Origin: Flavobacteriaceae bacterium
Lineage (GTDB): Bacteria; Bacteroidota; Bacteroidia; Flavobacteriales; Flavobacteriaceae
Reading direction: 5' to 3'
Length of the DNA stretch: 32,037 bases
Assembly (NCBI GenBank): GCA_024643425.1
Contig: JAHEMY010000018.1
Span: 1 to 32,037, forward strand
Shown here: positions 1 to 32,037 of the stretch, piece after piece
How the letters are laid out: each line of letters starts with the position of its first letter
Numbering within the stretch: position 1 is the stretch's first letter
The notes under the pieces: generated by a model
The model's database searches: none
Seen by the model: the letters and a program-made list of their open reading frames with translations, nothing else
Told to the model about the DNA's origin: nothing
Made by a program: the position numbers and the translations under genes

Positions 1-41
1 CTAATCTTTCCATAAAAACAGGCCTTTTCAAAATCTATGAC

Positions 42-49
42 TATATTTG
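42..49 (+). promoter_or_regulatory. Putative -7 promoter element upstream of the BatA-domain gene
   Basis: TATATTTG matches the Bacteroidota -7 consensus TAnnTTTG exactly and ends 16 bases before the ATG at 66, leaving a leader of roughly 10 nt. No clear TTG -33 element is visible at the expected 19-21 base distance, so the call rests on the -7 box and its position. Confidence 0.45.
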
Positions 50-65
50 GCAAATAAAATTCGGA

Positions 66-1985
66 ATGCAGTTCAAACACCCTGAAATTCTATATGCCCT
101 CCTCCTACTGCTCATTCCCATTATTATTCACTTATTTCAATTAAGACGCTTTCAAAAAGTAGACTTTACCAATGTCGCTTTTCTGAAGAAAGCAACCCTT
201 CAAACACGTAAAAGCTCACAAATAAAAAAGTGGCTTACCCTGCTTGCCCGCCTCCTTGCAATTGCTTGTCTGGTAATGGCTTTTGCACAACCTTTTATCG
301 CTTCCAAAACTGCACTGAATACCAATAAGGAAACAGTACTATATATAGATAATTCTTACAGCATGCAGGCAAAAGGCGAACAGGGCCCCATGCTTTCCCG
401 CAGTTTGCAACAACTTTATGATGAACTTGCCGGTGATGCAAGAATTTCCTGGTTTACCAATAACGATTCTAAAAAAGAAGTTACACAAAACGACTTCAAA
501 CAAGAAGTGCTTTCCATTCCTTACAGCGACCAGCAATTAGACCCAAAGGCTGTACTATTAAAAGCGCAACAATTTTTCTCGAATAATTTAAATGCAGATC
601 AACGCCTTATCTGGATCTCGGATTTCCAAAACTATGGAACTGTCTTGCCCGATACTACCAATTTTGCTATTGAAGTAGTTCAAACCAAAGCAGTCAATAT
701 TAGTAACATCGCAATTGATTCGGCATACATTGTAGAAAAAAACCAGGATGCCCTAGAACTGGCTGTGACCCTTTCAGGAAGTGGTACCTTACCTGAAAAT
801 ACGGCGGTTTCAATTTACAAGGGGAACAAGCTTATCGCAAAAACGGGCGTAGATTTTATACAAAATAAGAATACCGTGTCCTTCAATTTGGAAGATCCGG
901 ATGATTTTCTTGGAGAAGTACGTATCACCGATGCACAGCTTCAATATGATAATGTGCTATATTTTAGCATCAATAAAAACAAGCCTCTCCAAGTACTATC
1001 CATCAACGAAGGGGAAAATACCTATTTGCGCAAACTCTTTGATAATGAAAATTATCAATATACTGAGCAAGCCTTCAGCAGCCTGAATTTCAATATCATC
1101 CCACAACAACATTTCATTATTTTGAACGAGCTTGAATCAATTTCCCAAGCTTTGAATAATGCTTTAATTTCGTTTCAGAAAAGTGGCGGCGGATTGCTAA
1201 TCATTCCTTCTTCCAAGGCAGATATCAATTCTTACAACACTTTGTTAAGTCAGCTACAACTAGGTAGTATCAAAGCTCCTGCTACTACGGTGGCTAAAAA
1301 AATTACACAGATCAATTTTGATCATCCCCTATTTAAGAATGTCTTTGAGAAAAAAGTGACCAACTTTCAATATCCATCGGTCAATAGTTTTTACGAACTA
1401 AATTCCAACAGTATTTCGGTATTGAGCTTTGAAGACAGTAAGCCCTTTATTCTTCAGCAAGGAAAGACCTATGTGGCGACGGCGGCATTCGATCAAGACA
1501 ATTCAAACTTTAAAAATTCTCCTCTCATTGTACCTACGCTTATCAATATGGTTCAACAGAGTGTTCCTTTGCCAAAGCTTTATTATTCATTAGGTGAAGC
1601 GCATACCATTGCGATACCTGCACAACTCGGCCAGGACCAAATTATTACCTTAAAAGATAGTACGGGTACCTTTATTCCGCTTCAACAAACCAAAGCCAAT
1701 GTCGTTGAAATAACCACGACCCCTGAATTGGACCGTGCTTCAAATTACGAAGCTCAATCCGGCGACGACGTCCTGCAATTAGTAAGCTTTAATTTTCGAC
1801 GTTCCGAAAGTAATTTGCGTTATCACGATGTAAGTAACTGGAATGGTGTTTCTGTGTACGATTCTGTATCCGATTTATTCGATTCCATTAACGAAGCTAA
1901 CCAAGTGAACAGTTTATGGAAATGGTTTATTATTTTTGCAGTGTTATTCCTGTTGTTTGAAATGTTTATCCTAAAATTTCTCTGA
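66..1985 (+). CDS. BatA-domain / VWA-like inner-membrane protein
   Basis: A 639-residue membrane protein. Residues 1-80 match the BatA ('aerotolerance regulator N-terminal') domain: a hydrophobic helix at about 8-26, the LRRF-x-KVDFTNVAFL stretch, then a second helix at about 57-75. Directly after it comes a von Willebrand-type start with the metal-site motif D95-N-S97-Y-S99 (DxSxS). The large middle part should lie outside the membrane. A last hydrophobic helix (about 618-636) anchors the C-terminus. In Bacteroidota such proteins occur with MoxR/Bat genes, but none of those are in this window. The stop codon shares one base with the next start (TGATG), so the two genes are probably translationally coupled. 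The name aerotolerance is historical and the true role is unknown. The family is clear; the function is inferred only at the level of membrane or envelope assembly. Confidence 0.85.
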   Translation: MQFKHPEILYALLLLLIPIIIHLFQLRRFQKVDFTNVAFLKKATLQTRKSSQIKKWLTLLARLLAIACLVMAFAQPFIASKTALNTNKETVLYIDNSYSMQAKGEQGPMLSRSLQQLYDELAGDARISWFTNNDSKKEVTQNDFKQEVLSIPYSDQQLDPKAVLLKAQQFFSNNLNADQRLIWISDFQNYGTVLPDTTNFAIEVVQTKAVNISNIAIDSAYIVEKNQDALELAVTLSGSGTLPENTAVSIYKGNKLIAKTGVDFIQNKNTVSFNLEDPDDFLGEVRITDAQLQYDNVLYFSINKNKPLQVLSINEGENTYLRKLFDNENYQYTEQAFSSLNFNIIPQQHFIILNELESISQALNNALISFQKSGGGLLIIPSSKADINSYNTLLSQLQLGSIKAPATTVAKKITQINFDHPLFKNVFEKKVTNFQYPSVNSFYELNSNSISVLSFEDSKPFILQQGKTYVATAAFDQDNSNFKNSPLIVPTLINMVQQSVPLPKLYYSLGEAHTIAIPAQLGQDQIITLKDSTGTFIPLQQTKANVVEITTTPELDRASNYEAQSGDDVLQLVSFNFRRSESNLRYHDVSNWNGVSVYDSVSDLFDSINEANQVNSLWKWFIIFAVLFLLFEMFILKFL

Positions 1986-3238
1986 TGAAGATTCTACTTA
2001 AATCCGCTACCATTGTCGACCCAAACGGGAAATATCATTTAAAAAAGAGGGACCTTCTTATCGATGGTGGAGTGATTCAGAAAATAGCCGCCTCGATTAC
2101 CGATGCAAAAGCAAAGGTGATTTCCTTAAAAAATTTACACCTTTCCCCAGGCTGGTTTGATAGCAGTACTTCTTTCGGAGAACCCGGCTTTGAAGAACGA
2201 GAAACCCTTGAAAATGGTATTAAGACTGCAGCAGCGAGCGGATTTACAGCGGTTGCCGTGAATGCCAATACCAATCCGGTTACCGATTCAAAATCGGACA
2301 TTAAATACCTCAAGGCCAAGATTCATCAAAGTCCTGTAGATGTGTATCCACTCGGAGCGCTTACTGTAAAAGGTGAAGGAATTGATTTGGCTGAACTGTA
2401 CGACATGCACAATGAAGGGGCAATTTCATTCTATGACTACCAGCACCCTATCGCGAATGCCAACCTAATGAAATTGGCGCTGCAATACGTTCAAAATTTT
2501 AATGGACTCGTACAATCCTTTCCTCTAGAGGTTTCTGTCGCCAAGAATGGCGTGGTCAATGAAGAGGTCAATGGCACAAGATTAGGGCTCAAAGGAATTC
2601 CTGCTTTATCAGAAGAGCTTCAAATTACTCGCGACCTCTATCTACTGGAATATTCAGGTGGAAAATTACATATCCCTACCATTTCTACGGCAAAATCGGT
2701 TCAACTCATAAAGGAAGCAAAAAAGAAAGGGCTGCAAGTAACCTGCAGTGTTTCAATCAATCACTTATATCTCACCGACGAAGTTCTGGAAAGCTTCGAC
2801 ACTAATTATAAACTTATACCGCCCTTGCGTACCGATAAAGATCGGAAAGCCTTGTTAAAAGGACTTAAAGAAGGGGTGATCGACGGAGTTACCAGTGATC
2901 ACAACCCAATTGATGTCGAGCACAAACGCACCGAGTTTGATCATGCACTCTTCGGTAGCATTGGTCTGGAAAGTTGTTTTGGCGCGCTATTACAGCTTAC
3001 CGATCTAGAAACAACCATCAAAGGCCTCACCGGTTTAAAAACCACCTTTGGTCTTCCCCATGTCTCTATTGAAGAAGGAGCTGTGGCCAATCTAAGTCTT
3101 TTTAATCCCGACGATACCTGGCTTTTTGAGGAAAGGCATATACATTCTTCGTCTAAAAATGCTGCCTTACTTGGACAGAAGATGAAAGGAACGGTTTACG
3201 GAATCGTCAATAACGATCAAGTGGTTTTAAATGGATGA
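1985..3238 (+). CDS. Dihydroorotase-like amidohydrolase lacking the HxH metal motif
   Basis: A 417-residue amidohydrolase-superfamily protein of the class I dihydroorotase type (pyrimidine synthesis, carbamoyl-aspartate to dihydroorotate). The normal strand-1 motif DxHxHFREPG is here D59-S-S61-T-S63-F-G65-EPG, so both metal-binding histidines and the substrate-binding arginine are replaced. Other landmarks remain: AAASGFTAVAVN (82-93), a candidate class I active-site aspartate D151, KLHIPTIST with H229, H260 in the INHLYLTDE segment, and the C-terminal SDHNP motif with D305. It is therefore probably a non-catalytic or altered paralogue (compare PyrC-prime partners of aspartate transcarbamoylase) rather than the only dihydroorotase of the cell. 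It overlaps the upstream gene by one base and the downstream gene by eight, so it sits in a tight operon. No gene symbol is given because activity is doubtful. Confidence 0.85.
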   Translation: MKILLKSATIVDPNGKYHLKKRDLLIDGGVIQKIAASITDAKAKVISLKNLHLSPGWFDSSTSFGEPGFEERETLENGIKTAAASGFTAVAVNANTNPVTDSKSDIKYLKAKIHQSPVDVYPLGALTVKGEGIDLAELYDMHNEGAISFYDYQHPIANANLMKLALQYVQNFNGLVQSFPLEVSVAKNGVVNEEVNGTRLGLKGIPALSEELQITRDLYLLEYSGGKLHIPTISTAKSVQLIKEAKKKGLQVTCSVSINHLYLTDEVLESFDTNYKLIPPLRTDKDRKALLKGLKEGVIDGVTSDHNPIDVEHKRTEFDHALFGSIGLESCFGALLQLTDLETTIKGLTGLKTTFGLPHVSIEEGAVANLSLFNPDDTWLFEERHIHSSSKNAALLGQKMKGTVYGIVNNDQVVLNG

Positions 3239-3539
3239 TCTCTCCCCTAAAACTAAGGGCATCATTGCCTATCTCACCTTTGTAGGTTTCCTAATTGCCT
3301 ATTTCATCAATAAAGAGAATAAAAACGAATACGCTACCTGGCATATAAAAAATATGTTTGGTTTGCTGATTGGGCTTTTCATCTCAACCTTTGTTCAAAA
3401 TGAGGTCATTGGCTTTTATGTTTATTGGACTGTCGCTTGTATGTGGTTGTATTGCTTAATTATGGCTATTATGGGTAAAAAACAAGGAATCCCTTTTCTT
3501 AGTGATAAATTCCAAGACTGGTTTCGATTTCTAAATTAG
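3231..3539 (+). CDS. Small DUF4870-like membrane protein (first of a pair)
   Basis: A 102-residue protein with three predicted membrane helices (about 10-27, 40-58 and 62-82). It has the layout of DUF4870/TIC20-like small membrane proteins: a start K-T-KGIIAYLTF-GFLIAYFIN, a WHIKNMFGL segment that resembles the conserved FH-RQ-L region of the family, and a C-terminal K-G-PFL-DKFQDWF tail. Its start overlaps the end of the dihydroorotase-like gene by eight bases, so it is probably co-transcribed. The next gene is a clear paralogue with the same tail. Function is unknown. Confidence 0.75.
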   Translation: MDDLSPKTKGIIAYLTFVGFLIAYFINKENKNEYATWHIKNMFGLLIGLFISTFVQNEVIGFYVYWTVACMWLYCLIMAIMGKKQGIPFLSDKFQDWFRFLN

Positions 3540-3544
3540 TTTCG

Positions 3545-3552
3545 TATTTTTA
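3545..3552 (+). promoter_or_regulatory. Possible -7 element before the second DUF4870-like gene
   Basis: TATTTTTA differs from TAnnTTTG only in the last base and lies 30 bases before the ATG at 3582. There is no clean -33 box. It may give the second member of the pair its own transcript. Confidence 0.35.
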
Positions 3553-3581
3553 TTAGATACAACAAACTAAATCAATAAATC

Positions 3582-3911
3582 ATGTCATCGAGCTCCACAG
3601 ACAACGGAAAGACAGTTGCCATACTTTCTTACCTCACGCTCATTGGTTGGATTATCGCCATCGTAATGAACAATAATAACAAAACCGAATTAGGATCCTT
3701 TCATTTACGACAGTCGTTAGGATTATTTGTTCTCGCGCTTGGATTAACCATTCTAGCGAGGTTTTTAGGAGTTTCATGGGGAGCCCAAATCATTCAATTA
3801 GGGTTGTTTGTGCTTTGGGTCATTGGATTTATTGGCGCCATTCAAGGTGAAAAAAAAGAAGTTCCCTTCTTAGGAGCTCAATTCCAAGATTGGTTTAAAG
3901 GAATTGGATAA
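3582..3911 (+). CDS. Small DUF4870-like membrane protein (second of a pair)
   Basis: A 109-residue protein with three predicted membrane helices. It starts with a short polar tail and continues T-VAILSYLTLIGWIIAIVMN, then FHLRQSLGL (the typical FHxRQ family motif), and ends with EKKEVPFLGAQFQDWFKG. It is paralogous to the gene just upstream, which ends in the near-identical pattern PFL-x3-FQDWF. The shared tail, separated from the last helix by a basic K-rich turn, is likely cytoplasmic. The 42-base gap before it contains a possible promoter. Function is unknown; DUF4870 members are small membrane proteins without an assigned reaction. Confidence 0.8.
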   Translation: MSSSSTDNGKTVAILSYLTLIGWIIAIVMNNNNKTELGSFHLRQSLGLFVLALGLTILARFLGVSWGAQIIQLGLFVLWVIGFIGAIQGEKKEVPFLGAQFQDWFKGIG

Positions 3912-3934
3912 GCAAAAAAGGATCTGTATTTTTG
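3904..3934 (+). promoter_or_regulatory. Promoter for the alpha/beta hydrolase gene (-33 TTG, -7 TATTTTTG)
   Basis: TATTTTTG at 3927-3934 fits TAnnTTTG exactly, and a TTG at 3904-3906 lies 20 bases upstream, the usual spacing in Bacteroidota. Transcription would start near 3940. That leaves only about 9 nt before the ATG at 3949 but about 27 nt before the ATG at 3967, which supports the second start. Confidence 0.55.
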
Positions 3935-3966
3935 AGGCGCCTTAAAAAATGAGGTTTCCCATTCTT

Positions 3967-4620
3967 ATGAATAAAGCCACCCTTTCCCTTGAACATAATT
4001 ACCGTCCATCCCCTCTTACAGAAAATGCTCCTGTTATTATTATGTTACATGGGTATGGCAGTGACGAAAATGATCTCTTTTCATTTGCTTCAGAATTGCC
4101 TTCAAAATATGCGATAATAGCCTTAAAAGCTCCCATTGCTTTGCAACCTTACGGAAATGCATGGTATGAAATTCATTTCGATGCGCCAAAAGGAAAATGG
4201 AGTAACGATGAACAAGGCATAGCTTCACGCGAGCTAGTTTGTAAAGTAATTGATGAAATTATTGAAAAGTATCCTGTAGATTCTGAACAGGTTACCCTAT
4301 TAGGATTCAGCCAGGGAACCATCCTGAGTTTTGCAGTGGGTTTAAGTTATCCTGAAAAGATTCAACAAATAGTGGGATTAAGCGGATATATCAATCCAAA
4401 CATCTTAGTAGAGGGATTTGAGAACAACGATTTTAGCAACTTAAGAGTCTATACCTCTCACGGAAGTGTCGATCAGGTAATTCCTGTTTCCTGGGCGCGA
4501 AACACCGAACCGTTTCTCAAAGCATTGAACATTCCATGTACTTATTCCGAATTTCCGGTGGGTCATGGTGTCGCTCCTCAGAATTTCTTTGAATTTAAAA
4601 ATTGGTTGGAGCAGAAATAA
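3967..4620 (+). CDS. Phospholipase/carboxylesterase-type alpha/beta hydrolase
   Basis: A 217-residue cytoplasmic hydrolase of the phospholipase/carboxylesterase (YpfH/acyl-protein-thioesterase-like) family. Counted from the chosen start, it shows the oxyanion segment LHGYGSDENDL (27-37), the nucleophile elbow GFSQG with S115, the acid D169 in GSVDQVIPV, and H200 in VGHGVAP, so the full catalytic triad is present. No signal peptide is seen. An in-frame ATG at 3949 would add only MRFPIL. The ATG at 3967 is preferred because it leaves a normal leader after the promoter and because family members usually begin close to this point. The gene is followed by a convergent gene 60 bases away. The natural substrate (lysophospholipid, short ester or acyl-protein) cannot be told from sequence. 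Confidence 0.85.
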   Translation: MNKATLSLEHNYRPSPLTENAPVIIMLHGYGSDENDLFSFASELPSKYAIIALKAPIALQPYGNAWYEIHFDAPKGKWSNDEQGIASRELVCKVIDEIIEKYPVDSEQVTLLGFSQGTILSFAVGLSYPEKIQQIVGLSGYINPNILVEGFENNDFSNLRVYTSHGSVDQVIPVSWARNTEPFLKALNIPCTYSEFPVGHGVAPQNFFEFKNWLEQK

Positions 4621-4680
4621 GAATAGTTGCTTTTTACGAATACGAGGGAATACTATTACATTGACTTTCTTTCTAATCCT

Positions 4681-5175
4681 TTAGTTAGGATATAATACCG
4701 AGGATATCACGGTTAGGTCCAATTGCATTTTTTCATCAAAGAAGTATTCGATAATCATTTCCCCCCAATAACTTCCGTCACTAAAATCGGCCAGGATCCA
4801 ACGGTGGTTCAGAAACTTCAGTTTATTGATACGCATTTCCCCATACATACCCTCCACTGGAATTAAGGGATTTCCTCCTTTAATCAAATTCTTTTCATAA
4901 ATAGCCTCAGAAACCATGGTCTGCACAGAATCGGCTTCCATACCAAGGTTCTCCAAATAGGTCATCGCATTATCATTACCAAGCAAGGTGAAATAATTTA
5001 AATCGGCTATTCGATCTTCTAGCAAGTTATTTAAAGAATCTGCTTCTACTTTCTTCTTTGTGAGAATACTGATGCGGTTTTCCTGTGATTCGAATATTGA
5101 TTTCTCATTCATGTACTGAAATAAAATCAGTAATACGGCAAAGAAAAACAAGTATATAAAAATTTTTGATTTCAT
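4681..5175 (-). CDS. Single-TM coiled-coil protein of unknown function
   Basis: A 164-residue protein that I do not recognise beyond its layout. An N-terminal hydrophobic helix (about 4-20) acts as an uncleaved anchor. It is followed by a charged heptad-like segment (about 27-62) that predicts a short coiled coil, then a compact mixed domain with the pattern W-LADFSDGSYWGE and a beta-rich end. The domain would be periplasmic. The start lies one base after the stop of the MBL-fold gene, so the two are almost certainly co-transcribed and probably functionally linked. It is convergent with the hydrolase gene on the other side. No enzyme motif was found. Confidence 0.7.
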   Translation of the reverse strand: MKSKIFIYLFFFAVLLILFQYMNEKSIFESQENRISILTKKKVEADSLNNLLEDRIADLNYFTLLGNDNAMTYLENLGMEADSVQTMVSEAIYEKNLIKGGNPLIPVEGMYGEMRINKLKFLNHRWILADFSDGSYWGEMIIEYFFDEKMQLDLTVISSVLYPN

Positions 5176-5176
5176 C

Positions 5177-5941
5177 TTATATTGTGATTTTTAAAGTGTC
5201 ATAGGCTAAATGTACTCCTTTCGGGAGCTGGGCTTCCACTTCGTCATGAAAACCTAATAAATGACTGATATGTGTGAAATAGGTGGTTTCGGGCTGCAAT
5301 TCATTAACTAATTCAAGTGCTTCCTCTAGGTTTAGATGAGACTCATGCGGTTTAATTCGTAAAGCATTCAAAACCAATACTTTCAATCCTTTTAGCTTTA
5401 ATCGCTCTTTAGAAGTAATGGTTTTAACATCGGTCAAATAAGCAAAATCGTCTATTCGAAAGCCCAAGACAGGAAGTCCTGCGTGAGAAACCTCCACCGG
5501 AACTACCGTTTTTCCTCCTAATTCAAAGGTTGTTGTTTTATCGATGAAATTAATTTCGATCGCAGGAGCTCCGGGATATTTGTTCACCGTTTCGAATATA
5601 TAGCCAAAACGTTGTTTTAAGGCTTCAAACACACGCGATTCACCATAAAAGGGCAAATCCCCTTGTCGGAAATTAAAGGGCCGAATATCGTCAATGCCCG
5701 CTATGTGATCGTTATGCTCGTGAGTAAGTAAGACCGCGTCGATTTTTTTCACGTTCTCTCGAAGCATTTGCTGACGAAAATCGGGACCGCAATCGATAAC
5801 ATAAGTGTAATCATCCCATTCCAGTAGGATCGATACACGAAGCCTTTTATCTTTTGGATTGGGGCTTAAACACACAGGGTGTTGACTTCCAATAATCGGA
5901 ATTCCTTGAGAGGTACCAGTACCGAGAAAAGTTACTTTCAT
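5177..5941 (-). CDS. MBL-fold metallo-hydrolase (PhnP-like)
   Basis: A 254-residue metallo-beta-lactamase-fold hydrolase. From the chosen start it reads MKVTFLGTGTSQGIP, then a zinc-binding LTHEHNDHIAG motif (H74, H76, D78, H79), an Asp in YLTDVKT and a late THISHLLGFHD segment. These are the usual metal ligands of PhnP/RNase Z-like phosphodiesterases. PhnP itself cleaves cyclic phosphodiesters; the substrate here is unknown. The open frame runs upstream to 6022, but the first 27 residues are not family-like, and the MKVTFLGTG start at 5941 fits the fold exactly. The upstream region also serves the divergent pntAA gene. A possible -7 box (GATTTTTG on the minus strand near 5953-5960) has one mismatch. 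It heads a two-gene operon with the one-TM protein. Confidence 0.87.
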   Translation of the reverse strand: MKVTFLGTGTSQGIPIIGSQHPVCLSPNPKDKRLRVSILLEWDDYTYVIDCGPDFRQQMLRENVKKIDAVLLTHEHNDHIAGIDDIRPFNFRQGDLPFYGESRVFEALKQRFGYIFETVNKYPGAPAIEINFIDKTTTFELGGKTVVPVEVSHAGLPVLGFRIDDFAYLTDVKTITSKERLKLKGLKVLVLNALRIKPHESHLNLEEALELVNELQPETTYFTHISHLLGFHDEVEAQLPKGVHLAYDTLKITI

Positions 5942-6182
5942 AATCTTAGTTATGGCAAAAATCGGATATTTTGTGATTAATCGAATCCTGAAGTAAAAAC
6001 AATTTGAAATAATTTGCCTCAAATCGATGTTGAATTTGACAAATGCCTAACTCAGCTTCCGATTAAAACAATCGATTTCACCATTTATTTATTACTAAAA
6101 AATATAGCATAAACTGATAATGGTCAGACTCTGTTGCAAATTTACTTCTAATTTTACAGTGTAAATGGAATAATATAAAAGG

Positions 6183-7295
6183 ATGTTAATAGGAATTCTT
6201 AAGGAAACTCAAAAGGGAGAAACGCGTGTTTCTATGCCCCCTAAAAATGCTAAGCAATTAATTGATTTAGGCTTTAGCATTATGGTCGAAGAAGGTGCTG
6301 GTGAAACAGCTTCATTTAAAGATAAAGACTACAGAGAAGTTGGCGCAGTAATCGAAAAAAGAGGTGTTATTTTTAAGGATGCCGATGTGCTCATCAAAAT
6401 AAATCCTTTTGATAAAGACGATTTAAAACTGGTGCACAAGAATCATATTCTAATTAGTCAATTGTTTCATAAATCCCATCCTGAATTAATGAAAGAGATT
6501 GCCGCAACGGGTGCGACTGCTTTTTCCATGGATGCTATTCCTCGTATTTCTCGGGCACAGGATATGGATGTTCTTAGCTCACAGAGTAATTTAGCAGGTT
6601 ATAAGGCGGTGATTCGAGGTGCATTCGAAATGACCAAAATTCTTCCGTTGATGATGACACCGGCCGGAACGATAACGCCTGCAAGAGTGCTCGTTTATGG
6701 AGTGGGTGTTGCAGGACTTCAAGCCATTGCAACCGCCAAACGATTAGGAGCGATTGTAGAAGCTACCGATATTAGGCCCGAAACCAAAGAGCAAACCGAA
6801 TCCTTAGGGGCTAAATTCATAGAAGTTGAAGACGATGGAAGTACCGAAAAAAGTGTTTATGCTAAGGTCGCTTCAGAGGAATATGCCCGACGACAAAAAG
6901 AAGCGGTAAACAAATCTTTATTTCAAGCGGATCTTGTTATTACAACGGCAATGGTTCCCGGTCGAAAGTCACCTGTACTTATTGAAAAAGAGCAGGTTGA
7001 ACAAATGAAGAACGGTTCTGTGATTATTGATCTGGCAGCAGACCAAGGCGGAAATTGTGCCTACAGTAAAATGGATAAGATTGTAGTGAAAAATGGTGTG
7101 AAGATTATTGGTACCACCATTTCTCCGGAAAGTGTTTCAACGAATGCCAGTGAGTTATTTGGTAAGAATATGTACAACTACATCAACCATTTAACCAAAG
7201 AAACTCAATTCGAATTTAACTTGGAAGATGAGATTACGAATGCCACACTTATCATACAGAACGGTACCATAAGACAAAACGGAAAATCAGTATAA
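6183..7295 (+). CDS. pntAA: NAD(P) transhydrogenase subunit alpha part 1
   Basis: A 370-residue soluble domain I of the proton-translocating transhydrogenase, which binds NAD(H) on the cytoplasmic face. It is closely related to alanine dehydrogenase. It begins with GILKE(T) and carries RVSMPP, the IPRISRAQDMD segment, the dinucleotide fold VYGVGVAGLQAIATAK (about 170-186) ending in an acidic ATD for the NAD ribose, and IIDLAADQGGNC near the end. The length equals the split-subunit form, in which domain II is encoded partly by the next gene. The three genes are spaced by 2 and -1 bases, so this is an operon. A weak -7-like box (TAATTTTA at 6149-6156) precedes it. The enzyme makes NADPH from NADH using the proton gradient. 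Confidence 0.93.
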   Translation: MLIGILKETQKGETRVSMPPKNAKQLIDLGFSIMVEEGAGETASFKDKDYREVGAVIEKRGVIFKDADVLIKINPFDKDDLKLVHKNHILISQLFHKSHPELMKEIAATGATAFSMDAIPRISRAQDMDVLSSQSNLAGYKAVIRGAFEMTKILPLMMTPAGTITPARVLVYGVGVAGLQAIATAKRLGAIVEATDIRPETKEQTESLGAKFIEVEDDGSTEKSVYAKVASEEYARRQKEAVNKSLFQADLVITTAMVPGRKSPVLIEKEQVEQMKNGSVIIDLAADQGGNCAYSKMDKIVVKNGVKIIGTTISPESVSTNASELFGKNMYNYINHLTKETQFEFNLEDEITNATLIIQNGTIRQNGKSV

Positions 7296-7297
7296 TC

Positions 7298-7606
7298 ATG
7301 ACAGAACTTATCGAATTTATTACGAACAACCTACAAATGGTGTATATACTCATCCTAATGATTTTTGTTGGGGTTGAAATCATTGGCCATGTTCCAGCAG
7401 TCCTCCATACTCCTTTAATGTCCGGAGCGAATGCCATTCATGGGGTTATTATCATAGGAGCCATCCTTGTAATGATGGGTGCTGACCCCGAAAATAAATT
7501 AGCCTTAGCACTAGGCTTTGTAGCTGTTATCCTCGGAACCTTGAATGTGGTAGGAGGATTTGTAGTTACAGATCGTATGTTAGAAATGTTTAAAAAGAGA
7601 AAATAA
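7298..7606 (+). CDS. pntAB: NAD(P) transhydrogenase subunit alpha part 2 (membrane part)
   Basis: A 102-residue integral membrane protein with three predicted helices, forming the first part of domain II (the proton channel) of transhydrogenase. It shows the family pattern VGVEIIGHVPAVLHTPLMSGANAIHGV followed by GFVAVILGTLNVVGGF-VTDRML. It starts two bases after pntAA and its stop shares one base with the pntB start (TAATG). The three-gene split (alpha-1, alpha-2, beta) is common in Bacteroidota and alphaproteobacteria, in contrast to the two-gene enterobacterial form. Confidence 0.92.
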   Translation: MTELIEFITNNLQMVYILILMIFVGVEIIGHVPAVLHTPLMSGANAIHGVIIIGAILVMMGADPENKLALALGFVAVILGTLNVVGGFVVTDRMLEMFKKRK

Positions 7607-9000
7607 TGGACTATAGCTTCAGCCTCGAATTAATATATTTAGTTGCCTCGGTCACCTATATTTTAGGTTTAAAAATGTTGGGACACCCGGAAACCGCGCG
7701 CAAAGGGAATCTCATTGCAGCGGGTGGTATGACTTTAGCCATTCTTGGTACTCTGATTTTTTATAAAGGAGCCGTTCCTACCTTCGTTTATCTTTTGATA
7801 GGACTTGCCATTCTTTTAGGAACGGTTAGTGGTTGGATTATTGCTCGTAAAGTAAAAATGACGAAAATGCCTGAACTCGTATCATTGTTTAATGGAATGG
7901 GGGGTGCGAGTGCGGCATTGATCGGTTTAATTGAATTTGCGCATTACACGGGTCATCGATTGTCGATACTTACTATTTTAGGAGGCATCATTATTGGTAG
8001 CGTCTCTTTCTCCGGAAGCATGATTGCTTGGGGAAAATTGAATGGAACCTTAGCAAAACCTTTACGTCTTCCGAAATACAACCTAATCAATAATCTTGTG
8101 ATTTTAGGAATCTTTGCCTTTGCAGCCTATATGGTCTGGTCAGGTACCGACAGTCAATTATTCCTTTATTTACTATTCTTCGCTGCCTTAACCTATGGTG
8201 TAATATTCGTTCTTCCCATTGGAGGGGCAGATATGCCTGTAGTAATATCCTTATTGAATTCATTTACAGGCTTGGCCGCTGCCTTAAGCGGATTTCTCTA
8301 TGGGAATATGGTCTTACTTACAGGAGGTATATTGGTGGGCTCTGCAGGTACCATTCTTACCTTCGCAATGTGTAAAGCCATGAACCGTTCCCTTGTAAAT
8401 GTTTTATTTGGCGGATTTGGCGATAAATCGAGCGAAAGTCTAGAAGGTTCAAGCCATACGATAGACGGGGAAATTAAAAATACCACCGTAAGCGATGTTG
8501 CTATATTGATGAATTATTCGAATCGTGTAATCTTTGTACCGGGCTATGGATTGGCTGTGGCTCAAGCACAACATGCCATTCATGAATTAGAAGAACTCTT
8601 AGAAAGTAAAGGTGTTGAGGTGAAGTATGCCATCCACCCTGTGGCTGGACGAATGCCCGGACATATGAATGTTTTGTTGGCAGAAACAAATGTTGATTAC
8701 GGTAAATTGGCAGAAATGGAAGACGTGAACCCTGAGTTTCAGAATACCGATGTAGTATTCGTAGTTGGGGCCAATGACGTAGTAAATCCAGCTGCTCATA
8801 ACGATCCATCGAGTCCAATATACGGTATGCCGATACTAGAAGTAGAACATGCCAAAAAAGTAATAGTCAACAAACGAAGCATGAAACCCGGCTACGCGGG
8901 TATTGAAAATGAATTATTTTACAATCCGAAAACCTCTATGCTATTTGGAGATGCGAAAAAAGTAATTCAAGAGCTCATCAGTGAAATAAAAAGCATGTAG
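7606..9000 (+). CDS. pntB: NAD(P) transhydrogenase subunit beta
   Basis: A 464-residue protein with about nine N-terminal membrane helices (about 1-265) that complete the proton-conducting domain II, followed by the soluble NADP(H)-binding domain III. Domain III motifs are GYGLAVAQAQ, VAGRMPGHMNVLLAE, GANDVVNPAA and KRSMKPGYAGIEN, the residues that wrap NADP+. In the membrane part MTKMPELVSLFNGMGGASAA is typical. Its start overlaps the pntAB stop by one base. It ends the operon; a weak A/T-rich hairpin follows. Length and motifs are normal, so the pump should be functional. Confidence 0.94.
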   Translation: MDYSFSLELIYLVASVTYILGLKMLGHPETARKGNLIAAGGMTLAILGTLIFYKGAVPTFVYLLIGLAILLGTVSGWIIARKVKMTKMPELVSLFNGMGGASAALIGLIEFAHYTGHRLSILTILGGIIIGSVSFSGSMIAWGKLNGTLAKPLRLPKYNLINNLVILGIFAFAAYMVWSGTDSQLFLYLLFFAALTYGVIFVLPIGGADMPVVISLLNSFTGLAAALSGFLYGNMVLLTGGILVGSAGTILTFAMCKAMNRSLVNVLFGGFGDKSSESLEGSSHTIDGEIKNTTVSDVAILMNYSNRVIFVPGYGLAVAQAQHAIHELEELLESKGVEVKYAIHPVAGRMPGHMNVLLAETNVDYGKLAEMEDVNPEFQNTDVVFVVGANDVVNPAAHNDPSSPIYGMPILEVEHAKKVIVNKRSMKPGYAGIENELFYNPKTSMLFGDAKKVIQELISEIKSM

Positions 9001-9023
9001 AACCTTTAGATTCATCAACCCTA

Positions 9024-9043
9024 TAGCTTTAAAAGCTAGTTTT
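9024..9043 (+). terminator. Weak A/T-rich hairpin after pntB
   Basis: TAGCTT-TAA-AAGCTA forms a 6-bp stem with a 3-nt loop at 9024-9038, followed by GTTTT. It lies 24 bases after the pntB stop. The stem has only two G-C pairs, so termination may be partial. Confidence 0.35.
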
Positions 9044-9093
9044 ACTTGTTTATTTATTAACTTATTTTTTTAATGATTCCCTAGGCTATTTGT

Positions 9094-9101
9094 TATCTTT
9101 G
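9094..9101 (+). promoter_or_regulatory. -7 promoter element of the 9129 gene
   Basis: TATCTTTG fits TAnnTTTG exactly. Transcription should start near 9107-9108, giving a leader of about 21 nt to the ATG at 9129. This excludes the in-frame TTG at 9090, which would lie in the promoter. The -33 region is T-rich but has no clear TTG. Confidence 0.6.
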
Positions 9102-9128
9102 TGCCTGTTTACGCTTAACAAAGTAACT

Positions 9129-10583
9129 ATGCCAGAAATCATTCCGGGAGATAAGAAATTTGAAACGATACCGTCAATAAAGGACAAAACCCTTCGAATT
9201 AATCTTAACGAACACATTTACGGAACCTTTGCTGAAATTGGTGCCGGACAGGAAACCGTGCGTAATTTCTTTCGTGTTGGAGGAGCTTCAGGAACCATCG
9301 CAAAGACCATGTCTGCTTACGACAAAGACTTTTCTGATGCAATCTATGGTGAAGAACCAGACGGGCGATATGTAACCGAGTCTCGACTAAAGAAAATGTT
9401 GTCCCATGAAGTAAGGTTAATTGAAGAGCGTATTTCTCGAGAAAAGCACCCCAACAAGTTATTCTTCGCCTATGCAAATACGGTTGCTACCATCGATTTT
9501 GCGAAGCAATATAAAGGTCATGGATGGGTTGGTATTAAATTCCAAACCAAACCAAATGAAGAATATAGTGAAATCCATATGCACATCCGTTTTAAGGAAA
9601 CGGAGGCTGTTTTGCAGCAACAAACGTTGGGTATCTTAGGGGTAAACCTTATTTATGGGGCCTATTACAAGCACGACCAACCCAAGAAATTGTTGCGTTA
9701 TCTTTACGATCATATCGATAAAGACAAACTTGAGATCGATACCATCAACTTTACCGGACCAATTTTCGAAAATGTTGACAATCGTTTAATGAGTTTACAG
9801 CTTATTAAAAATGGAATGACAGAAGCTGTTATTTTCGGCCCTGATGGAAATAACATTTTGCCTGCCCGTATCCTCTATAAAAAGAATGTTTTAGCCTTGC
9901 GCGGAAGTTTCAGACCGGTAACCAAGGTAAACATGGACATGTACCAACGATCTCATGAAATGTTCCTCAATGAAAATCGAGTGGACCCGAAGAAAGCGCT
10001 TGTGATATTCGAAATTACGCTTTCCAATTTACGTGCTGAAGGAGAAATCGATGAGCAAGATTTTATGGACCGTGCGCGATTGCTTTGTTCTTTGGGGCAA
10101 ACTGTAATGATTTCAAACTTCCAGGAGTATTACAAATTGGTAGAGTATTTCTCCAATTATACGAAAAATCGCATGGGACTAACCATGGGAGTAAATAACT
10201 TGGTGGATATTTTTGACGAAAAATACTACCGCCATTTAAGTGGGGGAATCTTAGAAGCTTTTGGAAAACTTTTCTTCAAAGACTTAAAGGTATATCTATA
10301 TCCAATGCTCGATCCTGAAACAGGGGAATTGATTAATGGAGAAAATGTTAAGGTTCATCCGAGAATGAAGGAATTATACAAATTCTTCAAGTATAATGGT
10401 AAGTTGGCAGACATCAAAGATTACGATCCTACCATCTTAGACATCTTCTCAAGAGAGGTGCTCCGAAAAATTGAAACAGGCGAACCCGGCTGGGAAGAAT
10501 TACTTCCAGAAGGAGTTGCCAACCTCATCAAGGAAAAGGAATTATTTAATTACAAGCCTTCAACAAAAGAAGTAAGTAGTTAA
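9129..10583 (+). CDS. Conserved Bacteroidota protein of unknown function
   Basis: A 484-residue soluble protein beginning MPEIIPGDKKFETIPSI. I recognise it as a highly conserved flavobacterial protein but cannot assign a reaction. From memory, some homologues carry the database label nicotinate-nucleotide adenylyltransferase. However, I see no (H/T)xGH nucleotidyltransferase motif, so that label should not be trusted. Visible conserved-looking blocks are INLNEHIYGTFAEIGAGQETVRNFF near the N-terminus, GTIAKTMSAYDK, GILGVNLIYGAYY in the middle, TMGVNNLVDIFDEKYY, and GGILEAFGKLFFKDLKVYLYP towards the C-terminus. There is no signal peptide and no membrane helix. A TTG at 9090 opens the frame earlier but lies upstream of the probable transcription start, so the ATG is preferred. 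The gene end overlaps the convergent peroxiredoxin gene by four bases. Confidence 0.85.
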   Translation: MPEIIPGDKKFETIPSIKDKTLRINLNEHIYGTFAEIGAGQETVRNFFRVGGASGTIAKTMSAYDKDFSDAIYGEEPDGRYVTESRLKKMLSHEVRLIEERISREKHPNKLFFAYANTVATIDFAKQYKGHGWVGIKFQTKPNEEYSEIHMHIRFKETEAVLQQQTLGILGVNLIYGAYYKHDQPKKLLRYLYDHIDKDKLEIDTINFTGPIFENVDNRLMSLQLIKNGMTEAVIFGPDGNNILPARILYKKNVLALRGSFRPVTKVNMDMYQRSHEMFLNENRVDPKKALVIFEITLSNLRAEGEIDEQDFMDRARLLCSLGQTVMISNFQEYYKLVEYFSNYTKNRMGLTMGVNNLVDIFDEKYYRHLSGGILEAFGKLFFKDLKVYLYPMLDPETGELINGENVKVHPRMKELYKFFKYNGKLADIKDYDPTILDIFSREVLRKIETGEPGWEELLPEGVANLIKEKELFNYKPSTKEVSS

Positions 10584-11032
10584 GAAAGTATTTGAGCGGC
10601 GTGATCTTTGGTTTTTACCTTATCGATTACACGATCAACCACTCCATTTTCATTAATAATAAAGGTCATTCGATGAATACCATCGTATTCACGTCCCATA
10701 AATTTTTTAGGACCCCAAACGCCGAAAGCATTAATAACAGATTTATCTTCATCGGCCAATAGAGGAAATGGAAACTTATATTTATCTCGAAAATTTGTTT
10801 GTTTCTTTTGTGAGTCTGCGCTAACGCCTAAAATCTCATAGCCTTGTTTTTGCAATGCAGCATAGTTATCTGTTAAATTACATGCCTCTGCAGTACAACC
10901 AGGTGTGCTGGCGGCAGGATAAAAGAAAACTACTAGTTTTTTTCCTTTGTAATCACTTAATGAAATGGAATTTCCATCTTGATCGTGAGACGAAAAATTA
11001 GGGGCCTTGTCCCCTGCTTTTAATGTGTTCAT
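10580..11032 (-). CDS. bcp: Thioredoxin-dependent peroxiredoxin, BCP type
   Basis: A 150-residue peroxiredoxin of the BCP/PrxQ class, which reduces H2O2 and organic peroxides with electrons from thioredoxin. It has DYKGKKLVVFFYP, then AASTPGCTAEACNLTD. The peroxidatic cysteine (CTAEA) and the resolving cysteine five residues later are both present, as in atypical two-cysteine BCP. GVWGPKKFMGREYDGIHRMTFII is the usual C-terminal half. The frame extends upstream to a TTG at 11077, but the ATG at 11032 gives the standard family length and N-terminus (MNTLKAGDKAPNFS). A -7-like TAACTTTA on the minus strand lies at 11065-11072. It is convergent with and slightly overlaps the 9129 gene and is divergent from nth. 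Confidence 0.92.
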   Translation of the reverse strand: MNTLKAGDKAPNFSSHDQDGNSISLSDYKGKKLVVFFYPAASTPGCTAEACNLTDNYAALQKQGYEILGVSADSQKKQTNFRDKYKFPFPLLADEDKSVINAFGVWGPKKFMGREYDGIHRMTFIINENGVVDRVIDKVKTKDHAAQILS

Positions 11033-11064
11033 AGCTTTATTTGTATTGTTTAATTTTCTTTTTG

Positions 11065-11072
11065 TAAAGTTA
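11065..11072 (-). promoter_or_regulatory. Possible -7 element for the peroxiredoxin gene
   Basis: Read on the minus strand this is TAACTTTA, one base from TAnnTTTG. It lies 33 bases upstream of the ATG at 11032, and it leaves the TTG at 11077 outside the transcript. Confidence 0.35.
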
Positions 11073-11213
11073 ATCAAATGAATTTTTGTGTTAAAGCAAG
11101 TTTTGTTATTGTTACGTTAAAGGAGCATTGATAAAGAGTTCTTAAGTAAAATAAAACTGTATTTTTAAGACTTACAAATTCAAAATCAATCATATTCAAA
11201 CCTTCCAAATCGT

Positions 11214-11870
11214 ATGACTAAAGAAGAGAAAGTTAAATTTACCATTGATACGCTAAACAAACTCTATCCTGAAGTTCCCATTCCATTAGACCATAAAGAC
11301 CCCTATACCCTACTTATCGCTGTGCTGCTTTCAGCACAAAGTACCGATGTTCGGGTAAATCAAATTACACCCTTGCTTTTTGAAGTGGCCGATAACCCTT
11401 ACGATATGGTAAAATTATCGGTGGAAGAAATTCGAGAAATAATAAAACCTGTGGGCTTATCACCGATGAAATCCAAAGGAATTCATGGACTGTCTCAAAT
11501 CTTAATTGACAAATACAACGGTCAAGTTCCAGCCGATTTCGAAGCCCTTGAATCCCTCCCAGCTGTGGGACACAAAACAGCCAGTGTTGTAATGTCCCAA
11601 GCCTTTAACGTACCGGCATTTCCAGTCGATACACATATTCACCGGCTCATGTACCGCTGGGGATTCAGTAGTGGCAAGAATGTTATTCAAACCGAGAAGG
11701 ATGCGAAACGCTTATTCCCAAAAGACCTTTGGAATAAATTACACTTACAAATTATTTGGTATGGAAGGCAATATTCTCCGGCACGAGGATGGGACTTGGA
11801 TAAAGACATTATCACAAAGACCATTGGTCGGAAAAGTGTAATAAACGAATACTATAAAAATAAAAAGTAG
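11214..11870 (+). CDS. nth: Endonuclease III homologue without the iron-sulfur cluster
   Basis: A 218-residue HhH-GPD DNA glycosylase/AP lyase for oxidised pyrimidines (base excision repair). It has LLIAVLLSAQSTDVRVN, the helix-hairpin-helix ESLPAVGHKTASVV with catalytic lysine K121, and PVDTHIHR with catalytic aspartate D139; these are at almost the same positions as K120 and D138 in E. coli Nth. The C-terminal [4Fe-4S] loop (C-x6-C-x2-C-x5-C in E. coli) is absent. In its place is YGRQYSPARGWDLDKDII, and the whole protein contains no cysteine. The fold continues to a normal length, so this is not a truncation. It is divergent from bcp. A weak -7 box TATTTTTA (11160-11167) precedes it. Glycosylase activity is likely; regulation by cluster redox state is not possible. 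Confidence 0.9.
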   Translation: MTKEEKVKFTIDTLNKLYPEVPIPLDHKDPYTLLIAVLLSAQSTDVRVNQITPLLFEVADNPYDMVKLSVEEIREIIKPVGLSPMKSKGIHGLSQILIDKYNGQVPADFEALESLPAVGHKTASVVMSQAFNVPAFPVDTHIHRLMYRWGFSSGKNVIQTEKDAKRLFPKDLWNKLHLQIIWYGRQYSPARGWDLDKDIITKTIGRKSVINEYYKNKK

Positions 11871-11890
11871 TCTTAATGCAGCAGAGTAGC

Positions 11891-12739
11891 CTACTTCAGC
11901 TCTGCATACACAGGTAAATGGTCGGATATCCATAAACCATTCTTGCGCTTATCGTCTATCTGTTGGTACTCAGAAACTTCAAATCCTCGAGTAAATATAT
12001 AATCGATACGCCGCTCTGGAATGATCTCTGTATTAAATCGGCTATACGTTCCCGGAGGACCACTGGGAGTTGTTTTACTTACATCATAGGAATCATTCAA
12101 TTTTGTTTTCAATAAGGCGATGCCTCTGGTATTCGATTCCATATTAAAATCACCCATCACAAGCATGGGTTGCTCGATAGAGAAATTCTGATCAATTAAA
12201 GTACAAATGAATTTTGCCGACTGGTAACGCGCTTCATCACCCGCATGATCAAAATGAGCATTAAAGACTGGAAATAATTTTCCTGTATTTTTTTCTTTTA
12301 GCACTACATGCGTTAAAATACGAACGATGGCAGCATCCCAGCCTACCGAAGGAACTTCAGGGGTTTCAGAAAGCCAATAGTATTTCTCTTCAACTAGGTC
12401 AAAACGGTCTTTTCGAAATAAAATAGCTGTGTACTCCCCCGCTTGTTTCCCATCGTCCCGTCCAACGCCAATATAACTGTATTCAGGCAATGATTTATCT
12501 AAATAAGTAATTTGAGCATGCAATCCTTCCTGAGTTCCTAAAATATCGGGTTGGTACGTTTTAATTAGTTCTACAACAGACTCTTTTCGGTGCTCCCAAT
12601 AATTTTCACCATCCTCCGGATTTGCATATCGAAGGTTATAGGTCATTACTTTCATTTGTGACCACAGGGGGGACGAAATACATAGCATGAACCCTGCGAT
12701 GAAAATTTTTAAATATAGCCTGTGCTTATTCTGTCCCAT
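11891..12739 (-). CDS. Secreted endonuclease/exonuclease/phosphatase-family hydrolase
   Basis: A 282-residue DNase I-like (EEP) fold protein. A signal peptide covers about residues 1-28 (a basic start, a hydrophobic core, then PLWSQ), so it is exported. Catalytic blocks are MTYNLRYAN, DILGTQEG (metal-binding Glu), FNAHFDHAG, VMGDFNMES (Asp/Asn), RRIDYIF and SDHLPVYAEL (Asp-His pair), so the full set is present. Substrates of the family range from nucleic acids to phosphoinositides and sphingomyelin; none can be chosen here. The start overlaps the M1 peptidase stop by 14 bases, which suggests translational coupling. It ends 20 bases from the convergent nth gene. Confidence 0.87.
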   Translation of the reverse strand: MGQNKHRLYLKIFIAGFMLCISSPLWSQMKVMTYNLRYANPEDGENYWEHRKESVVELIKTYQPDILGTQEGLHAQITYLDKSLPEYSYIGVGRDDGKQAGEYTAILFRKDRFDLVEEKYYWLSETPEVPSVGWDAAIVRILTHVVLKEKNTGKLFPVFNAHFDHAGDEARYQSAKFICTLIDQNFSIEQPMLVMGDFNMESNTRGIALLKTKLNDSYDVSKTTPSGPPGTYSRFNTEIIPERRIDYIFTRGFEVSEYQQIDDKRKNGLWISDHLPVYAELK

Positions 12740-15284
12740 GTTTTCTATACAGGTTATCGCTTGCTTGTAACAATTTCTTTAAAAGGTTGGCATCCAAATT
12801 GGGATGTGCCGACAAATAATTCGTCAATATCGAATATGCTTCGGTTGAATTGTATTGTCCGATTGTGCTGTTCAGCCACCCTGTTGGAAAGAAAATATCT
12901 CCCGTCTGCTGAATCTCTTCCAATAATTCTAAACTTTGACCCAAGACTTTTATTCCATCTGCTTGATTCAACGGATGATGAATAAAGTAACAAGCCGATT
13001 GCACCCAATTCTCTTTTTCACGATTCTTAGCCTCTTTGAACGATTCAAAAAAGGTATTTCGAACCTGTGCATCCGAAGACAAAGCAGGAGTTAAAAATTC
13101 AAAGCGTTCAATCTTATCCGGGTTTGTGATTTGAGATTTCGCAGTGATCAATATTTCTTCAGCATTTGGATGACCAAAGAATGCCAAGGTCTGTGCAATG
13201 CGTGTATTATCGTCTTCATTCAATAGCAGATTATCAATAACTTCCTCTTTATTCCAGATACGATAAAGGTTTGACAAACCCTGTGAGGAGTTCGCAATAG
13301 ATCGATATGCATTAAACAGTACTTTCTTGCTGTTCTTGGGCACGTCACTTTTTAAACGGTTGTAAATCATTTCCTCCAATCCAGCTTGCTGCTCTGAACG
13401 TTCTTCTTCAGAAAGCTGATACCAGTACAAGCCGGTGAGCTGACCAGAAATCATTGAAAGGATTAATTCGTTGTTTTCCGAAGCAATCCCTAATTTAAGT
13501 TGATCCATGACCGCAGAGCGATCGACCGACGCATTTAGAACTTGCTCATAATTATTGATGTACGCTTGGGCTCGTGTAACCTCGTCTTGAATATTTGCGG
13601 TTTGAAGCAAGCCTTCGTCGTCAATAGGGAAAATCCCATACCCATACCCATTACTATTATAAAGAACGTATGACGGTTTATCCAATCCAAGCGCCTCTTT
13701 TATTTGAACACTTGCTGCATCCGAAGCCACCGAAATTGTTTTTATTGTATCGGTATAGACAAGTGCAATATCAAAAGTTTGTGGCCAGAGCTTGTTAGAA
13801 CCATCTTCTGCTTGTTGCATAAGATTGAATTCGGCAATCTTGTCGTCGTCGTCATAGGAAATTGCTCCCATAAAAATAGGGCGACCTGTAGAATTCACCC
13901 ACACCTCACTCCACGACTTTAAATCCAGAGGAGTTTTTTCGTCAAGGATATCCACAAGACCATTCCAATCGGCATTACCATTGGCGTACTTTTTAATATA
14001 GTCCCGTATACCCTCTTTAAATCTTGCTTCGCCTAAAACCAACTCCAACTGACGCATCATGATGGGTGCTTTGTTGTAAATGATACTTCCGTAAAGAGAA
14101 CCGGCATTTTTAAGATTGTCCAAGTCTTGTCGAATTGGGTTAGTTCCTTGGGTACGGTCTACATCGAAGGCGCTAGGATAGTGAGAGATTAAAAACAAGA
14201 GCTCATGGTTGATATCTGTAAATACCGGATTTACAATTTTATCGGCCATGAAATTGGCAAAAACCTCTTTCATCCAAACATCGTTGAACCAGTCCATTGT
14301 AACCAGATTCCCAAACCACATATGAGAAGTTTCATGAGCAATAAGCTTGGCGCGTGATAGTTCTTGATTTCTAGTAGCGGTAGCATCCAAGAATAAAGTC
14401 GATTCCCGATATTGAATAGCCCCGGTATGCTCCATTCCTCCGTATTGAAATCCCGGAATTGTAGCAAAATCGAATTTCTTGTAAGGATAGGGATATTGCG
14501 TGTAATCTTCTAAAAAGTTCAATGACGATTGATGAAGGTCAAAAATCATTGGAACACTGGCTTCGATCTTTTCAGGATTGGTCTCTCGATATAATAAATT
14601 CATTGGGCGGGCAGTTCCTTCAGAGGCTACCTCTGTAAATTTTCCGGCTACGAATGAAAACAAATAGGTACTCATAAGGTCTGAAAGTCCAAACTCGTAG
14701 GTGGTGGTAGTATCATTTGATGTTTTACGCTCCATGGGAGCTCCGCAAAGCACTTTCCATTCTGAAGGAGCCGTGATGGTTAGTTGGTAATTTGCCTTAA
14801 TATTAGGTTGGTCGAAGCATGGAAATAAAGTTCGAGCTCGGTCCGGCACCAATAATGTGTACAAATAATCTGCATTTCGATTAAGCGATAAATCACCGGC
14901 AGTAAAGTCGATGCGGAGCTTATTAGCCCCAAGCGATAAGGCTTCGGCCGGAATAACTAGGTGTTCCTTTTCGAAAACAATAGGGGTTTCAGAATCATTC
15001 ACCCATAATTGATGTAAGGCTAAAGAATCCTCTTTAAAATCGAGGTAAAGCGGTTGGGAAAGGTCGTTGATTGTAAGATTAAGCTCCAAATTGGCTGGTA
15101 TCACAGCTTCTTTGGTGTCAGGAATATCGAAGGATAGTTTATAAACAACATCAGAGACTTGCTTGGCTCGAAACTCAGCCATGGAGATGGGAACCCCCAC
15201 ATCGTTCAGTGAAATCGATTCCGATTGTTTACATGCTGTTATTATTAATAAAACGACAAGAACTAAACAGGCACTTTTATTCAT
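12726..15284 (-). CDS. M1-family metallo-aminopeptidase lipoprotein
   Basis: An 852-residue zinc aminopeptidase of the PepN/ERAP type. A lipoprotein signal ends in LIITAC (C18 would be lipidated), so the enzyme is probably anchored in the outer membrane or periplasm. The exopeptidase motif is YGGMEHTGA (282-286, a GAMEN variant). The zinc site is H317-E-T-S-H321 with the third ligand E340 in WMKEVFANF. An ERAP1-like helical C-terminal domain fills the remainder (about 500-850). It removes N-terminal residues from peptides and probably works with the nearby M28 and S9 exopeptidases in peptide scavenging (inference). It is the first gene of a coupled pair with the EEP-family gene. No promoter of consensus quality was found in the 118 bases upstream. 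Confidence 0.92.
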   Translation of the reverse strand: MNKSACLVLVVLLIITACKQSESISLNDVGVPISMAEFRAKQVSDVVYKLSFDIPDTKEAVIPANLELNLTINDLSQPLYLDFKEDSLALHQLWVNDSETPIVFEKEHLVIPAEALSLGANKLRIDFTAGDLSLNRNADYLYTLLVPDRARTLFPCFDQPNIKANYQLTITAPSEWKVLCGAPMERKTSNDTTTTYEFGLSDLMSTYLFSFVAGKFTEVASEGTARPMNLLYRETNPEKIEASVPMIFDLHQSSLNFLEDYTQYPYPYKKFDFATIPGFQYGGMEHTGAIQYRESTLFLDATATRNQELSRAKLIAHETSHMWFGNLVTMDWFNDVWMKEVFANFMADKIVNPVFTDINHELLFLISHYPSAFDVDRTQGTNPIRQDLDNLKNAGSLYGSIIYNKAPIMMRQLELVLGEARFKEGIRDYIKKYANGNADWNGLVDILDEKTPLDLKSWSEVWVNSTGRPIFMGAISYDDDDKIAEFNLMQQAEDGSNKLWPQTFDIALVYTDTIKTISVASDAASVQIKEALGLDKPSYVLYNSNGYGYGIFPIDDEGLLQTANIQDEVTRAQAYINNYEQVLNASVDRSAVMDQLKLGIASENNELILSMISGQLTGLYWYQLSEEERSEQQAGLEEMIYNRLKSDVPKNSKKVLFNAYRSIANSSQGLSNLYRIWNKEEVIDNLLLNEDDNTRIAQTLAFFGHPNAEEILITAKSQITNPDKIERFEFLTPALSSDAQVRNTFFESFKEAKNREKENWVQSACYFIHHPLNQADGIKVLGQSLELLEEIQQTGDIFFPTGWLNSTIGQYNSTEAYSILTNYLSAHPNLDANLLKKLLQASDNLYRKHGTE

Positions 15285-15402
15285 GGGAATTGCGAATGAA
15301 TTATTGAGCCTGCAAGATAATTATATAAGTTTTTACTGAAAATTGAATTTTAATAATTCATTAGAAATAAAAGTAAAACGAACTAAAATCAAATTAATCG
15401 CT

Positions 15403-15726
15403 TCAGATTATCACCTCACTTATTTGAACCACAGGTTCAATATTCGTGAAATTGGGTAAATCCCCCAAAATTTCAGCCGCATTAGGACCGAAATTATTCT
15501 GAAATGAATCCATTGACTCAAAATATAAATTCCCCATCGCTACATAGGTTGCCTCTGAACCCGGAGCACCGCCACCAAGTCCTTTTTCAACCGTCGCTGC
15601 CTTTACGGAATCCCCTAATAATTTTCCTACCAATGCAACATGCTGATTGCAATAATAGTTCATGTCAAAATTTTTGCCTTCTCCTCCGGGGTACAAGACG
15701 CTTACCTTAATCATACCTTTTTCCAT
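15403..15726 (-). CDS. EthD-family small protein
   Basis: A 107-residue dimeric alpha/beta-barrel-type protein of the EthD family. It begins MEKGMIKVSVLYPGGEGKNFD, has the family pattern FDMNYYCNQHVALV-KLLG, and ends PNFTNIEPVVQISEV. The conserved tyrosine and histidine of YYCNQH are present. EthD proteins were first found with ether-degrading P450 systems, but most members have no proven activity. An alternative start is the methionine at 15714 (MIKVSVLYPGG), which matches the usual family start better. It is a single gene between the DPP-IV-like and M1 peptidase genes. The upstream region has an ATTCGA-N4-TCGAAT inverted repeat. Confidence 0.8.
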   Translation of the reverse strand: MEKGMIKVSVLYPGGEGKNFDMNYYCNQHVALVGKLLGDSVKAATVEKGLGGGAPGSEATYVAMGNLYFESMDSFQNNFGPNAAEILGDLPNFTNIEPVVQISEVII

Positions 15727-15752
15727 ATCTATTATGTTAGATTTAATTACGC

Positions 15753-15768
15753 ATTCGAATTATCGAAT
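15753..15768. repeat. Inverted repeat upstream of the EthD-family gene
   Basis: ATTCGA-ATTA-TCGAAT, a 6-bp perfect inverted repeat with a 4-base spacer, lies 26 bases upstream of the start codon at 15726. It could be an operator or chance in A/T-rich DNA. Confidence 0.3.
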
Positions 15769-15864
15769 TCCCCTAATTAATGGGATTCCCTAAGGTACTA
15801 AATTATTTTTTTTCGAAATTCTCTAATAATATCTCTCCATTCTCGATCCATCTCCCGTAAAGAA

Positions 15865-18123
15865 CTAGTTATTGGGTGGCGTCTTTTCAATAATATAGTT
15901 TGTTATAACATTATATAAGTGTCTGCTCGTATTGCTGCCTTCGTAGATGCCATGTGAACGATTTGGATATGCCATCATATCAAATTGCTTGTTTTCTTTG
16001 ATCAACTCGTTTATTAATAGCTCTGCACTTTGGTAATGCACATTATCATCTGCGGTACCGTGGATTATCATTAAGTTTCCTTTTAAGTTCTTGGCATATG
16101 TTATGGGAGATCCATTGACAAAATCCTCCATATTCTCTTGTGGCAATCCCATATAACGCTCTTGATAAATGTTATCATAGATCAATTGGTTCGATACCGC
16201 GGCAACAGCCACCCCGGTTTGATAAATTTCGGGATATTTAAACATCAAATTTAATGTCATGGTGCCTCCTCCACTCCATCCCCAAACTGCGGTCCGGTTT
16301 TCATCTAAATAATCAAGTTTCAAAATTTCCTTGGCTGCAAAGGCTTGATCATTTGCATTAATGAGACCAATCTTTCTATAAATACTTTTCCGCCATGCAC
16401 TTCCATTTAAACAAGGGGTTCCACGGTTGTCCATATCGATAATTATATAGCCTTTTTGAGCCATTAAGATATTGATAAACCCAATTTGATTATCCAGTGC
16501 CACTTGTCCCCAAGGTTCTCCATACACGTGAAACAATACAGGATACTTCTTTTTCGAATCAAAATCCGGAGGCAAAACCATTCTCGCGTCAATCGTGATT
16601 CCCTCCTCGGTGGTCACTTTAGTGAACTTAACTTCAGGAAGTTTGAGGGTATTTAATTTGCTATTGTAAGAGGCGTTATCCACTAGGGTTTTGATCACTT
16701 TATGATCGGGCAGGTTAATGAATCGCACCGTTCTTACTTGCGTTGCACTTTGATGGGTATGAATGGCATACTTCGCATTTGGGGCTATGTTATAGCTGTT
16801 CAAGCCAGAAAACTCGGCAGGTGTGATGCGCTTATCTTTTCCATTTCCTTTTAAATCGGTCCAATACAAATAGCGTTGTGTGGTATTATCAGGAGACGCG
16901 ATATAATACACATGATTCTTGGTGGTCGCTTGCAGCGAGGCTATATCATACTCGAAAGGTGTGACCAATGTTTTTTTACCATTCCCAATATTCACCTTAT
17001 AAATATGACGCCATGCGTCGGTTTCCGTCATTCGAAGAAAAGCTTCCCCTCCATCCACCAGCGTCAAATCATTACTGCCCCAATTATTAGAAGAAACGTC
17101 CGGATAATCAATATCCACCCAGGTATCTTCCGATTCGGTATATATTTTTTCAAGCTTCTGACTTGTTGGCTTATATGACCATACGGTAAGTTTGTTTTGA
17201 TGCCTATTCATTTGTTGGATAAGGAGTAAATCATGATTCACCCATTGCATCCCCGGGATGTAATTCTCCCGTTCTCCCCCTTCAAGTGCCACCCAGTTTA
17301 TTTGATTGGTTGTTAAATTCACCATACCAATTTTTGCTGCGGAAGGAGGGTCGCCCACCTTTGGGTACTGAATGGGTATAGGTTTCGAATAAATAGAATC
17401 TGTATTGTTGATCATGTAGAAGGTGCCGGTATCGGAGGCATCTAAGTGCCAAAAAGCTAAATGGGTGCCAGCATCATTGAAGCTGAATCCATCTCTTTTT
17501 CCGAATTCTTCTTCGTACACCCAATCGAAAGTTCCATTAATGATGTCTCCATCGCCATCCTTGGTGAGTTGGACGATTTTATGCGTTTCTAAATTTTCTC
17601 TATAAATATTGAATTTATGAACATAAAAAGCCTCTTGATTGTTGCTTGATAGCTTAGCGAACATGAGCGAGGATGGCTCAAAAGAAGCGCCTAATTTCAC
17701 CAAAGATTCATTTTTTAGGTCATAGATCCAATAATCGCCTTTTGTGTTCGATCTCCACACCCTACTCGAATTGGTGAAGAATAATACCTTACTGCCGTCA
17801 TTTGAAATGGTAAAACTTTCGATGGCTAAAGACCCTTCGGGTATTTGTAACTTTTCTGCCGAAACAAATATGCTTCGCCTTTGCGTAGCGCTGGAATAAT
17901 GAGCCAATTCATCTGCCCCTTCTAAGGTTTTCGACTTTTCAATAATGATATATCCCTCTCCGTCTTCATCCCACTGAATCGGACGTTCATATTCTTGTCT
18001 AAATTCCCCGGAGAATATGCGGTCAATTGTCAAAACACCTTCCTCTGCCGCAACCTGGGCATATGATTGAAAACCGATAAGCAGGAATCCAATGAATAAG
18101 ACTTCACTAATTTTTAGTTTCAT
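15865..18123 (-). CDS. Dipeptidyl-peptidase IV-like S9 peptidase
   Basis: A 752-residue exported serine exopeptidase that removes X-Pro or X-Ala dipeptides from peptide N-termini. A signal peptide covers about 1-22 (ends SYAQ). An eight-bladed propeller follows, with the substrate-anchoring double-glutamate motif WVYEEEFGKRDGF (E204-E206). The C-terminal alpha/beta hydrolase domain has HVYGEPWGQ (oxyanion tyrosine Y534), GWSGGG with the nucleophile S617, HGTADDNVHY with the acid at D692 or D693, and H724 in NRSHGIYEG. All catalytic parts are intact and the length is normal. The start lies 10 bases after the stop of a DUF6090-type gene, so it is very likely the third gene of that operon. Confidence 0.93.
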   Translation of the reverse strand: MKLKISEVLFIGFLLIGFQSYAQVAAEEGVLTIDRIFSGEFRQEYERPIQWDEDGEGYIIIEKSKTLEGADELAHYSSATQRRSIFVSAEKLQIPEGSLAIESFTISNDGSKVLFFTNSSRVWRSNTKGDYWIYDLKNESLVKLGASFEPSSLMFAKLSSNNQEAFYVHKFNIYRENLETHKIVQLTKDGDGDIINGTFDWVYEEEFGKRDGFSFNDAGTHLAFWHLDASDTGTFYMINNTDSIYSKPIPIQYPKVGDPPSAAKIGMVNLTTNQINWVALEGGERENYIPGMQWVNHDLLLIQQMNRHQNKLTVWSYKPTSQKLEKIYTESEDTWVDIDYPDVSSNNWGSNDLTLVDGGEAFLRMTETDAWRHIYKVNIGNGKKTLVTPFEYDIASLQATTKNHVYYIASPDNTTQRYLYWTDLKGNGKDKRITPAEFSGLNSYNIAPNAKYAIHTHQSATQVRTVRFINLPDHKVIKTLVDNASYNSKLNTLKLPEVKFTKVTTEEGITIDARMVLPPDFDSKKKYPVLFHVYGEPWGQVALDNQIGFINILMAQKGYIIIDMDNRGTPCLNGSAWRKSIYRKIGLINANDQAFAAKEILKLDYLDENRTAVWGWSGGGTMTLNLMFKYPEIYQTGVAVAAVSNQLIYDNIYQERYMGLPQENMEDFVNGSPITYAKNLKGNLMIIHGTADDNVHYQSAELLINELIKENKQFDMMAYPNRSHGIYEGSNTSRHLYNVITNYIIEKTPPNN

Positions 18124-18132
18124 AATTTATTT

Positions 18133-18858
18133 CTATTCGTTAATCTCTTGATCGATAAGTTGAATAATCTTTTCACTTTTCTGCTTTAGTCTATGAAAAT
18201 TTGTTGCTTCCCATTGCCTAAGATCATGGGTATACCCTAGCCATGATTTATAATATTGATTTTCTCTGAGTGCAGCATAATTGACCGGAATAATTCCATT
18301 ATCGCCATTACCCAAATCAAAATTCTTGAAAAGTTCGAATTGCCTTTCTTTGGCAAGTTCAAAATCTCGAGAACTATTATTCTGTAAGTTAATTTGATAG
18401 CCAACCCATTTATCATAATAGTCGCTAAGCAATAAACGTAAACTATCATTTTCTACAAGATCAGGGCCTTTTATTTTTAAAGTTTCATAAGGTCCTGAGG
18501 TATGCACGAATCTTGTGGTATTCAATGCTCTTGAAAAATGTATGCTTAACGAATCGTGATATGGCAGACCTTCGGCAATAGCCCTTCCAAGAATTGTACA
18601 GGAATTAGCCGCCAGCTCATGCTCGCGGATGTTTGCTTGTATATCAATCCCATCACTTTCAAGTGCTGATTTCATTTCCGTTAAAATCTTTATTTCTTCC
18701 GTCTTTAGTTTTCGGTGTTCGTTCCAATTGTTAAGCTGTAAAGCGATTAGGATTCCAATCACCACCAATACGATCTCCCCAAAGGCATATTTCAAATAAC
18801 GGCCGGTTTTGTTCTGCTCCATTAAGTTTAATCTTATCTGCCTAAAGAATTTAATCAC
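18133..18858 (-). CDS. DUF6090-type single-TM protein (paralogue A, short form)
   Basis: A 241-residue protein with the family head: a basic tail MIKFFRQIRLNLMEQNKTG, then KYAFGE and one helix (about 27-42, IVLVVIGILIALQ). The positive-inside rule puts the tail in the cytoplasm and the remaining 195 residues in the periplasm. The outer part is mostly helical with coiled-coil character and holds GPYETLK-KGPDLVENDSLRLLLSDYYD, a motif shared with the gene upstream (B). It starts with GTG inside the last codons of B (8-base overlap), and the S9 peptidase follows after 10 bases. Function is unknown. The same head is found in four more genes in this window. Confidence 0.85.
   Translation of the reverse strand: MIKFFRQIRLNLMEQNKTGRYLKYAFGEIVLVVIGILIALQLNNWNEHRKLKTEEIKILTEMKSALESDGIDIQANIREHELAANSCTILGRAIAEGLPYHDSLSIHFSRALNTTRFVHTSGPYETLKIKGPDLVENDSLRLLLSDYYDKWVGYQINLQNNSSRDFELAKERQFELFKNFDLGNGDNGIIPVNYAALRENQYYKSWLGYTHDLRQWEATNFHRLKQKSEKIIQLIDQEINE
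18773..18822. repeat. 50-bp perfect direct repeat, copy 1
   Basis: This stretch encodes the tail/helix part of paralogue A (EQNKTGRYLKYAFGEI) and is identical over 50 bases to 19548-19597 in paralogue B. Codon choice is the same at every third position, which points to recent duplication or gene conversion. Confidence 0.85.
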
Positions 18859-19633
18859 TTGTCTCCCAATTATTTTGTGGTATGTTGGCTAATACATCAT
18901 CGATTTCTAACTCCTTGTCCAATAATTTAAGTAATCGTTCACTCGCCTTCCTGAGGTTATCCAAACGCGATATGGCTTCATTGTTCTCGCCACCTGCTTG
19001 CATGATTAATTTCAACACGGCAGGATCTTTCATCGCAGAGGCTTTTACACGAACATCCATAATAGGCGCTTTATCAAGAACTTGAATTACGCTTACTTCA
19101 CACATGATGAATAAATTATTTAACCTTGCTTCCTTTCTTTCATCTGTATATTTTACAATAAAATTATCTGCTCTCGGTAATCGAAAGTCGTACATGTCTG
19201 TGAGCAACTGTCGAATTGAGTCATTTGAGATTCGGTCGATTCCGGTCGACTTTATAGCCTCATATGCCCCTTTGTGGTAGTTGAATTGAAAGCCATAATT
19301 CATCATCATGGCATATTTCCTCAATGAATCCAAATCCGGATTATCCGTTCCGTAATAACCCATGAGACCTTTTGATCCTTTCATTGCTCGATCGGCTCGC
19401 TTTGCAATCATACTAAAGTAAATAGTATCTTGAATAAGTTCATTTCGAATCTCGTTAAGCATTTTAACTTCAAAGGCCCGTGCTTTTTTCAACTCATTAT
19501 AATTATTAATCTGCAATGCAAGGAGGATTCCGATTACTACTAGGATAATCTCCCCAAAGGCATATTTCAAATAACGGCCGGTTTTGTTCTGCTCCATGAG
19601 CTGGTATCTTATTTGGCGAAAGAATTTAATCAT
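18851..19633 (-). CDS. DUF6090-type single-TM protein (paralogue B, short form)
   Basis: A 260-residue protein with the same head as its neighbours (MIKFFRQIRYQLMEQNKTG, KYAFGE, helix IILVVIGILLALQ at about 28-42), followed by a periplasmic helical domain. It has GAYEAIK-TGIDRISNDSIRQLLTDMYD, a clear counterpart of the motif in paralogue A. It is the first gene of the B-A-DPP-IV operon. The leader of about 13-15 nt holds an inverted repeat that covers a -7-like box. Paralogues A and B share a 50-bp identical DNA stretch although the rest of the proteins differ strongly. Function is unknown. Confidence 0.85.
   Translation of the reverse strand: MIKFFRQIRYQLMEQNKTGRYLKYAFGEIILVVIGILLALQINNYNELKKARAFEVKMLNEIRNELIQDTIYFSMIAKRADRAMKGSKGLMGYYGTDNPDLDSLRKYAMMMNYGFQFNYHKGAYEAIKSTGIDRISNDSIRQLLTDMYDFRLPRADNFIVKYTDERKEARLNNLFIMCEVSVIQVLDKAPIMDVRVKASAMKDPAVLKLIMQAGGENNEAISRLDNLRKASERLLKLLDKELEIDDVLANIPQNNWETSD
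19548..19597. repeat. 50-bp perfect direct repeat, copy 2
   Basis: Identical to 18773-18822, in the same orientation and at the same place in the paralogous gene (tail and membrane-helix start of paralogue B). The copies are 775 bases apart. Confidence 0.85.
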
Positions 19634-19646
19634 AAAGTATCTAATC

Positions 19647-19663
19647 GGTTATTAAATATAACC
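19647..19663 (-). promoter_or_regulatory. Inverted repeat covering a -7-like box upstream of the B-A-DPP-IV operon
   Basis: GGTTAT-N5-ATAACC is a perfect 6-bp inverted repeat 14 bases upstream of the start at 19633. On the minus strand TATATTTA (19653-19660), one base from TAnnTTTG, lies inside it. A protein bound here would block the promoter. No good -33 box is visible. Confidence 0.35.
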
Positions 19664-19839
19664 AATGTTTTGCGATATAAAGCTCACACAATTCTGTAAG
19701 TTATTTGAAGGTATAAATTATTACCAATAGCCGCAATCCGAGCTCATTAATTATAACTCGTAAGAAGAGTACAATGACTAAATAAATCCTTGTCAAATAA
19801 TCGGAACATTATAGATTGCCGTTAGACAAACTACTTAGA

Positions 19840-21417
19840 TCATTCCTTAATAAACTTCGTGATTAAAAAAGTATCTTCACATTGTATCGAACAAAGATAA
19901 AGTCCAGAAACAAGATCCGCTACATCCAATAATATTCGATTTTTCCCTTGAATCACCTCAAAATTGCCAATTGTTTTAAGCCTTTTCCCTTGTAAATTGA
20001 AAATTACGATTTCTCCTTCAGAAGAAATATTCGATTCAAATTCTAACGTGGTTGTGGCAGAAACAGGATTTGGAGACATGAGAAGTTTACTCGTGTCTAC
20101 ATCAAAAGAATCTATTCCTAGGGGTTTTCCAAAATAATGATAGACCGTCATATCGCTGGAACTTATGGCATACAAACTGCCATTACTTGCTAACATGGTT
20201 GCCAATCCCCAACCACCATAGATATTTGGTGTATCCATCCAAATCTGGGTTCCTGAACCATTATAAGCAACAATAGGCATTTGTAAAAAAGAAGGGTTGT
20301 TGGGGTCTGGTGATGGTCCGCCTTTGCCTGTAACGATTACCTCACCATCCGGTTTTGATGTAATATGATAAGGTTCTTCATCATTAAAAGCGGATGCATC
20401 ATAAATTGCGTGCCAGAGCAAATTGCCATTGCTATCTGTTTGAAATGTTTTCCAATCGAAATAGGGAGAACTAAGCGATGAAATTCCATAACCAATAGCA
20501 CTTAAACGACCATTAGAATAAACCATTTTACTAGCCAATTCCATCCCCTCGAAATCAAAATGATGAACCCATAAAAGCGAGCCAAATGAATCAAATTTTG
20601 TGATGGTCATGTCGTAGCCGCTGGTGGGTGAAACGGCATTGTTTAAACTACTTAAAACATACACATTCAAATTTTCATCGATTTCAACGTCCGACGCAAT
20701 AATCCCTTCAACCGCTGCGGTCCACAATAAATTTCCACTCGTATCAAAAACAAAAACGGGACCAACATTGGTGGTAGGGCTGCCAGTAACCATCACGATT
20801 TGTGTTCCCATAATTTTTATTGAGCTAAAATTTCTAGGTAAATTTTCCAAACTGGAACTCGTGAAGATCAAATTGCCATTCGTATCCAATTTGTAGAGTA
20901 TAGCTCCTTCCGGGGAATTCACGGTCGAGCCAATATAAAGATTTCCGGAATCGTCCATGACACTTCGCATATTGAAACGGTTCAGAGAAGTTATGGTAAT
21001 GGAGATTGGCAAGATCGTGCGCCAAAGCAACATGCCGGACGGATTGTATTTCAACACCACAATATCTGTTGGATAATCCCATCCAGTGGATGCGCTGTAG
21101 GAATAAATATTTCCGACAACAAAAATATTGCCATTGGCATCCGAATCGATCCAATTGGATTTTTCATGAATCCCCGATATCCCCGATACATCCTCAACTT
21201 CCCATTGAAGGTTTCCGGAAATATCATACTTCCGAACAAATAACCTGTCATTTTGCAAAAAGCCCGTAACGATAAGATTGTCATTAGGATCAATCGTACT
21301 CATTACTGATGTTTTGGAATAATTACCTGCACCTTGCATCCAATCGAATGTATATTGTGCGTGAGTCACACCCAGGGCCATTATAAGTAGGCTCCATGGA
21401 AAAATCAATCTTTTCAT
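19840..21417 (-). CDS. T9SS-exported beta-propeller repeat protein
   Basis: A 525-residue secreted protein. A signal peptide covers about 1-20 (ends THAQ). The body has about seven repeats of roughly 50 residues, each with a turn of the type S/NGNLLW (for example SGNLQW, SGMLLW, SGNLLW, FGSLLW, NGNLLW), which is the pattern of SBBP/PQQ-like beta-propellers. The last 78 residues (about 448-525), starting MSPNPVSATTTLEF and ending DTFLITKFIKE, are a type A T9SS sorting domain that sends the protein to the cell surface or medium. It lies between the two DUF6090 groups on the same strand, with 206-274 base gaps on both sides, so it is probably its own unit. No catalytic motif was seen; binding or adhesion is likely. 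Confidence 0.87.
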   Translation of the reverse strand: MKRLIFPWSLLIMALGVTHAQYTFDWMQGAGNYSKTSVMSTIDPNDNLIVTGFLQNDRLFVRKYDISGNLQWEVEDVSGISGIHEKSNWIDSDANGNIFVVGNIYSYSASTGWDYPTDIVVLKYNPSGMLLWRTILPISITITSLNRFNMRSVMDDSGNLYIGSTVNSPEGAILYKLDTNGNLIFTSSSLENLPRNFSSIKIMGTQIVMVTGSPTTNVGPVFVFDTSGNLLWTAAVEGIIASDVEIDENLNVYVLSSLNNAVSPTSGYDMTITKFDSFGSLLWVHHFDFEGMELASKMVYSNGRLSAIGYGISSLSSPYFDWKTFQTDSNGNLLWHAIYDASAFNDEEPYHITSKPDGEVIVTGKGGPSPDPNNPSFLQMPIVAYNGSGTQIWMDTPNIYGGWGLATMLASNGSLYAISSSDMTVYHYFGKPLGIDSFDVDTSKLLMSPNPVSATTTLEFESNISSEGEIVIFNLQGKRLKTIGNFEVIQGKNRILLDVADLVSGLYLCSIQCEDTFLITKFIKE

Positions 21418-21494
21418 AATTGGCTAAGAGTTTGAAAACCAGAAATCAAAGTGATTAAATGTACTCGAATTTTCTCATGATTTTTATCATACAT

Positions 21495-21509
21495 TGAAAT
21501 TAAATTTCA
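21495..21509. repeat. Palindrome upstream of the T9SS propeller gene
   Basis: TGAAATT-A-AATTTCA is a 15-base palindrome with one central base, 78 bases before the start at 21417. It is possibly an operator; it is A/T-rich, so chance is not excluded. Confidence 0.3.
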
Positions 21510-21647
21510 GTGACAGATAACACGATGGTCGCCTTTGATGTAATTGCTTAAATAAAGTAAAAGGGCGATGTATCCATGACTTAAAATGCTTGTGGAAGTG
21601 TAAAATTTTGTGTTGAAATATGACGCTGGAGAGACTGTTTCATTGCC

Positions 21648-21693
21648 AAAAAAAATCCTAAAAATTTGTGGCTTTTGATAATGAAGGGATTTT
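21648..21693 (-). terminator. Possible terminator after the three-gene DUF6090 group
   Basis: On the minus strand AAAATCC (21687-21693) can pair with GGATTTT (21652-21658), and the run of T continues to eight bases. It lies at the stop codon of the last gene of the group. The 28-base loop is long, so this is a weak call. Confidence 0.3.
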
Positions 21694-22414
21694 ATCGTTC
21701 TAATTCTTCTCCGACCAAAACTGTAAGTTCGCTATTGATGGTTTCAAAAGCCTTAATTGTTAACAAACTACCTTGGTTGTTGTCGCGAAATGTAATTATT
21801 TCACTTAATAAATCGGTTTTGAAATTTGGGTCTTTAACATCCTTGACCCGAATTGCTTTGTCCTTATCCAAAAGATTAAGATGGGTTCGCAACCCTTCTC
21901 TATTTTCAAAAATCCATAGAAAAAAAGTCTCTATATCTTTAATGGCACTACTTGCCTTATTTTGTTCGAATTCGTAATACCTAGAAATTTTATTGGTCAA
22001 AGTTTCATTTTTAAATCGAACATCGGCATACTTGCTGCGCTCGTAGCCATTTCGAATGGGATAATATCGTTCGAAGGTGATAATTTTTATAAGATCATCG
22101 GAAAGGATCTCTTCATTAATTTCCGGTTCGTTAATATAATCCAACAACCTCAAAATAGAAGATGCTGCCTGCTGCCTTTTTTGAACGATATCGTGAATAA
22201 TTTCTCCATCCTCTTTGAGATTAGCGTAAATTTCTTTCAGAATTGCTTTTTCTGTTCGACGTTCTTGTTTTTGATTGTTCCAATTGCTTACCTGTAAGGC
22301 GATCAAGATTCCTATCACCACGAGAACTATTTCTCCTATGGCATATTTCAGGTAACGCCCAGTTTTGTTCTGTTCCATGAGTTTTTTTCGTGTTCCGCGA
22401 AAGAGCTTGATCAT
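21692..22414 (-). CDS. DUF6090-type single-TM protein (paralogue C, short form)
   Basis: A 240-residue protein with the common head MIKLFRGTRKKLMEQNKTGR, KYAIGE and a helix at about 27-42. The outer domain begins with a highly charged stretch (NNQKQERRTEK) and is helical. It has an NGYERSKYADVRF segment in the place of the GxYExLK motif of A and B. The start overlaps the stop of paralogue D by four bases (ATGA), so the two are translationally coupled. It is the last gene of a three-gene run. Function is unknown. Confidence 0.83.
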   Translation of the reverse strand: MIKLFRGTRKKLMEQNKTGRYLKYAIGEIVLVVIGILIALQVSNWNNQKQERRTEKAILKEIYANLKEDGEIIHDIVQKRQQAASSILRLLDYINEPEINEEILSDDLIKIITFERYYPIRNGYERSKYADVRFKNETLTNKISRYYEFEQNKASSAIKDIETFFLWIFENREGLRTHLNLLDKDKAIRVKDVKDPNFKTDLLSEIITFRDNNQGSLLTIKAFETINSELTVLVGEELER

Positions 22415-23484
22415 TTTTCTATAAATGCTTGGTCTTCTATTAAATCATTCTTTAAATCATCTTCTTTGATAAATGTCAATTCAATTAAACCATTGGAAAA
22501 TTGGATTACATGCTGCCCGTGATTATTGGTATAAATACGATTGAGTCCTCGTTCACCAACTGCATAATAATACTCACCTCCATCCCAATAATAAACTATA
22601 TTATCTCGTCCTTCTACACTTAATTCCAATTGGTTATTCACAAATTCTAAGCTCATTTTTGGCTGATTTTCCGATTCGTGAGGGCCTAAATAAGTTCCCA
22701 AATAAGAAGCGATTTTTTCCTTTGGTGGCGCTGTAACTAACAGCTCATTCTCAGTTTCCGATTCTTTTCCCAACAAGGAGTCGATTTTTTTATAGAGAAC
22801 AATACTCGTCGCCCTGTACTCGTTTGCAGCTCTTGTTATATTTCCTAGATTGTTCATGTATTTTGCGATGCTATTTTTTAAATACGGATTTGACAAAATC
22901 TTGTCGACATACTCTTCCGAATAATTTCCCAACATTCTTTTATAAGCATCGGGTTCTGTTTCAAGTGTTTTTTTCATGTCGCCAAAAACGGTCGATTTAA
23001 TCTCTTCGTTATAGTCGTCTATTTCATTTTGTTGTTCCCTAAACAGATCATTAAAATAAGGCAATAACTCTTTGTATTTGTCAGGTAAGTTTTCGATGTT
23101 GTTCATTAATTGTTCGTGCCCTGTTTTCTTATTACTAAAGGAAACATAATTGCTTTTGAAAAAAATGCTATAGGGATTATCAAGGAACTCTTCCTTTGTC
23201 AACCTGTCGTTCAGTACATTTCGCGACAAAGAATCTTTGGTAATGTATTCATTAAAAATTCGCTTGGCATCTTTAATGTCGGTAAGCAGTTCGTTTTGGA
23301 TTTGAATGAAAATGGATTGAATTTTCTTTTCATTCTGAACCTCATTATATCGGCTATTGATTCCCACGGCTATTAAGATCCCAATTACCACCAGGACAAT
23401 TTCTCCCACCGCATATTTAATGTACTTCCCGGTTTTGTTTTGTTCCATAAGGTTAAGTCTTATTTGCCGAAAGAATTTAATCAT
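22411..23484 (-). CDS. DUF6090-type protein with extra C-terminal beta domain (paralogue D, long form)
   Basis: A 357-residue protein. The head is MIKFFRQIRLNLMEQNKTGK, KYAVGE and a helix (about 28-42). A long helical periplasmic region (about 50-245) follows, with TGHEQLMNNIENLPDKY. From about residue 253 there is an added beta-rich domain that starts IASYLGTYLGP and has LEFVNNQLELSV and HVIQFSNGLIELTF. This pattern resembles the DUF3471/lipocalin-like beta domains attached to some serine hydrolases (weak, by eye). The gene lies 10 bases after paralogue E and overlaps paralogue C by four, in the middle of an operon. Function is unknown; the beta domain suggests ligand binding. Confidence 0.82.
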   Translation of the reverse strand: MIKFFRQIRLNLMEQNKTGKYIKYAVGEIVLVVIGILIAVGINSRYNEVQNEKKIQSIFIQIQNELLTDIKDAKRIFNEYITKDSLSRNVLNDRLTKEEFLDNPYSIFFKSNYVSFSNKKTGHEQLMNNIENLPDKYKELLPYFNDLFREQQNEIDDYNEEIKSTVFGDMKKTLETEPDAYKRMLGNYSEEYVDKILSNPYLKNSIAKYMNNLGNITRAANEYRATSIVLYKKIDSLLGKESETENELLVTAPPKEKIASYLGTYLGPHESENQPKMSLEFVNNQLELSVEGRDNIVYYWDGGEYYYAVGERGLNRIYTNNHGQHVIQFSNGLIELTFIKEDDLKNDLIEDQAFIEK

Positions 23485-23494
23485 CGTTATTTAT

Positions 23495-24559
23495 CTATTT
23501 TGCCACTTTTTTAAATTCTGATTGATCCTTAAGGTAAACGACTTTGATTCCGGTAACCTTATTATCATCATCCTTAATTAGTTCAGCTTCATAATTATTT
23601 CCATAGAGTACTGTATCGTTTTTAAAGAATAGATCATATTCAATGTGAAAAGTAAGATCGACAAAAAACAATCGATCTTCTTTAAATTCTATTTTGTAGG
23701 GATAATCGAAATCCTGTGTAACCCCTGTTTGATCGGTAACTTTAATTAATCTATAATCCCCTTCCACTTCTTCAATAAGTTGAGGCGTTAATGTGATTAA
23801 ATGATGTGGAAAATAGTCCGGAAATTCTTTAGGGTACCCGCTTAATTTCGCAATTTTGTGGTAAGCTCTAATCGAATTATTCCCAAAAGTATCAAGGTGA
23901 TTCCTTAGATTATTTGCAGCATAAGTAAACACGGAAAGTGCGTTTTTATAAAAAGGGTCATTTAAGTAATACGCAATTAATGAATCACTCATTTTATTTT
24001 GGTCTATTTCATAAAACCAAGGTTGATTGGCAGAAAGATCATCCATTAATCGGTCTGTCACTTTGTCGATACGTTCATCGAATTTGTCTATTTCATATTT
24101 GTTGTAAATATAGATTTCATTCAAAGGTTCAATCACTTCCCTAAATTTTTCAGGAATATCATCCAAGTTCGCCATAAGACTATGATATCCATTGCTATGA
24201 ATCTTTAGATGGTAGGCATTCATTCCCACAAAAATTAAGAGAAAGCCTTTATTGGCCTCATAATCCTCACGCTTGAGTTTATTATTAATTGCCAGTTGAA
24301 TAATCGAATCACTTTCTGCATAAAACTTGAAGAGTTCCTTCGATTTTAAGATATCGGCTTCTAAGTCTTTCTGAACTTCTTTTAAAATAGCTTTTATCTT
24401 GCCTTCTGTTTTTCGCTGTTCGTTCCAGATATTTATTTGAAGGGCAATCAAAATCCCTATCACTACTAATACAATCTCCCCAATAGCGTACTTCAGGTAT
24501 TTTCCCGTCTTGTTCTGTTCCAAGAAACTTTGTCTAATATGACGAAAGAATTTAATCAT
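23495..24559 (-). CDS. DUF6090-type protein with extra C-terminal beta domain (paralogue E, long form)
   Basis: A 354-residue protein, the first of three. The head is MIKFFRHIRQSFLEQNKTGK (Leu in place of Met before EQNKTG), KYAIGE and a helix (about 28-42). The helical outer region carries NGYHSLMANLDDIPEKF, the counterpart of a segment in paralogue D. A beta-rich tail from about residue 262 begins IEEVEGDYRLI. D and E are thus a pair of long forms with the same domain order. It starts 105 bases after the M28 peptidase stop, with no convincing promoter in the gap, so it may be read from the peptidase transcript. Function is unknown. Confidence 0.82.
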   Translation of the reverse strand: MIKFFRHIRQSFLEQNKTGKYLKYAIGEIVLVVIGILIALQINIWNEQRKTEGKIKAILKEVQKDLEADILKSKELFKFYAESDSIIQLAINNKLKREDYEANKGFLLIFVGMNAYHLKIHSNGYHSLMANLDDIPEKFREVIEPLNEIYIYNKYEIDKFDERIDKVTDRLMDDLSANQPWFYEIDQNKMSDSLIAYYLNDPFYKNALSVFTYAANNLRNHLDTFGNNSIRAYHKIAKLSGYPKEFPDYFPHHLITLTPQLIEEVEGDYRLIKVTDQTGVTQDFDYPYKIEFKEDRLFFVDLTFHIEYDLFFKNDTVLYGNNYEAELIKDDDNKVTGIKVVYLKDQSEFKKVAK

Positions 24560-24664
24560 GAATACTTTTTAAGAATCCCTTTTACATAAGAGTAAATACC
24601 ATTTAGCATCATTCCATTTTTACTAACTGCCATTTCTCATGTTAATATAGCTAATTTTAGGATA

Positions 24665-26758
24665 TCACAGACTCTTTAGCATTCCTTCTATTTTAGTGTT
24701 TAATCGTTCAATGGCTTGACTATATCGCACATCCCATTCGGTGAGTTTATCCGAAGCCCCGAGGGCAATTTCATACTCCAGTCCCGGTAAAATCCATGAT
24801 GCATAGCCGCTGAATGGATCGGAAGCTGCATAAAGGGATTTGTACCATGACCCAAAATACATTCCTTTTTCTTCTAAAAAGCTCTTTTCTAAGGCCAACA
24901 ACTGTTTGTTCAACAATTGAATGGTCTTTGAATTTAGCCGATTGCTCGAAAGCACCAATTTTAATTTTTCTGCAAATTGTGTTGAGGAAGCTTCAAGCTT
25001 TTCAATGCTTCCCTTGGCCTTTACAAATCCATTAAAAAGCGTGTCGTATTTGGCAATTTTTTCTTCTGCATTTTTAAAGTGTTGCTTCAGGTCCGTGGCG
25101 TATCGCGGAACATCGTACGGTATAATTTCAGCATTCGCCAAACGCAAGCTCATAATGCCTACTACTCGCTGCACCATGGGTCCCATTTTAAATTCCGGAT
25201 CGACAAAATTTTCGTAATAATAAAAGTCATCGTAATTAGAATGGTATAAGGTGGGCCCACTGGTACCGCCACTTAAGGAAGGAACCCCGGTATGCATATA
25301 AAAAGCGATATGGTCCGATCCCCCACCTAAATTCCCAATTTCAGGCTCACTTTTTTCTCCGGACCACTTTGTAAATAACGTTTGGTTCTCATAAGGATCT
25401 TGAACCTGCTTGGAAGCTTCTAAAATTAATCGTTTTAATGTTGGGGCCGCTGAAGCACCAAACTTTTTTCCCGAGACCCCTGCATCAAAATTTAAGTAGG
25501 CAACTGCTTTTGCCTCTAGTTGCGTTTTCATTTGTTCCACCCATTCAGAAGAACCGATTACCCCGTGCTCCTCGGCATCCCAATGCCCTATTAAGATGGA
25601 ACGTTTGGGACGTTTACCCTCTTTTGCCAGTTTTCCTAAACTCTCACTTAAACTCAACAACATGGCGGTACCACTATTTGGATCGGTGGCACCAAATCCC
25701 CAAGCGTCGTAATGACACCCCAGTATAATCCATTCATCGGGGTATTCACTTCCTTTCAAGGTTCCAATTACATTGTTAATTCGAACATAATCGCGCGGCT
25801 GATCGACTTTTAGATGCACCGTTAGTTCTTTTCCTCCTTCAACACGATACGTAAAGGGCAACCCGCCTTGCCATTCTACAGGAACCGCAGCGCCTTTCAT
25901 TCTTCCTAAAATTTCTTGAGCCGAAGCATAGCCAATGGGGGTTACAGGAATTGTGTGTAATCCCGCATCTTTGGGGTTCATGCGTTTTACTTTTGTTTTT
26001 CCATCCAGCGGAAGTGCAGGTTCAAAAGGTGTCAAAGGATCCCCCATATAGTCAATGGACAACACAGAGCCTCTTTGAATGGTGGTTTCATCATAATAGG
26101 CACCCTCCGGAAAGGTGAGTCCGCGTGTAAACCCGCTGTCTTTTGGATCGGTATAAATTATGAGTCCTGCTGCACCACTGGCTTCAGCAAACTTTGCTTT
26201 ATAGCCTCTAAAATTTCCTCCATAGCGTGCAAGGATGATTTTTCCTTTGGTCTCAACCCCTAATGCTTCTAATTTTTTAAAATCCTCCTTGGTTCCATAA
26301 TTTGCATAGACAACCTCGGCTGTAACATCACCGCTCCCGGAATACGCATTCCAGCCTTTCCATAAGGTTGAATCGGAAGAGAAAGGATCCTCTTCCATAA
26401 TGTTTTCTTGCTGTGACAAAGGTTGGCGCACCGGAGTTACTATTTCTAGCATAGATGTGCCCGGTTGATTTGACATATATATATCATAAGGATAGAGATC
26501 TACCTCAAGCCCCGCATTGCGCATTACGCTGGCCATATAATCGCGAACGTCTTCATTTGCTTTATTTCCCGAAACATGAGGTTTTACCGTGAGTGCCTTA
26601 AGATGTTTCTTAAAAGCAGTTTCATCGATATTTTTGAGGAATTGCTGTTCGGTTTGTAATTCGGTTTTTTCAGAATCTGTTGTAAAACCATCTATTTCTT
26701 GCGCAAAAGCATGATTGGATAAACAAAAAAAGAGGCTGACAAAAAGGAATCTTTTCAT
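24665..26758 (-). CDS. M28-family glutamate-carboxypeptidase II-like metallopeptidase
   Basis: A 697-residue exported zinc peptidase of the PSMA/NAALADase type. A signal peptide covers about 1-20 (ends HAFAQ). A PA (protease-associated) insert lies at about 140-280, then the M28 catalytic core. The two-zinc site has H349 (GCHYDAWG), bridging D359 (TDPNSGT), catalytic E396 and E397 (WDAEEHG), D425 (NFDAG) and H506 (LYHSNYDD). A TFR-dimer-like helical domain fills about 580-697. All metal ligands are present. The enzyme would trim C-terminal acidic or other residues from peptides outside the inner membrane. It has its own promoter with an inverted repeat over the -33 box and lies upstream of three DUF6090-type genes. 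Confidence 0.92.
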   Translation of the reverse strand: MKRFLFVSLFFCLSNHAFAQEIDGFTTDSEKTELQTEQQFLKNIDETAFKKHLKALTVKPHVSGNKANEDVRDYMASVMRNAGLEVDLYPYDIYMSNQPGTSMLEIVTPVRQPLSQQENIMEEDPFSSDSTLWKGWNAYSGSGDVTAEVVYANYGTKEDFKKLEALGVETKGKIILARYGGNFRGYKAKFAEASGAAGLIIYTDPKDSGFTRGLTFPEGAYYDETTIQRGSVLSIDYMGDPLTPFEPALPLDGKTKVKRMNPKDAGLHTIPVTPIGYASAQEILGRMKGAAVPVEWQGGLPFTYRVEGGKELTVHLKVDQPRDYVRINNVIGTLKGSEYPDEWIILGCHYDAWGFGATDPNSGTAMLLSLSESLGKLAKEGKRPKRSILIGHWDAEEHGVIGSSEWVEQMKTQLEAKAVAYLNFDAGVSGKKFGASAAPTLKRLILEASKQVQDPYENQTLFTKWSGEKSEPEIGNLGGGSDHIAFYMHTGVPSLSGGTSGPTLYHSNYDDFYYYENFVDPEFKMGPMVQRVVGIMSLRLANAEIIPYDVPRYATDLKQHFKNAEEKIAKYDTLFNGFVKAKGSIEKLEASSTQFAEKLKLVLSSNRLNSKTIQLLNKQLLALEKSFLEEKGMYFGSWYKSLYAASDPFSGYASWILPGLEYEIALGASDKLTEWDVRYSQAIERLNTKIEGMLKSL

Positions 26759-26777
26759 AGTGAATAATAAATATTGA

Positions 26778-26808
26778 CAAATCGATTAATAACCCTTCAT
26801 TTCTCCAA
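26778..26808 (-). promoter_or_regulatory. Promoter of the M28 peptidase gene
   Basis: On the minus strand TTG (26808-26806) is followed after exactly 20 bases by TCGATTTG (26785-26778), one mismatch from TAnnTTTG. The leader would be about 13-15 nt. An inverted repeat overlaps the -33 element. Confidence 0.45.
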
Positions 26809-26814
26809 TGAAGG
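26794..26814. promoter_or_regulatory. Candidate operator: CCTTCATT-N5-AATGAAGG
   Basis: A perfect 8-bp inverted repeat with a 5-base centre, placed over the -33 element of the M28 promoter. The size and position fit a binding site for a dimeric regulator. It has no T-run and sits upstream of the predicted start site, so it is not a terminator for that transcript. Confidence 0.4.
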
Positions 26815-26916
26815 TTGAGTCTACAATGTAATACTATTCCTATGAAAATAAATAGTGAAAAATAAATTTTGGTACGCCATGCGAGAATGCAAAGGCCGGG
26901 AAGAAAAACGTGAAAT

Positions 26917-26953
26917 AAAAAAACCCCAGAAACAATCGAATTCCGGGGTTTTT
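26917..26953 (-). terminator. Strong intrinsic terminator after the 50-codon gene
   Basis: AAAAACCCC (26919-26927) and GGGGTTTTT (26945-26953) form a 9-bp stem with a 17-base loop. On the minus strand it is followed by an unbroken T run and lies only seven bases after the stop codon of the small gene at 26961. Confidence 0.8.
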
Positions 26954-26960
26954 CCAAAGT

Positions 26961-27113
26961 TTAGTTTAGAAGCGCTTCAAACTTCATCTTATTATAATCT
27001 ATAACACTTAAAGCCTTCGAGTAATCCAGAAGAAACTTGATCGTCTCTTCTTTCGGAACTAAGTTTTGATTCACGCGTTCCGCACGTGAAGTTTCAGAGT
27101 ACAAGTTTGCCAT
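26961..27113 (-). CDS. Conserved small protein of 50 residues
   Basis: A 50-residue open frame that is easy to miss. It reads MANLYSETSRAERVNQNLVP, then KEETIKFLLDYSKALSVIDY and a final NKMKFEALLN. It is soluble and mostly helical, without signal or membrane segment. Support for a real gene: an exact -7 promoter box (TATTTTTG) 25 bases upstream, a strong terminator seven bases downstream, and a sequence that I recall as nearly unchanged among other Flavobacteriaceae (from memory). It lies 58 bases after the stop of the ECF sigma factor gene on the same strand but seems able to be transcribed alone. Function is unknown. Confidence 0.8.
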   Translation of the reverse strand: MANLYSETSRAERVNQNLVPKEETIKFLLDYSKALSVIDYNKMKFEALLN

Positions 27114-27138
27114 AGAGCGTTGTTTTGAGGTTAATGTT

Positions 27139-27146
27139 CAAAAATA
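27139..27146 (-). promoter_or_regulatory. -7 promoter element of the 50-codon gene
   Basis: On the minus strand TATTTTTG, an exact match to TAnnTTTG, lies 25 bases upstream of the ATG at 27113. No clear TTG is present at -33. It sits in the gap after the sigma factor gene, so the small gene can be expressed independently. Confidence 0.5.
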
Positions 27147-27171
27147 ACGCAGGCTTTTTTACTTTATTGTA

Positions 27172-27762
27172 CTAGTTGGTCAATATAATGTTATGTTTTT
27201 CAATTACTTTGCGCAAATTGATCAGCGCGTAGCGCATACGACCCAACGCGGTGTTAATACTGACGCCGGTTTGCTCGGAAATTTCTTTAAAACTCATTTC
27301 CTTATACATACGCATAATTAACACTTCTTTTTGATCGTCCGGTAACTCTTCTATGAGCCTGCGGACATCACTTTCGACCTGATCTTTGATAATTGCTTTT
27401 TCCGCATTCAGTGCGCCATCACTCAACACCGAGAAAATATTGAAATCGTCATTATTTTCAAACTTCGGCATCCGATTATTCTTTCTAAAATGATCAATAA
27501 CCAAATTATGAGCGATGCGCATAACCCAAGGAAGAAACTTTCCTTCTTCGTTGTATGCTCCACGCTTAAGGGTTTTGATAACTTTAATAAAGGTGTCTTG
27601 AAAAATATCCTCAGCTACGTCTCTGTCGTAAACTTTAGAATATATAAATCGGAAAATTCGGTCTTTGTGGCGGGTGATTAATTCACACAGTGCAGCTTCG
27701 TTACCTTTCATGTAGGCGCTCACTAAAAGCGCATCACAACTTGTGCTTTGTTTCATATCCAT
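27172..27762 (-). CDS. ECF-type RNA polymerase sigma factor
   Basis: A 196-residue sigma-70 family factor with only regions 2 and 4. Region 2 spans about 27-95 (ITRHKDRIFRFIYSKV, then the AEDIFQDTFIKVIK core-binding part and FLPWVMRIAHNLVIDHFRK for -10 recognition). Region 4 spans about 138-187 (LPDDQKEVLIMRMYKEMSFKEI, then the helix-turn-helix EQTGVSINTALGRMRYALINLRK). No anti-sigma gene is next to it, which is unusual for ECF factors. An alternative start is the methionine at 27756 (third residue). It is divergent from uvrA. The leader of about 94 nt contains an 8-bp hairpin just before the start. Confidence 0.92.
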   Translation of the reverse strand: MDMKQSTSCDALLVSAYMKGNEAALCELITRHKDRIFRFIYSKVYDRDVAEDIFQDTFIKVIKTLKRGAYNEEGKFLPWVMRIAHNLVIDHFRKNNRMPKFENNDDFNIFSVLSDGALNAEKAIIKDQVESDVRRLIEELPDDQKEVLIMRMYKEMSFKEISEQTGVSINTALGRMRYALINLRKVIEKHNIILTN

Positions 27763-27774
27763 ACTTTTAATAAA

Positions 27775-27802
27775 TAAACAACTATTGGTTTCTGGTTGTT
27801 TA
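27775..27802 (-). promoter_or_regulatory. Leader hairpin just upstream of the ECF sigma factor start
   Basis: TAAACAAC (27775-27782) and GTTGTTTA (27795-27802) are perfect 8-bp complements with a 12-base loop. In the mRNA the hairpin ends 12 bases before the start codon, so it could affect ribosome entry. Confidence 0.4.
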
Positions 27803-27862
27803 GTGAATCTGTTTATTTAAAGTAATGGTATGCTATAGGCAACTTTTTTATGTTGATGAGGG

Positions 27863-27895
27863 TAAATATAACAACAATATTTTCTCAATTGCAAA
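27863..27895 (-). promoter_or_regulatory. Candidate promoter of the ECF sigma factor gene
   Basis: On the minus strand TTTG (27895-27892), 21 bases, then TATATTTA (27870-27863), one base from TAnnTTTG. It predicts a start near 27856 and a leader of about 94 nt. Confidence 0.45.
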
Positions 27896-28079
27896 AAAAT
27901 GTGGCTTTTTTCCGAAAAGATGATGTGAACCACCTCCCTTTTGTTGTGAGTAACAACTCCAAAATTCGCTAGAATTCACATTTCAAACTACTTAGCTAAA
28001 AAACTGAGTTTGGAGCAATTTTGATGAAAGTCAATTTGAATAAAATCAAGTCTACATTTATTATCTCCTACTGAAATAG

Positions 28080-28087
28080 TATCTTTG
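28080..28087 (+). promoter_or_regulatory. -7 promoter element of uvrA
   Basis: TATCTTTG is an exact TAnnTTTG match. A TTTA lies 19 bases upstream as an imperfect -33. The start site near 28093 leaves about 22 nt to the TTG start codon at 28116. Confidence 0.6.
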
Positions 28088-28115
28088 CAAAATTGAATTA
28101 AAACGAAGACTCAAC

Positions 28116-30893
28116 TTGCCCGAAATCGCCTTAGATACAAAGAAAAACATCATTATTCAGGGAGCAAAGCTCCACAATCTGAAAAATATTTCCGTGGCCA
28201 TCCCACGAAATAAGTTGGTGGTGATTACAGGTTTATCGGGAAGTGGAAAATCATCCCTTGCCTTCGACACCCTTTATGCGGAAGGACAACGTCGTTATGT
28301 TGAAAGCCTTTCATCCTATGCTCGTCAGTTTTTAGGTCGATTAGACAAACCTAAAGTAGATTCGATTAAGGGAATTGCACCGGCCATTGCCATTGAACAG
28401 AAGGTAAATGCAACCAATCCTAGGTCGACAGTTGGGACTTCAACAGAAATTTACGATTACCTCAAATTACTTTACACCCGAATTGGAATTACCTACTCTC
28501 CGGTTTCCGGTGCTGTGGTAAAAAAAGATACGGTCACCGATGTGATCCAATTTGTGAAAACCTTTCCTGAAGGTGAAAAACTATTGCTCTTGGCGCCCAT
28601 TCATTTAGAAGAAGGTCGGAGCATGGAAAATAAGCTTCAGACCCTTGCGCAACAAGGTTATGCTAGAGTAAAAATGGCAGGGCAAGTGCTGCGTCTCGAC
28701 GAATTAAAAGGATCCTCTTTTCCAAAAGATATCCAATTGGTGATCGATCGAGTAATCACTCAAGACAATGAAGATTTCTGGAACCGCTTGGCCGATGCGG
28801 TAGGTATGGCATTCTTTGAAGGCAAAGGGGAATTATTTTTGGAAAATCTTTCTACAGAAAAAATCAAAGAGTTCAACAACCGCTTTGAAGTGGACGGTAT
28901 AACGTTTCTCGAACCTAATGTACATCTGTTCAGCTTCAACAATCCTTATGGGGCTTGCCCTACTTGTGAGGGTTACGGCGATGTGATTGGAATCGACGAA
29001 GACCTTGTTATCCCAAATACAGGGCTGTCTATTTATGAAAATGCGGTCTTCCCTTGGCGCGGTGAAAGCATGGGGTACTATCGCGATCAATTGGTGAACA
29101 ATGCCTATAAATTTGACTTCCCCATTCACAAGCCTTGGTTTCAACTTACGGATGAACAAAAACAATTGGTTTGGGAAGGCAATAAGCACTTTGAGGGTCT
29201 CAACGAGTTCTTTGCTCAATTAGAAGCTAAAAGTTATAAAATTCAAAATCGCGTAATGCTATCGCGTTATCGCGGTAAAACAAAGTGTAGCACTTGCAAC
29301 GGGAAGCGCTTACGGCCTGAGGCTAGTTTTGTTCGTATTGGTGGGAAATCGATTCAAGAATTGGTAGAGCTCCCACTGCACAAAGTAGCAGCTTTTTTTA
29401 AAGAGCTGGAATTGAACGAGTACCAGCAGCAGGTGGCAAAACGCTTGTTACTTGAAATTAACAACCGACTTCGTTTTTTAATGGATGTTGGATTAAGCTA
29501 CTTAACCCTTAACAGAAAGAGCAACACCCTTTCGGGAGGTGAATCCCAGCGAATTAATTTAGCTACTTCGTTAGGAAGTAGTTTGGTAGGTTCCATGTAC
29601 ATCCTCGATGAACCTAGTATTGGACTGCATCCCAAGGATACCGAACGACTTATTAGTGTCCTTAAATCGCTAAGAGATTTAGGGAATACCGTCATTGTTG
29701 TGGAGCACGACGAAGAAATTATGAAAGCGGCCGATGCTATTATTGATATCGGACCGGAAGCAGGAACCTTCGGAGGTGAAATCGTGGCTGAGGGAAGCTT
29801 CGATGAAATCCTTAAGAGTGATTCCCTCACAGCTCAATACTTGGATGGACGGAAAAAAATTGAAGTCCCGGCAAAACGACGTTCATCAAAAGGTTCCATA
29901 AATATTATTGGGGCACGACATAATAATTTAAAAAACATCGACGCTACCTTTCCATTAGGGGTATTTACGGCGGTGACCGGAGTTTCCGGTAGCGGAAAGA
30001 GCACCTTGGTTAAAAAAATCCTCTACCCTGCCCTCATGCGCCATATTGGAGGCTATGGTGAAAAGCCAGGTCAATTTACCGAACTAAAAGGTGATCTGGA
30101 TAAAATTAAAAGTGTCGAATTTATCGATCAAAACCCTATCGGACGCTCGAGCCGTTCGAATCCGGTAACCTACATTAAGGCTTACGACGACATTCGCAAT
30201 TTATATGCGAACCAAAAGTTAAGTGATATTAGAGGATATCAAGCCAAACACTTCAGTTTCAATGTGGACGGCGGACGATGCGAAACTTGTAAAGGCGATG
30301 GCGAAGTGACCATAGAGATGCAATTTATGGCCGACGTGCATTTGGAGTGTGATACCTGTGGTGGAAAACGCTTCAAAAAAGAAGTGCTTGAGGTAAAGTT
30401 CCACGATAAAAGTATTCACGACATCTTGACATTAACCGTTGACGATGCCATTGCATTCTTTTCGCTTCATAACCAAACAAAGATTACCAACAAACTTCAG
30501 CCATTGCAAGATGTTGGATTAGGCTATGTGCAATTAGGCCAGAGCTCTTCTACCCTTTCCGGTGGTGAGGCACAACGTATAAAACTGGCGTCTTTTTTGG
30601 TGAAAGGAGATACTAAGGACAAGACCTTATTTATTTTTGATGAACCTACTACGGGGCTTCATTTTCATGATATTCAAAAATTATTAGCCTCCTTCTACGC
30701 TTTATTGGATAAAGGACATACCGTGATTGTTGTGGAGCACAATATGGATTTGATCAAGTGCGCCGATTTTATTATCGACCTAGGTTTAGAAGGCGGTGAA
30801 AATGGCGGATCCATCATCGCTCAAGGAACTCCTGAGGAAGTTTCAACATCGGATACTTCCTTTACAGCCAGTTATTTAATAGAAAAGATTTAG
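28116..30893 (+). CDS. uvrA: Excinuclease ABC subunit A
   Basis: A 925-residue ATPase that finds DNA damage in nucleotide excision repair, working as a dimer with UvrB. It has two ABC modules. The first has Walker [10 protein letters not shown] (39-47) and signature [10 protein letters not shown]. The second has GVSGSGKST (about 621-629) and [10 protein letters not shown]. Zinc-binding cysteine pairs are seen in ACPTCEGYG with KCSTCNGK, and in RCETCKGDG with CDTCGGK. The [14 protein letters not shown] segment is typical. The start is TTG at 28116: no earlier ATG exists in frame, no ATG occurs in the first 100 codons, and the promoter excludes much longer forms. The stop lies in a 14-bp tandem duplication. 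Complete and presumably functional. Confidence 0.96.
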
Positions 30894-30914
30894 TAAATTA
30901 GATTTAGTAAATTA
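30887..30914. repeat. 14-bp tandem duplication across the uvrA stop codon
   Basis: GATTTAGTAAATTA occurs twice in direct contact (30887-30900 and 30901-30914). The uvrA TAG stop (30891-30893) lies in the first copy, and the second copy supplies an untranslated TAG. Confidence 0.8.
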
Positions 30915-30936
30915 GGATTTCTTTTTACAATAAACC

Positions 30937-31845
30937 ATGGAAATACTATTCACGGCTCTTTTTATAATGTTCACTTCACTAGGATTTTCACAAGATTACA
31001 TTCCTATGTTGCAAGAAGGCAATTCATGGAATGTTGATATTTATTATGAGCCTTTCAAAGGCGATTCCTTTACTATAACCCGAGAACTTTCTCTTGGGGA
31101 AGTAGTGGAAATTGATGGTCTCGAATACTACCAAACTTTGGTGTCTGGAAATGAAAGCTGCTTGCTCCGTGAGGATAATGGCTATGTTTACAAATACAAC
31201 GATTTTTTGCAAGAAGAATTTCTCTTATTTGACTTTAGCCTAGAAGTAGGTGATGTTTTTAATGTGATGGAGTCGGCGTATTCTGGGTTTCCATCTTTTA
31301 GTTCGTGTGCATCTCCCGATCTTCTATCTTGGGTATATGAAACTGAACTACATGTCGAAAGTGTAGATTATGTCGATATTGCGGGGCAAAATCGAAAAGT
31401 AATTACTTTTGAAGAATATTTTTCAGGAGGTCAGTATGCTTGGATTGAAGGAATTGGAAATTGGACAGGTTTTGATCTAATGTCTGAAACAATAGATGTC
31501 TCTGGCACTACAATCATTGCGTGTTTCACCACCGAAGGTGAAACCTATTTTATGTTTGGAGCGACCTCGTGTGATAATACCACCTTACACACTTCAGATT
31601 TTCTTAAGAATGAAATAAAACTCTTCCCTAATCCACTAACAGAAACTTCTGTACTACAATTTCCTCCAGGCTTTGGCATTGATCAAATAAAAATTTATGA
31701 TGTAACCGGAAAAGTTTTTGCAGATGAGCGCATCGATAAACTAGTTCATCCAATTGCTGCGAAAAAATTTTCTTCAGGTTTGTATTTGTATCAGCTCTAT
31801 TCTAGCGGTAACTTGATCAAAACAGACAAGTTTGTTGTAAACTAA
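30937..31845 (+). CDS. T9SS-exported protein of unknown function
   Basis: A 302-residue secreted protein. A signal peptide covers about 1-19 (ends LGFSQ). The central domain (about 20-220) begins DYIPMLQEGNSWNVDIYYEP, a start that I have seen in other flavobacterial T9SS proteins of unknown role, and contains three cysteine-bearing loops. The last 78 residues or so, beginning IKLFPNPLTETSVLQF and ending NLIKTDKFVVN, form a type A T9SS sorting domain. The gene follows uvrA by 43 bases with no clear promoter. No enzyme motif was found. Confidence 0.82.
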   Translation: MEILFTALFIMFTSLGFSQDYIPMLQEGNSWNVDIYYEPFKGDSFTITRELSLGEVVEIDGLEYYQTLVSGNESCLLREDNGYVYKYNDFLQEEFLLFDFSLEVGDVFNVMESAYSGFPSFSSCASPDLLSWVYETELHVESVDYVDIAGQNRKVITFEEYFSGGQYAWIEGIGNWTGFDLMSETIDVSGTTIIACFTTEGETYFMFGATSCDNTTLHTSDFLKNEIKLFPNPLTETSVLQFPPGFGIDQIKIYDVTGKVFADERIDKLVHPIAAKKFSSGLYLYQLYSSGNLIKTDKFVVN

Positions 31846-31890
31846 GCTACTGCTTGATTTTAAGAAAACTTTAATTCTTTCTTTACTTTT

Positions 31891-31905
31891 TGGCACGCCA
31901 ATTGC
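31891..31905 (+). promoter_or_regulatory. Sigma-54 (RpoN) -24/-12 promoter
   Basis: TGGCACG (31891-31897), four bases, then TTGC (31902-31905) followed by TTT matches the sigma-54 consensus TGGCACG-N4-TTGCW at every key position, with a T-rich flank on the left. The C at 31905 as -12 predicts transcription from about 31917. It lies 45 bases after the T9SS gene and points away from it. Confidence 0.75.
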
Positions 31906-31916
31906 TTTAATTATAA

Positions 31917-32032
31917 CAGTTGCAGTTTTCGTGGTTGGTTACTGTAACTCAAAAAATACAAAGTTTTTTGGTTGGTTAGTTTTTTTGAATTGCCCGTCGC
32001 ACCTTCTCAAACGGTCGGCGGGTTTTTCTTTT
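31917..32032 (+). ncRNA. Candidate sigma-54-dependent small RNA of about 115 nt
   Basis: The stretch runs from the predicted RpoN start to an intrinsic terminator. The 5' end forms an 8-bp stem (AGTTGCAG 31918-31925 with CTGTAACT 31942-31949, one G-U pair) that begins at the predicted first bases. A U-rich single-stranded middle follows, then the terminator stem. TGGTTGGTTA occurs once in the first loop and once in the middle part. There is no ATG. A GTG-started frame from 31931 stays open to the window edge, so a short coding leader cannot be fully excluded, but the terminator would cut it. Confidence 0.5.
31993..32032 (+). terminator. Intrinsic terminator at the window end
   Basis: CCCGTCG (31993-31999) pairs with CGGCGGG (32016-32022), with one G-U pair. 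The stem continues with ACC/GGT after a one-base bulge, closing a 9-base loop, and is followed by TTTTTCTTTT. It is a strong plus-strand terminator. Confidence 0.8.
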
Positions 32033-32037
32033 GATAA

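Follow-up and report, generated by a model that had tools for sequence, protein, structure and literature searches.

Several sRNAs transcribed through sigma-54 are known, among them GlmY/GlmZ, Qrr and CrcZ. CrcZ and CrcY of Pseudomonas are sigma-54/CbrB-dependent decoy sRNAs which carry repeated short motifs. Within the Flavobacteriaceae, Table 2A of a study of F. psychrophilum assigns a sigma-54 (SM4) start to the non-coding RNA Rfp36 (strain OSU THCO2-90, start at 840245), whose co-expression cluster holds genes for gliding and for exported proteins of unknown function (PMC9723704). FopS and GibS of Bacteroides thetaiotaomicron are short, partly multicopy sRNAs with a conserved element that is bound by the RNA-binding protein RbpB, while homologues of classical RNA chaperones are missing in Bacteroides (PMC11697453).

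The window analysed here is a whole contig (G000:C71) of 32,037 nucleotides from a member of the Flavobacteriaceae, with a candidate gene of this kind located in its last 150 bases. Judged from its sequence and that of its relatives, the region 31917-32032 is very probably an independent non-coding RNA gene of approximately 115 nt that is transcribed by sigma-54 and possesses its own terminator. It would belong to a class of common design (a sigma-54 promoter, a hairpin from the start site, an exposed UUUUGGUUGGUUAG and a terminator) that is widespread in the family.

Promoter, RNA structure and coding content

The sigma-54 -24/-12 promoter element TTGGCACGCCAATTGC is situated at 31890-31905 (+). 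Here TGGCACGCCAATTGC (31891-31905) shows 0 mismatches to the sigma-54 consensus, matching GG-N10-GC with the correct spacing, and its bases are conserved in relatives, in agreement with the consensus element reported in an earlier note on this DNA. The sequence TGGCACGNNNNTTG was found to have one intergenic copy in the whole 2.74-Mb source genome, namely that of the window, with two other copies lying in coding sequence. Promoter bases outside the search pattern were also kept among the 128 sequences retained from the fetched loci (a purine at -20 in 100%, T at -28 in 91%), the start-site bases in these same sequences being a pyrimidine at +1 (89%) and a purine at +2 (93%). Counting 12 nt from the -12 C places +1 at 31917; the start is predicted at 31917-31918 (+), 12-13 nt past the -12 element, with 31918 (A) as the likelier of the two positions owing to the +1 pyrimidine and +2 purine of the relatives.

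The source genome encodes RpoN (PF04552, E 7e-51) and gave three strong matches to activator ATPases (PF00158, each E 3.5e-67 or better). No common activator-binding site was found upstream of the promoters beyond a weak TGATATCA in some sRNA loci; this sequence is over-represented there (6/44 against 0.2 expected) and is a possible candidate for an activator site. Elsewhere in the source genome, two further sigma-54-like sites lie 20-34 nt before lipoprotein-like genes that do not carry the 3' tag described below (L234, L248).

Folding of the predicted RNA showed a 5' hairpin (31918-31949, +) with a 9-bp stem that pairs 31918-31926 with 31941-31949 and follows the perfect -24/-12 element at a distance of 12-13 nt. 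A like fold was obtained for the uvrA-linked relatives L190-L193 and L064. The earlier note had set the start at the base of an 8-bp stem-loop; the position is upheld, with the hairpin beginning next to the calculated 31917, but the stem has 9 bp rather than 8. Its loop contains GGTTGGTTA (31933-31941, +), which nearly repeats the 3' element, and GGTTAC was found in the RNA body of 13/42 other members compared to 0.5 in shuffles. The 3' element itself, TTTTTTGGTTGGTTAG (31964-31979, +), is conserved and common to the 3' ends of sigma-54-driven mRNAs; as UUUUUUGGUUGGUUAG it is predicted to be single-stranded between hairpin and terminator, in a U/G-rich strand containing GGTTGGTTAG at 31970-31979. 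An intrinsic terminator follows at 31992-32032 (+), with a stem at 31992-32023 (31992-31999 paired with 32016-32023, plus an inner 3-bp extension) and a T-rich tract to 32032 (-17.0 kcal/mol, z -3.7); a G/C-rich terminator with a T-run had been described in the earlier note as well.

The whole 31917-32032 RNA folds with z = -3.9, a value reached by 0/200 shuffles, and members of the class out-fold their shuffles with a mean z of -2.3. The outer helix starts at +1 to +3 in 37/42 dereplicated members, the shuffles giving a mean of 14 and a maximum of 21. Applied to 53 members in a plain MAFFT alignment, RNAalifold returned no structure; members this divergent cannot be aligned by sequence, and the structure was therefore studied in a close subset. 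Covariation in one branch (20 sequences) was such that 8/16 pairs had changed on both sides, which 0/500 shuffles reached.

Whether the transcript might instead be a small protein gene, or the leader of the next gene, was considered from its reading frames and neighbours. The predicted RNA contains no ATG, in line with the previous claim that no start-ATG frame lies between promoter and terminator. One GTG frame (31931-32035) stays open for at least 35 codons, up to the end of the contig, and favours a small protein; however, two of the closest relatives (L190 and L191) do not have that GTG, an ATG before the 3' element is absent in 68/128 members, and the body lengths of members are spread evenly across the three frames. 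The protein-coding reading was rejected on these grounds. As for a leader, the next gene in homologous loci has its own sigma-54 promoter 3' of the sRNA terminator, none of the homologous loci read has a protein gene extending across the terminator, and the RNA cannot be a leader in the main genomic setting (see below) because both neighbours lie on the opposite strand. Either version is hardly credible. The class was found to keep its structure beyond sequence, to have no conserved reading frame and to possess its own terminator. The reading of the locus as an RpoN promoter with a structured and apparently non-coding transcript behind it, ended by a terminator, is supported by the conservation of promoter, hairpin and terminator, together with the presence of rpoN and activator ATPases in the genome.

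Distribution and genomic settings in Flavobacteriaceae

BLAST within the family showed that other genera share this arrangement downstream of uvrA. A pattern consisting of the promoter, 31-91 nt and GGTTGGTTA was found approximately 150 times, in 128/397 Flavobacteriaceae genomes (89/237 genera), compared to 4 matches for the reversed pattern used as a control; the genomes were sampled at one per species, the counts are not corrected for phylogeny, and a few matches of each search are false, lying inside coding sequence. The arrangement was also found in many named genera, among them Winogradskyella, Algibacter, Psychroserpens, Bizionia, Lacinutrix, Formosa, Kordia, Nonlabens, Aequorivita and Mesonia. 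A chance origin was rejected, given the 128/397 genomes against 4 control matches and the +1 helix in 37/42 members against 14 in shuffles.

No Rfam family matches the sRNA class. A covariance model (R1) built from the branch linked to SPFH genes gave a weak match to the window (28.1 bits, E 0.011 over 656 kb), which does not prove common descent of all members or of both settings, and matched the uvrA-linked relatives L154 and L191 with 33.2 and 27.2 bits. Matches to R1 were obtained in 7/396 genomes, the model being too narrow for the order. One model match (G419:C1:94261-94336, minus strand; 35.7 bits, E 9e-4) is in another family of the same order, and the class may reach beyond Flavobacteriaceae. 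Tandem sRNAs of two to four copies were observed at L119, L171, L177, L104 and L088, with four copies in Lacinutrix algicola, four in Kordia algicida and three in Olleya; every copy has a separate sigma-54 promoter and 3' tag.

Neighbours of the sRNA fall into two main, conserved synteny patterns. The main setting consists of an SPFH/band-7-like or DUF819-like gene, the sRNA, and a hydrolase or AlkB-like gene, with both neighbours on the opposite strand; these gene names are putative and come from reading the sequences. The setting of the window type consists of uvrA, sometimes a gene for a protein sorted by the T9SS, the sRNA, and then a sigma-54 gene for a secreted protein of approximately 400 aa. 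On the window itself, the conserved upstream neighbour uvrA (28116-30893, +) is followed by a gene for a T9SS-sorted secreted protein (30937-31845, +; Por_Secre_tail, PF18962) and by the sRNA, an order shared with L191 and L064, where a similar protein was found in that position. Divergent to uvrA, an ECF-type sigma factor gene is situated at 27172-27762 (-), with one in the same place in L190, L192, L193 and L194.

Members of the family of secreted proteins of approximately 400 aa (e.g. L193:3232-4410, minus strand) have a sigma-54 promoter and the 3' tag at gene level, and are characterized by the motif YIFVEGGVEFSVFPDGQFDFVY and a basic RGRG-type tail. No Pfam or NCBIfam match was obtained for this protein, and its predicted structure (mean pLDDT 33) was of no use. 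The family is present in 313/397 Flavobacteriaceae genomes, being found in 124/128 sRNA-positive genomes compared to 189/269 others (Fisher p 2e-11, not corrected for phylogeny). A copy of this tagged gene was not found in the source genome, which is probably but not certainly due to the contig ending at 32037.

The shared 3' tag and the proposed action of the RNA

The 3' tag UUUUGGUUGGUUAGU with its terminator was found not to be unique to the sRNA. The 15-mer TTTTGGTTGGTTAGT was identified in 82/119 genomes, mostly with one to three copies each, and almost never in reversed form. Sorting of its first 30 occurrences placed 4 in coding sequence and 26 in non-coding sequence. Twenty of the latter are on transcripts with a sigma-54 promoter, comprising 9 sRNAs and 11 mRNAs; of the remaining six, one ends a sigma-54-type gene whose start lies beyond the sequence, and five are without a recognised sigma-54 promoter. 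Tagged sigma-54 mRNAs encode the secreted protein of approximately 400 aa, a relative of it of approximately 200 aa, and lipoproteins. Furthermore, at L006 and L206 the slot that follows uvrA and precedes the secreted-protein gene is taken by a sigma-54 gene for a protein of approximately 200 aa, which carries this tag too, so that sRNA and mRNA alternate in one slot and have the 3' element in common.

At two loci of the source genome (L041, L043), GGTTGGTTAGTTAGTT stands directly before the terminator hairpin of a gene for which no sigma-54 promoter was recognised; the tag is thus not confined strictly to the sigma-54 regulon. In the 5' UTR of the sigma-54 gene at L016, the leader hairpin GGAAAGTAAATGGTTACTTCC contains TGGTTACTT, as do many of the sRNAs in their loop. 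A literature text search for the tag sequence gave only unrelated papers among the matches listed. The most telling feature of the class, absent from the earlier note, is this GGUUGGUUAG tag common to the sRNA and to sigma-54 mRNAs, and its sharing among sigma-54 transcripts suggests a common control circuit that has not been described before.

When an activator ATPase fires, the sRNA would be made at the same time as those sigma-54 mRNAs, encoding secreted proteins and lipoproteins, which carry the same 3' GGUUGGUUAG tag. Many members, that of the window included, have a further GGUUGGUUA or GGUUAC in the hairpin loop. The sRNA would most likely compete for the binder of the tag, be it a protein or another RNA, and such competition may tune the stability or translation of the regulon mRNAs, the sRNA serving as a feed-forward decoy. 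We infer that the sRNA probably acts through its GGUUGGUUA sites, either as a decoy or as a base-pairing partner; the decoy step taken alone is put forward tentatively, as something short of an even chance. The wider proposal, in which mRNAs and sRNAs of a sigma-54 regulon share the 3' tag UUUUGGUUGGUUAG read by a post-transcriptional factor, and the sRNAs are coding-free members which titrate that factor, is offered with equal reserve.

Three other accounts of the RNA were considered. It might be a base-pairing sRNA acting in trans, whose exposed UUUUUUGGUUGG or loop pairs with the 5' ends of mRNAs, in the first place with the ACCAAA loop of the 5'-UTR hairpin of the neighbouring sigma-54 gene for the secreted protein. 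Stretches complementary to the sRNA are indeed present in 5' UTRs of this neighbour, namely CAACCAAAAAA (11 nt, L190), CCAACCAAAA (10 nt, L005) and ACCAAAAAA (L064, L083, L089). However, over all tagged mRNAs complementarity was no better than for shuffled UTRs, except for some secreted-protein genes, and in several relatives it covers just 5-6 nt. Pairing with the ACCAAA loop is attractive in some loci but not general, and this account appears rather doubtful. The GGUUGGUUAG tag could alternatively serve sigma-54 transcripts as a module for their 3' end or for termination, such as the site of a processing or stabilising factor, in which case the sRNA would be defined by its hairpin and the tag would not be its working part. 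Consistent with this, the tag stands directly before terminators on mRNAs and sRNAs alike and is found on a few non-sigma-54 genes too. Against it, the tag is far better conserved than the hairpin sequence (partly an effect of selection, as members were chosen by the tag), and termination cannot explain the near copy in the hairpin loop of the window. We regard such a module as unlikely.

A functionless relic of a decayed mRNA, retaining the promoter and 3' end of a sigma-54 gene for a protein of approximately 200 aa after loss of the coding sequence, would fit the tagged gene with its sigma-54 promoter that occupies the same slot in other genera (L006 and L206), and the L006 terminator is similar (CCGTCG..CGGCGG). 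Yet relatives have retained the +1 hairpin, the promoter is still perfect, and dozens of genera have the same class at a locus unrelated to this one, making a relic highly improbable.

Post-transcriptional control in Bacteroidota is poorly known, and a tag common to an sRNA class and to regulon mRNAs gives a direct handle on it, usable as bait for the missing RNA-binding factor. The sRNA also offers a way to learn what sigma-54 responds to, and what it controls, at the cell envelope of flavobacteria. Its class is present in many cultivable marine genera and has no Rfam family. Should the titration of a tag-reading factor prove true, the phylum would possess a circuit of sRNA and RNA binding, although those of its members that have been studied are without homologues of the classical RNA chaperones.

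Comparison with known systems

GlmY and GlmZ of enterobacteria, to which the earlier note had likened the transcript, are sigma-54-linked sRNAs as proposed here, but differ from the sRNA of the window in setting and length; no sequence or structural Rfam match to them was obtained, even at E 10, and we know of no GGUUGGUUAG tag in either. CrcZ/CrcY resemble the present sRNA by analogy, through its proposed decoy mode. CrcZ has many CA-motifs for Hfq/Crc, whereas the class described here has one or two GGUUGGUUA/GGUUAC sites, and there was no Rfam match at the window to indicate homology to CrcZ/CrcY. Flavo-1 RNA (RF01705) is likewise a small flavobacterial RNA; its covariance model gave no match at the sRNA locus, and in a Kordia algicida record (L111) Flavo-1 lies at 5271-5359, away from the sRNA of that record.

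Compared by description, FopS and GibS are similar in being short sRNAs of Bacteroidota, in part multicopy, that share a conserved element, but are not driven by sigma-54, the FopS promoters being of a canonical housekeeping type and GibS having another, non-canonical motif (PMC11697453). The words sRNA, small RNA and non-coding are absent from a comparison of sigma-54 regulons (PMC12316311). A flavobacterial precedent is Rfp36 of F. psychrophilum, which stands against the earlier statement that no flavobacterial counterpart was known. As far as its published description goes, it is likewise a sigma-54 non-coding RNA in a member of the Flavobacteriaceae, differing in that neither a tag nor a target is given for it in the main text (PMC9723704). 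The sigma-54 sRNA as a kind is therefore already known through Rfp36, while the class described here and the tag it shares with sigma-54 mRNAs appear to be new.
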